This document shows, one piece after another, positions 1-64,000 of a stretch of 64,000 nucleotides of DNA. Origin of the DNA: an uncultured Thermoanaerobaculum sp. (GTDB lineage: Bacteria > Acidobacteriota > Thermoanaerobaculia > Thermoanaerobaculales > Thermoanaerobaculaceae); NCBI GenBank assembly GCA_937934115.1, contig CALHAH010000009.1:1-64000 (forward strand). The letters run 5' to 3'. A program made the position numbers and the translations under genes. A model generated the notes under the pieces. It saw nothing but the letters and a program-made list of their open reading frames with translations. It did not search any database and was not told the DNA's origin. Numbering within the stretch: position 1 is the first letter of the stretch; the number at the start of each line of letters is the position of its first letter.

Positions 1-835
1 TGTAGCGTTGGGTGGTGGCGAGGGAGGCGTGCCCTAAGAGCTCTTGAATGGCACGCAAATCCATACCGGCTTCCAAAAGATGGGTGGCAAAGGCGTGGCG
101 GAGGGTGTGCGGGTGGATGCGGTGGACCACCGCCAACTGCCGCACGGCGCGTTCCAAGATGCGGCGCAGCGAACGATCCGAGAGCCTGCGTCCCTGCAGG
201 TTGACGATGAGCGGGTCGCCGTCGTCTTCCTGCACCTTCTGCCGTAGCGTTGCCCGCACCGGGAGGTAGGCGCGCAAGGCTTTTTCCGCTTCCCGACCAA
301 AGGGCACAATGCGCTCTTTTCGCCCTTTACCCAGGACCCTCAGCAACCGGCGGGAGAGGTCCACGTCATCCATGGTAAGGCTCACAAGCTCAGTGGCGCG
401 TAGGCCGCAGCCGTACAAAAGCTCTAAAGCTGCGCGGTCCCGCAAGCCCTGGGGTGTGGTGGGCAAGGCTTCCAGCATTTCCGAAAGCTGCGGCACCGTG
501 GGTACCTCAGGCAAACGCTTGGGGGCCTTAGGGGTGGGCACTACCCGCGCGGGGTTGCTCCCCACCACCCCTTCGCGGGCGAGAAAGCGAAAGTAGGTAC
601 GAAGCGCGGCCAGGGCTCGCTGCAGCGAAGTACGAGCCAGTTCCCGCTCGTGCAAGGAGGCCAAAAACGCGCGCACGGCCGCCGGCATGACGGCTTGCGG
701 TTGGAAAATCCCCAGCTGGCTTTGGCAAAAGGCGATAAACCCTTGCACTTCTCGCAGGTAGGCGCGCAGGGTGTGCGCCGAGTAGTTGCGCTCGTGCTCC
801 AAAAAAGACGCGAAGCTGTCTACGTGCCAAGACAC
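1..835 (-). CDS. xerC: Tyrosine recombinase XerC/XerD family (3' end off window)
   Basis: Site-specific tyrosine recombinase that resolves chromosome dimers at dif by strand exchange. About 278 codons are visible. The N-terminal SAM-like core-binding domain (residues about 5-90, with SFASFLEHERNYSAHTLRAY near the start) is followed by the catalytic domain with GCGLRATELVSL, HPHTLRHAFATHLLEAG and LGHASLATTQRY. The last complete codon at bases 2-4 is the presumed nucleophilic Tyr, so only a short C-terminal tail is missing. The GTG start at 835 is chosen because a TACAAT box lies 6 nt upstream and the protein then begins like other XerC proteins; no Shine-Dalgarno sequence is present. The dprA-topA-trmFO-xerC neighbourhood favours XerC (CodV) over XerD, but the two cannot be separated with certainty. 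Confidence 0.9.
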   Translation of the reverse strand, partial: MSWHVDSFASFLEHERNYSAHTLRAYLREVQGFIAFCQSQLGIFQPQAVMPAAVRAFLASLHERELARTSLQRALAALRTYFRFLAREGVVGSNPARVVPTPKAPKRLPEVPTVPQLSEMLEALPTTPQGLRDRAALELLYGCGLRATELVSLTMDDVDLSRRLLRVLGKGRKERIVPFGREAEKALRAYLPVRATLRQKVQEDDGDPLIVNLQGRRLSDRSLRRILERAVRQLAVVHRIHPHTLRHAFATHLLEAGMDLRAIQELLGHASLATTQRY

Positions 836-841
836 ACAGGA

Positions 842-847
842 ATTGTA
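842..847 (-). promoter_or_regulatory. -10 box (TACAAT) of xerC
   Basis: TACAAT on the minus strand ends 6 nt before the GTG start of the recombinase, so transcription would begin at or next to the start codon. No convincing -35 hexamer was found. Confidence 0.45.
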
Positions 848-1021
848 GTGTGCGGCTTTCGCTCTTACCAAGCTTTTGCGCAGCGCCACCTTTCCTGCCC
901 TGGAGGCTTTTGTGGCGACAAGCTCCCCGTAACCGCCAACTGCAAAAAAGGTGGAACGCCTACGCAAAAAGAAGCCACAGTTGCTGCGTTGTGCAAAAAA
1001 ACGTCCCCTTCGCCAACGCCT

Positions 1022-1624
1022 TTATTTTGCAGAGCTGTCGTCCTCGGGAGCCAGGAAACCCTGGGCTTGGGCTTCGGCCACCAGCTTTTGCACCATTTCC
1101 CACAGGGCCGGGCTTCCTTCGGCGACCTCGGCGTTTCGCGAGAGAACTTGACTGGCCCGCACCCCGTGCTCTTGCCAGGAGCGGCCGCAGGTAGCCACGT
1201 TCAGGAGCACCGGCAGCAGGCGGTCGAGGCTGCGGGCAAAGCGAGCTTCGGGGCTTTGGCCGTCCACAAATGCGTCCCAAAGCTGGCGCCAATGCTGGCG
1301 TTGCTCCGGGGGAAGCTGGGCAAAGAGCGTGTCGGCCGCCTGTCTTTCCTTTTCTTCTTGCTGCCGCCGGGCTTTTTCATCGTAAACGTAGGTGTCGCCC
1401 GCTTCGATTTCCACCACGTCGTGAATGAGCAGCATTTCCAAGACCTCGGGGAGGTTAACCGGCTGGGCGGCATGCTCAGCCAGGAGCAGGGCGGCTACCG
1501 CCACGTGCCAGGAGTGCTCGGCGCTGTTTTCGCGCCGTCCTGCTAAGGTGTAGCTTTGCCGCTGCACCTCCTTGAGGCGATCCAGGGTCAGCAAGAAGGC
1601 GAGCTGGGTTTTTAGGCGGTCCAT
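1022..1624 (-). CDS. HD-domain hydrolase, YfbR/HDDC2-like 5'-deoxynucleotidase
   Basis: A 200-residue soluble HD-superfamily metal-dependent phosphohydrolase. The ligand pattern is visible: His37 in RRENSAEHSWH, the His68-Asp69 pair in LLIHDVVEIEAGD, and a later Asp in the helix containing RSLDRLLPVL. This arrangement matches the YfbR/HDDC2 group, which removes phosphate from deoxynucleoside 5'-monophosphates; that substrate is inferred from the family. The ATG at 1624 overlaps the 3' end of trmFO by 13 bp, so the two are probably translated from one message. An in-frame upstream start would lengthen the overlap and adds no family-like sequence. In related genomes xerC usually follows trmFO directly, so this gene looks like an addition to the cluster. 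Confidence 0.75.
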   Translation of the reverse strand: MDRLKTQLAFLLTLDRLKEVQRQSYTLAGRRENSAEHSWHVAVAALLLAEHAAQPVNLPEVLEMLLIHDVVEIEAGDTYVYDEKARRQQEEKERQAADTLFAQLPPEQRQHWRQLWDAFVDGQSPEARFARSLDRLLPVLLNVATCGRSWQEHGVRASQVLSRNAEVAEGSPALWEMVQKLVAEAQAQGFLAPEDDSSAK

Positions 1625-2988
1625 GCCGTGACCTGAGCCGTGGAAAACGCTGGGCGGGGGGTGGGCACCGGCAGCGTATGTCGCCAAGAAACAATGGATG
1701 CCAAGGCGACCTCACCAGCCCGGCGCCGACGCTGGGTTTTTTCCTTGGGAAGCGCCACCGGCGGGTCGGTCATGAGCCCCCAGGAAGCGTTGGCAGGTTG
1801 AAAGCGCCGGGGGTCCCGCCCTGTAAGGTGGCGGATGAGGCCACCGTGGGCGGTCCACGGCGGGGGCGGCGGCAGCTGGACCCCGCCGAGAGCCGCCAGG
1901 GTGAAAAGGGCGGCCAGCAAGCCGGTGGCCGCCGATTCCACGTACCCCTCCACGCCGGTGATTTGCCCCGCCAACCGCACCCCCGGGAGCACGCGCAGCT
2001 CCAGGGTAGCGGTGAGGAACTGGGGGGCGCAGAGGAAGGTGTTGCGGTGGATCATGCCAAAACGCACGAAGCGGGCGTTTTCTAGCCCGGGAATGAGGCG
2101 AAAAACGTGCTTTTGTGCGGGGATGGTCATGCGGGTTTGAAAGCCCACGAGGTTGTAATGCTCGCCGGCTAAATCGTCCTGGCGGAGCTGCACCACAGCG
2201 TAAGGGGGTCTTTCTGTCCTCGGGTCTACCAAACCCACCGGCTTCATGGGTCCGAAGCGAAGCGTTTCCACGCCCCGCTCGGCCATCACCTCGATGGGCA
2301 GGCACCCTTCGAAGTAGGGGATTTGTTCCTCAAAGGGCTTAAGCGGCACTTTTTCCGCAGCCAGCAGCGCAGCTACGAACTGCTCGTACTGCTCGCGGTT
2401 GAGTGGGGCGTTGAGGTAGTCCTCACCACTGCCCTTGCCGTAACGAGAGGCGCGGAAGAGCTTGCTCATGTCTAGGGAATCAGCGGCTACCACGGGGGCA
2501 ATGGCGTCGAAAAAGCTCAAGGATCCCTGGCCCAAGAGGTCCACCAAAGCTTGGTGCAAGGCCTCCGAGGTGAGGGGACCGGTGGCCACAATAGCGGGGG
2601 GCGGCGGCAGCTGGGTGATTTCCTGCCGAACCACGGTAATGCGCGGGTGTTGTTCCAGCGTTTGCGTGATCGTACGGGAAAACCCCTCTCGGTCCACGGC
2701 CAAAGCGTCTCCCGCTGGCAGGCGGTGAGCGCGAGCACAAGCGAGAACGAGGGAGCCCAACGCTTCCATTTCCCGCTTTAAAAGCCCCACCGCGTTTTCG
2801 GGGTTGTCGGAGCGCAAGGAGTTGGAACACACCAGCTCCGCCAGGCGGTCTGTGCGATGCGCTGGGGTGGGCTTTTCCGGGCGCATTTCGTAGAGGACTA
2901 CCGAAACCCCAGCTTCTGCCAGCTGCCAGGCGGCTTCGCACCCTGCTAGGCCACCTCCTACGACCGTGACGGTGGGTTGCAGGCTCAC
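1612..2988 (-). CDS. trmFO: Folate/FAD-dependent tRNA m5U54 methyltransferase TrmFO
   Basis: Methylates U54 in the T-loop of tRNA using methylene-tetrahydrofolate and FADH2. The 458-residue protein starts with a dinucleotide-binding motif (VTVVGGGLAGCEAAWQLAE, residues 7-25). It carries the family signature CSNSLRSDNPENAVGLLKRE with Cys54, and EGCLPIEVMAERG with Cys229; these correspond to the two catalytic cysteines of the Bacillus enzyme. A third, usually conserved NCP motif reads NAP here (residue 194). The GTG start at 2988 overlaps the TGA of topA (GTGA) behind a GAGGA sequence, indicating translational coupling. The length is slightly above the usual 435-450 residues because of a basic, poorly conserved C-terminal tail. 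Confidence 0.95.
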   Translation of the reverse strand: MSLQPTVTVVGGGLAGCEAAWQLAEAGVSVVLYEMRPEKPTPAHRTDRLAELVCSNSLRSDNPENAVGLLKREMEALGSLVLACARAHRLPAGDALAVDREGFSRTITQTLEQHPRITVVRQEITQLPPPPAIVATGPLTSEALHQALVDLLGQGSLSFFDAIAPVVAADSLDMSKLFRASRYGKGSGEDYLNAPLNREQYEQFVAALLAAEKVPLKPFEEQIPYFEGCLPIEVMAERGVETLRFGPMKPVGLVDPRTERPPYAVVQLRQDDLAGEHYNLVGFQTRMTIPAQKHVFRLIPGLENARFVRFGMIHRNTFLCAPQFLTATLELRVLPGVRLAGQITGVEGYVESAATGLLAALFTLAALGGVQLPPPPPWTAHGGLIRHLTGRDPRRFQPANASWGLMTDPPVALPKEKTQRRRRAGEVALASIVSWRHTLPVPTPRPAFSTAQVTAWTA

Positions 2989-5237
2989 CCAGTCTCCTCG
3001 GGGCTTGCTGTGTGACCGCACGTTTTTTGCGCACACTGCAGGTATACGCCCCGCCGCACCGATTTTTTCTCCAACATGAAAGGTGCCCCACAGGCAGGGC
3101 AGGTGTGGTTCACCGGCTTGGCGGGAAGCGTAAAGGTGCAGGCTGGGTAGCGGCTGCACCCCCAAAAGGAGCGACCACGCTTGGATCTCTTTTCCACCAG
3201 CTCCCCCTCGCCGCACTGGGGACAGCGCACCCCCGACGGGGTGTTGGGCGAGGCGGTCTTGGCGGCAATCCTTTGCGTCCCCTTGCACTCTGGGTAGCGA
3301 GTGCACGCCCAAAAGGGACCGAAGCGGGAGCGCTTTTTGACCATGGCTGCGCCACACAGGGGGCAGCTTGGCGGCGCCTCGCCGGTAGCGTCAGGCTCGC
3401 GCGTGGTTTTGCAGGTGGGGTAGTTGCTGCAGGCCAGGTACTCCCCAAAGCGGCCAAAGCGCAATACCATGGGGGCACCGCAGGTGCGACAGGTTTGATC
3501 CGTGGCCACTCCCGCTTTGGCGTCCTCCATAGCGTGCTTTGCCTTCTCCAGGTCCCGCTGAAAAGCTCGCCAGAAGCTGGCGATGGCTTCCCGCCAGGGC
3601 TTTTCACCTTCGGCGATGGCGTCCAGCTCCTCTTCTAAGCGGGCGGTGTACTTTTCGTTGATGAGGTCGCCAAAACTTTGGGTTAAGAGCCGCGTTACCA
3701 ACTTGCCCAGCTCCGTGGGGATGAACGTGCCCTTGTCCTTAACCACGTAGTTGCGGTCGGAAAGCGTGGCGATGATTTGCGCGTACGTGGAGGGGCGGCC
3801 AATGCCGTTTTCTTCCAGGGCTTTGACCAAGCTGGACTCGGTGTAGCGGAAAGGGGGTTGGGTGAACTTCTGTTCGCTCTTAAGTTCCACAAGCTGTAGT
3901 TCTTGGCCTTCTTCCACGGGAGGCAGCTTGGCAGTCTTTTGCTCGTCCTCGTCGCTTGTCTCTGTGGTTTCTTGCTCCTCGCGGTACACGCGCAAAAACC
4001 CAGGCTCCACCTCCACCTCACCTTTGGCTTTAAAACCGTATGGCCCGGCTTCCACCAGTACTTCGGTGACATCAAACACCGCGGGCTTCATTTGCGAAGC
4101 CACGAAGCGTTGCCAAACCAGGGTGTAGAGCTTCAGTTCGTCTGGAGAAAGGAAAGCCTTCACGCTTTCCGGGGTGCGGGTAACATCGGTGGGGCGAATG
4201 GCTTCGTGGGCGTCTTGCGCTGCCTGACGGTTCTTGTAGGCGTTGGGCTTTTCCGGCAGGAGGTGGGGGCTGAACGCTTGCGCAATGAAGGCCCGGGCAG
4301 CTTCCACGGCCTCCTGCGCCACCCGCACCGAGTCTGTGCGCATGTAGGTGATGAGGCCCACCCGTTCCCCACCCAGGTCCACCCCTTCGTAAAGCCTCTG
4401 GGCAATTTGCATGGTCTTGCGCACGGGAAAGCGGAAGCGCTGGTAGGCTGCCTGCTGCAGCTTGGCGGTGACGAAAGGGGGTGGGGCGTGCTGTTGGCGA
4501 CGCTTGCGGGTGACCTTGGTCACGCGGAAGGGCAGGGTTTTGAGCTCCTCGCTTACCGCTTGAGCGGTAGCAGCATCGGTCACTTTGAACTTCTTTCCCC
4601 CTTTGAGGGCCAAGCGGGCCGCAAAGTCCGGTGGTAACGTTCCCCGCAGCCAAGCGTCCAGGTGCCAGTACTCCTCCGGCACAAACGCCGCAATTTCCGC
4701 TTCGCGATCGCAAATCATCTTGAGGGCTACCGACTGCACCCGCCCCGCGGAAAGGCCACGCTTCACCTTTTCCCAAAGCAAAGGCGAAAGCGTGTACCCC
4801 ACCAGCCGGTCCAGCACCCGACGCGCCTTTTGCGAGTCCACCAAATGGGGATCCAAGTCCCGAGGGTGGGCGAGGGCCTTTTGCACGCCTTGTTTGGTGA
4901 TTTCATGGAAAAGGACCCGCTCCACCGGTTTGCGGGTGCTCTTTAACAGCTCGGCCACGTGCCAGCCAATGGCTTCTCCCTCGCGGTCGGGGTCGGTGGC
5001 CAGCAAGATCTTTTCCGCCTCCCGGGCGGCCTTTTGCAGCTCAGTGACCACCGCTCTCTTGCCCGGGAGCACCTCGTAGTGCGGCTCAAACCCCCTTTCC
5101 AAGTCAATTCCCAGCTCGTTCTTGGGCAGGTCGCGCACGTGTCCCACCGACGCTACCACCCGGAACTCTTTTCCCAGGTAGCGGCTCAAGGTACGGGCCT
5201 TGGCTGGGGACTCCACGATGAGGAGCTTCTCGCCCAC
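2985..5237 (-). CDS. topA: DNA topoisomerase I (type IA)
   Basis: Relaxes negative supercoils through a transient 5'-phosphotyrosine link. The Toprim domain occupies residues 1-120, with the N-terminal Glu of MGEKLLIVESPAKA and the acidic TDPDREGEAI (81-90). The active-site Tyr is Tyr298 in GLITYMRTDS. The C-terminal 170 residues hold four Cys4 zinc ribbons, beginning CRTCGAPM, CPLCGAAM, CPQCGEGE and CPACGAPF. At 750 residues it is a typical full-length enzyme. It is the first gene of a tightly packed topA-trmFO-HD unit; dprA lies upstream on the same strand but is separated by a lipoprotein gene of opposite direction. Confidence 0.97.
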   Translation of the reverse strand: MGEKLLIVESPAKARTLSRYLGKEFRVVASVGHVRDLPKNELGIDLERGFEPHYEVLPGKRAVVTELQKAAREAEKILLATDPDREGEAIGWHVAELLKSTRKPVERVLFHEITKQGVQKALAHPRDLDPHLVDSQKARRVLDRLVGYTLSPLLWEKVKRGLSAGRVQSVALKMICDREAEIAAFVPEEYWHLDAWLRGTLPPDFAARLALKGGKKFKVTDAATAQAVSEELKTLPFRVTKVTRKRRQQHAPPPFVTAKLQQAAYQRFRFPVRKTMQIAQRLYEGVDLGGERVGLITYMRTDSVRVAQEAVEAARAFIAQAFSPHLLPEKPNAYKNRQAAQDAHEAIRPTDVTRTPESVKAFLSPDELKLYTLVWQRFVASQMKPAVFDVTEVLVEAGPYGFKAKGEVEVEPGFLRVYREEQETTETSDEDEQKTAKLPPVEEGQELQLVELKSEQKFTQPPFRYTESSLVKALEENGIGRPSTYAQIIATLSDRNYVVKDKGTFIPTELGKLVTRLLTQSFGDLINEKYTARLEEELDAIAEGEKPWREAIASFWRAFQRDLEKAKHAMEDAKAGVATDQTCRTCGAPMVLRFGRFGEYLACSNYPTCKTTREPDATGEAPPSCPLCGAAMVKKRSRFGPFWACTRYPECKGTQRIAAKTASPNTPSGVRCPQCGEGELVEKRSKRGRSFWGCSRYPACTFTLPAKPVNHTCPACGAPFMLEKKSVRRGVYLQCAQKTCGHTASPEETG

Positions 5238-5312
5238 GTTCCCTCCGCGCGCACTTTACCAAGACCTGTCAAGGGAGGGACTACAATGGCTTTGACGCAT
5301 TTGGGGGAAACC

Positions 5313-5891
5313 ATGAAGAAGCTCGCGCTTACCGTGCTTTTGACCGTCGGGTTTTACGGTTGCAGCACCGGCGTGCCCACCGGCGTGCCGGGGCTGGAAA
5401 AAGTGGGGGCCACGGTTTTACGGTACCGGGGACCGGAGGTAGAGCTGGCGTTGGGCTACCGCTTTGCCACCTTAAGCCTGGGGGAGGAGTGGCTCCTGCT
5501 GGACGTGGCCATTACGGCGGCGCCGGGAAAAGTGGTGGAGGTAAAGCGTGAGGGGGTTTTTGTGCTCACGCCCCAAGGGGAGCGCCTGCCGCTGGCTAGC
5601 CAGGAGCAGTTTGCTTCTTCTTACGCGTCTTTAGGGCCAACCTTACGCCGAGCCGCTTTGGCGGCTGATCCCCTCGGCTACTTCAACCGAGATATTCAGT
5701 GCTCTTTGGGGTTTTTTGCGGCACCGGGGGAGGCGCTCGTTTACCCCTCGGTGCACCTGGATGACCGCCGGGTGTGCGAGGGGAGGCTTTACTTTCTGGT
5801 GCCCGGAGGAGTTCAGCCTGGCCGCTGGACTTTGGGCATCGACCTGGAGGAAACGCACGTTCGGGTGCCTTTTCAGTTGGAAGCGCGTTAA
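5313..5891 (+). CDS. Putative lipoprotein of unknown function
   Basis: I do not recognise this 192-residue protein. It begins MKKLALTVLLTVGFYGCS, a lipoprotein signal with the lipobox Cys at residue 17, so it is probably lipid-anchored in the envelope. The mature part is beta-rich, with alternating hydrophobic strands and two later cysteines (IQCSLGF and RRVCEGR) that could form a disulfide. The ATG at 5313 is preferred over an in-frame ATG at 5286 because GGGGGA lies just upstream and the earlier ATG overlaps the likely -10 box TACAAT. It is convergent with dprA, and both stop codons share one TTAA. It interrupts the usual dprA-topA order. Confidence 0.8.
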   Translation: MKKLALTVLLTVGFYGCSTGVPTGVPGLEKVGATVLRYRGPEVELALGYRFATLSLGEEWLLLDVAITAAPGKVVEVKREGVFVLTPQGERLPLASQEQFASSYASLGPTLRRAALAADPLGYFNRDIQCSLGFFAAPGEALVYPSVHLDDRRVCEGRLYFLVPGGVQPGRWTLGIDLEETHVRVPFQLEAR

Positions 5892-6877
5892 GCCCTGCGG
5901 AAGCGGCCGTCGGGCTCTCGGAGGAGCTTGCCTCCCAGCTCCAGGGAGGTGAGTTCCGGCAGAAGCTCGGGCACGGGCTTGCCGCAGCGGGCTGCAAGCT
6001 CGTCCACGGTGAGAGCCTCGCCTTGGGCAAAGAAGCGCAAAAGCCCGCGCGGCTCCCCTCCCACCATGGGCGGCTTGGCGGCCCCCTTTGCCCCTAGCGC
6101 ATCCAAAACATCTTGGGCGCCCAGCACGGGAGCGGCCCCGGCGCGCAGCAAAGCGTTGGGGCCAGCGGAAAGCGGGGAAAACACCGAGCCGGGCACGGCC
6201 ATGACTTCCCGCCCCTCCTCTAGCGCGAGCTTTGCGGAGAGCAAGGCCCCCGAGCGCTGGTCAGCTTCCACCACCACCAGGATTTGGGAAAGTCCAGCAA
6301 TGAGCCGGTTGCGTTCGGGAAAGTTCTCGCGGCGCGGAGGGGTGCCTGGGGGGTACTCGGTGACGATGCCACCCTGTTCGCCAATGGCCGTTGCTAGGTC
6401 CTGGTGTTCAGGGGGGTAAACCCGGTCGCAGCCACTGCCCCAAACCGCCACGGTCAGGCCACCACCTTCGAGAGCACCGCGGTGTGCCGCCGCATCCACA
6501 CCTCTGGCCATCCCGGAAACCACCCACACCCCGGCTTGGGCCAATTCTCGTCCCAAGTAGCGGGCGACTTCTTTACCGTAAGCCGAGGCGCGACGTGAGC
6601 CCACAATGGCCACGGTGGGCCCGTTGGGCCAGCGTCCCTTGAGGAAAAGCCCTAAAGGCGCGTCGCAAAGGGCACGCAACGTTTCCGGGAAGGAGGGTTC
6701 AAACGCTGGGTACCAGGTGAACCCCGCGCGGGCGGCTTTTGCCAAGGCTTGCTGGGCTTGCGCTACGAGCTCCGGTTTTGGGCTTTCGCGCTGTTCTATG
6801 CGTTGCCGTGCTTCTTCCCGTCCCCGGCGCCCCACGGCGGGTAAAGACCACGCCAACGCCCACAGAGAATCATCCAT
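5888..6877 (-). CDS. dprA: DNA processing protein DprA/Smf
   Basis: Binds incoming single-stranded DNA and loads RecA during natural transformation. The Rossmann-like core (residues about 90-290) contains VAIVGSRRASAYGKEVARYL, VVSGMARGVDAAAHRGAL, GSGCDRVYPPEH, ENFPERNRLIAGLS and the VVEADQRSGALLSAK segment typical of the family. The C-terminal 50 residues (FFAQGEALTVDELAARCG onward) form the winged-helix DprA/WH domain. The ATG at 6877 is used; an in-frame TTG at 6886 lies 5 nt after a TATGAT box and could instead be a leaderless start. The promoter region is shared with the divergent TPR lipoprotein operon. No other competence gene is visible in the window. Confidence 0.93.
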   Translation of the reverse strand: MDDSLWALAWSLPAVGRRGREEARQRIEQRESPKPELVAQAQQALAKAARAGFTWYPAFEPSFPETLRALCDAPLGLFLKGRWPNGPTVAIVGSRRASAYGKEVARYLGRELAQAGVWVVSGMARGVDAAAHRGALEGGGLTVAVWGSGCDRVYPPEHQDLATAIGEQGGIVTEYPPGTPPRRENFPERNRLIAGLSQILVVVEADQRSGALLSAKLALEEGREVMAVPGSVFSPLSAGPNALLRAGAAPVLGAQDVLDALGAKGAAKPPMVGGEPRGLLRFFAQGEALTVDELAARCGKPVPELLPELTSLELGGKLLREPDGRFRRA

Positions 6878-6887
6878 GGCCCTCAAG

Positions 6888-6900
6888 GGTTATCATAACC
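6888..6900. promoter_or_regulatory. Overlapping divergent -10 boxes between dprA and the TPR operon
   Basis: The near-palindrome GGTTATCATAACC supplies TATCAT on the plus strand and TATGAT on the minus strand. The divergent genes therefore appear to use the same few bases as their -10 elements and probably compete for polymerase. No good -35 is visible for either direction. Confidence 0.45.
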
Positions 6901-6923
6901 GTGGCATCGTGTGGGGGACGGGT

Positions 6924-7298
6924 ATGAGGCGGGCGGCACTGTTCGGGGTGGTGGTTGTGATCCTCGCTTCTTGCGCCAGTCAGCAAGGCGCGATGGCGGC
7001 GCGGGAGCAAATGCGCCAAGGAGTAGAGGCAGCATTGGCCGGCTTGTGGCAGGAGGCGGCCTTTCGTTTTGAGCGGGCGCGGGCTATGGGCGGAGAAAGC
7101 CCGGAGCTTTTGAACAACTTGGCAGTGGCCTACGAAGCCTTGGGCCGTTACGAGGAGGCACTGGCCACCTACAAACGAGCCCTGGAGCTTTCGCCGCACA
7201 ACTCCCGCATCCGCCGGAATTACGCCCGCTTTGCGGAGTTTTACGCTTCCTACATCCGCGGGATTCGGCCCAAAGGGGGGGACGATGCGAGGCTTTAG
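6924..7298 (+). CDS. TPR-containing lipoprotein
   Basis: A 124-residue protein with a lipoprotein signal (MRRAALFGVVVVILASCAS, lipobox Cys at 17) and then two to three tetratricopeptide helices, e.g. SPELLNNLAVAYEALGRYEE and ALATYKRALELSPHNSRIRR. Such small TPR lipoproteins usually act as adaptors in envelope complexes; here the partners would be the two genes that follow. The ATG has a GGGGGACGGG ribosome-binding region upstream. Its last 14 bp overlap the next gene, so the two are translationally linked. Confidence 0.85.
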   Translation: MRRAALFGVVVVILASCASQQGAMAAREQMRQGVEAALAGLWQEAAFRFERARAMGGESPELLNNLAVAYEALGRYEEALATYKRALELSPHNSRIRRNYARFAEFYASYIRGIRPKGGDDARL

Positions 7299-7971
7299 GT
7301 GGGTATGGGGGCTGGTGGTGCCGGCTGTGGCCGTGGCCGGGGTACGAGAAGTGGAAATCTCCTTACCGGTGCGACCCAAGCTTTTGCTCACCGGCCACGA
7401 AAGGGTGTACCTCGGTCCCTTCATTCGTGAATCGCCAAAAGCCGATGTACCGCAGCAGAAGCTGGGCTTTGACGTGACCCAGGAGTTCGAGCGTTACTTG
7501 CGGCGACTTTTGCGGCGGGAATCCAAGCTCCAGCTTTTGCCACCGGTGGAGGGTTTGCGTGCCCCCGGGGGGGACGCTCTCTCCCTGGCGCGCGCTACCC
7601 AGTTTTGGCGGGAGCTAGGCTCGCAAACAGGAGCGGATCTCATCGTGGCGGGAAGCGTCGACTTCCAAGTTCAGGACCGCTCTGGGTACAAAACCGAGGA
7701 GTACGTTTCGCCCATTGACGGGCGCACGTACTACCGCCAAGTATTGGTGGAGCAGACCGGGTTTTCCTACGACATCCTGCTACAGGTGTTCGACGGACGA
7801 ACCGGGTCCCTGCTTTTGGAGCAACCCCTTAAGGATTTCCAGGAGCGGGCAGAGCGCAGTTTTGACGAGTTTGTTGGCATGTTCTCTAACCTTTACGCCT
7901 TGGAGAACCAGCTTATTGGCATTTTTGTCCCACGTACCGTAAAGAGCAAACGCATCTTGTTTACCGAGTAG
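7285..7971 (+). CDS. Secreted protein of unknown function
   Basis: I do not recognise this 228-residue protein. It starts with a signal peptide (MRGFRWVWGLVVPAVAVAG, cleavage about residue 19). The rest reads as a periplasmic alpha/beta domain: FDVTQEFERYLRRLLRRESK, then a GADLIVAGSVDFQVQD strand pair and TGFSYDILLQVFDGRTGSLL. This resembles proteins that bind or assemble at the outer membrane (compare CsgG- or DUF-type domains that begin from a conserved 'GADLIVAGSV' strand). That comparison is structural impression only. It sits between the TPR lipoprotein and the barrel protein, 9 bp from the latter, preceded by GGGGGG as ribosome-binding site. Confidence 0.75.
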   Translation: MRGFRWVWGLVVPAVAVAGVREVEISLPVRPKLLLTGHERVYLGPFIRESPKADVPQQKLGFDVTQEFERYLRRLLRRESKLQLLPPVEGLRAPGGDALSLARATQFWRELGSQTGADLIVAGSVDFQVQDRSGYKTEEYVSPIDGRTYYRQVLVEQTGFSYDILLQVFDGRTGSLLLEQPLKDFQERAERSFDEFVGMFSNLYALENQLIGIFVPRTVKSKRILFTE

Positions 7972-7980
7972 GGGGCGATT

Positions 7981-10809
7981 ATGCGTGGGTATTTCTTCTT
8001 GTTTGGCCTGCTGGTGGCGGCCGCTGGGTACGGGCAGTACTTTGGCAAGAACAAGGTCCGTTACGACACCTTCGTCTGGCAGGAGCTTGCCACCCCGCAC
8101 TTTCGCATTTCTTTTTACGACCGGGTGGAGCCGCAGCTAGGCAAGGTGGCTTCTTTTGCCGAAAGTGCCTACGACGAGCTCGCCCGTAAGCTCAATTTCC
8201 AAATTCCTGAGCCCATCCCCCTCATTGCCTACGCCACCCACGCCGAGTTTGAGCAAACCAACGTCATCATTGAAGGTATCCCAGAAGGTGTGGGGGCCTT
8301 TGCGGTGCCCGCCCGCAACCGCATGGTGCTGCCGGTGGATTTGCCCGATGCCGAGCTGCAAAAGCTCATCCAGCACGAGCTCGTGCACATCTTCCAATAC
8401 GAGATCCTGTTCCAAGGGAAACTGGGGAAGGCCATTACCACCAACATCCCCCAGTGGTTCATGGAAGGTATGGCCTCGTACTTGGCCCAGGATGAGGATT
8501 CCCGTGCGAGAGCGGTGATGCGAGATGCTACCCTTGCCGATCGCGTTCCCTCGGTGGCTGATAACGTCACCGGTTACTTCGCGTACCGCTTTGGGCATAT
8601 GGTCTTCGCCTTTGTGGAGAGCGAGTGGGGGGTGGAGGGGCTACGGGATTTCATCTTTGAAACTCGCAACACCCTCACCGGCGCTGTGGATAAGGCCTTA
8701 AAACGCGCCTTTGATTTGGATGTGGAGGAGTTCGACGCCCGTTTCCGGGCGTGGCTGCGCAAGAAGTACCAGGCGGTGGCGTTGGAGCGGGGGGACCCGC
8801 GGGAGTTTGGGCCTGCCTTTCGCATCGAGGAAGGGGTGCGCTCGGCGGAGGCCTCGCCCACCGTTTCCCCTTCCGGAGAGCTGGTCGCTGCGTTTACCAC
8901 CTACAAGGGCGATGTGGATGTGGCGCTGTTTTCGGTGCCCAAGCGCAAGCTTTTCAAAAACCTCACCCGCGGTTACACCACCCGTTACGAGTACCTTGTC
9001 GCCCAGCTTTTTACCGTGGGGCCTGACCGTGGGCGGGATTTGGCCTTTTCCCCCGATGGCGACACCGTTGCGGTTTTTGCCCGCAGCGGCCGAGGGCGCG
9101 TCCTCCTGCTCTTGGATGCCTTGCGGGGGGGTATCCGGCGAGAGTATCCCATACCCCAGGACCAGGCAATGGAGCCGGCCTTCTCCCCCGATGGCAAGAC
9201 TGTTGCCTTTCATGCTTTTGCCAACGGGCAAGCCGATATTTACCTCTTGGATCTAGCCAGCGGCACGGTACAGAACCTCACCAACGACCCCGCTTACGAC
9301 GCGGCGCCGGTTTTTTCCCCTGACGGCCAGTACTTGGTCTACTCCTCCCAAAGCGGAGAAAACGCCAAGCTTTTTCAGTTAGAGCTTGCCAACCCCCAAA
9401 ACCGGCTGCAGCTCACTTTTGGCCCTGGGGATGACGAAGGCGCCAGCTTTTCCCGGGACGGCAAGGCCCTTTACTTTGCTTCCGACCGCGACCAGGGGGT
9501 TTTTGACGTTTACCGCTTGGACTTGCAAACCCGCAAACTCACGCGTCTCACCAAAGTCATTGGCGCGGCGTTGAACCCCGTGCCGGTGGTGACCAAAGAC
9601 GGCGAGCGGGTGGTTTACCAAGCCTATACCAAGGGTCGCTGGCAGCTATACCTCACGGATCCTGAGCAAGGGGAAGAGGTGGGGGAGGAGAAGGCCCCGG
9701 CGGCTGTGCAAAAGCGTGAAGTGTTTGTGCCGGCTATCACCGTGCCGGTGAGTAGGGAGAAGATCTCACCGGTGAAGGGGCACAAGCTTTTTGCTGATAA
9801 CGTGCAAGTGGCGGTGCAGTTTTCCGAAGACCAAACGCTTATTTCCCAGGCTTTTCTTTCCTTTGCCGATCACTACGGTGACCGTCGCCTCAACGTGCTT
9901 TTGCAGTCGGTTTCTGGTTACTCCAACTTTCAGGCTGCTTATATCAATTTGGAAAAGCGGTGGCAGTGGGGGGTAACGGCTTTCGATGACCGTTCTTACT
10001 TTGTGGCGGCCGACACTTTTACCGGAAGAGAGGTGCGTCTCAAGAGGCTGTACCGGGAAACCGGAGGCGCGCTTTTTGCGCAATACCCCTTTTCCCTTTA
10101 CCTGCGCGCGGAAGCGGCAGCTGGCTACATTTACCGCGACATTGATTACCCTGTGCTATTTGGCGGTCAGGTCTTCTTCATCCCCATCACTGACAACATT
10201 CCCTTCCTGCAGGCTGGATTAACGGGCGACACGACGGGGTGGAACCAGTACGGGCCGCATTGGGGGCGGCGGTGGTCGTTGCTTGTGGCGCAAGCCTTCG
10301 ATGCTAAAAACGGCGGCACCCTATCGCGGGAGGTGCGCTTGGACGCGCGCCAATACGTACCACTTTCCCGCCGTAACGAGCTGGCCTTTCGCCTTTTTGC
10401 TGCGGTGGCCGATGGCAACCGCCCCAGCATCTTTTACTTTGGCGGTGTGGACACCTTGCGGGGCTTCGATTACCGCTCGGTGCTGGGCAACCAAGCGGCT
10501 TACTTTAACGCCGAGTGGCGTTTCCCGCTGATTGATCATTTGGTCCTTCCCTGGTTGCACTTGCGGGATTTTCGGGGGCGGTTCTTCTTGGATGTGGGCG
10601 CCGCCAGAATCGATGTTCCGGGGTTGAGAGAGCCTTTCCGCTTCATGAAGGACGGTCAGCTCCAGGACGGTCTTTCCTCCTACGGCTTTGGTTTTTCCTT
10701 GGAGCTGTTTGGTTTGCCGGTGCATTGGGACTTTGCTAAGCGCTGGGACTTCAAAAAGACCCGAGACAAAGGCTTCAACACCAGCTTCTGGATTGGATTC
10801 CGGTACTAA
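7981..10809 (+). CDS. Secreted peptidase-MA/TolB-propeller/outer-membrane barrel protein
   Basis: A 942-residue three-part surface protein. After a signal peptide (residues 1-19), residues about 30-260 form a zinc metallopeptidase domain of the MA type with QHELVHIFQY (HExxH at 132-136) and a downstream Glu in QWFMEGMASYLA (Glu162), the gluzincin arrangement. Residues about 275-570 hold five to six TolB/PD40-like propeller blades with repeated SPDG motifs (FSPDGDTVAVFA, FSPDGKTVAFHA, FSPDGQYLVYSS). The last 350 residues are beta-strand rich and end in FWIGFRY, a C-terminal aromatic like that of BamA/D15-type outer-membrane barrels. The parts predict a barrel-anchored protease with a substrate- or partner-binding propeller. 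Third gene of the operon that starts at 6924. Confidence 0.85.
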   Translation: MRGYFFLFGLLVAAAGYGQYFGKNKVRYDTFVWQELATPHFRISFYDRVEPQLGKVASFAESAYDELARKLNFQIPEPIPLIAYATHAEFEQTNVIIEGIPEGVGAFAVPARNRMVLPVDLPDAELQKLIQHELVHIFQYEILFQGKLGKAITTNIPQWFMEGMASYLAQDEDSRARAVMRDATLADRVPSVADNVTGYFAYRFGHMVFAFVESEWGVEGLRDFIFETRNTLTGAVDKALKRAFDLDVEEFDARFRAWLRKKYQAVALERGDPREFGPAFRIEEGVRSAEASPTVSPSGELVAAFTTYKGDVDVALFSVPKRKLFKNLTRGYTTRYEYLVAQLFTVGPDRGRDLAFSPDGDTVAVFARSGRGRVLLLLDALRGGIRREYPIPQDQAMEPAFSPDGKTVAFHAFANGQADIYLLDLASGTVQNLTNDPAYDAAPVFSPDGQYLVYSSQSGENAKLFQLELANPQNRLQLTFGPGDDEGASFSRDGKALYFASDRDQGVFDVYRLDLQTRKLTRLTKVIGAALNPVPVVTKDGERVVYQAYTKGRWQLYLTDPEQGEEVGEEKAPAAVQKREVFVPAITVPVSREKISPVKGHKLFADNVQVAVQFSEDQTLISQAFLSFADHYGDRRLNVLLQSVSGYSNFQAAYINLEKRWQWGVTAFDDRSYFVAADTFTGREVRLKRLYRETGGALFAQYPFSLYLRAEAAAGYIYRDIDYPVLFGGQVFFIPITDNIPFLQAGLTGDTTGWNQYGPHWGRRWSLLVAQAFDAKNGGTLSREVRLDARQYVPLSRRNELAFRLFAAVADGNRPSIFYFGGVDTLRGFDYRSVLGNQAAYFNAEWRFPLIDHLVLPWLHLRDFRGRFFLDVGAARIDVPGLREPFRFMKDGQLQDGLSSYGFGFSLELFGLPVHWDFAKRWDFKKTRDKGFNTSFWIGFRY

Positions 10810-10827
10810 AGGCCGCCGGGGGCGACG

Positions 10828-10856
10828 TTGACTTTTGAGACGCATTCGCAAAAAAT
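10828..10856 (+). promoter_or_regulatory. Promoter of the Nramp-Usp gene
   Basis: TTGACT (10828-10833), a 17-bp spacer and AAAAAT (10851-10856), followed after 6 nt by the GTG start. The -10 is weak (four of six consensus bases), but the geometry matches other start sites in this window that appear leaderless. Confidence 0.4.
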
Positions 10857-10862
10857 ACGCTC

Positions 10863-12791
10863 GTGATACCTCCAGCGCACACCAAGGGCGATGCGTTGCA
10901 ACCCGGGACCATAGCGGTTCCCCCACAGCTTTCCTTTTGGAAGCGACTTTTTGCCTTTTCCGGTCCGGCGTACCTGGTCAGCGTGGGCTACATGGACCCG
11001 GGGAATTGGGCCACGGATATCGCTGCGGGCTCCAGGTTTGGGTATGCGCTTTTGTGGGTTTTGCTGATGTCCAACCTTATGGCCTTGCTGCTGCAGAGCC
11101 TTTCCGCGCGGTTAGGGATCGTCACCCGCATGGACCTGGCCCAAGCGTGCCGAGCCCTTTACGGCAAAAAAGCGGGGTTTGTCCTTTGGGTTCTGGCGGA
11201 GGTAGCCATTGTTGCCTGCGACCTGGCGGAGGTCCTGGGCTCGGCCATTGGTTTGCAGCTGCTCTTCGGCGTACCTCTGGTTGCCGGCATCCTCATTACC
11301 GCTTTGGATACTTTTTTGCTCCTGCTGCTTCATGGCCGCGGCGTTCGCCTCTTAGAAGCCTTCATCGTGGTGTTGGTCACCACCATTGGCCTTTGCTTGG
11401 CGTTAGAGGTTTTCCTGGCCAAGCCAGCAGTGAGCGAGGTGGTTTCGGGGTTGGTGCCTTCCTTGCCGGGGGAAGGAGCGCTTTACTTGGCCATGGGCAT
11501 GCTGGGGGCCACGGTCATGCCCCACAACATTTACCTTCACTCGGCCTTGGTTCAGTCCCGGCGCATTGCCCCTACCCCCGGCGGCATCCGCTCGGGGATC
11601 CGGTTTAACACCATTGACTCCTTCGTGGCCCTGAACGGTGCTTTGTTCGTCAACGCCTCGCTTTTAGTGATGGCAGCTGCTGCCTTCCACAGGGCGGGGT
11701 TTTACAAGGTAGAGGATATTCTCGAGGCTCACCGCTTGTTGGAACCGATTCTCGGCGAAGCCATTGCGCCGGTAGCCTTTGCCATTGCCCTTTTGCTTTC
11801 CGGCCAGTCCTCCACCATCACCGGGACCTTGGCGGGTCAAATCGTAATGGAAGGCTTCCTGCAGCTGCGCCTGCGGCCTATGGTGCGGCGCATGATCACG
11901 CGGGGGGTGGCCATTGTGCCAGCGGTGGCGGTGATTGCTTCCATGGGGGAAAAAGCTACGGGGGAGCTTTTGGTTTTGTCGCAGGTAATCCTGTCCTTGC
12001 AGCTGCCCTTTGCGGTGGTTCCCCTAGTGCACTTGGTTTCCGATGGACGGTGGTTAGGGCAGTACGCCATCGGGCGACGCTTGAAGGCCCTGGCTTGGTT
12101 GGTGGCCGGACTCATTTCCGGGCTTAACGGCCTTTTGGCGTATCAAGAAATCAGCGGTTGGCTGGCTGAAGCTGGGCCTTGGGCGTGGGCTCTGTGGGTT
12201 TTTGTGGTTCCGGCGGCCTTGGCTCTCTTGCTCTTTTTGGGGTACGTGGCCCTTGGGCCGGTCTTGCAGCGACGGCGGGGCTTGCCGCTGCCAGAAATAG
12301 CCAGCGTCCACGGCCCGGCTGCCATGCCCACGCTGGCCCCACCACGACCGCCGCAACGCATAGCGGCAGCGGTGGACTTTTCTCCGGCGGACACCGCGGT
12401 GCTTTCCCACGCTTTGGCCCTTGCTCGGGCCAGCGGCCGCGGGGCGAGGGTGCTGCTCTTCCACGTGGTGGAGTCAGGCGGGGTCAGGATCCTTGGTGGC
12501 GAAATGGACGACCGCGAGGTACGCAACGACACGGAGCGGTTGGAGCTCTACCGCACGGAGTTGGCAGAGCAAGGGGTGGAGGCGGAGTACGAGCTGGGGT
12601 TTGGTGATCCGGCGGAGCAGCTGGCACGTCTGGCCGAAACCCACCGGGCGGAGCTTATGGTGGTGGGAAGTCACGGCCACGCCGGAATGGCCGATCTGGT
12701 GCACGGTACCACCGTGGACCACCTCAGGCACCGTCTGAAGATCCCGGTTCTGGTGGTTCCCGCGGGCACCGAGCGCGGGCCCAGTCCTTAA
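10863..12791 (+). CDS. Nramp-family divalent metal transporter fused to a UspA domain
   Basis: A proton-coupled Mn2+/Fe2+ importer in the inner membrane with a cytoplasmic universal-stress domain. Residues about 25-470 contain eleven or so transmembrane segments. The metal site is recognisable: DPGN in TM1 (Asp45, Asn48) and MPHN in TM6 (Met219, His221). The Met favours transition metals over Mg or Ca. Residues about 495-637 are a Usp fold (RIAAAVDFSPADTAVLSHAL, then VVGSHGHAGMADLVHGTTVD, the G2xG9G-type nucleotide loop). Fusions place ATP or stress sensing next to the pore; a regulatory role is inference. The GTG at 10863 lacks a Shine-Dalgarno sequence. The next gene is an independently promoted peroxiredoxin, which fits a shared metal/oxidative-stress theme. 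Confidence 0.9.
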   Translation: MIPPAHTKGDALQPGTIAVPPQLSFWKRLFAFSGPAYLVSVGYMDPGNWATDIAAGSRFGYALLWVLLMSNLMALLLQSLSARLGIVTRMDLAQACRALYGKKAGFVLWVLAEVAIVACDLAEVLGSAIGLQLLFGVPLVAGILITALDTFLLLLLHGRGVRLLEAFIVVLVTTIGLCLALEVFLAKPAVSEVVSGLVPSLPGEGALYLAMGMLGATVMPHNIYLHSALVQSRRIAPTPGGIRSGIRFNTIDSFVALNGALFVNASLLVMAAAAFHRAGFYKVEDILEAHRLLEPILGEAIAPVAFAIALLLSGQSSTITGTLAGQIVMEGFLQLRLRPMVRRMITRGVAIVPAVAVIASMGEKATGELLVLSQVILSLQLPFAVVPLVHLVSDGRWLGQYAIGRRLKALAWLVAGLISGLNGLLAYQEISGWLAEAGPWAWALWVFVVPAALALLLFLGYVALGPVLQRRRGLPLPEIASVHGPAAMPTLAPPRPPQRIAAAVDFSPADTAVLSHALALARASGRGARVLLFHVVESGGVRILGGEMDDREVRNDTERLELYRTELAEQGVEAEYELGFGDPAEQLARLAETHRAELMVVGSHGHAGMADLVHGTTVDHLRHRLKIPVLVVPAGTERGPSP

Positions 12792-12834
12792 AGCTTGCTC
12801 CTGGTTGGAAGGAAGGGGGTCCCTCTGGGGTGGG

Positions 12835-12863
12835 TTGACGATTTTTTAGGGTTTTGATAATAT
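12835..12863 (+). promoter_or_regulatory. Strong sigma70-type promoter of the peroxiredoxin gene
   Basis: TTGACG (12835-12840), a 17-bp AT-rich spacer and TAATAT (12858-12863). It is one of the best housekeeping-type promoters in the window. The predicted transcription start is at about 12870-12871. Confidence 0.8.
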
Positions 12864-12870
12864 TTTTCCA

Positions 12871-12896
12871 ACGTGATGGCTTGTAAGCCGTCACGT
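12871..12896 (+). promoter_or_regulatory. Inverted repeat at the predicted mRNA 5' end of the peroxiredoxin gene
   Basis: ACGTGATGGCTT and AAGCCGTCACGT are separated by GT. As DNA it is a 12+12 palindrome with one mismatch, suitable as an operator at the transcription start. As RNA the mismatch becomes a G-U pair, giving an 11-12 bp stem right at the 5' end, followed at once by the AAAGGAGG ribosome-binding site. Either a repressor site or a 5' stabilising hairpin would fit. Confidence 0.6.
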
Positions 12897-12912
12897 GAAA
12901 GGAGGAACAAGG

Positions 12913-13500
12913 ATGAGTTTAGTAGGCAAGCCGGCACCGCTTTTTACGCTGGAGGGATACCACAACGGGGAGTTTGTAAGCGTGTCTTTGGAGAAACTGC
13001 GGGGCAAGTGGGTGTATTTGCTGTTTTACCCTTTGGATTTCACCTTTGTGTGCCCCACCGAGGTCTTGGCTTTTTCCCGGGACGCCCAGGAGTTTGCCGC
13101 CCGTAACTGCCAGATTTTTGGCGTTTCGGTGGATTCCAAATACACCCATAAGGCTTGGGTGGATGCCTCGCGGGAGCAAGGGGGCTTGGGCGGTTCTTTG
13201 CACTACCCGCTACTTTCCGATCTAACCAAAGAAGTTTCCAGGGCTTACGGCATTTTGGATGAGCAAGCGGGCGTGGCGCTGCGGGGGCTTTTCCTCATCA
13301 ACCCCGAAGGCATTATCGTTCACGAAACCACAAACTACTTACCGGTGGGGCGCTCTTCGCGAGAAGCGCTGCGCACTCTCAAAGCGTTCCAGTACGTTTC
13401 CCAGCATACCAGCGAGGTTTGCCCGGCCGATTGGGACGAGGGCAAGGACACCATGGTGGCCACCCCGGAGGGCGCTGCCCAGTACCTGGCCACTCACTGA
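12913..13500 (+). CDS. ahpC: 2-Cys peroxiredoxin (AhpC/Prx1 group)
   Basis: Reduces hydrogen peroxide and organic hydroperoxides. The 195-residue protein has the peroxidatic Cys47 in DFTFVCPTEVLAFS and the resolving Cys170 in SEVCPADWDEGK, the typical 2-Cys arrangement with a C-terminal YLATH tail. The ATG at 12913 is fixed by a near-perfect AAAGGAGG 9 nt upstream; an in-frame GTG at 12895 would lie inside the leader hairpin. The gene is monocistronic with its own strong promoter. No AhpF lies nearby, so the electron donor (thioredoxin, or bacilliredoxin given the bsh genes) is unknown. Confidence 0.93.
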   Translation: MSLVGKPAPLFTLEGYHNGEFVSVSLEKLRGKWVYLLFYPLDFTFVCPTEVLAFSRDAQEFAARNCQIFGVSVDSKYTHKAWVDASREQGGLGGSLHYPLLSDLTKEVSRAYGILDEQAGVALRGLFLINPEGIIVHETTNYLPVGRSSREALRTLKAFQYVSQHTSEVCPADWDEGKDTMVATPEGAAQYLATH

Positions 13501-13747
13501 GCTGGTTGGAAAGCCGAAGGCTCTCGGTTGCCACCTAAAAATGGAAAAGGCGTGCCGGGGAAACGTGGGTCCTGGCTAGGGGCTGCCCATGCCGGTTACG
13601 ACCCCAAGGGGCGGGAGAACCGGCAAAGACCCTGACCTACAATGGGTTTACGGTTTGTTGGCACAACACCGTGCCTAAACTAGAGGCTCCCGTCACCACC
13701 AGGGCCGGGAGAACACCCAGGGTCACGATTTTTGTCTCCGGTGTGTT
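13501..13747. other. Structured intergenic region with no recognised gene
   Basis: About 247 bp between the peroxiredoxin and the convergent large repeat protein. It holds no plausible protein but several perfect inverted repeats: TGCCGGTT/AACCGGCA (around 13593-13625) enclosing CCCCAAGGGG; a nested hairpin around 13644-13678 (GTTTA..TAAAC, CGGT..ACCG, GTTG..CAAC); and CTCCCG/CGGGAG (around 13686-13711). TACAAT at 13638-13643 could be a -10 box. I could not match it to tmRNA, RNase P, 6S or a known riboswitch by eye. It may be a small RNA or merely 3' untranslated structure. Confidence 0.4.
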
Positions 13748-16700
13748 TTACGGAGCCAAATCCACCACCGTTTCCTGTCCGGGGGCGAGGCTAAAAACCT
13801 TGCTTTCCACGTGCTCCCCCTTGCGCACCAAGAGGCGGTAGTTGCCAGCGGGGAGGGACAGCCTCCAGGTGGCGTCCAGCTGACGCCAACCACCGCTGGT
13901 GCCCATCCCCCGAAAGCCCCAAGGCACCGGGAGCCCATCGGCGGTCACCACCTGCACCTGCGCTGGCGTTGCCCCAGGCTCCACCAGCAAAAAGCCCCGC
14001 GGCTGAAGCTGGATGTGAACCTTGGAAGGTACGAGAAAGCGCACTACCGCAGCTCCTTGCCCTTGAATCCAACCCACGTACTGCCCCGGCGGAAGCTGGG
14101 TGACGATGCCCCGCCCTTCCCGGTCGAGGGTCACGAACACCGGCTGGGGTTCTCCGGAAGGGCCTTGCACGTTGGCGAAGACCTCTCCAGGAATACTGCC
14201 GTCGGCATCCCGCACGAAAAGCTCGAGGGTTTGCTGGGGTTCCAAAAGCAGCTCCACCTCCTGCGGGGTTTCGTTCACGGTGACTTGGGCTTCCGCCGGC
14301 GAGTAGCCGGGAGCGCTGGCGCGGACCCGGAAAACTTGGCCAGTGGGGAGCTCGTGGAAGGCAAAACCGCCCGCCTCATCGCCAGAGGTGCGGCGCATGA
14401 AACCCGTTTGCCCGGGAATTTCGAGCGTTACCTGGGCTTCGGAAACCGGCTCACGGTTCGCTCGGTTGCGCACCCACCCGGAGAGGGTGCCTTCGGGGAG
14501 CTGCAGCGAAACCTGTGTGTCCCTTTGTGCCTCTAGCTCTCGCGTAAGCAACACCTGGCCATTGGGATCGCTCACCGACAGCGTCCACTTCCCGGGGGCA
14601 AGGCCGGAAAGCGCAAACCTTCCACCCTCATCGGTGGTGTCCGCGGCGCGGTCCATGGGCGAGGAACCACTCCCCGCAACCAGGTACCCCACCAGCGGCT
14701 GCGCTCCCCGCCGCACGCTTCCCGCAATGGTGATCCCCTGGCTGAAGTCCACCTCCACCTGGGCAGGGGAGCCTTCCTGCACGTCCACCGTTACCCGCCG
14801 CGTTTTCCCCAGAGGGAAAACCGAAACCATGAGTTCCTGCTTTCCTGTGGGCACGCCCTTGAGCTGGAAGCTGCCGTCGGCCGCCACCTGGGTTCTGCTC
14901 GTCCCTGCCCACGCTTGACAGCGGGCTAGTTCCTGTAAAGAAAGGCCGCGCACGACCCCCACGATCTCCCCGCCCCGGGAAAGCTTGAGGGTCACGGAAG
15001 TGGTCCCCTGGGGGCCGACGTTGATCCTCTCGCCGTCAGCGGCAAAACGCTCCAGACTAGCAGTCACGTAGTACGTGCCGGGGGGTACCTCCTGGAAGCG
15101 AGCTAACCCTGCGGCGTCGGTGAGGCGATGAAAGAGGTTGGCCCCGATTGTCGAAGCTTCCACCTTGGCCCCGGCCAGAGGCTCTCCTTGGGGTCCCACC
15201 ACCCGCACCTCCAAGCTGCCCGGAGACCCGAGGTGGAGCTCGGCTTCCGCATCGCTGCTGATATCCAAGGTCACCCGGTCTTGCCCGCCTTCAGGGCTTT
15301 GCGCTTCCACCGTGAACTTGCCAGGTTTGAGGCCGCTGAGCAGGAACTGGCCTTGGCCGTCGGTAATCGTACCGAGCGGTCTCTGCAGTACAGCCATCAT
15401 CGCGCCTACGTTGCGTTCCCCGGCTTCACGCGCCGTCACCGTGACCCCCACCGCAGGCCTCCCGTCCGCTTCCCACACCCGCCCCCGCAGCGTGAACCCT
15501 CGTTCCAGCTGCACCAGCATCAACCGCAAGGGCTCGTCCTCCTTCAAAGGTACGGTGCGTTGCGCCGGGGCATACCCTGGAGCCCTCACGTCCAGTCGCA
15601 CATCCCCGCTTTGGGCGAGGGGTACCTCAAAGAACCCGTCCTGGTCAGAGGTGGTGGGGGTAATGGGCACGGCACTTTGCATCGTAAAGCCCCCCACACT
15701 ACGCGTCAGGAGATGACCACCCCAAACCTCAGCGTTAGCCACCGGCTCCCCGGTTTCCTTGTCCACCACCCTTCCTTTGAGGGTTCTTCCCGCTTTCACC
15801 ACTAGCTCCACGGGTCCGCTGGGGGGTAGCGTGACCTTCATCGGCGGTGCGGAAGATTCCCGCGAGCGCGCTTGCACGTACAAAACCCCCTCGTTGGGAA
15901 CGTCCCTCAGCTGAAACTGACCGTCGGCTTCGCTTCGCGTGTCGTACTCGAAGGGCACGTCCGCGTTGGCACCGGCCAACACCGTGACGTTGGGCACTCC
16001 CTGGCCGCGCGCATCCACCACCCGTCCGGTAATGGTAATTCCAGCCTGAAGTGTGACATCACCCAGGTGTTTCCCTTCCTGCGGCAACGTGACCTTTTGG
16101 GTGTGGGTCACGAACCCCGCCTTTTGCACCAAAAGCTCTAAAAGACCCACCGGCAAGTTGGCAAGAACAGCACGCCCTTCCCTGTCGGTTTCGGTTCTCG
16201 CCAGCGGCGGTTCAAAGGAACGGCCCACGCGGAACATAACCCTGGGTCCATCCTCCTGGCCCTCCCTAACCTCCACTTCGGCACCGGGGATCGGGGTCGC
16301 CCTTGCGTCCACCACCCGCAAGCTCAAGCTGGTGCCGGGGGCGAGGGTGAGGGTTACGGGCAGGGTCTCCTTGCTTTTGGGGCTCAGCTTTCCGGAATCA
16401 GCGCGACCCAAAGCCGGGTGGGTAGCGAAAAGCCGCAGTTCCCCGGCAGTCACAGGAAAAGGCCCGAAGCGGCCGTCCTCGCCGCTTACCCACACGGGTT
16501 CTGGCAGCAACCGGCTGGAGGTGCGAACGCGTCTGGAGAAAAACGACGCCACCCGGCTTTCCTCGCTCCAAACCGGCACACCCGGGGCGGGGGAGCCGCG
16601 CTGGTCCAGGACCTTGCCTTCGATCCAAGCTTGCGGGGAAAGACGGACCCCCAGCGTCTGGTTGGAAAAATCTGCAGACAAAACAACGGGGTCGTAACCG

Positions 16701-17656
16701 TAAGCCACAACCTCCAGCTCACCCCCCGGGGCAATAAACGGCACCTGCCCACCCGTGCCGGGTACCAAAAGCGGCCCGCCGGTGAGGGCGGCGGGGAGCC
16801 AGCGGGGAAAAACCAAGAGGCTGGGGTAGGGTTGCGCCGTAACCAGCGGCAGATTGCCTACGGGGCGGAGAACGATCTTGGCGGCAGCATCATTTACCCG
16901 GGCCGAGCCTCCCTGAGAACCGGTCCAAGCCACCACTCGGCCTTGCCACCACTCGGGAAGGGCAAGCGTGGCCTTCCCGTCCGGCCCTGTCACTGCAGCC
17001 GTTCCCACTGGCGTACCTTCCGCTGCCACCCGCACGTCGGCTTGTGGTTTCCCTTGGGTGTCGTGGACCGCAACCGTGACCGTGCGACAACGGAGGTCCA
17101 CGTTGCCTCCCTTGGCTTCTGTCACGCTGGTAAAGGCAAAGCAGCCGGATTCTGCCAGTAGCGTCAAGCGCGGGGTCGCACCTGGTGGCACGGCCAGGTT
17201 GATGGTTTTCCCCATTTCCGCCCAGGTGGTAGCCACGGCCCAGCGCCAGCGCCCCACGCGTTCGCTTGCCTCCCGGTCCATCACCAGCACGTTGCCCTTG
17301 CCGCCGGCGCCGGTGACCCGCAAGCTGCCAGTGACGGCTTTAGGTAGCCACAGCGGCGGCAGTGCGGCTTGCGCGGGAAGCCAAACCTCCACAACCCCTG
17401 CTCCATGCCCGAGAGCCGACACCTCTACCCGCACCGGAAAGGAATCCACCTCCACCGTGAACGCGGTAGCCGGTGCCACCTCAAAGGTGCGCAAGGGCTT
17501 GCCCAGTTGTTGCGGGGAGACCACGCTCCTTGCCCCCAGCGGGAACACTTGCACTGTGGCCCTTTGGCAGTGGGCTTCGCAGTACACGGTGCCGGAAAGC
17601 TTTTGGGGAGCCGAGGCGTTTGATAGAGTCAACAGCAACGCTAGGGCAGGGGTCAT
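13748..17656 (-). CDS. Large secreted carboxypeptidase-regulatory-like repeat protein
   Basis: A 1302-residue secreted protein built almost wholly of beta-sandwich modules of the CarboxypepD_reg/SpaA-like type. A short signal (MTPALALLLTLSNASA) leads the protein. At least ten modules recur with variants of GxVxDxxGxPVxGAxV, e.g. ITGRVVDARGQGVPNVTVLA, LKGRVVDKETGEPVANAEVW and LRGRVWEADGRPAVGVTVTA, each followed by a 'TDxxGxFxLxxLPxGxYxL' strand. No enzyme motif or cell-wall anchor is visible. Such proteins are common and expanded in Acidobacteriota and probably mediate surface binding; the ligand is unknown. The start has a GGGAGGTG ribosome-binding site, and a TTGGCT-17-TAAAAT promoter lies just upstream. 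Confidence 0.88.
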   Translation of the reverse strand: MTPALALLLTLSNASAPQKLSGTVYCEAHCQRATVQVFPLGARSVVSPQQLGKPLRTFEVAPATAFTVEVDSFPVRVEVSALGHGAGVVEVWLPAQAALPPLWLPKAVTGSLRVTGAGGKGNVLVMDREASERVGRWRWAVATTWAEMGKTINLAVPPGATPRLTLLAESGCFAFTSVTEAKGGNVDLRCRTVTVAVHDTQGKPQADVRVAAEGTPVGTAAVTGPDGKATLALPEWWQGRVVAWTGSQGGSARVNDAAAKIVLRPVGNLPLVTAQPYPSLLVFPRWLPAALTGGPLLVPGTGGQVPFIAPGGELEVVAYGYDPVVLSADFSNQTLGVRLSPQAWIEGKVLDQRGSPAPGVPVWSEESRVASFFSRRVRTSSRLLPEPVWVSGEDGRFGPFPVTAGELRLFATHPALGRADSGKLSPKSKETLPVTLTLAPGTSLSLRVVDARATPIPGAEVEVREGQEDGPRVMFRVGRSFEPPLARTETDREGRAVLANLPVGLLELLVQKAGFVTHTQKVTLPQEGKHLGDVTLQAGITITGRVVDARGQGVPNVTVLAGANADVPFEYDTRSEADGQFQLRDVPNEGVLYVQARSRESSAPPMKVTLPPSGPVELVVKAGRTLKGRVVDKETGEPVANAEVWGGHLLTRSVGGFTMQSAVPITPTTSDQDGFFEVPLAQSGDVRLDVRAPGYAPAQRTVPLKEDEPLRLMLVQLERGFTLRGRVWEADGRPAVGVTVTAREAGERNVGAMMAVLQRPLGTITDGQGQFLLSGLKPGKFTVEAQSPEGGQDRVTLDISSDAEAELHLGSPGSLEVRVVGPQGEPLAGAKVEASTIGANLFHRLTDAAGLARFQEVPPGTYYVTASLERFAADGERINVGPQGTTSVTLKLSRGGEIVGVVRGLSLQELARCQAWAGTSRTQVAADGSFQLKGVPTGKQELMVSVFPLGKTRRVTVDVQEGSPAQVEVDFSQGITIAGSVRRGAQPLVGYLVAGSGSSPMDRAADTTDEGGRFALSGLAPGKWTLSVSDPNGQVLLTRELEAQRDTQVSLQLPEGTLSGWVRNRANREPVSEAQVTLEIPGQTGFMRRTSGDEAGGFAFHELPTGQVFRVRASAPGYSPAEAQVTVNETPQEVELLLEPQQTLELFVRDADGSIPGEVFANVQGPSGEPQPVFVTLDREGRGIVTQLPPGQYVGWIQGQGAAVVRFLVPSKVHIQLQPRGFLLVEPGATPAQVQVVTADGLPVPWGFRGMGTSGGWRQLDATWRLSLPAGNYRLLVRKGEHVESKVFSLAPGQETVVDLAP

Positions 17657-17682
17657 CCTTCACCTCCCATGAACTGCGCAGA

Positions 17683-17711
17683 ATTTTAAGAGTCCACCTC
17701 CTTGCAGCCAA
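17683..17711 (-). promoter_or_regulatory. Promoter of the 1302-residue repeat protein
   Basis: On the minus strand TTGGCT (17711-17706), a 17-bp spacer and TAAAAT (17688-17683). Its -35 shares two bases with the -35 of the divergent signalling operon, so the two promoters probably exclude one another. Confidence 0.55.
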
Positions 17712-17730
17712 GGGGTAAGGCTTCTATGCT
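17702..17730 (+). promoter_or_regulatory. Promoter of the receiver/GAF/DUF4388 operon
   Basis: TTGCAG (17702-17707), a 17-bp spacer and TATGCT (17725-17730). It is divergent from, and overlaps, the promoter of the large repeat protein. Confidence 0.55.
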
Positions 17731-17766
17731 GTAGGTGGGCGAGGGCAGCGCCGGTAGGGGGTGTCG

Positions 17767-18135
17767 GTGCAACCAAAGAAGGTCCTGGCGGTGGACGACT
17801 CCAAGCTGATGCTGCGCATGTACGAGGTCATGCTGCGTGGCACGCCGCTTCTTTTGGCGGAAAACGGGCAACAGGCCTTGGAGCTTCTGCGGCAGCATCC
17901 CGACGTGGACCTGGTGCTCTTGGACATCCACATGCCGGTGATGAACGGCTTGGAGTTTCTGGCAGCTTTGGGAGGGCAAGGTCGGCTTCCGGGTCTGCCG
18001 GTGATTGTGATTTCCACCGATGGCGAGGAGAAGCAAATCCAGCGGGGTTTGGACGCTGGCGCCGTCGCCTACCTCACGAAGCCCTTTGACGCCGAAAAGC
18101 TGCGCAAAGCCATAGCTGCCTTGGAGGTCCCATGA
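17767..18135 (+). CDS. Single-domain response regulator (CheY-like receiver)
   Basis: A 122-residue stand-alone receiver domain with every phospho-acceptor residue: Asp10-Asp11, phosphorylation site Asp53 in VLLDIHMPVMNG, Thr84 in VISTDGE and Lys105 in YLTKPFDAEKL. It has no output domain, so it should signal through protein contacts, most simply with the two co-encoded proteins. The GTG at 17767 is preferred because AGGGGG lies 5 nt upstream; a GTG at 17761 is in frame but overlaps that site. It overlaps the next gene by ATGA. No histidine kinase is encoded nearby. Confidence 0.9.
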   Translation: MQPKKVLAVDDSKLMLRMYEVMLRGTPLLLAENGQQALELLRQHPDVDLVLLDIHMPVMNGLEFLAALGGQGRLPGLPVIVISTDGEEKQIQRGLDAGAVAYLTKPFDAEKLRKAIAALEVP

Positions 18136-18890
18136 GGGAAGCTCCTTCGGGAGGGTTAACACTGCCCGAGGGCTCGGGCAAAGAGCTGGTTGTCGAGCTG
18201 AAAAGCACCCTGGAAAAGGCTCGCGAGCTGGTAAGGGAACTGGAGCAAAAACTGCAGATGGCGAATGTCGCGACCTCCGGGGAACAGGAAGGCGAACTCG
18301 CCCAGCGGCTGGCGCGTACCGAGGCAGACGTAAAGGAGCTGGCAGCACAATTGGCCGCCTCTGAACGGCAAATTTCCCGCCTTATGAACCTGTACGTGGC
18401 CACCTACCAACTGCATGCCACCCTAACCCCAGGAGAGGTGCTGCAAACCGTTGCCGAGATAGCGGTAAACCTCCTGGGGGCCGAGGCGTTTGCGGTGCTC
18501 TTGCGCCGGGATGGGGGTCAGGGTTTTGAGGTGGCCCTGGCCCAGGGGTTCGGAAGCGGAGAGTACCCGCTGTTTGCCGGCGAAGAGTACGTAGGGGGCG
18601 AAAAGGCGGTAGACGCCACGTTGGCCGACGGTACGTTACGCCTGGCACCTATCCCCAACTCCAACGTGGTGGCGGTGGTGCCTTTGAAGGTGCAGGGCGA
18701 GATCGTGGGCGCGTTGGTCGTACTTAAGCTCTTGCCCCACAAACCTTCCCTTCGTCCGGAGGATCGGGAGCTTTTGGATTTGCTTTCCGCTCACGCCGCT
18801 TCGGCGCTTTTCGCCGCCCGTATCTTTGCCACCAAGGACCGACGCTTGCGCACTCTGGAGAGCCTCATCAAGTTGGCACGGGGCGAGTAA
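18132..18890 (+). CDS. Coiled-coil and GAF-domain protein
   Basis: A 252-residue cytoplasmic protein. Residues about 18-90 are heptad-rich coiled coil (LVVELKSTLEKARELVRELE onward). Residues about 95-235 form a GAF domain (LTPGEVLQTVAEIAVNLLGA, FAVLLRRDGG, VVAVVPLKVQGEIVGALVVL, LDLLSAHAASALFAA). No kinase, cyclase or HD-GYP output follows, so it is probably a sensory or scaffold subunit. It is translationally coupled to the receiver (ATGA overlap) and followed 7 bp later by the DUF4388 protein. Confidence 0.8.
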   Translation: MREAPSGGLTLPEGSGKELVVELKSTLEKARELVRELEQKLQMANVATSGEQEGELAQRLARTEADVKELAAQLAASERQISRLMNLYVATYQLHATLTPGEVLQTVAEIAVNLLGAEAFAVLLRRDGGQGFEVALAQGFGSGEYPLFAGEEYVGGEKAVDATLADGTLRLAPIPNSNVVAVVPLKVQGEIVGALVVLKLLPHKPSLRPEDRELLDLLSAHAASALFAARIFATKDRRLRTLESLIKLARGE

Positions 18891-18897
18891 GCGCACT

Positions 18898-20439
18898 ATG
18901 GGCGAACGGCCTGCCTCCCAGGGGATTTCCGGCAGCCTGCAAGATGTGGCGGTGGCCGATGTTCTGCAGTTCATCCACCTGGGAAAGCGCACCGGGGTGT
19001 TGGCCCTGGAGCGTGGGGAAGAACGGGCCAGCATAGGGTTCTTCAAGGGAAAGATCGTGTTTGCGCAAGCCACCGGTGCTCCCCGCCTGGGGGACCTCCT
19101 CATTCGACAGGGCTTTGTAGACCGCCAGAGGCTGGAGACGGCGCTGGCTGCACAAAGACAGAGCTCTAGCCGCAAGTCCCTGGGGCAACTTCTCCTGAAT
19201 GCGGGGCTTATCAACGCGAACCAGCTGAAAGCGGTGGTGGAGGAGCAAATCCGGAGAGCGGTGGCGACAGTCTTGGGTTGGGAAACCGGGGAGTTCGAGT
19301 TTTTGCCTGACGACCTCACGCCAGCCGACGAAGTGACGCTTTACCCCGTCGATGTCATTCCCGAAGTGGAGGTGGACACCGCCAAGCTCCTCCAGCAGGC
19401 CAGTGAGATTTTCCAGCAGAAAAACCAGCAGGAGGCCGTGTCCCGGGTTACTGCAAAGGCCCCGGAGATACTTAGCTCCGAGGACCTTACGCGGGTCTTG
19501 GAGCAGCTGGACGCCCAAACCGCCGAACATCGGCCGTTGGTTCACGTTCTCACCCCTGACGACGCGTTTCTTGCTCGCCTCACCTCAGCCTTGCGCGAGG
19601 AAGCACGAGCGGTACGGCGGGTAAACTTAGAAGAAGCCGGCGATGGCCAGGGGCCAACGGTGGTGGTGGCGGACGCTCGGCAAGGGATTTTGGTGGCTTC
19701 TGAAGCGGCCAAGCTCCGGCGCCTACGTCCCAATGTGCGTTTGGTCGTGGTAACTGCGCCGGGTCAGCCGGTGGCACCGTACCTGCGAGCGGGAGCAGCG
19801 CTGGTGGTACCAGCGGACTTGGACGCCGTGGTGGCGGCGGTGACCGCGGCTGCAAGCAGCAAGGAGGAACCGCCAGATTACCGGGAGGCGGCAGCGGAGC
19901 TGACGCTTCACCGGTGGCGGCAAGCGTTTGGCGATTTGCGCACGGGTTTTGTGGCTACCACGTTGGCTCTCAACCTCTTAAGCATTCTGTCGGAAACCGT
20001 GGCACGGGCAATTTTGCTTTTGGCCAAGGAGCGGGAGCTTTCGGTGCTGGGGGCCTTTGGCCGTGACGCTCAGGGTCAACTCCTGGCGCAGTCCACCCGC
20101 GGTTTGCGGCTGGCGTGGGGGGGCGAGCATTTGCTGCGCCAAGCCGTGGATAGCGGCGAGGTGGTACGTGGACCTCACGCTCTCTTGCCCGAACCCCTTC
20201 GCCAGCTCTTGGGCCCCGCTGCCCGTGACGAAGTGGTTGTTTTCCCGGTGCGCGGGGTGCAGCGGGTCATTGCGCTGGTTGTTGCTGACAACGGTGAGCG
20301 GGATGCGCCCATAGCCCATGGGGAAATCGTGGAGTTAGCTGCCGAACAAGCGGGGATGGCCTTTGAAAATGAGCTCTTGCGCCGTAAGCTTTTGGAAAAG
20401 ACAGGGTCAAACCAAAGCGCGATTAAGAAGCGTTCCTAA
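18898..20439 (+). CDS. DUF4388 (PATAN) signalling protein with receiver-like and GAF-like regions
   Basis: A 513-residue cytoplasmic protein. The N-terminus is a DUF4388/PATAN domain (ISGSLQDVAVADVLQFIHLG, KRTGVLALERGEERASIGFF, GKIVFAQAT), linked to helical GLLRQ-like segments (LGDLLIRQGFVDRQRLETAL; LGQLLLNAGLINANQLKAVV). Residues about 215-330 look like a degenerate receiver: VVVADARQG and LRRLRPNVRLVVVTA are present, but the acidic pocket is incomplete. A GAF-like C-terminus follows (VVVFPVRGVQRVIALVVADN, then GEIVELAAEQAGMAFENELL). PATAN proteins act in signalling and motility scaffolds, mostly from work on cyanobacteria and myxobacteria; the partner here is unknown. It is last in the operon and overlaps convergent pgpA by 33 bp. 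Confidence 0.8.
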   Translation: MGERPASQGISGSLQDVAVADVLQFIHLGKRTGVLALERGEERASIGFFKGKIVFAQATGAPRLGDLLIRQGFVDRQRLETALAAQRQSSSRKSLGQLLLNAGLINANQLKAVVEEQIRRAVATVLGWETGEFEFLPDDLTPADEVTLYPVDVIPEVEVDTAKLLQQASEIFQQKNQQEAVSRVTAKAPEILSSEDLTRVLEQLDAQTAEHRPLVHVLTPDDAFLARLTSALREEARAVRRVNLEEAGDGQGPTVVVADARQGILVASEAAKLRRLRPNVRLVVVTAPGQPVAPYLRAGAALVVPADLDAVVAAVTAAASSKEEPPDYREAAAELTLHRWRQAFGDLRTGFVATTLALNLLSILSETVARAILLLAKERELSVLGAFGRDAQGQLLAQSTRGLRLAWGGEHLLRQAVDSGEVVRGPHALLPEPLRQLLGPAARDEVVVFPVRGVQRVIALVVADNGERDAPIAHGEIVELAAEQAGMAFENELLRRKLLEKTGSNQSAIKKRS

Positions 20440-20868
20440 AAGCCCCGCCAGCACGCCGGCCACGAGGTCGTCAGCCACAATCCCCAAACCGCCGGGCAGA
20501 AGCTCGGCTTGCCGCACCGGCGGCGGTTTGAGCACATCAAAAAGTCGAAAAAGCGCGAACCCCGCCAACACCCACCCGCTTGTAGGGGGCACACCGGTCC
20601 ACATCATGATTTGCAAGGCCCACCACTGCCCCACCACCTCGTCCAACACCACGGGGCTGGGATCCGCCTCCCCCCGGCGTGCCGCCTCCCGGCCGCACGC
20701 CCATGGGGCCACGAGGGTGAGGCCGATGCCGATGCCGATCCTTGCCCCAGGGCCGGGGAAGGCTAGGAACAAGCCCAAACCCAGAAGGGAGCCCACGGTG
20801 GTTCCGGGGGCGGGGAGGTGCTCCCCCAAAAGCCCCACCGTGGCCAAGAACCGGGTGAGCCACGCCAC
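20407..20868 (-). CDS. pgpA: Phosphatidylglycerophosphatase A
   Basis: Dephosphorylates phosphatidylglycerol phosphate at the inner membrane in phospholipid synthesis. The 153-residue protein has the PgpA signatures LPAPGTTVGSLLG near the start, DPSPVVLDEVVGQWWAL, FRLFDVLKPPPVR and LPGGLGIVADDLVAG, plus four hydrophobic segments. The GTG at 20868 lies 4 bp after mpl, so the two form an operon. Its 3' end overlaps that of the convergent DUF4388 gene by 33 bp. Confidence 0.92.
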   Translation of the reverse strand: MAWLTRFLATVGLLGEHLPAPGTTVGSLLGLGLFLAFPGPGARIGIGIGLTLVAPWACGREAARRGEADPSPVVLDEVVGQWWALQIMMWTGVPPTSGWVLAGFALFRLFDVLKPPPVRQAELLPGGLGIVADDLVAGVLAGLLGTLLNRALV

Positions 20869-20872
20869 CAGC

Positions 20873-22267
20873 TTACGCTCCGAAAGCGGCTAGAAGCCGG
20901 CGGGGGAGACCAGCAAAATCCCCCGAGGACATGGCAAGGAAAAGATCCCCTGGCTGTAAAAGCGAGAGGAGAACAGTAAAAGGGTCGTTGCCGTCCTCCA
21001 CCACAAACGTCTCTACTCCCTTGCCCCGGAGGCTTCTTGCCAACGCGTGACGGTCCAAAAGCTCGTCGGCTTGCAGCCGGTGCCGGTGAAAAACCGGCGC
21101 CAGGACCACCACGTCAGCCAAGGCAAAGGCGTCCTCGTAAAGGGGGAAAAAATCGGCACGGCCGGCGGTCAGGGAACGGGGCTCAAACGCCACCACCAGC
21201 CGGCGGCCGGGGAAACGCTGTCGCGCCCCTTCCAGGGTAAGGCGAACAGCCGTAGGATGGTGGGCGAAGTCGTCCACAACCGTGATGCCCTTCGCTTCCC
21301 CTAGCACCTCTAAACGCCGGCGCACCCCGGGGAAGCTGCGCACGGCTTCTTGCAAAGTCTCCGGGGCGACCCCCGCAAGGAGACTTACGGCCGCCACGGC
21401 CAGCAGGTTGGATACGTTATGGCGACCTGCTAAAGGCGTTTCCAGCTCCCAACGACTCCCGTTGAGGTCCACTTCGGCCACCAGGTTCCCAGCGCGATGG
21501 GAAAAACGCCGGCAGCGAACCTGGGCCTTTTTGCTTTGCCCGTACCAAAGGACGCGAGGGGCGGTGGTTGCCACCTCGCTTGCCCCAGGATCGTCGGCGT
21601 TGGCCACCGCCCACCCATCACCGGGAAGGCGCGCCACTCCTGCGCGGAAGGCGGCCAGAATGGCATCCAAGGACGGGTAAAGGTCGGCGTGGTCAAACTC
21701 CACGTTGTTGACGACAAAAATGTGCGGAAAGTAGTGCAGGAACTTGGGTCCTTTGTCAAAAAACGCCGTGTTGTACTCGTCTCCCTCCACCACGGTCCAC
21801 GGCCACTGCCCAAGGCGCCACGGCTTGCCTCCCCGTGGCACGCCCCCAATGAAGGCCGTAGGGTCAAGACCGGCGTGCGTGAACACGTGGGCCAGGAGGG
21901 CAGTGGTGGTGGTTTTGCCGTGGGTTCCTGCCACCACTACGGTTTTTCTTCCTTGGCAGAAGAGCTCACCCAACAACGCCGCTTGCGAGGTATACGGCAG
22001 CCCCCGCGCGAGCACTTCTTGCACCTCGGCATTGGTACTAGGGACGGCGTTGCCAATCACCACGGTTTTTTCCACCACCGGCATTTGTGGCGGATCGAAA
22101 CCTAGGCGCACTGGAATTTGCAGCTCCGCCAAAAGCTCCGCTGCTGGCGGGTAGAGGGCAGCATCCACCCCGCACACGCGATACCCGCTTTCCGCAAGCA
22201 GCCCAGCCAAGGCAGTGGTGGCCATCCCACCAATGGGCAACAGGTAATAATGGCACGAATCTCGCAT
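20873..22267 (-). CDS. mpl: UDP-MurNAc:L-Ala-D-Glu-mesoDAP ligase (murein peptide recycling)
   Basis: A Mur-ligase family enzyme that reattaches the recycled tripeptide to UDP-MurNAc. The 464-residue protein has a MurC-like Rossmann start, the P-loop GTHGKTTTT (114-122), WTVVEGDEYNTAFFDKGPKF, and FVVNNVEFDHADLYPSLDAI. The GDEYxTAFFDKxxKFxHY block, and FEPRSLTAGRADFFPLYEDA later on, are characteristic of Mpl and not of MurC. The ATG at 22267 begins MRDSCHYYLLPIGGMA, a somewhat divergent version of the usual IHILGIGGxxM. Recycling implies a diderm wall containing meso-diaminopimelate. Confidence 0.9.
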   Translation of the reverse strand: MRDSCHYYLLPIGGMATTALAGLLAESGYRVCGVDAALYPPAAELLAELQIPVRLGFDPPQMPVVEKTVVIGNAVPSTNAEVQEVLARGLPYTSQAALLGELFCQGRKTVVVAGTHGKTTTTALLAHVFTHAGLDPTAFIGGVPRGGKPWRLGQWPWTVVEGDEYNTAFFDKGPKFLHYFPHIFVVNNVEFDHADLYPSLDAILAAFRAGVARLPGDGWAVANADDPGASEVATTAPRVLWYGQSKKAQVRCRRFSHRAGNLVAEVDLNGSRWELETPLAGRHNVSNLLAVAAVSLLAGVAPETLQEAVRSFPGVRRRLEVLGEAKGITVVDDFAHHPTAVRLTLEGARQRFPGRRLVVAFEPRSLTAGRADFFPLYEDAFALADVVVLAPVFHRHRLQADELLDRHALARSLRGKGVETFVVEDGNDPFTVLLSLLQPGDLFLAMSSGDFAGLPRRLLAAFGA

Positions 22268-22349
22268 AGAACTTGCCCGCACCGGCGGGCTGAAGTACTC
22301 TAGCATCCGCTGGCCAAGAAAGGGCAGTGCATGCCCGAGGAGGATGGAC

Positions 22350-23390
22350 ATGAAAAAAATCTTAGGAGGCTTGGTAACGTTGGCTTGCGTGCTACCAGTT
22401 TGGGCGCAGGCCCCTACCCCTTCGGGGTCTGAGGCCAAACAGGCTTCGGAAGCCAATCCCGTGGCGGATTTCCCGGAAAAAATCAAGGACTTTGGGGTGG
22501 TGGTGAAGGGTGAGAAAATTCGCGCCGTGTTTGAGGTGCGCAACACCGGCACCGCACCCTTGGAAATCACCCAGGTGCGACCCACCTGCGGATGTACGGT
22601 GGCCGATTTTGACCGTACCGTGCCTGCGGGAGGCAAAGGCAAAATCGTGGCGGAGGTGGACACCGCCGACTTCACAGGCCCCATCTCCAAGGCGGTGCTG
22701 GTGTACACCAACGCTCCTGCCACGCCTAGCACCACGCTGGTAGTAAAAGCGGACGTCCAGGCGTTCATTGACGTCGTGCCACGGAGCTTTGTGCGGTTCA
22801 ACGTCCTGCAAGGCGAAGCCAGTGAGGAAAAAGTGGTGTTGGTGCCTTCCCAGCCCGGGGATTTTAAAGTCCTGGGCGTGGAAACCGGCACGGCTCCTGT
22901 GACCGCCTCCTTCCGCAAGCTGGAGGGCGGCGAGCTCATTCAGGGTCGTAACCAGCCCCAGTGGGAGGTGAGCTTCAAAATCCCCGCCAACGCTCCGGAA
23001 GGGCCCTTTAACCAAAAGGTCACGGTAAAAACCAGCGCTGAAAAGGCGCCGAACGTCACGGTAACCCTTACCGGGGTGGTGCGGCCCATCATCCAGGTGG
23101 TGCCGCCCACCGTGGATTTGGGAACGGTGCCCAACGACGCGCCGGTAGGGCGCACGGTTATTTTGGTCAACAACCGGCAAAACCACGATTTGCAAGTGGC
23201 CAATGCTAAGGTTTCCAGCGAGCTGTTTAGCGTAGAGGTGACACCCATGCAGCCGGGTCAGAGGTACCAGGTGGCCGTTACCTTGAAAGCTGGTGCCCCC
23301 AAGGGGACGCATAAGACCACCTTGGTGGTGGAAACCAACGACCCTGCCAAGCCGCGTTTGGAAGTGCCTGTGAGCGTAACTGTGCAGTAA
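22350..23390 (+). CDS. Secreted DUF1573-domain protein
   Basis: A 346-residue exported protein. A signal peptide (MKKILGGLVTLACVLPVWAQ) is followed by a DUF1573 domain: HYDIN/ASPM-like immunoglobulin strands FGVVVKGEKIRAVFEVRNTG and the hallmark RPTCGCTVADFD (Cys80, Cys82). Two further Ig-like modules follow (PTVDLGTVPNDAPVGRTVIL; KGTHKTTLVVETNDPAKPRL). DUF1573 proteins are common in Bacteroidota and Acidobacteriota but have no settled function. ATG 22350 has GAGGAGG 6 nt upstream; the ATG at 22344 is also in frame but directly abuts that site. A strong intrinsic terminator follows. Confidence 0.85.
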   Translation: MKKILGGLVTLACVLPVWAQAPTPSGSEAKQASEANPVADFPEKIKDFGVVVKGEKIRAVFEVRNTGTAPLEITQVRPTCGCTVADFDRTVPAGGKGKIVAEVDTADFTGPISKAVLVYTNAPATPSTTLVVKADVQAFIDVVPRSFVRFNVLQGEASEEKVVLVPSQPGDFKVLGVETGTAPVTASFRKLEGGELIQGRNQPQWEVSFKIPANAPEGPFNQKVTVKTSAEKAPNVTVTLTGVVRPIIQVVPPTVDLGTVPNDAPVGRTVILVNNRQNHDLQVANAKVSSELFSVEVTPMQPGQRYQVAVTLKAGAPKGTHKTTLVVETNDPAKPRLEVPVSVTVQ

Positions 23391-23411
23391 CCAAGGGCTT
23401 TGCGCTTTAAG

Positions 23412-23442
23412 AAGGCGCGCCTTTGCGGCGCGCTTTTCTTTT
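23412..23442 (+). terminator. Intrinsic terminator after the DUF1573 gene
   Basis: GCGCGCC, a TTTGC loop, GGCGCGC, then TTTTCTTTT: a 7-bp all-GC stem with a U tract. It ends the DUF1573 transcript ahead of the cobalamin riboswitch. Confidence 0.85.
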
Positions 23443-23450
23443 GCTAGCAT
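23423..23450 (+). promoter_or_regulatory. Probable promoter of the cobalamin riboswitch/btuB transcript
   Basis: TTGCGG (23423-23428), a 16-bp spacer and TAGCAT (23445-23450). The -35 lies inside the loop and 3' arm of the preceding terminator, so the two elements overlap. The predicted start at about 23457 is just ahead of the riboswitch P1 stem. Confidence 0.5.
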
Positions 23451-23462
23451 GGCGTCGCAACC

Positions 23463-23618
23463 GGGGTGGTTCGAGGGAAGCCGGTGCAAATCCGGCGCGG
23501 CCCCCGCCACTGTAACCGGGGACGGAAGCTCAAACAGCCACTGGGGCGTGCGGTGGAAGCTGGCGCCCTGGGAAGGCGAGCTTACCGGCTGATCCGGAGC
23601 CAGGAGACCTGCCACCCC
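23463..23618 (+). ncRNA. Cobalamin riboswitch
   Basis: A cis-acting adenosylcobalamin sensor controlling btuB. P1 closes with GGGGTGG (23463-23469) and CCACCCC (23612-23618). The conserved core reads GCCGGTGCAAATCCGGC, then GCCACTGTAACC (23506-23517), and the 3' B12 box region reads GAGCCAGGAGACCTGCC. Only 23 nt separate P1 from the btuB start, and GGGAGGTG serves as ribosome-binding site there. Control is therefore probably at translation initiation: the 3' strand of P1 (CACC) can also pair with GGTG of the binding site. That mechanism is inferred. Confidence 0.95.
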
Positions 23619-23641
23619 AAAAAACGCACGGGAGGTGCAGG

Positions 23642-25441
23642 ATGAAAGCATGGTCTTGTCTGGTCTTAAGTGTCTCCCTTTGTTTGCCCCTTTCGGCACA
23701 ACAACCCACTTTTTCCGAAACCGTTGTGGTGACGGCTTCCGGTGAGGAGGAAAGCCTGGAGGCGGTGGCGGCAGGGGTGACGGTGGTGGACGAGGAGGAA
23801 ATCACCCGCAGCTGCGAGACGTCTCTGGCAGCTCTCCTGCGGCGCAGCGCCGGGGTCACGCTGCTGCGGTCAGGCTTGGACGGTGGCGTCACCTCGCTTT
23901 TTTCGCGAGGCACAAACTCCACCCACACCCTGGTGCTGTTCCAGGGGATTCGCTTGAACGACCCGTACTTCGGCGGCTATGACTGGAGCTTGCCCTTGAC
24001 CGCCGGCATCGGCCGCCTGGAACTGGTGCGGGGGCCCTACTCTGCCCTCTACGGCGCCGACGCTTTGGGTGGCGTGGTGCAGCTCTTTGCGCCCCAAAGT
24101 AGTGGAACCTCGTGGCAGGTTTTGGGGGAGACGGGCAGTGGGGGTTGGCAGCGGTACCAGGGTGGCATGAGCTGGCGAAGCCAATCGTGGGACCTGGGGG
24201 TGCACGCCGTGGAACGGAGGGGAAGTGGAACGCTAGCCAACGACGACTTTTGGGGCAAAGCGCTCACGGTCTCTGCGGGGTACCACCCGCTGGATGGGGC
24301 GCGCCTAGGGGTTTTGCTGAGGGCAAGCCGAAGCCACACCGAAATCCCCTTTTCCGGGGCAAAAGCCACCCCTCATCGCTTTACCGCTGCCGAGGAAAAC
24401 CTGGTGGGCCTGCCCTGGCAGTTGCGCTTAAGCCCCACGGTGCAGGTGGAAGGGCACCTGGCGCGGGTAGAGGGCAATCTCGCCTTCCGAGATCCCGATG
24501 ACCCCTGGGGTTACACCGCGGCGGACACCACCAAGGAAAGCTGGCAAGGAAGGGTGGTGCTCCGTGGCGACTTTGGCCACCACCGTGTACAGCTGGGGAG
24601 CGAGTGGCGACGCGATGAGGTCACGGCGGGCTCCAGTCTGGGCCCGGCCCTTGCCGCGAAGAAACAAACGGTGCGCTCGTTTTTCCTTCAGGACCGCTGG
24701 GCTTTGCCCAGGGCCGGCGAACTCACCGCCGGTGTGCGCTGGGACAAGGCCGGCGTTTGGGAGGAGCTTTCCCCTCGCGTTACTTGGAGCTGGTCGTGGC
24801 CTTCCGCACGAGTATGGGTGGCCGTGGGGAAAGGTTTTAGGGCTCCCTCTTTAGGAGAGCTTTACTACCCCTACTCTGGGAACCCATCCCTGCAGCCGGA
24901 ACGCTCCCGGAGCGTGGAGGTAGGGGCAAGCCAAAGGGTGGGCAGCTGGCTTTTGCAGCTGGTTCCCTTTGCCAGCCGCATTACCAACTTGGTGGACTTT
25001 GACTACGGCACATGGCGATTTGCCAACATTGCCGGGTCCCGGCAGAAGGGGGTGGAGCTTTCTCTCGAGCGCCGAAAGCACCACCGTTTGCTGCGCGTGG
25101 CCGGCACGTACCTTGAGGCCGAAGACGAAGATGGCCAAAGGCTTTTGCGACGGCCGCAGTGGTCTGGGTCGTGCACCTTAGGGGAGACGTGGGCTTGGGG
25201 CACGGGGGAGGTGAGCCTCGTGTACGTGGGACGGCGGCCGGATTTGGACCCCGTCACTTTTGCGCGGGTGGCACAGGGTGGCTTTCTCACCGCCAACCTG
25301 GCGGCGCAGCTGTTTTTGAGCGACCTTCTTGCTGTTACGGTAAGGGTAGAGAACCTTGCGGACCGTGCGTACCAGGAGGTGCGGGGCTATCCAGCCCCTG
25401 GCCGCCGGATCTTTGCGGGGTTGGCTTTGGGTGGCCGCTAA
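23642..25441 (+). CDS. btuB: TonB-dependent vitamin B12 receptor BtuB-like
   Basis: Outer-membrane receptor for cobalamins, assigned from the riboswitch directly upstream plus the fold. A signal peptide (cleaved about residue 20) is followed by a TonB box region ETVVVTAS (26-33), a plug domain (ITRSCETSLAALLRRSAGVT, LVRGPYSALYGADALGGVV) and a barrel of about 22 strands. The C-terminus ends in FAGLALGGR, without the usual terminal aromatic residue. The 599-residue length matches BtuB. No BtuCDF transporter genes are in the window, so uptake into the cytoplasm is encoded elsewhere. An intrinsic terminator follows. Confidence 0.92.
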   Translation: MKAWSCLVLSVSLCLPLSAQQPTFSETVVVTASGEEESLEAVAAGVTVVDEEEITRSCETSLAALLRRSAGVTLLRSGLDGGVTSLFSRGTNSTHTLVLFQGIRLNDPYFGGYDWSLPLTAGIGRLELVRGPYSALYGADALGGVVQLFAPQSSGTSWQVLGETGSGGWQRYQGGMSWRSQSWDLGVHAVERRGSGTLANDDFWGKALTVSAGYHPLDGARLGVLLRASRSHTEIPFSGAKATPHRFTAAEENLVGLPWQLRLSPTVQVEGHLARVEGNLAFRDPDDPWGYTAADTTKESWQGRVVLRGDFGHHRVQLGSEWRRDEVTAGSSLGPALAAKKQTVRSFFLQDRWALPRAGELTAGVRWDKAGVWEELSPRVTWSWSWPSARVWVAVGKGFRAPSLGELYYPYSGNPSLQPERSRSVEVGASQRVGSWLLQLVPFASRITNLVDFDYGTWRFANIAGSRQKGVELSLERRKHHRLLRVAGTYLEAEDEDGQRLLRRPQWSGSCTLGETWAWGTGEVSLVYVGRRPDLDPVTFARVAQGGFLTANLAAQLFLSDLLAVTVRVENLADRAYQEVRGYPAPGRRIFAGLALGGR

Positions 25442-25463
25442 GCAGGCAGCCGTCGGGCAACCG

Positions 25464-25495
25464 AGGGCCTCGGCGTTTGCCGGGGCCTTTTGTTT
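25464..25495 (+). terminator. Intrinsic terminator after btuB
   Basis: GGCCTCGGC, a GTTT loop, GCCGGGGCC (one G-U pair), then TTTTGTTT. A 9-bp GC stem with a U-rich tail between btuB and the ATP synthase promoter. Confidence 0.8.
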
Positions 25496-25522
25496 GACCT
25501 TTCCCCAAGGCCTTGCTAAACT
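25494..25522 (+). promoter_or_regulatory. Promoter of the ATP synthase operon
   Basis: TTGACC (25494-25499), a 17-bp spacer and TAAACT (25517-25522). It directly follows the btuB terminator and is the only good promoter before the first atp gene. The leader would be about 45 nt. Confidence 0.65.
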
Positions 25523-25573
25523 TACCGGCCGCCGCCAGCGCGGGGCGGAAGTTTTAGGGGTGGAGGCCGCAGC

Positions 25574-26005
25574 GTGAACCTACCAAACGTATCGTTTCTC
25601 CTGGTAGTGGCGTGTTTTTGGCTGGCATTTTGGGTAGTGCATCGCCAGCTTGTCCGCCCTATCCTTGCCCTCCTGGACGAGCGCGAACAGCGGGTGGCTT
25701 CTGGCCGGGAGGCCTTTGAAAAGGCCAAAGCTGCCCTGGAGCAAGCCCTCGCTGCCCGGGAAAAGGAACTGGCACAGGTGGCTGCGGAAGCCCAGAAAGA
25801 GCGCGCTCGCTTGCGGGAAGAAGGTCACCGGCAGCGCCGGGAAAAGTTGGAGGCGGCACGGGCGGAAGGGCAAAGGCGCCTGGCCGAGTTTCAAGCTGAA
25901 CTGGAAAGGGAAACGCAGTGGGCCCGCCAGCAGCTCAAAGTGCACACGCTGCAGTTGGCGCGGGAGCTGGCGCAGCGGCTTTTGGGGAGGGCGCTGGCGT
26001 CATGA
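25574..26005 (+). CDS. atpF: F-type ATP synthase subunit b'
   Basis: One half of the peripheral stalk that ties F1 to the membrane part. The 143-residue protein has one N-terminal membrane helix (VSFLLVVACFWLAFWVVHRQ) followed by a long charged coiled coil. It lacks a signal peptide and is shorter than the next gene product, as expected for a b' partner in a b/b' heterodimer. The GTG start has GGAGG about 10 nt upstream. It is first in the operon and overlaps the next gene by ATGA. Confidence 0.85.
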   Translation: MNLPNVSFLLVVACFWLAFWVVHRQLVRPILALLDEREQRVASGREAFEKAKAALEQALAAREKELAQVAAEAQKERARLREEGHRQRREKLEAARAEGQRRLAEFQAELERETQWARQQLKVHTLQLARELAQRLLGRALAS

Positions 26006-26565
26006 GGGCTTTGTTTTTTGCCGGGGTGTGGTTTTTTGCACAAGCGGCGGAAGCGGCCGAGGGGGCGGCAGCGACCTTTTTGGGAATCCCTACGGTGCTG
26101 TGGAAGATCGCGAACTTGGTGGTTTTCATGGGGGTGCTTGCTTGGCTTTTGGCCCGTCCCCTTTCCCGGTTTTTCCACACCCGACGGGAGGAAATCGTCC
26201 GTGAGTTACGGGAAGCGGAGCGACTGCGGGCGGAAGCGGTAGCCATGCAGCAGGAGATGACCGCAAAGATGGCAGCGCTGGAAGGGGAAATGACGGCGCT
26301 GCGGGATCGGTTGCGGCGGGAAGGCGAGGCGGAACGCGAGCGCTTGCTAGCGGAAGGGGAGCAAGAAGCGGCCAAGCTCCTGCGGCAAGTGGAAGATGAG
26401 GCGGCGAGGAGGCTTCTGGCGGCCCGACAACAGCTGGCTAGGGAAGCCGCGGAAGCGGCTGCGGCGGTGGCCTGGGAGATACTGGGCAAGGAAATCACCC
26501 CTGAGGATCGGGATCGAATCTTTGAGGCCACCCTGGCGCGCCTTTCCCAGGAGGTGCACCCATGA
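26002..26565 (+). CDS. atpF: F-type ATP synthase subunit b
   Basis: The second peripheral-stalk subunit, 187 residues. A signal-like hydrophobic stretch (MRALFFAGVWFFAQAAEA) comes before the real membrane helix (LWKIANLVVFMGVLAWLLAR, about residues 33-52); a charged coiled coil and a C-terminal delta-binding region follow. Such extended b subunits occur in several phyla. The gene overlaps its neighbours by ATGA at both ends, so expression is tightly coupled. Confidence 0.9.
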   Translation: MRALFFAGVWFFAQAAEAAEGAAATFLGIPTVLWKIANLVVFMGVLAWLLARPLSRFFHTRREEIVRELREAERLRAEAVAMQQEMTAKMAALEGEMTALRDRLRREGEAERERLLAEGEQEAAKLLRQVEDEAARRLLAARQQLAREAAEAAAAVAWEILGKEITPEDRDRIFEATLARLSQEVHP

Positions 26566-27125
26566 GCCAACGCGTGGCTCGTCCGTACGCGCAAGCCCTG
26601 TTTTCGGTGGTAAAACCCGAAGGGGCTGAGGCGCTGGAAGTTACCAACGAAGCTTTGGCAAGGGCAGCTGCAGCGTTTGCCTCCGTGCCTGAGCTGGTGC
26701 GCGCTTTTGAGGTTCCCACGCTTTCGGGCAAACAAAAATCCGAGCTTCTCAAGGCTGTATCCCGGAATTTAGCACTTCCTCCCCAGGTAGAGCGGCTTTT
26801 GGTGGCCATGCAAATTCACTACCGGTTGCGCTACCTGCCTTTCGTGGCTGAGGAATTTGCGCTTTTGTGCGACCGTTTCTTTGGCGTGGTGCGGGGAAAG
26901 GTCCTGGTTCCCGCTGCCATTCGGCCTCAGCAGCTGGCCGCACTGGAGCGGGCGTTAGACCGGGTGGTGGGGACCCGGGTGATCCTCCAGCAACAGGAAA
27001 AGCCAGAGCTAATGGCGGGGTTTGTGGTGCGCTTGGGGAGCTTGGTTTTTGACGGCTCTTTGCAGCGGCAGCTGCAGCTCTTCGTGGAGAAGAACCTGCC
27101 CGGAGGAGGGCGTTATGCAGGTTAA
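26562..27125 (+). CDS. atpH: F-type ATP synthase subunit delta
   Basis: Links the b/b' stalk to the top of the alpha3beta3 head. The 187-residue protein has the family start [13 protein letters not shown] and the C-terminal signature [20 protein letters not shown]. Its stop overlaps the start of atpA by 11 bp. Length and position between b and alpha are standard. Confidence 0.93.
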
Positions 27126-28639
27126 GCTGGGTGAGATTACCGATATCTTGCGCCGACACTTGGAAGGCGTGGCCACCTCGGTGGAAATGGCTGAGGTAGG
27201 AACGGTGGTGTCGGTGGGTGATGGCATTGCCAGGGTTTTCGGGTTGGATCGCGTCATGGCTGGCGAGATGGTGCAGTTTCCCCACGGGGTTTACGGCTTG
27301 GCCTTAAACCTTGAGGAAGACTCGGTGGGTTGCGTGTTGTTGGGGGAGTCCAGTGCCATTAAAGAAGGGGACGAGGTGCGGCGTACCGGTAAGATCCTTT
27401 CGGTACCTGTGGGGCCTGGCCTCGTGGGTCGTGTGGTAAACCCTTTGGGCGAGCCCCTGGACGGCAGGGGACCCATCGTTGCCACCGAGTACTACCCTGT
27501 GGAGCGCATTGCTCCTGGGGTGGTGCGGCGGCAGCCGGTGAAGGAACCCATGCAAACCGGCATCAAGGCCATTGACGCCATGATCCCCATTGGCCGTGGC
27601 CAGCGCGAGCTCATCATTGGTGACCGCCAAACTGGTAAAACCTCCCTGGCCGTGGACACCATCATTAACCAAAAGGGCAAGGGTGTGGTTTGCATTTACG
27701 TCGCTATTGGCCAAAAGCGCTCCACCGTTGCCCATGTGGTGAAGACGCTGGAGGACCACGGTGCCATGGAGCACACCATTGTGGTGGCCGCCACCGCTTC
27801 CGAGCCGGCGCCCCTGCAGTACCTGGCTCCCTACGCCGGCTGTGCCATGGGCGAGTACTTCTTGTACAACGGCCAGCACGCCCTTTGCGTGTACGACGAC
27901 CTCTCTAAACACGCCGCTGCCTATCGGGAAATTTCGCTACTGTTGCGCCGGCCCCCGGGCCGCGAGGCCTACCCCGGCGACGTTTTTTACCTGCACTCGC
28001 GGCTTTTGGAGCGAGCCGCCAAGCTGCGGGATGACCTGGGCGGGGGCTCGCTCACCGCGTTGCCCATCATTGAAACCCAAGCTGGGGACGTTTCCGCTTA
28101 CATCCCCACTAACGTGATTTCCATTACCGATGGTCAAATCTTCCTGGAAACCGACCTCTTTTACGCGGGCGTGCGCCCAGCCGTGAACGTGGGTATTTCG
28201 GTTTCGCGGGTGGGCGGCAACGCCCAGATCAAAGCCATGAAAAAGGTGGCCGGCACCCTGCGCTTGGAGCTCGCCCAATACCGCGAGCTGGCGGCCTTCG
28301 CGCAGTTTGGCTCGGATTTGGACAAGGCCACGCAAAGGCAGCTCGCCCGCGGTGAGCGCTTGGTGGAGCTTTTGAAGCAAGACCTGCACGACACCATGCC
28401 GGTGGAGCTGCAGGTGGTCTCGGTGTTTGCGGGAACCAGGGGCTTTTTGGACGGCCTTAAGGTGGCGGCGGTTCGCTCCTTTGAACGCTTCCTCCACGAC
28501 TACCTGAAGCTTCACCACGCGGAAGTCTTGGAAACCATCGTTGCCACCGGCAAACTGGAGGGGGCCGTGGAAGAGGAGCTGCAAAAGGCGTGCAAGGACG
28601 CGGTGGCAGCGTTCCTGCGCGAGCATCCGGAGGCGGCCC

Positions 28640-28647
<8 letters not shown>
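27115..28647 (+). CDS. atpA: F-type ATP synthase subunit alpha
   Basis: Non-catalytic nucleotide-binding head subunit, 510 residues. Walker A is [10 protein letters not shown] (about 170); [12 protein letters not shown] is the Walker B region and [19 protein letters not shown] is the alpha-subunit signature. The ATG at 27115 begins [17 protein letters not shown], the usual N-terminus, with GGAGGAGGG upstream. The gene's last 8 bp overlap a TTG start for gamma. Confidence 0.98.
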
Positions 28648-30957
<2,310 letters not shown>

Positions 30958-31359
30958 ATGGCAGAAAGGCTGCACCTGAAGGTGGTAACCCCCACGCGCG
31001 TGGTGGTGGACGAGCTAGTGGATGAGGTGCAGCTCCCTGGGGTGCTGGGTGTGTTGGGCATTCTTCCCGGGCACGCCCCGCTGGTGGCGTCCCTGGCCAT
31101 TGGCGAGCTGGTCTTTCGGAAGGGTGTGCGGGAGTACTTCCTGGCCATTCAGTGGGGGTTTGCTGAAGTGAGCGGCGCAGCGGTGACGGTGCTGGCGGAA
31201 GTGGCGGAAAAACCTGAGGAAATTGATGTGGAAGCGGCGAAAAAGGCGCGCCGGGAAGCAGAGGAGGCCTTGCGCCTCGCCCCCCCCGAGGAGTTTGCCC
31301 ACCACAAGACGGTGTTGGATGCCGCTGTGACTCGACTTGCCGTTGCCGCTCGCCGGTAA
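30958..31359 (+). CDS. atpC: F-type ATP synthase subunit epsilon
   Basis: Regulatory rotor subunit, 133 residues. The N-terminal beta sandwich has LHLKVVTPTRVVVDELVDEV and GVLGILPGHAPLVASL; the C-terminal helical hairpin is the EEIDVEAAKKARREAEEALR region. It is the last F-ATPase gene of this operon. Subunits a, c and AtpI are not in the window. Confidence 0.95.
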   Translation: MAERLHLKVVTPTRVVVDELVDEVQLPGVLGVLGILPGHAPLVASLAIGELVFRKGVREYFLAIQWGFAEVSGAAVTVLAEVAEKPEEIDVEAAKKARREAEEALRLAPPEEFAHHKTVLDAAVTRLAVAARR

Positions 31360-31371
31360 ACCCAGCGGCCA

Positions 31372-31752
31372 ATGGCGGAGGTGCCCGTGGAAGGCCCTTG
31401 GAGCTTCGAGGTTTTTTGGCGGTGGCTTACCACCCATCCCAACTGCATCTTGCGCGCAGGAACCCCTGAGGTTGCGGTTTACGACGATGAGGACCTGCAC
31501 TGGCATTTTGCCGAAGATCCCCAGGAGGGCATGTATTTGGTGCAGGTGCTCCGAGGAAAGCGGCCGGTGGCCGAGCTCTGGGTGGTTCCTGAGCAGGTGA
31601 GCTACGTGCAAGGCACCACCGGCGAAAATGAGGAGGAGTTTGTCTTTGAACTTATTTCCGAAACGGAAAGGGAGCGGTTTGCTGCGTACGTGTTTGTCTT
31701 AAGCCACGGTTTCGCTCCCCACGACAATGCCACCCGCCCGCGCATCCACTGA
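31372..31752 (+). CDS. Hypothetical protein between atpC and bshC
   Basis: I do not recognise this 126-residue protein. It is acidic, has no signal peptide or membrane segment, and reads as a small alpha/beta domain (WSFEVFWRWLTTHPNCILRA, DDEDLHWHFAEDPQEGMYLV, PVAELWVVPEQVSYVQGTTG). It starts 12 bp after atpC in the same direction and overlaps the start of bshC by 26 bp, so it is probably co-transcribed with one or both. Codon use looks like that of its neighbours. Confidence 0.65.
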   Translation: MAEVPVEGPWSFEVFWRWLTTHPNCILRAGTPEVAVYDDEDLHWHFAEDPQEGMYLVQVLRGKRPVAELWVVPEQVSYVQGTTGENEEEFVFELISETERERFAAYVFVLSHGFAPHDNATRPRIH

Positions 31753-33286
31753 GCCCCAAGCCTCGGTGACGGTTCCCTTGGCCCGCTGGGAACCTCCCCA
31801 TCCTGTTACCGCAGCGCTTCTTGCGGGTTCTTTAGCCATGCCCCAGGCCACGGGCAACGCCGATGCTTGGCCTCGCTCGCGGGAGCTCGCGTCCGCCTTG
31901 GCCGCGTATAACCACGGTTGGGAAAACCCAGTGGAGAAGGAGCTGGAGCTTTGGCTCGCGGGAGCCCTCGTGGTGGTGGCGGGACAGCAGCCGGGGCTTT
32001 GGGGTGGCCCGCTTTTAAGCTTGGTCAAAGCCTGCGCGGTGGCGGCAGAGGTGGCTCGCCTGCGGGCAGAGGGAAAGCAAGCCGTGGGATTTTTTTGGCT
32101 TGAGACCCGCGACGACGACCTTCCGGAGATGGGCTGGGGCCGAGTGGTCGCTGGGGGACAGGTGGTGGAGGCCAAGGAACCTTGGGCTCGGGGCCAGGCC
32201 TGTGCCTGCAGGGTTTCTCTTTCCCCCCGCTCCCTTTCGGTTTTAGACTCCCTCCTTGAAAAAAGCTTACCCCCCCAGGCCCAAGAGGCTTTAGTCTTGG
32301 CGCGAGAGTGTTTTTCGCCGGGCGCGCTTCTCGGCGACGCATGTGGCCGCTTTTTCGCCACCCTCCTTCGCGGTATGGGAGTGGTGCTGGTGGATTCCCG
32401 TATGCCAGAACTGGCCCGCGCCTCCGCTTGGGCAGCGCAGGTGCTCCTTTCTCGCCTGCAGGAGGCGCACGAACTTTTGGAAAGCCGGGCGCAAGCGCTC
32501 ACGGCCCAGGGGCTGGCCTTGCCGTTGCGCCTTTCCAAAGAGCGCCTTCCGTTTTTTTGGTTTGGACGCGACCGTAGGCACAGGGTCACCGTCAGAGAAG
32601 CGCCGTTGCTGGCCTCCACGTTGGAACGTGCCCCAGAGCAGGTGGCCCCAAACGTGTGGCTGCGGCCGCTGCTTCAGGATGCGGCTTTGGGAACCACTAC
32701 CGCGATTTTGGGAAGCGCCGAGCTTGCCTACCATTGGCAGGCCCAAGACTTGTGGCCTCTTGTGGGTCTCCGTCGGCCGGCATGGAAGCTCCGACCCCAC
32801 ATCACGGTGGTGGGTCCCGCCGAGCGACGGTGGGCGCGGCAACTCAACCTCATGCCGGAGGAGTTGCTTTCCCCACGCCTCCCCTCAAGGCTCCTTCGGG
32901 TCTCCCGGCTGCGCCAACAACTGGAACGTCTAGCAGCGCAGTGGCTTGAAGATTTTAAAAGCTTTGCTGCCCATGGCCGAAAGGAGCTTCCCAACCTCAC
33001 GGGGGATTTGGAAGCTTCCCACAAGCGGTTGGTGGCTACCCTGGACTGGCTGGCGCGACGGGTGGAGAGGCGCGCCGCGGAAAGGCTCACGGTGGAACAG
33101 CAGCGGTTTTTCCGTCTTCGGCAGTCGCTACGCCCGTTGGGCCGGCCCCAAGAACGCGCGCTTTCGGCGCTTTCCCCCCTCCTTGCGTTGGGCCTCGCTT
33201 TCCCCCTGCAGCTGCGCTTGGCTTTGGGCCAGCTGCCGTGGGAGGGCATGCACCTTCTGTACTGGCGGGAGGGCGGGCTGTGGTGA
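31727..33286 (+). CDS. bshC: Bacillithiol synthase BshC (cysteine-adding enzyme)
   Basis: Adds cysteine to glucosaminyl-malate, the last step of bacillithiol synthesis. The 519-residue protein carries the BshC hallmark VVVAGQQPGLWGGPLLSLVK (residues 82-101), a GFFWLETRDDDLPEM segment and the VAPNVWLRPLLQDAALGTTT block followed by GSAELAYHWQ. A C-terminal coiled coil is present (RLRQQLERLAAQWLEDFKSF region). The ATG at 31727 overlaps the previous gene; the GTG at 31766 is an alternative that would shorten the N-terminus by 13 residues. The other two enzymes, BshB1 and BshA, are encoded 1.4-3.2 kb downstream. Confidence 0.9.
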   Translation: MPPARASTEPQASVTVPLARWEPPHPVTAALLAGSLAMPQATGNADAWPRSRELASALAAYNHGWENPVEKELELWLAGALVVVAGQQPGLWGGPLLSLVKACAVAAEVARLRAEGKQAVGFFWLETRDDDLPEMGWGRVVAGGQVVEAKEPWARGQACACRVSLSPRSLSVLDSLLEKSLPPQAQEALVLARECFSPGALLGDACGRFFATLLRGMGVVLVDSRMPELARASAWAAQVLLSRLQEAHELLESRAQALTAQGLALPLRLSKERLPFFWFGRDRRHRVTVREAPLLASTLERAPEQVAPNVWLRPLLQDAALGTTTAILGSAELAYHWQAQDLWPLVGLRRPAWKLRPHITVVGPAERRWARQLNLMPEELLSPRLPSRLLRVSRLRQQLERLAAQWLEDFKSFAAHGRKELPNLTGDLEASHKRLVATLDWLARRVERRAAERLTVEQQRFFRLRQSLRPLGRPQERALSALSPLLALGLAFPLQLRLALGQLPWEGMHLLYWREGGLW

Positions 33287-33340
33287 GGCTTCACACCTAA
33301 CCTTCGTAACCCTGCGGAAATCGCGCTACCGTTCGCCTTG

Positions 33341-33994
33341 ATGCAAAGGTGCGGCGACTGGTGGCGTCAAGCGGAAGCTGATCTCGCCCATGCCCGTCAC
33401 GCCACCGCGGACGGAGACTGCCAATGGTCTGCTTTTGCTGCCCAGCAAGCGGTGGAGAAAGCTCTCATGGCGCTGCTCCTGGCTTCTGGAGGTGAGGGCT
33501 GGGGTCGCTCCTACCTGCACCTTTGTCGTGGGCTTTGGCAACGAGTGACGGTGCCGGCCGAGGTGGTGGCGGCGGCGCGTCGGCGGGATCGGCACTGTTT
33601 ACCCACTCGTTATCCCAGCAGCTGGTACCAAGGGACTCCGAGGGAATACTGTGACCGCAGGGACGCGGAAGAAGCCAGCAAGCAAGCCGAGGTGGTGTTT
33701 GCTTTTTTGTCGCCGTGCGCTTGCTTGATAGAAAAGCGGTTCGCAAAGAACTGGCAAACGTGGCTCAAGCTTTTGGTAAGCATCACCCGCAGGTGGCGGG
33801 GGTGTGGCTTTTTGGTTCGTTTGCTTGGGAAGCGCCAACGCCCCGCAGCAACGTGGACTTGCCTGTGGGGACCCCTTTCCCCCTTCCACGCCAGACAAAT
33901 GGCGCTTTTGGATGCGGCTCGGGAAGCCTTTGCGTCTCTTCCTTGCCCTGTGGATCTTTTTGTGGCAAGCTGGCATGAGCTTCGCGAGCGCTAG
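33341..33994 (+). pseudogene. HEPN-domain protein, probably read through into the next gene
   Basis: The first 125 or so residues are a HEPN domain of the HEPN-MNT type (WWRQAEADLAHARHATADGD, SAFAAQQAVEKALMALLLAS, and a C-terminal RRDAEEASKQAEVVFAFL helix). Family members are about 130 residues long. Here the frame stays open for a further 90 residues that overlap the nucleotidyltransferase remnant and do not resemble HEPN. A run of six T at 33703-33708 sits where a one-base slip would bring TGA-TAG into frame, so the stop was probably lost by indel. The HEPN part itself looks intact. Confidence 0.6.
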
Positions 33995-34037
33995 CCTGTA
34001 CGCCCTCATTGGGGAGCGCGGCAGCAAGCTTTTCTAA
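33715..34037 (+). pseudogene. MNT-type nucleotidyltransferase remnant with two frameshifts
   Basis: Three frames together spell a small nucleotidyltransferase, the usual partner of HEPN proteins. Frame one gives VAGVWLFGSFAWEAPTPRSN and VDL (the GS..D.D motif). A second frame, from about 33890, gives QMALLDAAREAFASLPCPVD and LFVASWHELRER, ending at TAG 33992-33994. A third frame supplies LYALIGERGSKLF up to 34037. Two +1 shifts within 320 bp, plus NVD instead of DVD in the active site, indicate a dead gene. A sequencing-error explanation is less likely because the flanking genes are clean. Confidence 0.65.
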
Positions 34038-34039
34038 AT

Positions 34040-34486
34040 TTACTCCAGCTCTTGGCTTTGCTTTTTTTCCCGGTGATCGTGTTTGAACGCGGCCCACTCC
34101 ACGGTTTTATGGTGGTCTTTCCCGTCGTGACAGCGGTTGCACATACCGGGGGCCGGTAGCATCAAGCCCGCTGCCACAGCCTTGTCGCGGTGCATCATGA
34201 TCGGTATGGGCCAGTACTGAGAGCCAGGCCCATGGCACGCTTCACACTGCACACCCTCCAGGGCACCGTCGGGCGTGGTGGCGTGACAGGCAAGACAGCT
34301 GGCCTCGAAACCTGGAGCTGCCTTGGCCGCCTTAGTGGCTTCCGCGTGCGCCGACTGGCTCCAAGTCTCAAATTCCGGCCGATGACAGGGCTTGCACTTT
34401 TCCACCCCCACAAAGGTTGGTGGCTCGGCGCTCACCAGTGCTCCTAAAACAAAACCAACAGCAAGGGTGGCAACCTTGACCCTCAT
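34040..34486 (-). CDS. Secreted tetraheme cytochrome c (c554-like)
   Basis: A 148-residue periplasmic electron carrier. A signal peptide (MRVKVATLAVGFVLGALVSA) is followed by four CxxCH haem sites at residues 31-35 (CKPCH), 64-68 (CLACH), 81-85 (CEACH) and 116-120 (CNRCH), with spare histidines as distal ligands. The pattern CxxCH-x28-CxxCH-x12-CxxCH with FETWSQSAHAEA after the first haem matches the cytochrome c554 family. The partner oxidoreductase is not encoded here. TATACT ends 8 nt upstream of the ATG with no Shine-Dalgarno sequence. It is oriented against the flanking bsh genes. Confidence 0.88.
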   Translation of the reverse strand: MRVKVATLAVGFVLGALVSAEPPTFVGVEKCKPCHRPEFETWSQSAHAEATKAAKAAPGFEASCLACHATTPDGALEGVQCEACHGPGSQYWPIPIMMHRDKAVAAGLMLPAPGMCNRCHDGKDHHKTVEWAAFKHDHREKKQSQELE

Positions 34487-34494
34487 GGCCGTGT

Positions 34495-34500
34495 AGTATA
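34495..34500 (-). promoter_or_regulatory. -10 box (TATACT) of the cytochrome gene
   Basis: TATACT on the minus strand, 8 nt before the ATG. The predicted 5' leader is 0-2 nt. No clear -35 is visible. Confidence 0.5.
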
Positions 34501-34631
34501 CCAGGGGCCCAGGGAAGCGATCCCCTAGGGCCAATCGGTGGGAGGAAGGTAAAAGCTTGCAACGCGAAGCGTCTTTGACGAGCACACGTGGCAATTTGTG
34601 AAAAGTTCCTCTGTTTTTGCCTTGCCGGTGC

Positions 34632-34637
34632 TAGTCT
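34632..34637 (+). promoter_or_regulatory. -10 box (TAGTCT) of bshB1
   Basis: TAGTCT followed after 6 nt by the GTG start of bshB1, and no ribosome-binding site. The box is weaker than others but the spacing is the same. Confidence 0.35.
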
Positions 34638-34643
34638 TGCGCT

Positions 34644-35381
34644 GTGAGCGCAAACGTGCAAGCGCAGCTCGTAGCCTTTGCAGCGCATCCCGACGATGCG
34701 GAGTTGGCCTGTGCCGGTACCTTGGCTGCCTTTGCCCATCACGGCGGGACGGCAGCCATCGTGGATCTCACCTGCGGTGAGCGCGCCTCTCGCGGCACCG
34801 CGCACCTACGCCGCCAAGAGGCGGAAGCGGCAGCGCAAGCCCTTGGCGTTATGCGTTTCACCTTGGAGCTTCCCGATGCTGGCCTGGTGGCTACCTCGTG
34901 GGAGCAGAGGACGGCGGTAGTGCGGCTTTTGCGCTCCCTAAAACCTGCCTTTCTGCTGATGCCCCACCCCGGCGACCCCCACCCTGACCACCGCCAGGCC
35001 AGCTTCCTCCTGCAAGCGGCAGCGTTTTTGGCTGGGGTGGGGGGATTTTCACCAGAACTGGGTGCACCCCACCGTCCGCAGCTTATCCTGGCGTACCCTG
35101 GGCCCCGCCAACTGGCGGAGCCCACTTTGGTTGTAAATGTCACAGAGCACTATGCTCAAAAGCGCGCGGCGCTTTCCTGTTACCGCTCGCAATTTGCGCC
35201 CGAGGGAGGGCCGCCCACGCACTTGGCCAGCGGCTTTTTCTTGCACGCCATTGAGGGGCGGGATCGCGCCTACGGCAACCTGGTGGGTGTGCCCTTGGGC
35301 GAGGGTTTTTTTGCACTGGGTCCACTTTCCGCAATGGCCCTAGGTGCCTTTTTGAAGGGGGTGGGATGCGCATCGGCGTGA
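34644..35381 (+). CDS. bshB1: N-acetylglucosaminyl-malate deacetylase BshB1
   Basis: Zinc deacetylase of the LmbE/PIG-L family, second step of bacillithiol synthesis. The 245-residue protein begins with VAFAAHPDDAELACAGTLAA (zinc ligands His15 and Asp18), then TAAIVDLTCGERASRGT, and the third-ligand region PHPGDPHPDHRQAS. RRQEAEAAAQALGV is also typical of BshB1. The GTG at 34644 lies 6 nt after a TAGTCT box; the GTG at 34656 is in frame and would still retain the HPDD motif. It overlaps bshA by 16 bp, so the two are translated together. Confidence 0.92.
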   Translation: MSANVQAQLVAFAAHPDDAELACAGTLAAFAHHGGTAAIVDLTCGERASRGTAHLRRQEAEAAAQALGVMRFTLELPDAGLVATSWEQRTAVVRLLRSLKPAFLLMPHPGDPHPDHRQASFLLQAAAFLAGVGGFSPELGAPHRPQLILAYPGPRQLAEPTLVVNVTEHYAQKRAALSCYRSQFAPEGGPPTHLASGFFLHAIEGRDRAYGNLVGVPLGEGFFALGPLSAMALGAFLKGVGCASA

Positions 35382-36484
35382 CGTGTTACCCCACAGTGGG
35401 GGGCTCGGGGGTTGTAGCCACGGAATTGGGCTTAGCCATGGCCCGCCGCGGTCACCAGGTGCACTTCATCTGCTACGCGCTTCCTTACCGCCTTGGCCGA
35501 GTGCCAGCTGGGGTTACGTTTCACGAGGTGACGTTTCCCTCGTACCCGCTTTTCCAACACCCCCCCTACTCCTTGGCTTTAGCCTCCCACATGGCTGACG
35601 TGGCAACCCACCACGCGTTAGACGTCCTGCACGTCCACTACGCCATTCCACACGCGGTCTCAGCACTCTTAGCCAAGGAAATTATGGGGGGTGGACCCAA
35701 GCTGGTGGTGACCCTGCACGGTACTGATATCACCGTGGTGGGAGCGGATCCGGCTTTTTTGCCAGTGGTGCGTTGGGCCTTGGACAAGGCTGATGCGGTC
35801 ACGGCCGTATCGCGGGCTCTGGCGCAACAAACCCGTGAGGTCATAGGTGCGCAAAGGGAAATCCTTGTCATCCCTAATTTTGTGGACCTTACCCGTTGCG
35901 ACCCTACGTTGCAGGCCAGTTACCGCCGGCGTCTCTCTCCGGATGGAGCGCCCGTGGTGGTGCACGCCTCCAACTTTCGCCCGGTGAAGAGGGTTTTGGA
36001 TGTGGTCGCGGTTTTTCGCCGGGTGCATGGGGAAATGCCTTGCCATTTGGCCATGATTGGCGACGGGCCCGATCGTCCAGCTGCGGAGCGGGCGGTGCGG
36101 GAGGCAGGGCTTGCGCCGTGGGTGGATTTTTTGGGAAACATATCGCCGGTGGAAGGGGCGTTAGGCGCCGGCGACGTGTTTCTCCTCCCTTCGGAACAGG
36201 AATCCTTTGGGCTTGCAGCCCTAGAAGCCATGGCTTGTGGTGTGCCAGTGGTGGCCACGCGGGTGGGTGGGATTCCTGAACTGGTGGCCCATGGAAGTGG
36301 GGGTTTCCTCTTTCCGGTTGCGGATGTAGAGGGTATGGCGGCGCAAGTCACGGCGCTTTTGCAAAACCCCCAAGAGCTTCGCCGACAAAAGCGCTTGGCC
36401 CGAGAAAGGGCTGCACAGTTCTCCCAGGAAAAAGTGGTGGACACCTACGAGGCGCTTTACCGCCGCCTTTTGTCTTTGCCTTGA
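35366..36484 (+). CDS. bshA: N-acetyl-alpha-D-glucosaminyl L-malate synthase BshA
   Basis: GT-B fold, GT4-family glycosyltransferase that joins UDP-GlcNAc and L-malate, the first step of bacillithiol synthesis. The 372-residue protein has the BshA start GVTCYPTVGGSGVVATELGL and the acceptor-side segment VLHVHYAIPHAVSALLAKEI. The donor-binding motif is LLPSEQESFGLAALEAMACG with the catalytic E-x7-E. These details distinguish BshA from generic GT4 enzymes. The ATG lies inside the end of bshB1. UDP-GlcNAc would be supplied by the glmS/glmU pathway partly encoded at the right end of the window. Confidence 0.94.
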   Translation: MRIGVTCYPTVGGSGVVATELGLAMARRGHQVHFICYALPYRLGRVPAGVTFHEVTFPSYPLFQHPPYSLALASHMADVATHHALDVLHVHYAIPHAVSALLAKEIMGGGPKLVVTLHGTDITVVGADPAFLPVVRWALDKADAVTAVSRALAQQTREVIGAQREILVIPNFVDLTRCDPTLQASYRRRLSPDGAPVVVHASNFRPVKRVLDVVAVFRRVHGEMPCHLAMIGDGPDRPAAERAVREAGLAPWVDFLGNISPVEGALGAGDVFLLPSEQESFGLAALEAMACGVPVVATRVGGIPELVAHGSGGFLFPVADVEGMAAQVTALLQNPQELRRQKRLARERAAQFSQEKVVDTYEALYRRLLSLP

Positions 36485-36553
36485 CTTTTGCTGGCCGGGG
36501 GCAGAAACTGTGCCTAGCCATAAAGGGTATATCCCTGGCAAGGAGGAGGGAAC

Positions 36554-37012
36554 ATGGCAAGCGTTCCGCAAACTACGCCCAGCAAGGTCGATTTGGGCAA
36601 AAGGCTCATCGCCGCTATTATTGACGGGGTCCTGGCGGCCGGTGTGAGCTTTATCCCGTTTATCGGTGGGATTATTGGTGGGCTTTACATTTTGCTGCGC
36701 GACGGGTTGGACCTTGAGTTCATGGACAAGCGCTCCATTGGCAAAAAGCTCATAAAGCTGCGCCCGGTGCGCCTCGATGGCCAGCCCATGGATCCCCTTA
36801 CCTCGGCCAAGCGCAACCTGCCCCTGTGCGTGGGAATGATCGGCACGATTTTTTGGGTGATCCCCATCTTGGGCTGGATTGTGGCCTTGCTGTTCGGGGT
36901 GGTGGGATTGGTCCTTGGCCTCATGGAGCTGATTCTGGTGCTCACGGATCCCGAAGGCCGGCGCATGGGTGACAAGCTGGCGCAAACCAAGGTGGTGGAA
37001 GTAGCTGAATAA
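36554..37012 (+). CDS. RDD-family membrane protein
   Basis: A 152-residue inner-membrane protein with an RDD-type domain: KVDLGKRLIAAIIDGVLAAG starts the first membrane helix (the Arg and Asp of RDD are present as KR and ID), DKRSIGKKLIKLRPVRLDGQ is the conserved loop, and two further helices follow. Function of this family is poorly defined (some members affect ion or amino-acid transport). AAGGAGGAGG upstream is a very strong ribosome-binding site. It is followed by a palindromic terminator and is monocistronic. Confidence 0.8.
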   Translation: MASVPQTTPSKVDLGKRLIAAIIDGVLAAGVSFIPFIGGIIGGLYILLRDGLDLEFMDKRSIGKKLIKLRPVRLDGQPMDPLTSAKRNLPLCVGMIGTIFWVIPILGWIVALLFGVVGLVLGLMELILVLTDPEGRRMGDKLAQTKVVEVAE

Positions 37013-37041
37013 AAAAGCGGGCCCATGGGCCCGCTTTTTTT
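37011..37041. terminator. Bidirectional intrinsic terminator
   Basis: AAAAAA, a perfect palindrome GCGGGCCCATGGGCCCGC, then TTTTTTT. It serves both the RDD gene (plus) and the convergent secreted-protein gene (minus). Confidence 0.93.
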
Positions 37042-37055
37042 CAATTCAGGCTCTC

Positions 37056-38234
37056 CTAGGGTGCCACCCAACCGGCCCGCCAGTTCTGGGTGAGTCCGGT
37101 GCATGTCCACCCGGAAGCGCCAAAGGTGACGTTACCCTGCACCACGCCGCTAGCCGTGCCCTGGCTTGCCACTTGCCCGCTGACCGACCACGTCACGGTA
37201 AGGATCTTATTGTTGCCATCGAAGTAGTCGTGCGTGAGGGCGAGGGAAAAGACGCCGCTTGCGTCCACCTCTGCGGGTGTGGCATTGGGGCCAAAATCCA
37301 AGGTGTAAGGTACCCCGCTGCAATCCACCATGCCGTTACCGGTGAAGCCTGAGATACCGCTGGAGCTTAGAGAAAAACTCACCCCCCCAACCGCCGTGTT
37401 GCTCTCCAAAAAAGCTCCCGCAAAAAGCCCGCGGCTGCGGTCCACGAGCGTAGGTGTTCGCATTTCCACGGTCGATGGGTCGTTGCTAGCATTATCCAAG
37501 CGGGAACCAAAGACCACCACCTTGCCGTTTCCGGAAACCACGGTAAAACGCAGCCGCCGGTTGCGCCCACCTCCACCTAGCTCGTTGAGGATGCTGCCCT
37601 TTTGCACCACCGCGTAGGGCTTCACGGAGTAGGTTTTACTAAACAACGTGGTGCCGTTGCCGTCTATTTGTGCCACTTGCAGTGAGCACTCGTTGCCCGT
37701 CACCTCCACCCAACCCACGTTGGTGCGGAAGGTGCCGCTTTCTTCCAACCCAGCCAGATCGGTGGTTTGGTTTACACCAATGGCAGCCGTAATGGGCAGA
37801 CCGGCAAAAAACTGACCGGTGCTGCCGGTTTTGTTTCCCTGGTCAGTAACGATGGTGAGGCCTGCGGAGTAAATCCGGGACGTAACCAGGATTTCGCGGT
37901 CGGCCACGACCCTCAGGGCACCGAAAGCATTGTCTTTCCCAAACAGCTCCTTGATGATATCCACGAATTCCCGCGTTTCCCCGGGGTTTATGGTGACCCG
38001 GCGCGATTCCGGCGGCCACGGGTTGCCGCTTTCGGAACGGGGAAGAAAAAAGATGTCCACGGTGGCGCTGCTGCTCCCTGCCGGGAGAGCAATCCATACG
38101 TCCGTCCGCCATTGGGAGCCAAACTGCCCAGGGCCGTGACCCACCGATGGGAGCCACACATCGGTCCCCAGGCTGACCCCCCACACGGCTGTTGCCGCTG
38201 TTGCTATTAAGAAAAACGTCGAGACCTTTCTCAT
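37056..38234 (-). CDS. Secreted protein of unknown function
   Basis: I do not recognise this 392-residue exported protein. It has a signal peptide (MRKVSTFFLIATAATAVWG). The N-terminal half (DVWLPSVGHGPGQFGSQWRT, then a PGETREFVDIIKELFG segment and LRVVADREILVTSRIYS) resembles the ~200-residue beta domain often found in Acidobacteriota surface proteins; the resemblance is impression, not a match. The C-terminal part is Ig-like, with one Cys pair (Cys in MVDCSGVPYTL and GWTCTGLTQ). The ATG at 38234 follows GGAGGGG. TTGCGG-18-TAGTAT upstream forms its promoter. It shares a bidirectional terminator with the RDD gene. Confidence 0.8.
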   Translation of the reverse strand: MRKVSTFFLIATAATAVWGVSLGTDVWLPSVGHGPGQFGSQWRTDVWIALPAGSSSATVDIFFLPRSESGNPWPPESRRVTINPGETREFVDIIKELFGKDNAFGALRVVADREILVTSRIYSAGLTIVTDQGNKTGSTGQFFAGLPITAAIGVNQTTDLAGLEESGTFRTNVGWVEVTGNECSLQVAQIDGNGTTLFSKTYSVKPYAVVQKGSILNELGGGGRNRRLRFTVVSGNGKVVVFGSRLDNASNDPSTVEMRTPTLVDRSRGLFAGAFLESNTAVGGVSFSLSSSGISGFTGNGMVDCSGVPYTLDFGPNATPAEVDASGVFSLALTHDYFDGNNKILTVTWSVSGQVASQGTASGVVQGNVTFGASGWTCTGLTQNWRAGWVAP

Positions 38235-38262
38235 GGACCCCTCCGCCACTCACTACCTGCGC

Positions 38263-38292
38263 ATACTAAAACCAAAGGCGCACGTGCCGCAA
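38263..38292 (-). promoter_or_regulatory. Promoter of the secreted-protein gene
   Basis: Minus strand: TTGCGG (38292-38287), an 18-bp spacer and TAGTAT (38268-38263), 28 nt before the ATG, which has its own ribosome-binding site. Confidence 0.5.
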
Positions 38293-38397
38293 GTGACAAC
38301 CCGCACGCTGCCGGTACGGAACCCTCTTTTTACGCCTGTTGTTTGCCTCTAACCTCAAAGGGAGGGCTCGCCCCGTTGTTGCAGCGATCAAGGAAGA

Positions 38398-38482
38398 TGG
38401 TGCCGAAGGCCGGACTCGAACCGGCACGGCTCGCGCCACACGCCCCTCAAACGTGCGCGTCTACCAGTTCCGCCACTTCGGC
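38398..38482 (-). tRNA. tRNA-Leu (anticodon GAG)
   Basis: 85 nt including an encoded CCA. Acceptor GCCGAAG pairs with CTTCGGC, followed by A-CCA. The anticodon stem CACGT/GCGTG closes the loop TTGAGGG, giving anticodon GAG for CUC/CUU. A long variable arm and a GTTCGAG T-loop fit a class II leucine tRNA. It lies 16 bp downstream of secG in the same direction, as leuU (GAG) does next to secG in E. coli. Confidence 0.96.
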
Positions 38483-38498
38483 ACGCTGGGCAGGCATC

Positions 38499-38819
38499 TT
38501 ACTTGCTCGGTGCAGGCGTGGACGGCGCCGGCGTCGTTTGCGCAGTGGGGGCTTTGCCGCCCGCAAGTTCCTTCACCACCGACCGACCGCGCTGCCCGGA
38601 AAGCACCGCCAAGCCAATGCACAAAGCCACAAAAACCACGAAAGACCCGGTGGTGAGCTTGTGGAGCAGTGTCGCAGAACCCCGGGGACCGAAGGCCACC
38701 TGCGAACCGGCGCCGCCAAAAGCCGCCGCCACGTCGGAACCCTTACCCTGTTGCAACAGCACCACGAGAATCAAGAACAAACAAACAACCACGTAAAGGA
38801 TCAAGAGCAACGTGTACAC
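38499..38819 (-). CDS. secG: Preprotein translocase subunit SecG
   Basis: Small subunit of the SecYEG channel. The 106-residue protein has two membrane helices separated by the SecG signature QQGKGSDVAAAFGGAGSQ, and ends in a Pro/Thr/Ala-rich tail. The GTG at 38819 is chosen because GAAGGGG lies 8 nt upstream and the first helix then starts at residue 2; translation from farther upstream would overlap tpiA. It is co-directional with tpiA (4 bp away) and tRNA-Leu. Confidence 0.92.
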   Translation of the reverse strand: MYTLLLILYVVVCLFLILVVLLQQGKGSDVAAAFGGAGSQVAFGPRGSATLLHKLTTGSFVVFVALCIGLAVLSGQRGRSVVKELAGGKAPTAQTTPAPSTPAPSK

Positions 38820-38823
38820 AAAC

Positions 38824-39561
38824 TCACCCCTTCGCCCCAGTTGCCGGGGCAGCTTGCATAATAGCGTAAAATGAAGCGGCGTCAAGGCTCGCGCCGCCCA
38901 CCAGCGCCCCTGCCACCCCTGGGGTGCTTAGCAGCTCTCCGGCGTTTTGGGGTTTTACGCTGCCGCCGTAAAGCACCGGTACGCCCTGGCCCGTCAGCCC
39001 CTCGAGGCGACCAAGGATGAAAGCATGGGCTTCCGCCACCTGCTCAGGAGTGGCGTTATGTCCCGTTCCGATGGCCCAAACCGGTTCGTACGCCACCACC
39101 AGCCTTTCGGGGTCTAATTTTCCCAAAAGCGCCGTTTGTTTTTCGAGAACGGCAAAGGTTTCCCCTGCTTGGCGCTGGGCAAGGGTTTCCCCTACGCAAA
39201 AAACCACGTTAAGCCCCGCCTCTTGGGCGGCTTGGGCCCGGGCTGCTGCCGTGTCATCGCTTTCCCCAAAGAGCTGCCGGCGCTCGGAGTGACCCACAAT
39301 CACCCAGCTTGCCCCCGTTTCCGCCAAGAGGAACGGAGAAACCTCGCCAGTGAAGGCTCCTTCCCGCGCCCAGTGGCAGTTTTGCGCCCCCACCGCCGCC
39401 CCTGAACCCGCACACAGCATGACCGCTTGCGCCAACAACGGGTAAGGGGGACAAAGCACCACCGTATGGGGACACTGCTCAAGCTGCGGCAGGAGCCTCT
39501 CGCAGTAAGCCAGAAGCTGCGAAGCAGAACCGTACATTTTCCAGTTGGCTACGAAAAGCAC
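38824..39561 (-). CDS. tpiA: Triose-phosphate isomerase
   Basis: Interconverts dihydroxyacetone phosphate and glyceraldehyde 3-phosphate. The 245-residue protein starts VLFVANWKMYGS (GTG at 39561, one base after the pgk stop), has the electrophilic His in WVIVGHSERRQLFGE, the catalytic Glu in VVAYEPVWAIGTG, and the phosphate-binding VLYGGSVKPQNAGEL. All active-site residues are present. Fourth from last in the gap-pgk-tpiA-secG-tRNA unit. Confidence 0.97.
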   Translation of the reverse strand: MLFVANWKMYGSASQLLAYCERLLPQLEQCPHTVVLCPPYPLLAQAVMLCAGSGAAVGAQNCHWAREGAFTGEVSPFLLAETGASWVIVGHSERRQLFGESDDTAAARAQAAQEAGLNVVFCVGETLAQRQAGETFAVLEKQTALLGKLDPERLVVAYEPVWAIGTGHNATPEQVAEAHAFILGRLEGLTGQGVPVLYGGSVKPQNAGELLSTPGVAGALVGGASLDAASFYAIMQAAPATGAKG

Positions 39562-39562
39562 A

Positions 39563-40735
39563 TTACGCCTCCAGCGCCGCCACGCCTGGGAGCGTCGCCC
39601 CTGCAAGGAACTCGAGGGCAGCTCCACCCCCGGTGGAAACGTGGGAAATCTTGGCAGCTACCCCAGCCAGGTGCACCGCCTCAACGCTTTCGCCACCGCC
39701 CACCACCGTAAACGCCTCACTTTCCCCTAGCGCCCGGGCAATGGCCAGGGTCCCTTGGGCAAAGGGCGCCTTCTCGAACACCCCGGCAGGACCGTTCCAA
39801 AAGACCGTACCGCTCCCCACCTTGGAAGTAATGGCGGCTACCGTTTGCGGACCCGCGTCCAGGATCATGCCGTTGTCCGGCACCGCAGTTACGGGCACCA
39901 CCTGCCCTTCTCCCGCCTCGGGGCTTTCTGCCACCACCACGTCCGCCGGAAGCACAACCTCGGTACCCCGGCTCTGGGCTTGCTCTAGGATTTGGCGGGC
40001 AAGCTCCACGAGGTCCGTTTCCACCAGCGAGCGACCCACGCCGATCCCTTTTGCCACCAGGAAGGTGTTGGCCAATCCGCCTACCAAACAAAGCACGTCG
40101 GCCTTCTGGGCAAGCGCCTGCAAGGTTTCCAGCTTGCCGGAAATCTTTGCCCCACCGGCAATAACCACCAGTGGCCTTTGCGGGTTATCCCTTACCTTGG
40201 ACAACGCTGCCAGCTCAGCGAGCATTAGGGGTCCTGCAGCTTTGTCGGCAAAGTAGCGGGTGACCCCAGCAGTGGAAGCGTGGGCGCGGTGGGCGGCGCC
40301 GAAGGCGTCGTTGACGTACACGTCCGCCAACTGCGCCAGAGCCCGGGCAAAGTCCGCATCATTGGCCTCTTCACCGGGGGCGAAGCGGAGGTTCTCTAAA
40401 AGCACCACCTCGCCGGGCTTGGCAGCCTTCACCGCGGCGTGCGCCCTTTCCCCCACCACGTCCTCCGCAAACCGCACCGGGCAGCCACTAAGCTCAGCCA
40501 GAACTGGTGCCACGGGGGCCAGGGAGTACTTGGGGTCCGGCTTGCCCTTGGGGCGGCCTAGATGAGAGCAGGCCACCACCACCGCCCCGCGATGGGCCAA
40601 GGCCCGCACCGTGGGCGCAGCGGCGCGGATGCGGGTATCGTCGGCCACCTGCCACTCTCTAAGCGGAACGTTCAAGTCCAGGCGCAGCAAAACGCGGCGC
40701 CCCGCCACCTCAAGCTCGTCCATCTTTCTTGGCAT
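39563..40735 (-). CDS. pgk: Phosphoglycerate kinase
   Basis: Transfers phosphate from 1,3-bisphosphoglycerate to ADP. The 390-residue protein has the substrate-binding RRVLLRLDLNVPLREWQVAD and VACSHLGRPKGKPDPKYSLA near the start, a hinge region, and the C-terminal nucleotide loop VVGGGESVEAVHLAGV with TVFWNGPAGVFE. The ATG at 40735 starts 2 bp after the gap stop, with GGGGG before it; the Met at 40723 is a possible alternative. Confidence 0.97.
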   Translation of the reverse strand: MPRKMDELEVAGRRVLLRLDLNVPLREWQVADDTRIRAAAPTVRALAHRGAVVVACSHLGRPKGKPDPKYSLAPVAPVLAELSGCPVRFAEDVVGERAHAAVKAAKPGEVVLLENLRFAPGEEANDADFARALAQLADVYVNDAFGAAHRAHASTAGVTRYFADKAAGPLMLAELAALSKVRDNPQRPLVVIAGGAKISGKLETLQALAQKADVLCLVGGLANTFLVAKGIGVGRSLVETDLVELARQILEQAQSRGTEVVLPADVVVAESPEAGEGQVVPVTAVPDNGMILDAGPQTVAAITSKVGSGTVFWNGPAGVFEKAPFAQGTLAIARALGESEAFTVVGGGESVEAVHLAGVAAKISHVSTGGGAALEFLAGATLPGVAALEA

Positions 40736-40737
40736 CG

Positions 40738-41739
40738 TTACCCCCGCGCAAACAACCTGGCCACGTCCACGCAACGGGCGGCGTAAGCCCATTCGTTGTC
40801 GTACCAAGCCAGCACCTTGCCCATGCGATCGCCCACCGTCAGACACGCCGGGGCGTCCACGGTGGCCGACACCGTGCTCCCGCGGAAGTCTATGGATACC
40901 AGCTCCTCCTCACATACGGCCAGAACACCCGCAAGGGGACCAGCCGCCGCCTGGCGAAAGGCCTCCAGCATGGCATCGCGGGTAAACGGCTTTTCCGCAA
41001 CAAACGTGAAGTCCACAAGCGAAACGTCGTGGGTGGGAACCCGCACCGCCAGGCCGTCCAGCCTACCTTTAAGCTCCGGAAAAACCTCGGCCATGGCTCG
41101 GGCGGCACCGGTGGAGGTGGGGATCATGGAAACTCCCGCTGCCCTGGCCCTGCGCAGGTCGCTGTGGGGTAGGTCCAAAAGGCGTTGATCGTTGGTCATG
41201 GCGTGCACGGTGTTAAGCAAGCCGTGGACGATTCCAAAGCTTTCGTGCAGCACCTTTACCACTGGGGCCAGGCAGTTGGTGGTACATGAGCCGTTGGAAA
41301 CAATGCGGTGGCGCGAAGGGTCCAAAAGGTGGTGGTTTACCCCATACACCAGCGTCACTTCCGCCCCTTTGGCCGGCGCCGTAATGAGCACCCAGCGGGC
41401 CCCCGCGTGCAAGTGCGCCTGTGCTTGCTCCGCTTTCGTGAACCGCCCCGAAGCTTCCAGCACCAAGTCCACGCCTAGCTCTTTCCAGGGGAGCTTACTG
41501 GGATCCGGTTGCGCCAACACCCGCAGAGGCTTGCCATCCACGGAGAGATGTTCGCCATCAACCCCCACCTTGCTGGCAAAGGTGCCGTGCACCGAGTCGT
41601 ACTTTAAAAGATGCGCCAGGGTCTTCGCGTCAGTCAAGTCGTTGACCGCCACGAACTCTAAGTCAGAAAGCTGGAAAGCTTGCCGGTAGATGAGCCGCCC
41701 AATCCTGCCAAACCCGTTGATTGCCACCTTTAAGCCCAT
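40738..41739 (-). CDS. gap: Glyceraldehyde-3-phosphate dehydrogenase, NAD-dependent
   Basis: Oxidises glyceraldehyde 3-phosphate to 1,3-bisphosphoglycerate. The 333-residue protein has the dinucleotide motif INGFGRIGRL (8-17), Asp34 in AVNDLTD (favouring NAD over NADP), the catalytic Cys152 in SNGSCTTNCLAPV, and WYDNEWAYAAR at the C-terminus. AAAGGGGGAGG precedes the ATG, and a TACAAT -10 box lies 22 nt upstream. It is the first gene of the lower-glycolysis operon and is divergent from mtnA. Confidence 0.97.
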   Translation of the reverse strand: MGLKVAINGFGRIGRLIYRQAFQLSDLEFVAVNDLTDAKTLAHLLKYDSVHGTFASKVGVDGEHLSVDGKPLRVLAQPDPSKLPWKELGVDLVLEASGRFTKAEQAQAHLHAGARWVLITAPAKGAEVTLVYGVNHHLLDPSRHRIVSNGSCTTNCLAPVVKVLHESFGIVHGLLNTVHAMTNDQRLLDLPHSDLRRARAAGVSMIPTSTGAARAMAEVFPELKGRLDGLAVRVPTHDVSLVDFTFVAEKPFTRDAMLEAFRQAAAGPLAGVLAVCEEELVSIDFRGSTVSATVDAPACLTVGDRMGKVLAWYDNEWAYAARCVDVARLFARG

Positions 41740-41760
41740 GACCTCCCCCTTTCTGTGGGC

Positions 41761-41766
41761 ATTGTA
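41761..41766 (-). promoter_or_regulatory. -10 box (TACAAT) of the gap-pgk-tpiA-secG operon
   Basis: TACAAT on the minus strand, 21 nt before the gap ATG. This leaves a short leader carrying the GGGGGAGG site. No strong -35 is seen. Confidence 0.5.
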
Positions 41767-41794
41767 CCCAAAACTTAAGCCACGCCGGGTACGG

Positions 41795-41800
41795 TACCAT
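41795..41800 (+). promoter_or_regulatory. Possible -10 box (TACCAT) of mtnA
   Basis: TACCAT, 7 nt before the ATG at 41808, with no Shine-Dalgarno sequence. Its spacing matches the other putative leaderless starts here. Confidence 0.35.
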
Positions 41801-41807
41801 GGCGTCC

Positions 41808-42833
41808 ATGGGCGCAGTGAGTACGCGGGTGGCGGCCTTGCGTTGGGAAGGGAAGCTGGCAATCCTGGATCAGCGTTTGCTCCCTTGGGAGGAGCGGTGG
41901 GTGGAAGTGCTTTCAGCGCAGCAGGCGGTGGAGCTGATAAAGGGCATGGCGGTGCGAGGGGCACCGGTCATGGGACTGGTGGCAGCCTACGCGTTGGCGT
42001 TGGAAGCGCACCGAAGCCCTGAGCTTTCCCACCTGGAAGCCCAAGCCCAGGCCCTGGCAAAGGCGCGACCGACCGGGGTGAACCTGCCCCACGCGGTCAG
42101 TGAGATGCTACGGGTGGCGCGACGTACCCCCGAGAGGGAGCGGGCCGAGGCTTTGAGGGCCGCAGCGGAAAACCTTCATCACGCCGATGCTCAGGCGTGC
42201 CAGCGCATGGCCGAGCTGGGGGCAGCCTTTCTTTCGCGGTCCTCGTTGTCCGTGCTCACCCATTGCAACGCAGGGGCTTTGGCTACAGGCGGGGTGGGGA
42301 CGGCCCTCGGGGTGGTACGGGCGTTGCATGCTCAGGGCCGATTGTGCATGCTCTTTGCGTGTGAAGCGCGGCCCGTGCTGCAGGGGGCGCGGCTTACGGT
42401 GTGGGAGGCGCAAAAGGACGGTTTACCGGTAACGCTTTTGGTCGACGGAGCGGCCGGCAGCCTTTTCGCTTCCGGAGCCGTTCACGCCGTGGTGGTGGGG
42501 GCCGATCGCATTGCCGCCGATGGCTCGGTAGCCAACAAAGTGGGTACCTATCCGTTGGCGGTGCTGGCCCAGCGCCACCGCGTGCCCTTCCTGGTGGTGG
42601 CACCCACCACCACTTTTGACCTCCGCTGTCGCACCGGCGCTGCCATTCCCATTGAGCAACGGGAGGGCAGGGAGGTCACCACCTGCGGGGGTAAGGACGT
42701 GGCTTTTCAAGGGGTTGGTGTGTACAACCCGGCCTTCGACGTAACCCCGCCGGAGCTGGTCACTGCCATCGTTTGTGAGCGGGGGGTCATTGCCCCCGTG
42801 ACCGGGGAAAACCTGCAAGGGGTTTTGGGATGA
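41808..42833 (+). CDS. mtnA: S-methyl-5-thioribose-1-phosphate isomerase
   Basis: Aldose-ketose isomerase of the methionine salvage pathway. The 341-residue protein has AVRGAPVMGL (48-57), the catalytic Cys153 in THCNAGALATGG and Asp233 in VVGADRIAADGSVANKVGTY, and ends with VYNPAFDVTP. In the GADRIA block, NGD is changed to DGS. The ATG at 41808 is preferred over 41799 because it lies 7 nt after a TACCAT box and neither start has a ribosome-binding site. No other salvage gene is nearby. A related eIF2B-type sugar-phosphate isomerase activity is possible. It overlaps tsaD by ATGA. Confidence 0.9.
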   Translation: MGAVSTRVAALRWEGKLAILDQRLLPWEERWVEVLSAQQAVELIKGMAVRGAPVMGLVAAYALALEAHRSPELSHLEAQAQALAKARPTGVNLPHAVSEMLRVARRTPERERAEALRAAAENLHHADAQACQRMAELGAAFLSRSSLSVLTHCNAGALATGGVGTALGVVRALHAQGRLCMLFACEARPVLQGARLTVWEAQKDGLPVTLLVDGAAGSLFASGAVHAVVVGADRIAADGSVANKVGTYPLAVLAQRHRVPFLVVAPTTTFDLRCRTGAAIPIEQREGREVTTCGGKDVAFQGVGVYNPAFDVTPPELVTAIVCERGVIAPVTGENLQGVLG

Positions 42834-43921
42834 AAACCCTGGCCATCGAAACCTCCTGTGACGAAACTTCGGTAGCGGTGCTGGGGAACCGCGGGGAAGT
42901 GCTGGCCAACCTGGTCTCTTCGCAAGTGGCGGTGCATGCCCCGTACCTGGGCGTGGTACCCGAGCTTGCGGCTCGTCACCACGTGGAGGTGCTCCCCCGG
43001 CTCGTCGCGGCTTTGGGAAAGCAAGGACTTTTGGCTGATCTGGGTTTGGTGGCGGTTACCCAGGGGCCGGGTCTCATTGGCTCTTTGCTGGTGGGAACCT
43101 GTTACGCTTCAGCTTTTGCGTACGCCCGAGGCCTACCCCTTTCGGCCGTGGACCACCTGGAAGGCCACCTGGTTTCGCCTTTCATGAACTTGGAGGGTTT
43201 GCCCGCCGAGGAAATCCCCGAGGGGACGCTGACACTGGTGGTTTCCGGGGGGCATTCCAGCTATTTCCTCTTTTCTCAAGGCAAGGGTGTGCCCCTCAAC
43301 CGCACCCGCGACGACGCCGCCGGGGAGGTTTTCGACAAGGTGGCAGCAGCGTTGGGCTTGGGTTACCCGGGTGGGCCGGTGGTGGATCGCTTGGCCGAAG
43401 CTGGGGACCCGAGTGCTTTTCGTTTTTCCCCACCCCGCATCAAGGATCCCCAAGGGGAGTTGGATTTTTCCTTTTCGGGGCTGAAAAGCGCGGTCATCCG
43501 CCAGGCCCAAGAGCTGGGCGTAACGCCGCTTCCTGACCCCCAAAACCCGCCTTTGGTGGCTTTGGACCTGTTGGCTTCCTTCCGCGCCACGGTGGTTGAA
43601 TGGCTTTTGCAGCCTTTGGATGTGCTTTGTGAGCGACACCGACCACCGGTGGTGGCCGTAGCCGGCGGGGTGGCAGCCAACCGACTTTTGCGGCAGGAGC
43701 TCAAGCGCTGGGGTGAGCGCGCCCGTATTCCCGTGCGCATCCCGCCCCTGGCCCTCACCACCGACAATGCGGCTATGATAGGCAGGGCCGGCCAGCTGCG
43801 GGGGGCGGCGGGTCTTTTCGCCGATCCCCTGGGCTTGGAGCCTTACCCCCGGGTGAGCTGGAAAGGAACCGGTGAGCGGGGAACCGGCAAGCGAGTTTTC
43901 CCGCCTTTGACTTCGCCGTAA
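42830..43921 (+). CDS. tsaD: tRNA N6-threonylcarbamoyltransferase TsaD
   Basis: Catalytic subunit that transfers threonylcarbamoyl to A37 of ANN-decoding tRNAs. The 363-residue ASKHA-fold protein starts [15 protein letters not shown] and has the metal-binding HLEGH (His109, His113), VVSGGHSS and [15 protein letters not shown]. The C-terminal 25 residues are rich in Gly/Thr/Arg and appear family-unspecific. The ATG overlaps the mtnA stop. TsaB and TsaE are not in the window. Confidence 0.96.
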
Positions 43922-43953
43922 GCACCCCGCTTTTGGGAACAAGGAGCGGCAGC

Positions 43954-45750
43954 ATGTCTCAGAGTTTGATACGCAACTTTTGCATCATTGCTCACATTGA
44001 CCACGGCAAGTCCACGTTGGCGGATAGGCTCCTGGAACTCACCGGCGCCCTTTCCGCACGGGAAATGATGGAGCAGGTACTGGATTCCATGGATTTGGAG
44101 CGGGAGCGCGGCATTACCATCAAAGCCCACACCGTGACCCTCACCTACTGCGCCAAAGATGGCAAAACGTACACGCTGAACCTCATTGACACCCCAGGGC
44201 ACGTGGACTTTTCCTACGAGGTTTCCCGCTCACTGGCGGCGTGCGAGGGGGCGCTTTTGGTGGTGGATGCGGCGCAGGGGGTGGAAGCGCAAACCCTTGC
44301 CAATGCGTATTTGGCGGCGGAGCAAGGTCTCGAGCTCATCCCTGTTCTGAACAAGGTGGACCTGCCGCAAGCCGAACCCGAGCGGGTGCGGGAGCAAATT
44401 GAGCAGGTGATCGGTATTGAAGCCCGGGACGCCCTGTTGATTTCCGCCAAAACCGGCCTCGGCGTCCCGGCAGTTTTGGAAGCCATCGTGGCTCGAATCC
44501 CACCCCCCAGTGGCGACCCCGATGCTCCCCTCCGGGCGCTCATCTTCGATGCGGCGTACGACCCCTACCGAGGAGTGCGCTGCTTGGTGCGGGTTGTGGA
44601 TGGGGCCCTCCAGGTAGGCCAAAAGATCCGCTTGGCCTCCTCTGGCCTGGAAGCGGAGGTGGAGGGGTTGGGTGTCCTGACTCCACGACCGCTACCCAAA
44701 CACGCTTTGAGTACCGGCGAGGTGGGTTACGTCTTTGCCGGTTTAAAAGAACTGCGGCAGGTGCGGGTAGGCGACACGGTTTTGGACGCCCAAAACCCAG
44801 CCCCCGCCCTTCCTGGTTTTCGGGAAATCAAACCCATGGTCTTTGCCGGCCTGTACCCTGTGGACTCTGGGGACTACCCTTTGCTGCGGGACGCCCTGGA
44901 GAAGCTCTCCCTCAACGACGCTGCCTTTACCTTTACCCCGGATAACTCGCACGCTTTGGGTTTTGGCTTCCGCTGTGGTTTTTTGGGCCTTTTACACATG
45001 GAAATTGTGCAGGAGCGTCTGGAGAGGGAGTTTGGGGTGGAGCTCATCACTACCGCCCCCAACGTGGCCTACCGTGTGCTCACCACCGCAGGCGAGGTGG
45101 TGGAGGTGGAAAACCCGGCGCAGCTTCCGTCCCCGGGGAACATAGAGGTCATTGAGGAACCCGTCATTTTGGCCACGATTTTTACACCGGAGACATACGT
45201 TGGGGCTATCCTCAAGCTCTGCGAGGAACGCCGCGGCGAGCAGGTGAAGCTGGAGTTTCTGGGCGGGGGGCGCGTGCTGGTGGAGTACCGTCTGCCCCTG
45301 GCGGAGGTGGTTTTGGACTTTTACGACAAGCTCAAGTCCTGTTCCCGTGGGTACGCGTCTTTTGATTACCAACTGGCTGGTTACCGCCAAGGGGATTTGG
45401 TGAAGCTCGACATCCTGGTGAACGGCGAGCCGGTCGACGCGCTAGCCACCATTGTGCACCGTTCCCAGGCCTATTACAAAGGCAGGGCCTTGGCGGAAAA
45501 GCTGCGCGAAATGATCCCACGGCAACTCTTCGAGGTGGTGATTCAAGCGGCCATTGGTTCACGGGTGATTGCTCGCGAGGTGGTCAAGCCCCTACGCAAG
45601 AACGTGCTGGCCAAGTGTTACGGTGGCGACATCACCCGTAAGCGCAAGCTCTTGGAACGGCAAAAGGAAGGCAAAAAGCGTATGAAGCGCTTGGGGCGGG
45701 TGGATATCCCGCAGGAGGCTTTTTTGGCGGTTCTGAAAGTGGAGTCTTGA
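43954..45750 (+). CDS. lepA: Elongation factor 4 (LepA)
   Basis: Ribosome-binding GTPase that acts on stalled or initiating ribosomes. The 598-residue protein has the P-loop AHIDHGKST (13-21), [18 protein letters not shown], the LepA-specific C-terminal domain with [20 protein letters not shown], and no domain IV of EF-G. AAGGAG at 43941 sets the ATG at 43954. It is followed by lepB, the order seen in many bacteria. Confidence 0.97.
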
Positions 45751-45788
45751 GGCTCTGCTACCATACCTTGCCCCCAGTGGGCGGAGGC

Positions 45789-46490
45789 ATGAGGGTGAAA
45801 AAACACGGGGTTTTTCGGGAGTACTACGAGGCCATCCTGGTGGCGGTGGCCTTTACGCTTTTCGCGCGTACCTTTGTGGTGCAGGCTTTCAAGATCCCTT
45901 CTGGGTCCATGGAAGACAACTTGCTCATTGGGGACCACTTGTTTGTAAACAAGTTCATTTACGCGCCGCACTGGGATACCCCGCTCCACCGGCTGCTGCC
46001 CTACCGCGACGTGCAGCGGGGCGACGTGGTGGTCTTTAAGTTCCCCCAGGATCCGCAGAGGGACTTCATCAAAAGGGCCGTGGCCGTGGGGGGCGATACG
46101 GTGGAAATCCGGGCCAAAAAGCTCTACATCAACGGCCAGCCGGAAGTGAACCCTCGGGCGGTTTTCAAGGACCCCGCCATTTTGCCGCCTTCTTCATACC
46201 TTCCCGACGATCGCCGGTTCCGAGATTTTTACGGACCCTACCAGGTGCCACCCGGTCACGTGTTTTGCATGGGGGATAACCGCGACAACTCCTACGACTC
46301 CCGTTTTTGGGGTTCAGTTCCCCGCAGTTATTTCAAGGGGCGGGCCTTTATGATTTACTGGTCGTACGCGGCGGAGCCCCATCAGGTGGTTTCGGGAAGC
46401 CTTGGCGAAGGTCTTCGCAACCTCGCCAACGTGGTTGTGCATTTCTTTACCCGCACGCGTTGGGAGCGAACCTTTATGCTGATCCGTTAA
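45789..46490 (+). CDS. lepB: Signal peptidase I
   Basis: Removes signal peptides from exported proteins at the inner membrane. The 233-residue protein has one N-terminal membrane helix (EAILVAVAFTLFARTFVVQA), the catalytic Ser40 in KIPSGSMEDNL, the general base Lys95 in RDFIKRAVAVGGD, and GHVFCMGDNRDNSYDSR (box E). The GTG at 45795 has better spacing to GGAGG than the ATG at 45789; both are in frame and give nearly the same protein. It is 38 bp downstream of lepA. Confidence 0.95.
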   Translation: MRVKKHGVFREYYEAILVAVAFTLFARTFVVQAFKIPSGSMEDNLLIGDHLFVNKFIYAPHWDTPLHRLLPYRDVQRGDVVVFKFPQDPQRDFIKRAVAVGGDTVEIRAKKLYINGQPEVNPRAVFKDPAILPPSSYLPDDRRFRDFYGPYQVPPGHVFCMGDNRDNSYDSRFWGSVPRSYFKGRAFMIYWSYAAEPHQVVSGSLGEGLRNLANVVVHFFTRTRWERTFMLIR

Positions 46491-46511
46491 AATTAGCCGC
46501 AGGAGGTGGCT

Positions 46512-46877
46512 ATGCAGGTGCGTACGCAATCCGGACGGGGGATGGTTGGTTGCCTTTTCGGCGCGCTCATCATGGTCTTTGCCATTGTCACGGGCATCCG
46601 TGTTATTCCCGTGAAAACCAAGGTCATGGAGCTTAAGAGGTTTGCCGAAACGCAAGCGGAGCAAGCGTCGCTTCCCCAGCATTCTGACGCCTACATCGTG
46701 GACCAGATCTTCAACAAGGCGCGGGCCCTGCAACTGCCACTCGACAAAGAAGCCATTCGCGTGCGACGAGACATGGGTACGTGCTACGTGGATTACAGCC
46801 TTACCGTGAGGTTAAATATCCCACTTTTCAAGTACGACTGGAAAATCGAGGAACATATCGAACGGCCGCTCTTTTAA
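46512..46877 (+). CDS. Small membrane protein, DUF4845-like
   Basis: A 121-residue protein with one N-terminal membrane helix (GMVGCLFGALIMVFAIVTGI) and a periplasmic alpha/beta domain that ends RLNIPLFKYDWKIEEHIERP. It resembles DUF4845 proteins, which often lie next to lepB and have no known activity. AGGAGG sits 5 nt before the ATG, so it is well translated. It is 21 bp after lepB in the same direction and is probably the last gene of lepA-lepB. Confidence 0.75.
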   Translation: MQVRTQSGRGMVGCLFGALIMVFAIVTGIRVIPVKTKVMELKRFAETQAEQASLPQHSDAYIVDQIFNKARALQLPLDKEAIRVRRDMGTCYVDYSLTVRLNIPLFKYDWKIEEHIERPLF

Positions 46878-46909
46878 GGCGTAAAAGCACAGCTTTATGG
46901 CAGAACGAC

Positions 46910-46926
46910 TCCCCCGCAGCGGGGGA
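46910..46926. repeat. GC hairpin between convergent genes
   Basis: TCCCCCG, CAG, CGGGGGA: a 7-bp stem with a three-base loop, lying 33 bp after the DUF4845-like gene and just before the end of metS. It lacks a T tract in either direction, so it is at most a transcript-end stabiliser. Confidence 0.4.
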
Positions 46927-46933
46927 AATGCTC

Positions 46934-47083
46934 CTACGGTGTTATGATGACCGCCTGCTCATCGCCGCGTCGCTTTTTCTTTTCAGTGGTCATAAGTACC
47001 TTCCACATGCAATAGGCGGTAAGTCCCGCAATCGTGCCCCAAGCCGAAAGCATGAACAGCCAGCCAGCCCACGTGAGTGTCAT
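46934..47083 (-). CDS. metS: MetS-type small subunit of an NSS transporter
   Basis: A 49-residue protein with one membrane helix (LTWAGWLFMLSAWGTIAGLT) followed by a basic tail (TTEKKKRRGDEQ). Its ATG overlaps the TGA of the preceding Na+-coupled transporter gene and has AGGAGGG upstream. This matches the small subunit of MetPS-type methionine/alanine transporters in Corynebacterium, which is required for transport by MetP. The short length, location and helix-then-basic layout support the call; no residue-level signature is available to confirm it. Confidence 0.75.
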   Translation of the reverse strand: MTLTWAGWLFMLSAWGTIAGLTAYCMWKVLMTTEKKKRRGDEQAVIITP

Positions 47084-48672
47084 AGCAAACCCTCCTGGCG
47101 GTGGCGACGCCGCCAAATAACCCCTACCAATACCGCGAAGAGGGCAAAGGTGCCCAGCATTAAGAGGCGAGCGGCCAAGACGTAGGGGATATCGCCTGGT
47201 GGGTACGGTGCGTTTTCCGCAGGCTGCCGGGCAAAGAGCAAGATTGGTACGGCGTCCTGCCAGGTCCAGGCCACAAGCATCAACAACAAGTACACGGGGG
47301 TTACGTACTTGATGATGAACTTGAACACCCGAGGAACCTTGATGTCAGCCCCGCGGGTGATCTCCTTCCAGCCGTTGTCAATGCCAAAAGCCCAGGCAAA
47401 GATCAGTACCTCAATCAAAGCAAAAATGACCAAACCAAAAGTCCCGGCCCAAAAGTCCATCTCGTCTAAAAACCCGTGTTTGAGGAAAAACACACAGCCC
47501 AAGCCGCCAATGGCCATCAGAGAGCCAGTGAAAAACGTGGCTTTTTGTCGCGACCAACGAAATTCATCCTGCATAAAAGCCATTACCGGCTGCGCCAAAG
47601 CCACCGAAGAGGTAATTCCAGCAAAGAACAGCAGGGCGAACCATAGTGTTCCGTAGAGCGGTCCCAACGCCCCCATTTTTTGAAAAATGATGGGCATGGC
47701 TTGGAACCCTAAGTCAAAGGATCCTTCTCTGGCGATTTGTTGCGTTTCGGCGAGGCCAAAAAATGCTACGGCTACAGGAATGGCAATGGAACCGCCGAGA
47801 ATCACCTCGGCAAACTCGTTGGTGGCGGAAGTGGAAAGCCCGGTGAGAGCAATGTCATCGTTTTTCTTTACGTAGGAGGCATAGGTGTGAATGGCGCCGG
47901 TGCCGATGGAAAGGGTAAAGAATATTTGCCCCGCAGCTGCCAACCACACGGTGGGGTTCTTGAGCATGGAGAAGTCCGGGTTCCAAATATACGCGAAGCC
48001 AGCTGCTACGGAGTTTTCAGGATGGCTGGGGTCAGGAGTGCCCAGGGTGATTACGCGAACGACCAACACTATGGCAAACAAAAACAAAGCTGGAAGGGCA
48101 ATCTTAGCGAGGCGCTCGATGCCTTTGGCCACGCCGTGGGAGAGAACGAACAAATTAATGCCCAAGGTGACGCAGTAAAAGAGCAAAGCGAGGCCAACGC
48201 CGGAAAAGTAGTGGTGGCCTTGGGAAAGGTCAGCTTTGCCCTGAAACTCGGCCAAAAAGCGGCTCATTTCCGCGAAGGTATCCACACCCCAGTAGTGCTT
48301 CACCGCGGAAAAGCACGCGTAGGCGAGGGTCCAGCCCTCCACGTACGTGTAGTACATCACGAAGGAAAGCGGAATCGCTATACCTAAGGCTCCCAGATAC
48401 TTGGCTAGGGGATGCCGCCACATGCGGGCAAACATGCCCGGCGTGGTGCCGTGGCCGTGGGAACCCCCAAACCGGCCAATGGCCCATTCCACCCACATGA
48501 GGGGTATACCCAAAAGTAAAACCGCCACGAAGTAGGGGATCATGAAGGCACCGCCGCCGTTGAGGGCGGCTTGCCGTGGGAAGCGTAAGAAGTTGCCGAG
48601 GCCTACGGCGTTGCCGGCCATGGCTAGGATCAAGCCAATGCGCGATCCCCAGTTTTCCCTGTTTTGGCTCAT
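47080..48672 (-). CDS. Sodium-dependent NSS-family amino-acid transporter
   Basis: A 530-residue LeuT-fold symporter in the inner membrane with 11-12 helices. The first helix has the sodium-site motif LAMAGNAVGLGNFLRFPRQA, and later segments have IFFTLSIGTGAIHTYASYVK and the SSVALAQP region of TM8. The small subunit that follows suggests a MetP-like transporter for methionine or small neutral amino acids; the substrate is inferred. The ATG at 48672 follows GGGGGGA. It is divergent from the APC permease. Confidence 0.88.
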   Translation of the reverse strand: MSQNRENWGSRIGLILAMAGNAVGLGNFLRFPRQAALNGGGAFMIPYFVAVLLLGIPLMWVEWAIGRFGGSHGHGTTPGMFARMWRHPLAKYLGALGIAIPLSFVMYYTYVEGWTLAYACFSAVKHYWGVDTFAEMSRFLAEFQGKADLSQGHHYFSGVGLALLFYCVTLGINLFVLSHGVAKGIERLAKIALPALFLFAIVLVVRVITLGTPDPSHPENSVAAGFAYIWNPDFSMLKNPTVWLAAAGQIFFTLSIGTGAIHTYASYVKKNDDIALTGLSTSATNEFAEVILGGSIAIPVAVAFFGLAETQQIAREGSFDLGFQAMPIIFQKMGALGPLYGTLWFALLFFAGITSSVALAQPVMAFMQDEFRWSRQKATFFTGSLMAIGGLGCVFFLKHGFLDEMDFWAGTFGLVIFALIEVLIFAWAFGIDNGWKEITRGADIKVPRVFKFIIKYVTPVYLLLMLVAWTWQDAVPILLFARQPAENAPYPPGDIPYVLAARLLMLGTFALFAVLVGVIWRRRHRQEGLL

Positions 48673-48748
48673 GTGTCCCCCCGAGCGCCCAAAACAGCCA
48701 AAGCTTATGGAGCGGTGACACACTTGTCAAACGCACGCGCCGCGAGGC

Positions 48749-48777
48749 TTGTGTCAGGGCCGGAAAGCGGGTACCCT
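48749..48777 (+). promoter_or_regulatory. Possible promoter of the APC permease
   Basis: TTGTGT (48749-48754), a 17-bp spacer and TACCCT (48772-48777), 8 nt before the ATG. The predicted leader is very short and no ribosome-binding site is placed correctly. Confidence 0.4.
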
Positions 48778-48785
48778 TCAGGGCC

Positions 48786-50270
48786 ATGTTTGGAGCACTT
48801 AAGCCCCTGTTAGCCACAAAACCCCTTGCGGAGTTGCAGGCCGAATACAGCACCTCACAGCTGAAGCGCGTGCTATCGGTTTGGGATCTAATTGGGCTCG
48901 GTATTGGTGCCATCATTGGTGCGGGGATCTTTGCCACGGTGGGGACTGCAGCAGCGGGGGACGCCGCCCGCCCGGGGGCGGGTCCTGGGATCATCTTCTC
49001 CTTTATATTGACGGCAGCGGTTTGCAGCCTGGCGGCGCTGTGCTACGCGGAAATGGCGGCTATGGTACCCATTGCCGGCTCGGCCTATACGTACGCTTAT
49101 GCCACCCTGGGGGAGATTTTCGCCTGGATCATTGGCTGGGACCTCATCATCGAGTACGCGGTGGGGAACGTGGCGGTGGCCATATCGTGGTCGGGGTACT
49201 TTTGCGAGCTGTTGCGGGGGCTGGGCATCACTATTCCCGCTTGGGCTTCCACGGATTTGCGCACGGCTCTAGCCTCACCCGAAATTCTGGCCGCGGCTCC
49301 TAGGGTTTTCGGAGTCCCTGTGGTTGTGAACCTGCCGGCCGTGGGCATTGTGCTGCTTCTCACGTGGGTTTTGGTGCGAGGAATTCGGGAGTCCAGCCGC
49401 ACCAACGCGGTGATGGTTTTTGCCAAGCTTGCGGTTTTGGCTTTTTTTGTGGTGGTGGGGCTTTTTTACGTGCAGCCAGAAAACTACAGGCCCTTTTTGC
49501 CCAACGGCTGGCACGGCGTATGGGCCGGAGCCGCCATCGTGTTTTTTGCCTACATTGGGTTTGACACGGTTTCCACCGCTGCCGAAGAGTGTCGCAACCC
49601 GGCTCGCGACTTACCCCGGGGAATCCTGGGCTCGCTTCTCATTTCCACTCTCATTTACGTCGCAGTGGCGGCAGTGGTTATAGGCATGGTCCCTTGGACT
49701 GAGCTTGCCACTGCTGAACCCCTTACCGTAGCCATGAACCGCTACAACTTGGGGTGGGCTGCAGGTATCGTGGCGGTGGGCTCCGTGGCTGCCCATACCG
49801 CGGTGCTTTTGGTCTTTCAATTGGGCCAGCCGCGGATCTTTTACGCCATGGCCCGCGACGGTTTGCTCCCGCAGGCTTTCGCCCGCGTGCACCCCAAGTA
49901 CCGCACCCCTTATGTGACCACCATTCTTACCGGCGTGGTGGTGGCCGCGTTCGCTGGCTTTGCCAACATTGAAGAAATGGTTGATCTAACCAATGTGGGC
50001 ACGCTCTTCGCTTTTGCTTTGGTTTCCGCTGGTGTCGTCGCACTGCGAATAACTAACCCCCGAGCTCCGCGCCCCTTTCGCGTGCCCCTTTCTCCGTGGC
50101 TGCCCTTGCTTTCGGTGATGGCCTGTCTGGGGTTGGCCTTGGGTCTGCCGCGGGTTACCTGGCTGCGTTTCTTTGGCTGGCTCGCCGTCGGGTTGCTAGT
50201 TTACGTTTTTTATGGACGACGCTTCTCGCAGCTTCGCAAGCGCAAGAACGCACCTCAAAAGAGCGTGTAG
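48786..50270 (+). CDS. APC-superfamily amino-acid permease
   Basis: A 494-residue inner-membrane permease with 12 helices of the cationic amino-acid transporter (CAT/YfnA) type. The substrate-binding first helix reads DLIGLGIGAIIGAGIFATVG, and the conserved loop is FFAYIGFDTVSTAAEECRNP, followed by ARDLPRGILGSLL. The C-terminal tail is short and basic. The ATG at 48786 is chosen because the protein then starts just before the amphipathic N-terminal helix. Its last 16 bp overlap the convergent peptidase gene. Confidence 0.9.
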   Translation: MFGALKPLLATKPLAELQAEYSTSQLKRVLSVWDLIGLGIGAIIGAGIFATVGTAAAGDAARPGAGPGIIFSFILTAAVCSLAALCYAEMAAMVPIAGSAYTYAYATLGEIFAWIIGWDLIIEYAVGNVAVAISWSGYFCELLRGLGITIPAWASTDLRTALASPEILAAAPRVFGVPVVVNLPAVGIVLLLTWVLVRGIRESSRTNAVMVFAKLAVLAFFVVVGLFYVQPENYRPFLPNGWHGVWAGAAIVFFAYIGFDTVSTAAEECRNPARDLPRGILGSLLISTLIYVAVAAVVIGMVPWTELATAEPLTVAMNRYNLGWAAGIVAVGSVAAHTAVLLVFQLGQPRIFYAMARDGLLPQAFARVHPKYRTPYVTTILTGVVVAAFAGFANIEEMVDLTNVGTLFAFALVSAGVVALRITNPRAPRPFRVPLSPWLPLLSVMACLGLALGLPRVTWLRFFGWLAVGLLVYVFYGRRFSQLRKRKNAPQKSV

Positions 50271-51337
50271 GCTCCATCGCGCATCACCAAAAGGTGTTGG
50301 CTTTCCCGCAGGAGCTGTGCTTTTACAACTGTGATGGGGTTGCCCTGAGCGTACACCAGGTCTTGGTGCACCACGGTTTTTGGGGAAAGGAAGGCTTGCA
50401 CGCCCACACTGCCGCCCAAATGGTCCGACCGTCCATACGCCCAGTGGAAGCCGGCCTTCTCGTCCTCCAACACGTTACCCGTTACCACCGCCATGGGGTT
50501 GCAGCCAAAGGCCACCTCGGCCACGTTGGCGCGGGCGGGATCGGCGGCAAAGACCTCGCGAAAACGGGAAGCCACAGGCCCGTGGCCGCGTACCTGCACC
50601 ACTCGGTTGTTCTGCACAACGAAGACCACCAGCTCTCCAGCTTCCTCCCAGGGTATTTCGCCCTCTGTCTTTGAAGGTTCGCCAGGTTTTTCGCCCTCAT
50701 AGGGAACAATAAACGTTTCCCCCGAGGGAAGGTTGATGACCCGATCCCCTTCTTTGTGGCGCGGCAGAAAGCCGTCGTCTACTTCCGGCTGGCGAAAGCG
50801 GAGATCGAAAAAGCAAGCGTGCCCGGTGGAAAACTCCACTTCCAGGCTAGACGCCCCGCGGAGTGCCTCAAAAAGCAACTGGCAGCGCCGAGCCACCTCC
50901 CGGTAGTCGGCAGCCAACGCCGTTCGTGTCATGCGCCGTTCCACGCCCGGCAGAGAGGCAGCCCGGAAGTCTCTTTTTTTCTTTGTGATGGCATCCAGCG
51001 GTGCGGTTGCCGAGTACTGCGTAAGAAAAACCGCGAGCGTGGAATTCAAAAGCACTTCTTCTGGGCGTACCGGCTTCTCCCCCAACTGCCCCTGATCTGG
51101 CAACGGCGCACCGTTGGCACCGGTGGCGGGGTAGGTGAGAAGCGGGTTGGTGACAAAGCCCACCTCTCTCCCCAGCTGGAGAAACGCTTGCCGCCACTCC
51201 TCAGCCCAAGCCCGACGGTCTGCCCAGGCGGGGGTGTCCTCTTGGGAGGTGCGGGGCATGTCGCAGGCTACGGTAACGACTTCGTCCACCTCGGGTGCAA
51301 AAACGTCCCGTAAGAGCTTCACAAGGTCGAAGGCCAT
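50255..51337 (-). CDS. M29-like aminopeptidase
   Basis: A 360-residue cytoplasmic protein resembling the M29 (AmpS/PepT thermophilic) leucyl aminopeptidases. The key C-terminal blocks are present: NLPSGETFIVPYEGE, then VAEVAFGCNPMAVVTGNVLE, DEKAGFHWAYGRSDHLGG, and QDLVYAQGNPITV. In M29 enzymes these blocks hold the two-metal ligands. The N-terminal half is more divergent (DEVVTVACDMPRTSQEDTPA). GAGGAGG precedes the ATG at 51337. It is convergent with the APC permease, consistent with peptide or amino-acid use. Confidence 0.65.
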   Translation of the reverse strand: MAFDLVKLLRDVFAPEVDEVVTVACDMPRTSQEDTPAWADRRAWAEEWRQAFLQLGREVGFVTNPLLTYPATGANGAPLPDQGQLGEKPVRPEEVLLNSTLAVFLTQYSATAPLDAITKKKRDFRAASLPGVERRMTRTALAADYREVARRCQLLFEALRGASSLEVEFSTGHACFFDLRFRQPEVDDGFLPRHKEGDRVINLPSGETFIVPYEGEKPGEPSKTEGEIPWEEAGELVVFVVQNNRVVQVRGHGPVASRFREVFAADPARANVAEVAFGCNPMAVVTGNVLEDEKAGFHWAYGRSDHLGGSVGVQAFLSPKTVVHQDLVYAQGNPITVVKAQLLRESQHLLVMRDGAYTLF

Positions 51338-51372
51338 GGTCGCCTCCTCAGCAAGGTTACCAGGCCCGTTCG

Positions 51373-52158
51373 TTACTCCCAAGGTGGAACCCCCACGGGC
51401 TCTAAAGGCGGCAGCCGGAAAGGTTCCCCTGGGTAGCGTACTGCCTCCAAAAAAAGCCCGGCGGCCGGCGCAGCCAGCGGCGGCAAGGGGATCCGCTCTG
51501 CGAGAAGGTCAGGGATTGCTTGGGGTTGGAGTTCCCCGCGCCCCACGCTTACCAAAACCGCCACCATGCGCCGCATTTGATTCCAAAGGAAGTGGCTGGC
51601 CACCACGCGAATGAGCACCACTGAACCCCTGGGGACCACCAGCACCTGTTCCACCTCCACCACCGTGCTCTTTTGCTCCTTGCTTCTTTTGGAAAAAGCT
51701 TTGAAGTCGTGCCGTCCAAGAAAAAGCTTGGCAGCCCATTCCATGGCTTCCAGGTCCAGCGGCAACCCAACCCACCACGTGGTTCTCTTGCCAAAGGCCG
51801 AACGCCGGAGAGCCAGCTGATAGCGGTACGCCCTACCGGTGGCGTCGTGGCGAGCGTGAAATCCGGGAGCCGAAAGGCGCACATCCCGGACGGCCACGTC
51901 GGCGGGCAAGATGGCCTCCAATTCACGGAGTACCCTGTCTGTAGAGAGCGCTTTGCGGGTGCGGAAAGAAACCACCTGCCCTAAAGCGTGGACACCGGCG
52001 TCCGTGCGACCGGCCGCAAAAAGGGAAAGCTCACGCTCGCCGGTGACGTGTCGTAACGCATCGAGAAGCACCCCTTGCACGGTGCGCCCTTTAGGGAGGA
52101 TCTGCCAGCCGGAAAATTTTGTGCCGTCGTATTCCAGGAGAAGGCGGTAGGTGGGCAT
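51373..52158 (-). CDS. truA: tRNA pseudouridine(38-40) synthase TruA
   Basis: Isomerises U38-U40 in the anticodon arm of many tRNAs. The 261-residue protein has the catalytic Asp53 in FAAGRTDAGVHALGQV, the start MPTYRLLLEYDGTKFSGWQI, and HFLWNQMRRMVAVLVSVGRG. The ATG lies only 7 nt after the CCA end of tRNA-Glu on the same strand, without a ribosome-binding site. Processing of that tRNA would leave a nearly leaderless truA message. Confidence 0.95.
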   Translation of the reverse strand: MPTYRLLLEYDGTKFSGWQILPKGRTVQGVLLDALRHVTGERELSLFAAGRTDAGVHALGQVVSFRTRKALSTDRVLRELEAILPADVAVRDVRLSAPGFHARHDATGRAYRYQLALRRSAFGKRTTWWVGLPLDLEAMEWAAKLFLGRHDFKAFSKRSKEQKSTVVEVEQVLVVPRGSVVLIRVVASHFLWNQMRRMVAVLVSVGRGELQPQAIPDLLAERIPLPPLAAPAAGLFLEAVRYPGEPFRLPPLEPVGVPPWE

Positions 52159-52165
52159 GAACTTT

Positions 52166-52240
52166 TGGCGGCCCGTAGGGGAATCGAACCCCTGTTTCCG
52201 GCGTGAGAGGCCGGCGTCCTAACCTCTAGACGAACGGGCC
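52166..52240 (-). tRNA. tRNA-Glu (anticodon CTC)
   Basis: 75 nt with encoded CCA. Acceptor GGCCCGT pairs with ACGGGCC, then G-CCA. The anticodon stem CCGGC/GCCGG closes CTCTCAC, giving CTC for GAG codons. The GGTTCGATTCC T-arm is normal. The closest gene downstream is truA. Confidence 0.97.
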
Positions 52241-52254
52241 CGCCGCAAGCGCAA

Positions 52255-52283
52255 ACGCTAGCAGAAAAGCTCCTAGCTGTAAA
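52255..52283 (-). promoter_or_regulatory. Promoter of the tRNA-Glu/truA transcript
   Basis: Minus strand: TTTACA (52283-52278), a 17-bp spacer and TAGCGT (52260-52255), 14 nt before the tRNA 5' end. Confidence 0.6.
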
Positions 52284-52301
52284 CCCCACGCGCTGTCGGT
52301 G

Positions 52302-53591
52302 CTAGCTCTTACCCCGCGCCCACTGCCAGAGTTGTTTGACCGTGGGTCTTGCCCCGTAGCTGAGGATCCCCACCCGGTACACCGCAGCACCCAGTCGCAC
52401 CACCAACGCCGTAGTGCTGATTAAAAGGGCAAAGCATAGGAGTATCTGCCAGGTGGGTGGGAACTGCAGCACCATACGCAAAAAGAACAGCATGGGGGCG
52501 AAAAACGGGATCAAAGAAACCACCACCGAAACCGTGGAGTCTGGGTTGTTCATGATGGGCACCATGAACAAGAAGGGCATGGCCATGACCCATCCGGCCA
52601 CGTTTTGCACTTGCTGGGCTTCCTCTTCGCTGTTGAACGCCGCACCTAAGGCAGCGTAAAGCGAACCGTAAAGGAAATACCCCAAAACAAAGAACACCAA
52701 AAACGAAAGCATGAGCGCCGGGTTGGTGAGAACCCCGGCGGCCCCTGCCACACCGCTACTGGCGAAAAACCCCATGGCGTTGGCAGCCAGCATGAGCCAA
52801 AGGGCGTACTGGGTAAGACCCACGAGGCCAACACCAAAAATCTTGCCAAACATGAGCTCGCGGGGCGAGAGGTTGGCAACGATGACCTCGACAATGCGCG
52901 AGCTTTTTTCCTCAATCACGCCGCGCATGACGATCATGCCGTACATGACCGCGGTAAAAAATATTACGAAAACTAAGACGTAGCCCACGGCAAAGGTGGA
53001 AGCCACAGATTCCCGGCTTTCTTCGCCCCCTTGTCTTACCTTTACCGGCAAAAGATCAACTCCGGCGAGGGCGATCCTCGCCACTTCTGGAGCCACACCA
53101 GCTTCGGCGAGCCTTTTTTCCCGAATTGCTTGTGCCACGGCGCGCTCCACGGTAACTATGAGTTGCAAAGCCGAAAGGTTGGTAGAGAGGTACTCTACCT
53201 TAGCCTCCTCAGCGCCGCTGGGGAGCGCCTCAGGAAGCACCACCACCGCGGCGAAGCGCTTTTCAAGCACCGCTTTTTTCAGCTCTTCCCTTTGCCCGTT
53301 TCTCTCGGCCGCGGGCGCAAGCCGTGCCACGGTGACCACGATGCGGCTGCTACCCTCTTGGCCCCGGCGATCGGCAAGCGCCCTTTCCATACGGTGGAAG
53401 AGTTCCTGGTCAGCGGTGAGAACCCCCACGTGGTATGTGCCGGTGGCCCTGGCCATGAGAAACGCCGGGCCCAACGAGAAGGCCAAAAGCACCACCGGCA
53501 CCGCCAAGGTGGAAATCCAAAACGCTTTCGTCCTGACGCGCACTAGGTATTCTCGCCGAGCCACGATGAACGCCTTACGCCAACGAAACAT
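52302..53591 (-). CDS. ABC-2 type transporter permease (NatB-like)
   Basis: A 429-residue permease of the Na+/drug exporter group. One helix near the N-terminus (FWISTLAVPVVLLAFSLGPA) is followed by a large extracytoplasmic domain (residues about 45-215), then five to six membrane helices (YVLVFVIFFTAVMYGMIVMR, with RGVIEEKSSRIVEVIVANLS as the coupling segment). It partners the ATPase just upstream: its ATG (53591) overlaps that gene's last 17 bp. The substrate is unknown. Confidence 0.88.
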   Translation of the reverse strand: MFRWRKAFIVARREYLVRVRTKAFWISTLAVPVVLLAFSLGPAFLMARATGTYHVGVLTADQELFHRMERALADRRGQEGSSRIVVTVARLAPAAERNGQREELKKAVLEKRFAAVVVLPEALPSGAEEAKVEYLSTNLSALQLIVTVERAVAQAIREKRLAEAGVAPEVARIALAGVDLLPVKVRQGGEESRESVASTFAVGYVLVFVIFFTAVMYGMIVMRGVIEEKSSRIVEVIVANLSPRELMFGKIFGVGLVGLTQYALWLMLAANAMGFFASSGVAGAAGVLTNPALMLSFLVFFVLGYFLYGSLYAALGAAFNSEEEAQQVQNVAGWVMAMPFLFMVPIMNNPDSTVSVVVSLIPFFAPMLFFLRMVLQFPPTWQILLCFALLISTTALVVRLGAAVYRVGILSYGARPTVKQLWQWARGKS

Positions 53592-54486
53592 GGTCTTCCT
53601 CCACCGCTCGCAAGAAAATCTCCTCCAGACTTGGTTGGTAGTGCTCCACGGACACCACTGGGCAGCGATTGGCCACCTCCCGCACCACCTCTGGGGCTTG
53701 CTCCGTGCCGTCTAAGTGCAGGAAGTAAAATCCGTGGCGCTTTTCCACAAGGCTTACACCAGCCACCCCCTGCGGAGGAGGCACGCCGTTAGCGGTGGCC
53801 ACTTTTAGCTGTGCCTTGGCGTAGCGTTTCCGCACCTCCTCGGCTTCCCCAGAAAACAGTGCCCTTCCCCGGTTGATCAAACAGTAGTGGGTGCAAAGCT
53901 CTTCGGCTTGCGGGAGCACGTGGGTAGAGAACAAGACGGTGATCCCGCGGTTGGTCATGTGGAGGATTTCGTCCTTGAGTTGCCGGGTGGCAATGGGGTC
54001 AAGACCGGTGAAGGGCTCGTCCAGGATCACCAGCGGCGGGTCGTGGATAACCGCAGCGGCAAACTGCACTTTTTGCTGCATGCCTTTGGAAAGCGCTTCC
54101 ACCTTGCTGTGAGCCTTCTCCGCAAGGCCCAAGCGATCCAGCCAGGCCTTGGCTCGATGACTGGCTTCATCCCGGGGAAGCCCCCGTACCTCGCCCAAGA
54201 AAACCAGGTGCTCGAGGACGTGCATCTTGCGGTAAAGGCCCCGCTCTTCAGGAAGGTAGCCGATGCGCTCGCGTTTGAGGTCGTCCACCGGCTCCCCCTC
54301 CAGGAGGATGGTGCCCGCATCGGGAAGCACGATGCGCATGATCATGCGGATAGTGGTGGTTTTGCCAGCACCGTTGGGGCCTAAAAGGCCGTAAATGGCT
54401 CCCTTGGGCACCGAAAAGGAAAGCTCTTTGACAGCTTGCACGGCCCCAAAAGCCTTGCTTACCTTGTCCACCTGCAACTGGGCCAT
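53575..54486 (-). CDS. ABC transporter ATP-binding protein (NatA-like)
   Basis: A 303-residue ATPase. Walker A is GLLGPNGAGKTTT (34-46), the signature is ALSKGMQQKV, Walker B is LVILDEPFTGLDP, and FSTHVLPQAEE holds the H-loop. A C-terminal extension of about 80 residues with LVEKRHGFYFLHLDG and YQPSLEEIFLRAVEED is typical of NatA/CcmA-type exporters. The ATG at 54486 follows GGGAGGAGAG, and TATAGT lies 18 nt upstream. It is transcribed with the overlapping permease. Confidence 0.9.
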   Translation of the reverse strand: MAQLQVDKVSKAFGAVQAVKELSFSVPKGAIYGLLGPNGAGKTTTIRMIMRIVLPDAGTILLEGEPVDDLKRERIGYLPEERGLYRKMHVLEHLVFLGEVRGLPRDEASHRAKAWLDRLGLAEKAHSKVEALSKGMQQKVQFAAAVIHDPPLVILDEPFTGLDPIATRQLKDEILHMTNRGITVLFSTHVLPQAEELCTHYCLINRGRALFSGEAEEVRKRYAKAQLKVATANGVPPPQGVAGVSLVEKRHGFYFLHLDGTEQAPEVVREVANRCPVVSVEHYQPSLEEIFLRAVEEDHVSLA

Positions 54487-54504
54487 CAGGCAACTCTCCT
54501 CCCT

Positions 54505-54510
54505 ACTATA
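54505..54510 (-). promoter_or_regulatory. -10 box (TATAGT) of the ABC exporter operon
   Basis: TATAGT on the minus strand, 18 nt before the ATPase start. The ribosome-binding site GGGAGG begins right after it, so the leader is about 11 nt. No consensus -35 is seen. Confidence 0.45.
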
Positions 54511-54666
54511 CGCAACCGCTTGCTTGCAAGTTCCTGCGTCCAGGACCGGCACGCACGAGGCGGCTTTCCCTCAGTTTTTCCGATGGATAATGGTGCAGGA
54601 AAGCGTCCATCCTTGATCCCCCGTAAGCCTTGGGAGCTCCCTTGCCCTGGGGCTTGGCTCTTGCGG

Positions 54667-54672
54667 TATACT
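54667..54672 (+). promoter_or_regulatory. -10 box (TATACT) of tRNA-Arg
   Basis: TATACT, 15 nt before the mature tRNA 5' end. TTGCCC at 54642-54647 is a possible -35, with a long 19-bp spacer. Confidence 0.5.
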
Positions 54673-54687
54673 ATGCGTGGCGCAGGC

Positions 54688-54764
54688 GCGCCGATAGCTC
54701 AATTGGATAGAGCATCTGACTACGGATCAGAAGGTTCGGGGTTCGAGTCCCTGTCGGCGCGCCA
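54688..54764 (+). tRNA. tRNA-Arg (anticodon ACG)
   Basis: 77 nt with encoded CCA. Acceptor GCGCCGA pairs with TCGGCGC, then G-CCA. The anticodon stem TCTGA/TCAGA closes CTACGGA, giving ACG. Position 34 is A, so the tRNA needs A-to-I editing by TadA to read CGU/CGC/CGA; tadA is encoded 1.4 kb downstream. The end of a convergent membrane-protein gene is antisense to 45 nt of it. Confidence 0.97.
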
Positions 54765-56153
54765 GTGGCGCTTTACCGTGATAGGCTGCCCGCTCTTCTG
54801 CCACGAAACCGCAAAACCCATATCAGCAAGCTCGCGAAGGCGGTAGTAAGGCTCGTAGGTATCCGCCAACAACACCTGTCGCCCTTGGTCCAGGGCTTGC
54901 CGGATGTGCTGGGCGAGGCACGCCGCGGGCTTTGCTACGCGCACGCAGTTGTCCACGACGGTGGGCAAAACTGTGAGGTCGGGGCGAAGCTTTCGGGTTT
55001 CTTGGATGAGCTTTAAAACGGCACCGGGGTTGAAGTCGGCGAGGATCACGGCGTTGGGGGAAGCTGTCGAAAACATTTCCAAAGCGTATTGGTGGGCGCT
55101 GCGCTCGCTAGCTTTCATCGGGTTTAAGAAGTAAACGGCGTTGTTGCGGTGGGGCAGCGGCCGGAGGTAAAGACCGGCTACGTTAAAGTAGGTGAGCGCC
55201 CACGGGACTCCCAGGTAAAGGGCTGTTTGCACAACGAGCTGCAAGCACGCTCCCCCTGTGGTAAGCGACGGGGGCCGCCATAGGAGTAGGCCGAGGACCA
55301 AAAAGCCTGCCATGAGGTGGAGGCGGAACGGGGCGTACGTGGCCAGAAAGACCGCGAGGATGGCCATGGGCCAGAGGGCAGCGCGGCTTTCAGGCACGGC
55401 TTTCCACCAAGCCCACAAGCCCAGGGGTCCCGTATTCCAGAGCAGTAATGCGAGGAGGAGCAGGCACCCCAGCAGAAGACGGGAAGGGGCAAGAAAGCTT
55501 GTGACGTGCCAAGCAAGGCTGGGCAATCCCGCGGAGCTGTGGCCGGTGAGTGGGTCGTTTCCCGGGGTTACAAAAAGCCCCAGCCAAACGGGGCTGGTTC
55601 CCAAAAGGAAACCCGACATCCGGCCACCGACTCCGCTTCCACGTGCCAGCGTTGGGGCGGTGAGAAAAAGCGTGAGGGCGTGGGTAGCCGCGGCCCAGCC
55701 GCCGAGGAGGCCGGCGAGGACATCGCTCTTCTTTTGCCCCGCCACAAGGGCGGCAAGCGTCAAGGCTGAAGCCAAGGCGTAGGTTTCGGTGGAAGCAGCA
55801 GCCCACCACAGGCTATGAGCCACACCCCAAACGGTTGCCGTCCCCCATACCACCTGCGGTGGCCTGTGCAAAAGTTCCAAAAGCCTTACCAAAAAGGCTA
55901 CCGACAGTCCGCCACAAATGGCTGAAAGCCAGTGGCACGCAATAATGGGGTCTTGCGGTGTAACCCGCAGCCAAAGCCAGGCCAACACTGTCCAGCCCGG
56001 GTGATCTCCCGGATTGAGGGAGGGAAAGTACCCGGAAAGAGCGTAAAGCGTGAGCTTGCTGGCGTCGGCCCACTGCGCTGTACGCGCCCCGGTGAGGAGG
56101 TAGAGAACCGCAAAGCCCACACCCCAAACCGCAGGTCGAGGAGGACGAAGCAC
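54720..56153 (-). CDS. DUF2723-like polytopic membrane protein
   Basis: A 477-residue inner-membrane protein with about ten helices in the N-terminal three quarters and a soluble tail. The start region (FPSLNPGDHPGWTVLAWLWL and a following TETYALASALTLAAL) resembles DUF2723 proteins, whose fold is that of GT-C glycosyltransferases. An acidic residue in the first loop (Asp-His in GDHPG) could be catalytic. Function is unknown. The stop codon and last 14 residues (WRADRDSNPEPSDP) are read from the antisense strand of tRNA-Arg. The start is GTG 56153, close to and divergent from tadA. Confidence 0.75.
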   Translation of the reverse strand: MLRPPRPAVWGVGFAVLYLLTGARTAQWADASKLTLYALSGYFPSLNPGDHPGWTVLAWLWLRVTPQDPIIACHWLSAICGGLSVAFLVRLLELLHRPPQVVWGTATVWGVAHSLWWAAASTETYALASALTLAALVAGQKKSDVLAGLLGGWAAATHALTLFLTAPTLARGSGVGGRMSGFLLGTSPVWLGLFVTPGNDPLTGHSSAGLPSLAWHVTSFLAPSRLLLGCLLLLALLLWNTGPLGLWAWWKAVPESRAALWPMAILAVFLATYAPFRLHLMAGFLVLGLLLWRPPSLTTGGACLQLVVQTALYLGVPWALTYFNVAGLYLRPLPHRNNAVYFLNPMKASERSAHQYALEMFSTASPNAVILADFNPGAVLKLIQETRKLRPDLTVLPTVVDNCVRVAKPAACLAQHIRQALDQGRQVLLADTYEPYYRLRELADMGFAVSWQKSGQPITVKRHWRADRDSNPEPSDP

Positions 56154-56172
56154 ACTTTATGCTACCAGGACC

Positions 56173-56178
56173 TACAAT
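56173..56178 (+). promoter_or_regulatory. -10 box (TACAAT) of tadA
   Basis: TACAAT, 6 nt before the GTG start. The predicted transcription start coincides with the start codon, so the message is probably leaderless. Confidence 0.5.
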
Positions 56179-56184
56179 GAAGCG

Positions 56185-56679
56185 GTGCGGGGCGAAGCCA
56201 CGCCACAGTGGGCTTTTAGCGAAGAGGATCGGCGCTTTATGCGCCAAGCCTTAGCCCAAGCAGCGGAAGCGGCAGCGGGCGGGGATGTGCCCATTGGGGC
56301 GGTAGTTGTAGATGCCACGGGGCGCCTCGTGGCTGCTGCAGGAAACCGCCGCGAGCGGGACCAGGACCCTACGGCCCACGCCGAAATGTTGGCTTTGCGC
56401 CAGGCGGCGCGGCAGCTGGGCTCCTGGCGACTGGCAGGTTGCACCTTGTACGTGACCATCGAGCCGTGTCCCATGTGCGCCGCGGCATGTGTTCTATCCC
56501 GTGTGTCGCAAGTGGTTTTTGGGGCCTTTGATCCCAAGCTGGGCTTTGTGGGGTCGCTGGCCAACCTCCTGGAGGACCCGCGTCTCAACCACAGGGTAGC
56601 CTGGCGGGCAGGCCTTTTGGCGGAGGAAGCCTCAGCTTTGCTCACCCAATTTTTTGCAAACCAGCGTGGGAGGCGCTAG
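56185..56679 (+). CDS. tadA: tRNA-specific adenosine deaminase TadA
   Basis: Converts A34 to inosine in tRNA-Arg(ACG). The 164-residue deaminase has the zinc site HAE (His65, Glu67) in PTAHAEMLALRQAA and PCPMC (Cys95, Cys98) in YVTIEPCPMCAAACVLS, plus GAFDPKLG and the LNHRV element of the tRNA enzymes. The GTG at 56185 is placed by a TACAAT box 6 nt before it. It precedes the serine tRNAs, SRP RNA and dnaX, as in B. subtilis, and the substrate tRNA-Arg(ACG) is encoded nearby. Confidence 0.94.
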   Translation: MRGEATPQWAFSEEDRRFMRQALAQAAEAAAGGDVPIGAVVVDATGRLVAAAGNRRERDQDPTAHAEMLALRQAARQLGSWRLAGCTLYVTIEPCPMCAAACVLSRVSQVVFGAFDPKLGFVGSLANLLEDPRLNHRVAWRAGLLAEEASALLTQFFANQRGRR

Positions 56680-56708
56680 ACTTTGCACTCGCCCATGGGG
56701 CGACGGCG

Positions 56709-56801
<93 letters not shown>

Positions 56802-56843
56802 GGGTGGTGTTTGAAAGGATCGTTGGTGGCGAGAGGTAACAGC

Positions 56844-56933
<90 letters not shown>

Positions 56934-57056
56934 GTTTCCCGTTGGCTTTGGGTTGTGCTTTGGGCCTCCTGGCGGCGGGGGCGGTCAAGGCTCGCGGAGT
57001 GGCCAGGGAGTTTTGCCGCGCAGCCTGGGCTTTTTCGAGGTTGCGAAAAAAGGCGT

Positions 57057-57187
57057 GCCGTGAGCAGGGAGGAACTCGGGTCCCGCGCGACGGTGCTTCC
57101 CGAACCTCGTCAGGCCCGGAAGGGAGCAGCGATAAGGGAAAGCCACTGGGCGCCGCGGTCCCCCCGGGTTCCTCCTTCCTCACGGGC
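57057..57187 (+). ncRNA. ffs: Signal recognition particle RNA (SRP, bacterial)
   Basis: About 131 nt. The conserved apical domain is present: TCGTCAGGCCCGGAAGGGAGCA, where the GTCAGG and GGAAGGGAGC strands form the Ffh-binding loops. The ends pair (GCCGTGAG with CTCACGGGC) and so do the inner arms (AGGAACTCGGG with CCCGGGTTCCTCC), forming one long hairpin. The exact ends are approximate. Position just before dnaX, after tadA and tRNA-Ser, matches B. subtilis scr. Confidence 0.9.
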
Positions 57188-57216
57188 ATTTCCCTTGGAA
57201 AGCTAAGGGTTCGTTG

Positions 57217-58725
57217 GTGAGCACCTACCAGGTTTTGGCCCGTCGCTACCGCCCCCAAACCTTTGCGGATTTGGTGGGTCAGGAAACCGTGGTGCGCACG
57301 TTGCGCAACGCCCTCGCTACGGGCAAGGTGTCCCACGCGTATGTGTTCTCTGGTTTGCGGGGTGTGGGGAAAACCACCGCCGCTCGGATTCTGGCTAAAG
57401 CCCTTAACTGTGAGCGTGGCCCCACGCCGGACCCCTGTGGCCAATGCCTGCCTTGCCGAGAAATTGCCGAAGGCACGTCCATGGACGTGCTGGAAATTGA
57501 CGCTGCTTCCAACCGCGGCATTGACAACGTGCGCGAGCTTCGGGAGGTGGCGCGCATACTGCCGGTACGTGACCGCTACCGGGTCTTCATCTTGGACGAG
57601 GCGCATCAGCTTACCGGCGAGGCCTTTAACGCTTTGCTCAAGATCCTGGAAGAGCCGCCTCCCCACGTGGTGTTCATCCTGGCCTCCACGGAAAAGCACA
57701 AGTTTCCCCCCACCATTCTTTCCCGCTGCCAACAGCTGGATTTTCGGCCTCTGCCCACGGAAACCATTGCTGAAAGGCTCAAAGACGTGGCTGCCCGGGA
57801 AAGCTTTGGGCTCGAAGACGCAGCTGCCCACCTCATTGCCCGTGCTGCCCAAGGAAGCTTGCGCGACGGCCTTTCGATCCTGGACCAAGTGCGCTCCTTC
57901 GTGGGGGATGCCACGGTGGATGCCACTGCCGTGAGCCAGGTGTTGGGCTTGCCGCCTTTGGAGTTTCTGTTGGAGCTTTGGCAGGCTTTGGCAAACGGCG
58001 ATGCAGCTCGGGCGCTGGCGCTCGTTGCTCAGCGGGAAACTCAAGGGGGTGATCCGCTGTTGCTGTACCAAGAGCTTTTGGAGCTCTTGCGTAGCTTGGT
58101 GCTTGTGGCAGCCAACCCCCAGGCGCCGTTGCCTTACCCCCAGGCTTTTCGGGACGCCTCCCTAACTGACGTGGGGTTGGCCAGCTTGCTGCGTATCCTG
58201 GACCTTGCCATCCGCGGTCGGGAACTGGTGGCCGCTGCCCCGAGCCCCGGCTTAGGCGTCATGGTGGCGGTGGGCAAGCTGGCGCTTTGGCCCCGCCTTA
58301 AGCGCGTGGAGGAGCTGTTGGCTAGCCGGGGCGTGGAAGGCCAAAGCCCGAGCCCCGCAACCGCTTCCGAAGGGGCCTTGCCTTTGGGATCGTCGCCTTG
58401 GGACCAGTTTTTGGATAAGGTAAGCCACAAGCTGGGGGCTACGCTGGCGGCAAGGTTGCGGAACTCCTGTGAGCTTTCCCTGGTGGAAGGGGAGCTGGTG
58501 ATTCGCCTGCGGGCGGGGGGGCCCAACGCTACCGCGCAAGCTGTCCAGGAAGCGCTACCCCGTCTGGAAGAGGTAGCGCAGGAGCTGGAGTTCGCGCGCA
58601 GGGTACGCCTCGTGGTTACGGAACCTGAACCAACCCTGGAACAAAAAGTGGCTGCGGATCCCAGGGTGCAAGCGGTGCTCGAGGTTTTTGGCGGCAAAAT
58701 TACGAAAGTGGAGGAACGCTCGTGA
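57217..58725 (+). CDS. dnaX: DNA polymerase III subunit tau/gamma
   Basis: Clamp-loader ATPase. The 502-residue protein has Walker A GLRGVGKT (46-53), a zinc knuckle with four cysteines around CERGPTPDPCGQCLPC, FILDEAHQLT (Walker B region), and the sensor-1/SRC motif FPPTILSRCQQ. Domain III of the loader is complete; the tau-specific part is short. I saw no A-rich slippery heptamer strong enough to make a separate gamma. GTG 57217 is preferred over TTG 57214 because AAGGG lies upstream. It overlaps ybaB by GTGA. Confidence 0.95.
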   Translation: MSTYQVLARRYRPQTFADLVGQETVVRTLRNALATGKVSHAYVFSGLRGVGKTTAARILAKALNCERGPTPDPCGQCLPCREIAEGTSMDVLEIDAASNRGIDNVRELREVARILPVRDRYRVFILDEAHQLTGEAFNALLKILEEPPPHVVFILASTEKHKFPPTILSRCQQLDFRPLPTETIAERLKDVAARESFGLEDAAAHLIARAAQGSLRDGLSILDQVRSFVGDATVDATAVSQVLGLPPLEFLLELWQALANGDAARALALVAQRETQGGDPLLLYQELLELLRSLVLVAANPQAPLPYPQAFRDASLTDVGLASLLRILDLAIRGRELVAAAPSPGLGVMVAVGKLALWPRLKRVEELLASRGVEGQSPSPATASEGALPLGSSPWDQFLDKVSHKLGATLAARLRNSCELSLVEGELVIRLRAGGPNATAQAVQEALPRLEEVAQELEFARRVRLVVTEPEPTLEQKVAADPRVQAVLEVFGGKITKVEERS

Positions 58726-59012
58726 AGATTCAAGACCTCCTCAAACAAGCACAAAAGGCCCAGCAATCGTTGCAGGAGCAACTATCGCGTTTGGTGGTAG
58801 AGGGTCGAGCGGGAGGCGGGGCAGTGGTGGTAAGACTTAACGGCCTTAAGGAGCTCCAGGACGTGGCTTTTGCGCCCGGCGCTTTGGCTGAGGCCGACGC
58901 CGAGCTTTTGGCGGAAATGGTGAAAGTGGCCTGGGAGGAGGCGGCGCGGGAGGCGGATGCTAAGGCCAAAGGCTTGCTGGCGAGCATGGGTTTGCCGGGA
59001 GGCTTTTTCTAA
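58722..59012 (+). CDS. ybaB: YbaB/EbfC nucleoid-associated protein
   Basis: A 96-residue DNA-binding protein with the family start MKIQDLLKQAQKAQQSLQEQ, VEGRAGGGAVVVRLNGLKEL and a C-terminal helix ending GLPGGFF. It is a tweezer-like dimer that binds DNA non-specifically. The GTG overlaps the dnaX TGA and GGAGG lies upstream. The dnaX-ybaB-recR order is widely conserved. Confidence 0.92.
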   Translation: MKIQDLLKQAQKAQQSLQEQLSRLVVEGRAGGGAVVVRLNGLKELQDVAFAPGALAEADAELLAEMVKVAWEEAAREADAKAKGLLASMGLPGGFF

Positions 59013-59609
59013 GTGGATCTGCGCCCCCCCAGCCTGCGGGTTTTGATGGAGGAACTGCAAAAGCTTCCCGGGGTTGGGCCGCGCTCGGCGGTGCGCATGG
59101 TCCAGTACCTCCTCAAGGCACGGGAAGAGGCCTTGAGGCTTTCGCAGGCGCTGGCCCAAGCTCACAGGCAGGTGGGGTTTTGTCCCACCTGTTTTTTGTT
59201 AGCGGAGGGTACCTGTGCGGTGTGCGACGACCCTGGGCGCGATAAGACGGTGATTTGCGTGGTGGAGGAACCGGTAAACGCGTGGGCCATTGAGGCCACC
59301 GGCGAGTTCAAAGGGCTTTACCATGTGCTGCTGGGGACCCTTGATCCCCTGCGCGGGATCGGCCCTGAAGAGCTCACCGTGGGCAAGCTGGTAGAGAGGG
59401 TCGCCGCCGGGAACGTAGAAGAGGTGATTTTGGCCACCAACCTCACCGTGGAGGGGGAGGCTACGGCTCACTTCTTGGTGCAGCTGTTGCGGCCAAAGGG
59501 TGTCAAAACCTCACGTATTGCCTTTGGCTTGCCAGCGGGAGGCGAAATCTCGTACGCTGATACCGTCACCTTGGCTCGAGCCCTGGTGGCGCGGCGGGGG
59601 ATGGAATGA
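59013..59609 (+). CDS. recR: Recombination protein RecR
   Basis: RecFOR-pathway factor that helps load RecA at gaps. The 198-residue protein has a helix-hairpin-helix LQKLPGVGPRSAVRMVQYLL, a Cys4 zinc finger CPTC...CAVC (residues about 60-75), and a Toprim domain with VIVVEE-type start (VICVVEEPVNAWAIEATG) and ATNLTVEGEATAHFL. The GTG start is directly after the ybaB stop. Confidence 0.96.
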   Translation: MDLRPPSLRVLMEELQKLPGVGPRSAVRMVQYLLKAREEALRLSQALAQAHRQVGFCPTCFLLAEGTCAVCDDPGRDKTVICVVEEPVNAWAIEATGEFKGLYHVLLGTLDPLRGIGPEELTVGKLVERVAAGNVEEVILATNLTVEGEATAHFLVQLLRPKGVKTSRIAFGLPAGGEISYADTVTLARALVARRGME

Positions 59610-59624
59610 GGCTTGGTGTAGGGG

Positions 59625-59630
59625 TATACT
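59625..59630 (+). promoter_or_regulatory. -10 box (TATACT) of the mglB-mglA operon
   Basis: TATACT, 28 nt before the mglB ATG, which has its own GGAGGG/GAGG region. The predicted leader is about 21 nt. Confidence 0.5.
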
Positions 59631-59658
59631 GCAACTGGCGGCGCGGAGGGCAGAGGTA

Positions 59659-60153
59659 ATGAGCGTGCTGGGGCCCAATTTGGTGATGTACGAGGAGGAG
59701 TTCGAGCGGATCAACAACATCCTCTCGCGTCTATGGGTAGACGCCAACGCCAAGATCGTTTTCTTGGTTGACAAGAACGGGCAGCAAATCGCGGCTAAGG
59801 GCGATCTGGAAAAGGTGGACACCACGTCTCTCGCCTCTCTCACAGCGGGCAACGTGGCGGCCACCGATGGCTTGGCGAGGCTCATCGGCGAGAAGGAGTT
59901 TTCCATCCTTTTTCACGAGGGGGAGCGAGACAACATCCACATTTCCATCGTGGGCCAGAGGCTCATCCTTGTGGTGATCTTTGACGAACGGTCGTCGCTG
60001 GGTTTGGTACGGCTGAGGGTGCGCAAAGCCGCTCAGGAGCTGGAGGAAGTGCTCAACGCTATGGCTAACAAAGCGGCGCAACAGGGGCAAGCGCCGGTGT
60101 CTCCCTTTGCCGAAATCACCGACGAAGACATTGACAACTTGTTCTCCGAATGA
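59659..60153 (+). CDS. mglB: MglB-like roadblock/LC7 protein
   Basis: A 164-residue roadblock-fold protein, the GTPase-activating partner of MglA. The domain runs from [20 protein letters not shown] to [20 protein letters not shown], with [20 protein letters not shown] in the middle. An acidic C-terminal tail ([15 protein letters not shown]) follows. In myxobacteria the pair sets cell polarity and motility direction; here the downstream process is unknown. The ATG overlaps mglA by ATGA. Confidence 0.88.
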
Positions 60154-60734
60154 GCTTCATCAACTACGCTTCCCGGGAAATTAACTGCAAGATCGTGTAC
60201 TACGGGCCAGGTCTTGGCGGCAAGACCACCAATTTGCAGTACATCTACGAAAAAACTAATCCGCAAGCCAAAGGGCAGCTGATCTCCCTGGCTACCGAAA
60301 CTGACCGCACCTTGTTTTTTGATTTCCTGCCTTTGGATTTGGGTACGGTGCGGGGTTTTCGCACTCGTTTCCATCTCTACACGGTTCCTGGCCAAGTTTT
60401 TTACGACGCTTCCCGTAAGCTTATCCTCAAGGGCGTGGACGGGGTGGTGTTCGTGGCGGATTCGCAAGAGGCCCGCATGGACGCCAACCTGGAATCCTTA
60501 GAAAACCTCAAGGTGAACTTGCGGGAAAACGGCTTCGATCTCATGACCATCCCGTACGTCTTGCAGTTCAACAAGCGGGATTTACCCTCGGCGGTGGCTT
60601 ACGATGAAATGTACCGCCTCCTGAACGTCAAAGGTGAACCCACGTTTGAAGCCGTGGCCACCCAGGGCACGGGGGTTTTCGAAACGCTTAAGGCAGTGGC
60701 GAAGCTGGTGCTGCAAGAGCTTTCTAAGAAGTAA
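60150..60734 (+). CDS. mglA: MglA-like small GTPase
   Basis: A 194-residue Ras-like GTPase. The P-loop is GPGLGGKTT (19-27), the G3 region is [15 protein letters not shown] (the TxPGQ form typical of MglA, without the usual Asp of DxxG), and G4 is FNKRDLPSA. It pairs with the MglB GTPase activator encoded just before it. MglA homologues control polarity in Myxococcus and occur in many phyla. The gene ends 27 bp before the next start, which has its own promoter. Confidence 0.92.
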
Positions 60735-60749
60735 GTCCTGCTCCTTTTG

Positions 60750-60755
60750 TATACT
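60750..60755 (+). promoter_or_regulatory. -10 box (TATACT) of the yvcK-glmU-glmS operon
   Basis: TATACT, 6 nt before the GTG start at 60762. The expected transcription start coincides with the start codon. No -35 with proper spacing. Confidence 0.5.
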
Positions 60756-60761
60756 CCCCGC

Positions 60762-61715
60762 GTGACGGCCGGTGCGGTACATATGGTGGCCCTGGGCGGT
60801 GGCACGGGGCTTGCCACGCTTCTTAAGGGCGCTAAAACCCTGCCCTTGGCCTCACTCACAGCGGTGGTGACGGTAACCGACGACGGGGGTTCCTCCGGTC
60901 GTTTGCGACAGGAGTTCGGGGTGCCGGCGCCGGGGGACGTGCGCAACTGCTTGGTGGCCTTGGCCGAGGACGAAGAGCTTTTAACCCGGCTGTTCGCCTT
61001 CCGTTTCCCAGGGGAGGGGCCAACCGGGGGTCACTCTTTGGGGAACCTTTTCATGATTGCTCTGACGCACCTCACCGGCGACTTCTCGCTGGCGGTGCGT
61101 TTAGCGGGGGAGGTCTTGCGGGTACGGGGTGTGGTTCTCCCCACCAGCCGCGCCGATGTGCACTTGGTGGCGGAAACAGCCGATGGCCGCTTGGTGGTGG
61201 GAGAAACCGCCATTTCCACGTCGGGCCCACCGAAGCGTTTGGCGCTTTCTCCGCCAAATGCCCCCGCTGTCCCCGAGGTTTTGGCAGCCATAAAGCAAGC
61301 GGAGCTACTGGTTTTGGGTCCAGGATCACTCTTCACAAGCATTATCCCCAACCTTTTGGTACGGGGGGTGAGCGAAGCCTTGGCCGAAAACCAAGGCCTT
61401 AAGGTTTACGTGGCTAACCTCGTGACCCAACCGGGGGAAACCACGGGCTTTTCTTTGCGCGACCACGTAAGGGCTCTACGCACCTATGCCCCCTCTTTGC
61501 AAGTAGACGTGGTTCTTGCCAACAGCGAACCCCTTCCCGCGGATGTGGCCGCCCGGTACCGGGCAGTGGGGGCTGAACCGTTGGCCCTGGAGGAGGTCCC
61601 GGGGGTACGGGTGGAGGCGCGAAAGCTCCTCAAGGTCACCCCCGAAGGCACGGTGCGCCACGACCCTCAGCGCTTAGCGCAAGCCCTTTGGGAGCTTTGG
61701 GAAGCACGGACGTGA
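60762..61715 (+). CDS. yvcK: YvcK/GlmR gluconeogenesis factor (CofD-like)
   Basis: A 317-residue CofD-fold protein. The family start GGGTGLATLLKG is at residues 12-23, followed by VVTVTDDGGSSGRLRQEFG, PAPGDVRNCLVALAEDE, GHSLGNLFMIAL and LGPGSLFTSIIPNLLV. In B. subtilis the protein (GlmR) binds UDP-GlcNAc and stimulates GlmS, which is encoded two genes downstream here. The GTG at 60762 lies 6 nt after TATACT, so the message may be leaderless; ATG 60783 is the main alternative. It overlaps glmU by GTGA. Confidence 0.92.
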   Translation: MTAGAVHMVALGGGTGLATLLKGAKTLPLASLTAVVTVTDDGGSSGRLRQEFGVPAPGDVRNCLVALAEDEELLTRLFAFRFPGEGPTGGHSLGNLFMIALTHLTGDFSLAVRLAGEVLRVRGVVLPTSRADVHLVAETADGRLVVGETAISTSGPPKRLALSPPNAPAVPEVLAAIKQAELLVLGPGSLFTSIIPNLLVRGVSEALAENQGLKVYVANLVTQPGETTGFSLRDHVRALRTYAPSLQVDVVLANSEPLPADVAARYRAVGAEPLALEEVPGVRVEARKLLKVTPEGTVRHDPQRLAQALWELWEART

Positions 61716-62683
61716 GGCTGGGCGCGGTGGTGCTGGCGGCGGGGCAGGGTAAGCGCCTGCAAAGCGGAACCGCCAAGGTTTTGCACCAAGCCCACGGCCG
61801 CCCTCTCCTGGACTGGGTCCTGGCGGCGTTGGCGCCGTTGAGCCCTGCCAAGACCGTGGTGGTGGTGGGGCACCGGAGGGAGCAGGTGGAGGCGTTCCTT
61901 TCGGGACGGGGGGTGGCATCGGTGGTGCAAGATCCGCCTGCTGGTACCGGCGATGCCGTCCGCGTAGCGCTTCCTGCCCTGGCGGGTTGTGATTTTGCCT
62001 TGGTTGTCCCTGGCGACGCCCCGCTTTTGACAAGCCAAAGCTTGCACCGGCTGCGAACCGTTGGGGAGCAGGAGAAGGCCGCCTGCACCCTGCTTTCGGC
62101 AGTTCTTACGGATGGTGGTTCTTACGGTCGCATCCTACGGCGGGAAGGAAGGGTGGTGGCCATTGTGGAGGCACGGGATGCCACCCCGGAACAGCTGGCC
62201 ATACGCGAGGTGAACGCTGGGGTTTACGTTTTTGATGTGGCCAAAGTTCACCCCTTGCTTGCGGAGCTGGCCCCCACCAATAGCCAAGGCGAGTACTACC
62301 TCACCGACGTGGTGGCAGCCATGGTGGCCCGTGGCGAGAACGTGATCGGGGTGTGCCTCGACGATGCGGAAGAGATGCTTGGGGTGAACACCCGCGAGGA
62401 GCTGGCGCTGGTGAGCAAAAAGCTCAACGCTCGCCTGGTGCGGTATTGGCAGGAGCGTGGGGTTACCGTCCTGGACCCGGAAACCACATGGATCGAGGCG
62501 GGTTGCGAGATAGGGCGCGACACGGTTTTGGAGCCCGGTGTGCACGTGCGGGGGCAGTGCCGGCTGGGGGAAGGGTGCCGAGTTGGCGCCCACAGCGTGC
62601 TGGAAGACGTGGTGCTGGCGGCGCATAGCCGCGTGCCACCGTTGACCTTCTTCAAAGGGCAGGGGTTATGTGCGGCATCGTAG
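61712..62683 (+). CDS. glmU: GlmU N-terminal pyrophosphorylase with truncated acetyltransferase region
   Basis: UDP-GlcNAc pyrophosphorylase. The uridylyltransferase domain (residues 1-about 230) has VVLAAGQGKRLQSGTAKVLH, DPPAGTGDAVRVALPAL and FALVVPGDAPLLT. It ends at residue 323, whereas bifunctional GlmU proteins are about 455. Only three or four left-handed-helix turns follow (CEIGRDTVLEPGVHVRGQCR). The acetyltransferase active site (the His of the IGNFVEVK/GHLSYLGD region) is missing. The step from GlcN-1-P to GlcNAc-1-P must therefore be supplied elsewhere. The GTG overlaps yvcK, and the 3' end overlaps glmS by 16 bp. Confidence 0.9.
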   Translation: MRLGAVVLAAGQGKRLQSGTAKVLHQAHGRPLLDWVLAALAPLSPAKTVVVVGHRREQVEAFLSGRGVASVVQDPPAGTGDAVRVALPALAGCDFALVVPGDAPLLTSQSLHRLRTVGEQEKAACTLLSAVLTDGGSYGRILRREGRVVAIVEARDATPEQLAIREVNAGVYVFDVAKVHPLLAELAPTNSQGEYYLTDVVAAMVARGENVIGVCLDDAEEMLGVNTREELALVSKKLNARLVRYWQERGVTVLDPETTWIEAGCEIGRDTVLEPGVHVRGQCRLGEGCRVGAHSVLEDVVLAAHSRVPPLTFFKGQGLCAAS

Positions 62684-64000
62684 GGTACGTGGGTTTTCGG
62701 CAAGCGGTGCCTTTGGTTTTGGAGGCGCTACGGTGCCTGGAGTACCGGGGCTACGACTCGGCGGGGCTAGCGGTACACACCGGCAGCCACTTGCAGGTGT
62801 TGCGGGCAGAGGGCAAGCTGGTCAACCTCCTGGAAAAAGCGTACGCGGCGTCCATCTCCGGGCAGGTGGCCATTGGCCACACGCGCTGGGCCACCCATGG
62901 ACCACCGGTGGAGCGCAACGCCCACCCGCACACCGATGACCGAAAGCTTTGTGCCGTGGTGCACAACGGCATCATCGAAAACTACCTGGAACTCAAACAA
63001 GAGCTCCAGCGGGAGGGGGCGCATTTTGCTTCGGACACCGATAGCGAGGTCATTGCTCACCTGTTGGCGCGGGAGCAAGGCAGCCTCCTGGAGCGGGCAC
63101 TGCGGGTGCGCCGCCGCCTTGGCGGACAGTTTGCGGTGGTGGCCATGGACCGTCGGGAGCCCGGGGTGCTGGTGGCCTTCCGTCAAGGTCCACCGTTGGT
63201 TTTGGGTTTTGGCGAGGGCGAAACCCTCGTGGCTTCCGATCCTGCAGCGGTGGTGAGCCTCACCCGGCGTTGCCTGCACTTAGAAGACGGGGATGTGGCT
63301 CTGCTGTCGGCGCAGGGGGTGTACATCCTTGACGCGGCAGACCGGCCGACGAGCCGCGCCGAGGTGGTCTTGGATTGGGACGCCGGGCAGGTGGAAAGGG
63401 GCGGCTACAAGCACTTCATGCTCAAGGAAATCCACGAGCAGCCGGGGGCGTGTGCGCAAACCTTGCAGGTGCTGGTGGGGGAGCAAGGCTTTGATTTTTC
63501 CCGCTGGGGGCTTCCCCCGGAACGGTTACAGGCGCTTGCCAATGTGCACCTGGTGGCCTGTGGCACCTCTTGGCATGCGGCACACGTGGGCAAGTTTTAC
63601 CTGGAAAACCTAGCGGGGATTCCCTGCCAGGTGGACTACGCCAGCGAGTTCCGTTACCGAAAGCCCATCCTCCCCCCCGGGTCCCTGGTGGTGGGCATTA
63701 CGCAGTCGGGGGAGACCGCTGACACTTTGGCGGCCATGCGCTTCGCCAAGGAAAAGCAGGTGCCAGTGGCCAGCGTGTGCAACGTGCGCGGCGCCATGGC
63801 CGAAAGGCTTGCAGACGTTCAGCTGCCCACCAGTGCTGGCCCCGAAATCGGGGTGGCTTCCACCAAGGCCTTTACCTCACAGCTGGTGGCCCTTTTGGCT
63901 CTGGCTTTGGCATGGCGACGGGCCCGCGGCGAACCTGACGAGACCCTGGAAAGGCGGCTTTTGCAACTCCCTTACGACCTTCAGCAAGCTCTCCAGGCGG
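62668..64000 (+). CDS. glmS: Glutamine-fructose-6-phosphate aminotransferase GlmS (3' end off window)
   Basis: Makes glucosamine 6-phosphate from fructose 6-phosphate and glutamine, the entry point of UDP-GlcNAc synthesis. About 444 of 610 residues are visible. The glutaminase domain starts MCGIVGYVG with nucleophile Cys2 and has HTRWATHGPPVERNAHPHTD. The first SIS domain begins at about residue 290 with LVACGTSWHAAHVGKFYLEN, ASEFRYRKPILP and ITQSGETADTLAAMRFAKE. The gene runs off the right end. The overlap with glmU implies translational coupling. No glmS ribozyme is present. Confidence 0.96.
   Translation, partial: MCGIVGYVGFRQAVPLVLEALRCLEYRGYDSAGLAVHTGSHLQVLRAEGKLVNLLEKAYAASISGQVAIGHTRWATHGPPVERNAHPHTDDRKLCAVVHNGIIENYLELKQELQREGAHFASDTDSEVIAHLLAREQGSLLERALRVRRRLGGQFAVVAMDRREPGVLVAFRQGPPLVLGFGEGETLVASDPAAVVSLTRRCLHLEDGDVALLSAQGVYILDAADRPTSRAEVVLDWDAGQVERGGYKHFMLKEIHEQPGACAQTLQVLVGEQGFDFSRWGLPPERLQALANVHLVACGTSWHAAHVGKFYLENLAGIPCQVDYASEFRYRKPILPPGSLVVGITQSGETADTLAAMRFAKEKQVPVASVCNVRGAMAERLADVQLPTSAGPEIGVASTKAFTSQLVALLALALAWRRARGEPDETLERRLLQLPYDLQQALQA

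Follow-up and report, generated by a model that had tools for sequence, protein, structure and literature searches.

The Omp85 superfamily is defined by its barrel and not by the POTRA domain, according to Heinz and Lithgow, in whose paper fusions of a propeller to an Omp85 barrel were named 'WD40-Omp85' in 2014 and were compared to a fusion of BamA and BamB (PMC4104836). Omp85 proteins devoid of POTRA are known from sequence, and no assigned function was found for them in the literature. PlpD is the only studied Omp85 protein with an N-terminal enzyme; its enzyme domain is exclusively periplasmic, and surface exposure of the type Vd enzyme domain is disputed for PlpD itself (PMC11116518). Finally, the Zn-metallopeptidase BepA promotes or degrades LptD on the BAM complex (PMC8423444).

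The three-gene locus and its coding evidence

The window (the whole stretch of 64,000 nucleotides analysed) contains three co-directional ORFs at 6924-10809, which encode, in this order, a TPR protein, p2 (a secreted protein) and the large protein p3, as a preliminary description had proposed. These genes and the features of p3 are the following:

6924..7298, + strand: TPR protein, 124 aa; ATG at 6924, stop at 7298; signal/lipobox ILASC; about 2 TPR repeats at residues 39-102
7285..7971, + strand: p2, secreted, 228 aa; ATG at 7285, stop at 7971; predicted FlgT/CsgG/LpoB/PelC fold
7981..10809, + strand: p3, 942 aa; ATG at 7981, stop at 10809; signal peptide, gluzincin domain, TolB-type propeller and 16-strand Omp85 barrel
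8077..8787, + strand: gluzincin (Peptidase_MA_2-like) domain, p3 residues 33-269 (Pfam PF13485)
8374-8388 and 8464-8466, + strand: predicted zinc site of p3, H132 E133 xx H136 and E162 (zinc ligands and catalytic Glu)
8848..9687, + strand: TolB-type beta-propeller (PD40 repeats), p3 residues 290-569; PD40 at 4e-30, TolB structures at 4e-24 by sequence and also by fold
9790..10794, + strand: predicted 16-strand Omp85 (BamA-type) barrel, p3 residues 604-938, from the DSSP strands of the AF2 model

The TPR and p2 ORFs overlap by 14 nt. All three genes are under strong purifying selection, with dN/dS values against a congener of 0.074 (TPR), 0.047 (p2) and 0.044 (p3). This range of 0.04-0.07 rules out chance ORFs and, together with confident AF2 models that match PDB folds, indicates that the triad did not arise by chance. 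TPR repeats are recognised by Pfam in the first protein (E 3e-12), which had been described as a TPR lipoprotein. A lipobox (LASC) is present in the window copy; among 78 TPR homologues, however, only 23 show a lipobox-like motif, which weakens the idea of an obligate lipoprotein.

Predicted folds and the putative catalytic site

p3 had been proposed to join a peptidase, a propeller and a barrel, and all three parts were recovered. The Pfam match to Peptidase_MA_2 has an E-value of 1.5e-7, 0.5 bit below the cutoff, and no Pfam match to an M48 domain was obtained. The HExxH motif at 132-136 and Glu162 lie exactly where they had been placed, and H132, E133, H136 and E162 are invariant in 118/118 rows of p3 homologues, representing about 100 distinct proteins (19/19 in a first set, 80/80 in a named set collected partly using the HEL.H pattern, 10/10 distant and 9/9 solo). 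The ligands are therefore kept even in distant triads and in solo p3 paralogues. p3 carries the signature of a gluzincin metallopeptidase of the Peptidase MA clan, and is on this basis a predicted peptidase.

The AF2 model of p3 (pLDDT 87.5) matches TolB and BamA in the PDB, BamA barrels being among its top matches with TM-scores (target) of up to 0.66. Pfam Omp85 is detected at 2e-4 in the window's p3 and in 13/19 family members, at best at 3.6e-10. The barrel contains the L6 motif GGxDTLRGF at 821-829 and the motif RGRFFxDxG at 865-873; R827 and F869 are invariant in the 96/96 sequences covering each, and G828 and D871, which flank them, are variable among p3 proteins of distant or solo type. 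No POTRA is matched by Pfam in p3, nor is there room for one between the end of the propeller, at about residue 569, and the start of the barrel at 604. The model thus places the barrel, more exactly than had been stated, in the Omp85 superfamily, with a 16-strand BamA fold and without POTRA. Typical Omp85 proteins have one POTRA or more; since the barrel defines the superfamily, the missing POTRA excludes p3 only from the BamA, TamA and PlpD types. With the TolB model, whose cutoff is 343, p3 reaches a score of 120 and so falls outside the TolB family proper.

A search of plasmids returned one match to the peptidase domain of p3 and none to its barrel. This protein, WP_118831798.1 of Salinibacter ruber plasmid pSR116 (annotated as 'basic secretory protein-like protein'), matches positions 5-537 of the p3 profile at 1e-110 and shares with p3 the HExxH...E residues and an N-terminal GKNK motif. 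The gene next to it, downstream, encodes a serine carboxypeptidase, which rules out a split protease/barrel pair. Because a barrel-less peptidase-propeller exists in this organism, the catalytic unit of p3 need not serve barrel assembly.

The existence of this free secreted form, and the resemblance of an enzyme joined to an Omp85 barrel to the original type Vd idea, could suggest that the barrel of p3 brings its own peptidase-propeller to the surface as an anchored extracellular protease, in line with the 'surface-anchored protease' of the preliminary description. We consider such surface display quite unlikely, since the barrel comes after the protease and propeller, and since the type Vd idea was based on PlpD, whose enzyme domain stays in the periplasm (PMC11116518). 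Moreover, a folded propeller and a helical protease, about 550 residues in all, would have to cross a 16-strand barrel, and both partners are secreted proteins of periplasm type.

p2 had been described as a secreted protein of unknown fold; secretion stands, whereas the fold no longer deserves that label, because Foldseek retrieves FlgT, CT253, PelC, GNA1162, CsgG and LpoB with its AF2 model (pLDDT 90; E-values from 9e-7 to 1e-3, prob 1.00 mostly) and Pfam FlgT_M is found in 45/52 p2 homologues (best 5e-8; the copy in the window falls short of the Pfam cut-off). With TM-scores of about 0.3-0.6 to the FlgT/CsgG/LpoB/PelC/GNA1162 family, p2 is predicted to adopt the FlgT/CsgG/LpoB/PelC fold. Residues 119-141 and 148-170 of p2 form a long, conserved beta-hairpin with the tip EEYVSPxDGRTYYRQ. 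By fold, p2 matches a broad range of proteins with many functions.

Linkage and distribution of the triad in Acidobacteriota

Among 80 named loci, 78 keep the order TPR-p2-p3 and two are cut by a contig edge; the order recurs throughout the phylum. A scan of genome contigs gave at least 405 matches, and the 80 best of these are nearly all labelled Acidobacteriota. When gene places are compared, p3 directly adjoins p2 in 68 of the 69 genomes whose p2 match has E <= 1.2e-20. In nine genomes from three families TPR and p2 are fused in frame as one protein; in other clades these two are paired and p3 lies elsewhere in the genome. p3 is present in 109 of 110 p2-positive genomes versus 39 of 187 p2-negative ones, a co-occurrence that includes clades in which p3 is unlinked. 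The three genes are thus strongly linked genetically by order, fusion and co-occurrence. Neither of the results that the preliminary description had named as refuting it was obtained: the triad is conserved in relatives, and none of the homologues examined has lost the zinc ligands. It is very unlikely that p3 is an ordinary secreted protease beside unrelated genes, the order reflecting shared vertical inheritance only: the flanking genes are indeed vertically inherited housekeeping genes, but such an account sits poorly with the TPR-p2 fusion, with co-occurrence of unlinked p2 and p3, and with an order kept in phylum-deep clades where p2 is almost unrecognisable.

About half of the sampled Acidobacteriota have no p3 at the threshold used, which argues against a core assembly factor. 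In addition, some clades carry p3-like paralogues with no TPR-p2 nearby, so p3 may also act alone.

By eye, the genes that recur upstream of the triad were identified as topA and other housekeeping genes, and those that recur downstream as purine-biosynthesis-like; no recurrent cargo gene was seen among them. This absence weighs against a two-partner-like exporter, in which p3 would translocate a dedicated exoprotein that the protease processes during export. Translocators do occur among Omp85 barrels, p3 has a weak ShlB match, and p2 shares its fold with the export-pore proteins CsgG and PelC; the p2 hairpin, however, is polar with a conserved tip and seems unlike the membrane-spanning hairpin of CsgG. 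On balance, export of this kind appears unlikely.

The host genome also encodes a separate POTRA-bearing BamA, a TamA-like Omp85 protein and TolB, which makes the triad an extra Omp85 machine. The presence of that BamA rules out p3 as the organism's own BamA. Likewise, p2 and p3 as a split replacement of TolB are ruled out by a separate TolB in 34/40 relatives, including this genome, whose TolB_N is on another contig. A separate TolB in the host and most relatives also counts against a coupling role like that of Tol-Pal or LpoB/CpoB, in which the propeller, p2 and the TPR protein would connect peptidoglycan synthesis, or another envelope machine, with the outer membrane, proteolysis being regulatory. 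The TolB-type propeller of p3 and the LpoB/FlgT fold of p2 would suit this role, and CpoB of E. coli, a TPR protein, regulates LpoB-stimulated PBP1B (PMC7391070). Nevertheless, we regard it as improbable, given the functional breadth of the p2 fold matches and the lack of any triad neighbour tied to peptidoglycan.

Proposed role and comparison with known systems

The triad probably serves as a machine for building or policing outer-membrane proteins. The preliminary description had suggested a 'dedicated outer-membrane processing or assembly machine', and this remains the best reading, one that the Omp85 barrel, the two partners and the TolB propeller all fit. More specifically, and tentatively, we favour a periplasm-facing machine for BAM-like processing or quality control, resembling BamA, BamB and BepA combined. 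We infer for the triad a periplasmic topology, complex formation, catalytic activity and the handling of clients. p3 would be held in the outer membrane by its BamA-type barrel, with the propeller and zinc-protease domain replacing the POTRAs and hanging in the periplasm beneath it. The TPR protein and p2 would form one partner unit that docks on p3, probably via the long conserved hairpin of p2. The BamB/TolB-like propeller and the TPR protein may then capture a client protein of the outer membrane or surface, which the Omp85 barrel would help to insert or export and the gluzincin would trim or destroy, as BepA does on BAM. That this constitutes an undescribed, phylum-conserved machine joining insertion, client recognition and irreversible proteolysis in one complex beside canonical BAM is possible, although we hold it with some doubt.

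No described system matches the three-gene set. E. coli BAM with BepA resembles it in having a BamA-type barrel, the BamB propeller, the BamD TPR protein and a Zn-metallopeptidase, but there these are separate proteins, BamA has POTRAs and there is no partner of FlgT/CsgG fold; furthermore, BepA is an M48 peptidase with a C-terminal TPR on the same chain, whereas the TPR of the triad is encoded by a separate gene. PlpD, like p3, is a single chain with the enzyme at its N-terminus and the Omp85 barrel at its C-terminus; unlike p3, it is a lipase with a POTRA and no propeller, and its description mentions no TPR or p2 partners. TolB of Tol-Pal has the propeller closest to that of p3 by sequence and fold, preceded by an N-terminal alpha/beta domain as p3 has a domain before its propeller, and the host genome has its true TolB at another place, apart from p3. 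The Salinibacter ruber protein is a secreted peptidase-propeller without the barrel, and p2 is alike in fold to the FlgT/CsgG/LpoB/PelC/GNA1162 family with different partners.

The earlier view that the locus is not a named system holds for the triad, but propeller-Omp85 fusions had already been named 'WD40-Omp85' (PMC4104836). The text of that paper makes no mention of a gluzincin domain, a TPR protein, p2 or Acidobacteria; the fusions it describes share with p3 an N-terminal TolB-like propeller directly before the Omp85 barrel, with no POTRA. By domain architecture, p3 is best read as falling in the WD40-Omp85 branch, and the locus supplies this group with an invariant protease site, two linked partners and a fold for the partner of unknown fold, making the role of POTRA-less Omp85 proteins testable in a defined three-gene set.

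Gene arrangement and conservation of the triad

The window belongs to the Acidobacteriota, the closest named loci coming from Thermoanaerobaculum and Thermoanaerobaculaceae MAGs. Three open reading frames make up the triad:

6924-7298, + strand, TPR protein
7285-7971, + strand, p2, a 228-residue secreted protein; 14-nt overlap with the TPR gene
7981-10809, + strand, p3, the 942-residue peptidase-propeller-barrel protein

Purifying selection on each of the three is strong (dN/dS against the congener G001: TPR 0.074, p2 0.047, p3 0.044). Divergent dprA-like and topA-like genes lie 5' of the triad, and the first gene 3' of it is, by inspection, an Nramp-type transporter ORF. With this flank and the recurrence of a topA-like gene upstream in 23 of 55 loci examined (neighbours identified by eye), the operon lies within ordinary, vertically inherited chromosome. 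Elsewhere in the window (13748-17656, - strand), a 1302-residue protein with many carboxypeptidase-regulatory-like/Ig-like repeats, recognized by inspection, is apparently a large secreted repeat protein.

Adjacent TPR, p2 and p3 genes occur in the same order in 22 relatives with p2. In named loci, p2 always precedes p3 (80/80) and is preceded by the TPR gene in 78, the other two stopping at a contig edge. Among 297 sampled Acidobacteriota genomes, p2 was detected in 110 and p3 in 148; p3 is present in 109 of the 110 p2-positive genomes (Fisher p about 3e-46, a value that ignores relatedness and relies on the E-value cutoff) and, in the listed places compared, directly adjoins p2 in 68 of the 69 genomes whose p2 match has E <= 1.2e-20. 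Several deep clades scored as p2-negative carry the triad with a highly diverged p2 (L179, L181, L184, L187, L189-L192), and locus L180 has a gene-sized gap between TPR and p3. Since the order is kept across relatives, named loci and deep clades, the dedicated outer-membrane machine proposed in the preliminary description is not contradicted by a lack of conservation.

Nine genomes from three families (G071, G092, G146, G169, G185, G209, G261, G292, G300) have TPR and p2 in a single open frame, with p3 adjoining; in a further set of families TPR and p2 are still paired and p3 is located elsewhere. Paralogues resembling p3 also occur without TPR-p2 nearby. Nine such solo proteins of about 1,020-1,135 residues (L182, L183, L185, L186, L188, L193, L195-L197) retain an intact zinc site and a more variable L6 region.

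Domains and zinc site of p3

By its sequence, p3 has an outer-membrane barrel that belongs to the folding/translocating type; its protease and propeller lie N-terminal to the barrel:

33-269, Peptidase_MA_2-like domain, mostly helical (E 1.5e-7)
290-569, TolB-type propeller (TolB structures matched at 4e-24)
604-938, 16-strand barrel (AlphaFold2 model, pLDDT 87.5, pTM 0.84)

Peptidase_MA_2 is matched by 15/19 family members. The best PDB fold matches of the model are BamA barrels (target TM-score <= 0.66) and TolB, and the Omp85 motifs GGVDTLRGF (Arg827 invariant) and RGRFFLDVG are present; no POTRA domain lies between propeller and barrel. One congener p3 (L034:9656-9707, G002:C186) is broken near residue 672 into a pair of overlapping frames, by frameshift or assembly error.

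The HExxH motif (132-136) and Glu162 described earlier are indeed found within the peptidase domain. None of H132, E133, H136 and E162 varies in any of the 118 rows compared: 19 from the relatives alignment, 80 from named homologues, 10 from distant ones and 9 from solo paralogues. These rows represent about 100 distinct proteins, as the first two sets overlap in some genomes. The named set, collected partly with an HEL.H pattern, is biased for this comparison; the relatives (located via p2) and the distant and solo proteins (located by full-length profile) are not, and the ligands are invariant there too. The loss of zinc ligands in most homologues, which would have counted against the preliminary description, is thus not observed.

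The single homologue outside the Acidobacteriota among the matches listed, on Salinibacter ruber plasmid pSR116 (L225, 7944-9845; annotated 'basic secretory protein-like protein'), is secreted and consists of peptidase and propeller with no barrel; it shares the GKNK start of p3 and its catalytic residues. Peptidase and propeller thus form a separable unit.

The host genome encodes a POTRA-bearing BamA (C46), a second POTRA-Omp85 (C23), TamA-like by context only, with a large frame of TamB size upstream, and its own TolB (C43). This makes p3 a further machine, and the separate BamA and TolB rule it out as the housekeeping form of either. At L056:3410-9177, the C46 BamA directly adjoins a tricorn-type protease (propeller, PDZ, S41), another protease-propeller beside an Omp85 gene in the same genome.

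The partner protein p2

The predicted p2 structure (pLDDT 90) matches FlgT, chlamydial CT253, PelC, GNA1162, CsgG and LpoB. Pfam FlgT_M is matched by 45/52 homologues (best 5e-8), the window p2 itself falling under the cutoff. The best-conserved segment is a long beta-hairpin (119-141/148-170, tip EEYVSPxDGRTYYRQ), whose polar end suggests a docking arm rather than a membrane strand.

Comparison with known systems

Propeller-Omp85 fusions are already known as a class. In the literature searched, no description was found of a gluzincin domain on such a protein, of constant TPR and FlgT/CsgG-fold partners or a TPR-p2 fusion, or of the phylum-wide distribution of the triad. TPR-p2 probably serves p3 as a partner unit, in a putative complex, and the gluzincin would act proteolytically on outer-membrane or surface substrates. 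PlpD, the only Omp85 investigated that carries an enzyme at its N-terminus, keeps that enzyme exclusively in the periplasm (PMC11116518); by default, the protease and propeller of p3 would be placed likewise. BepA, a zinc protease of the periplasm, is able either to promote a client during its assembly on BamA or to destroy it (PMC8423444), and WD40-Omp85 proteins were compared to a BamA-BamB fusion by Heinz and Lithgow (PMC4104836). Taken together with the layout of p3, these likenesses make it most likely that the triad assembles certain outer-membrane or surface proteins, subjects them to proteolytic quality control, or does both.
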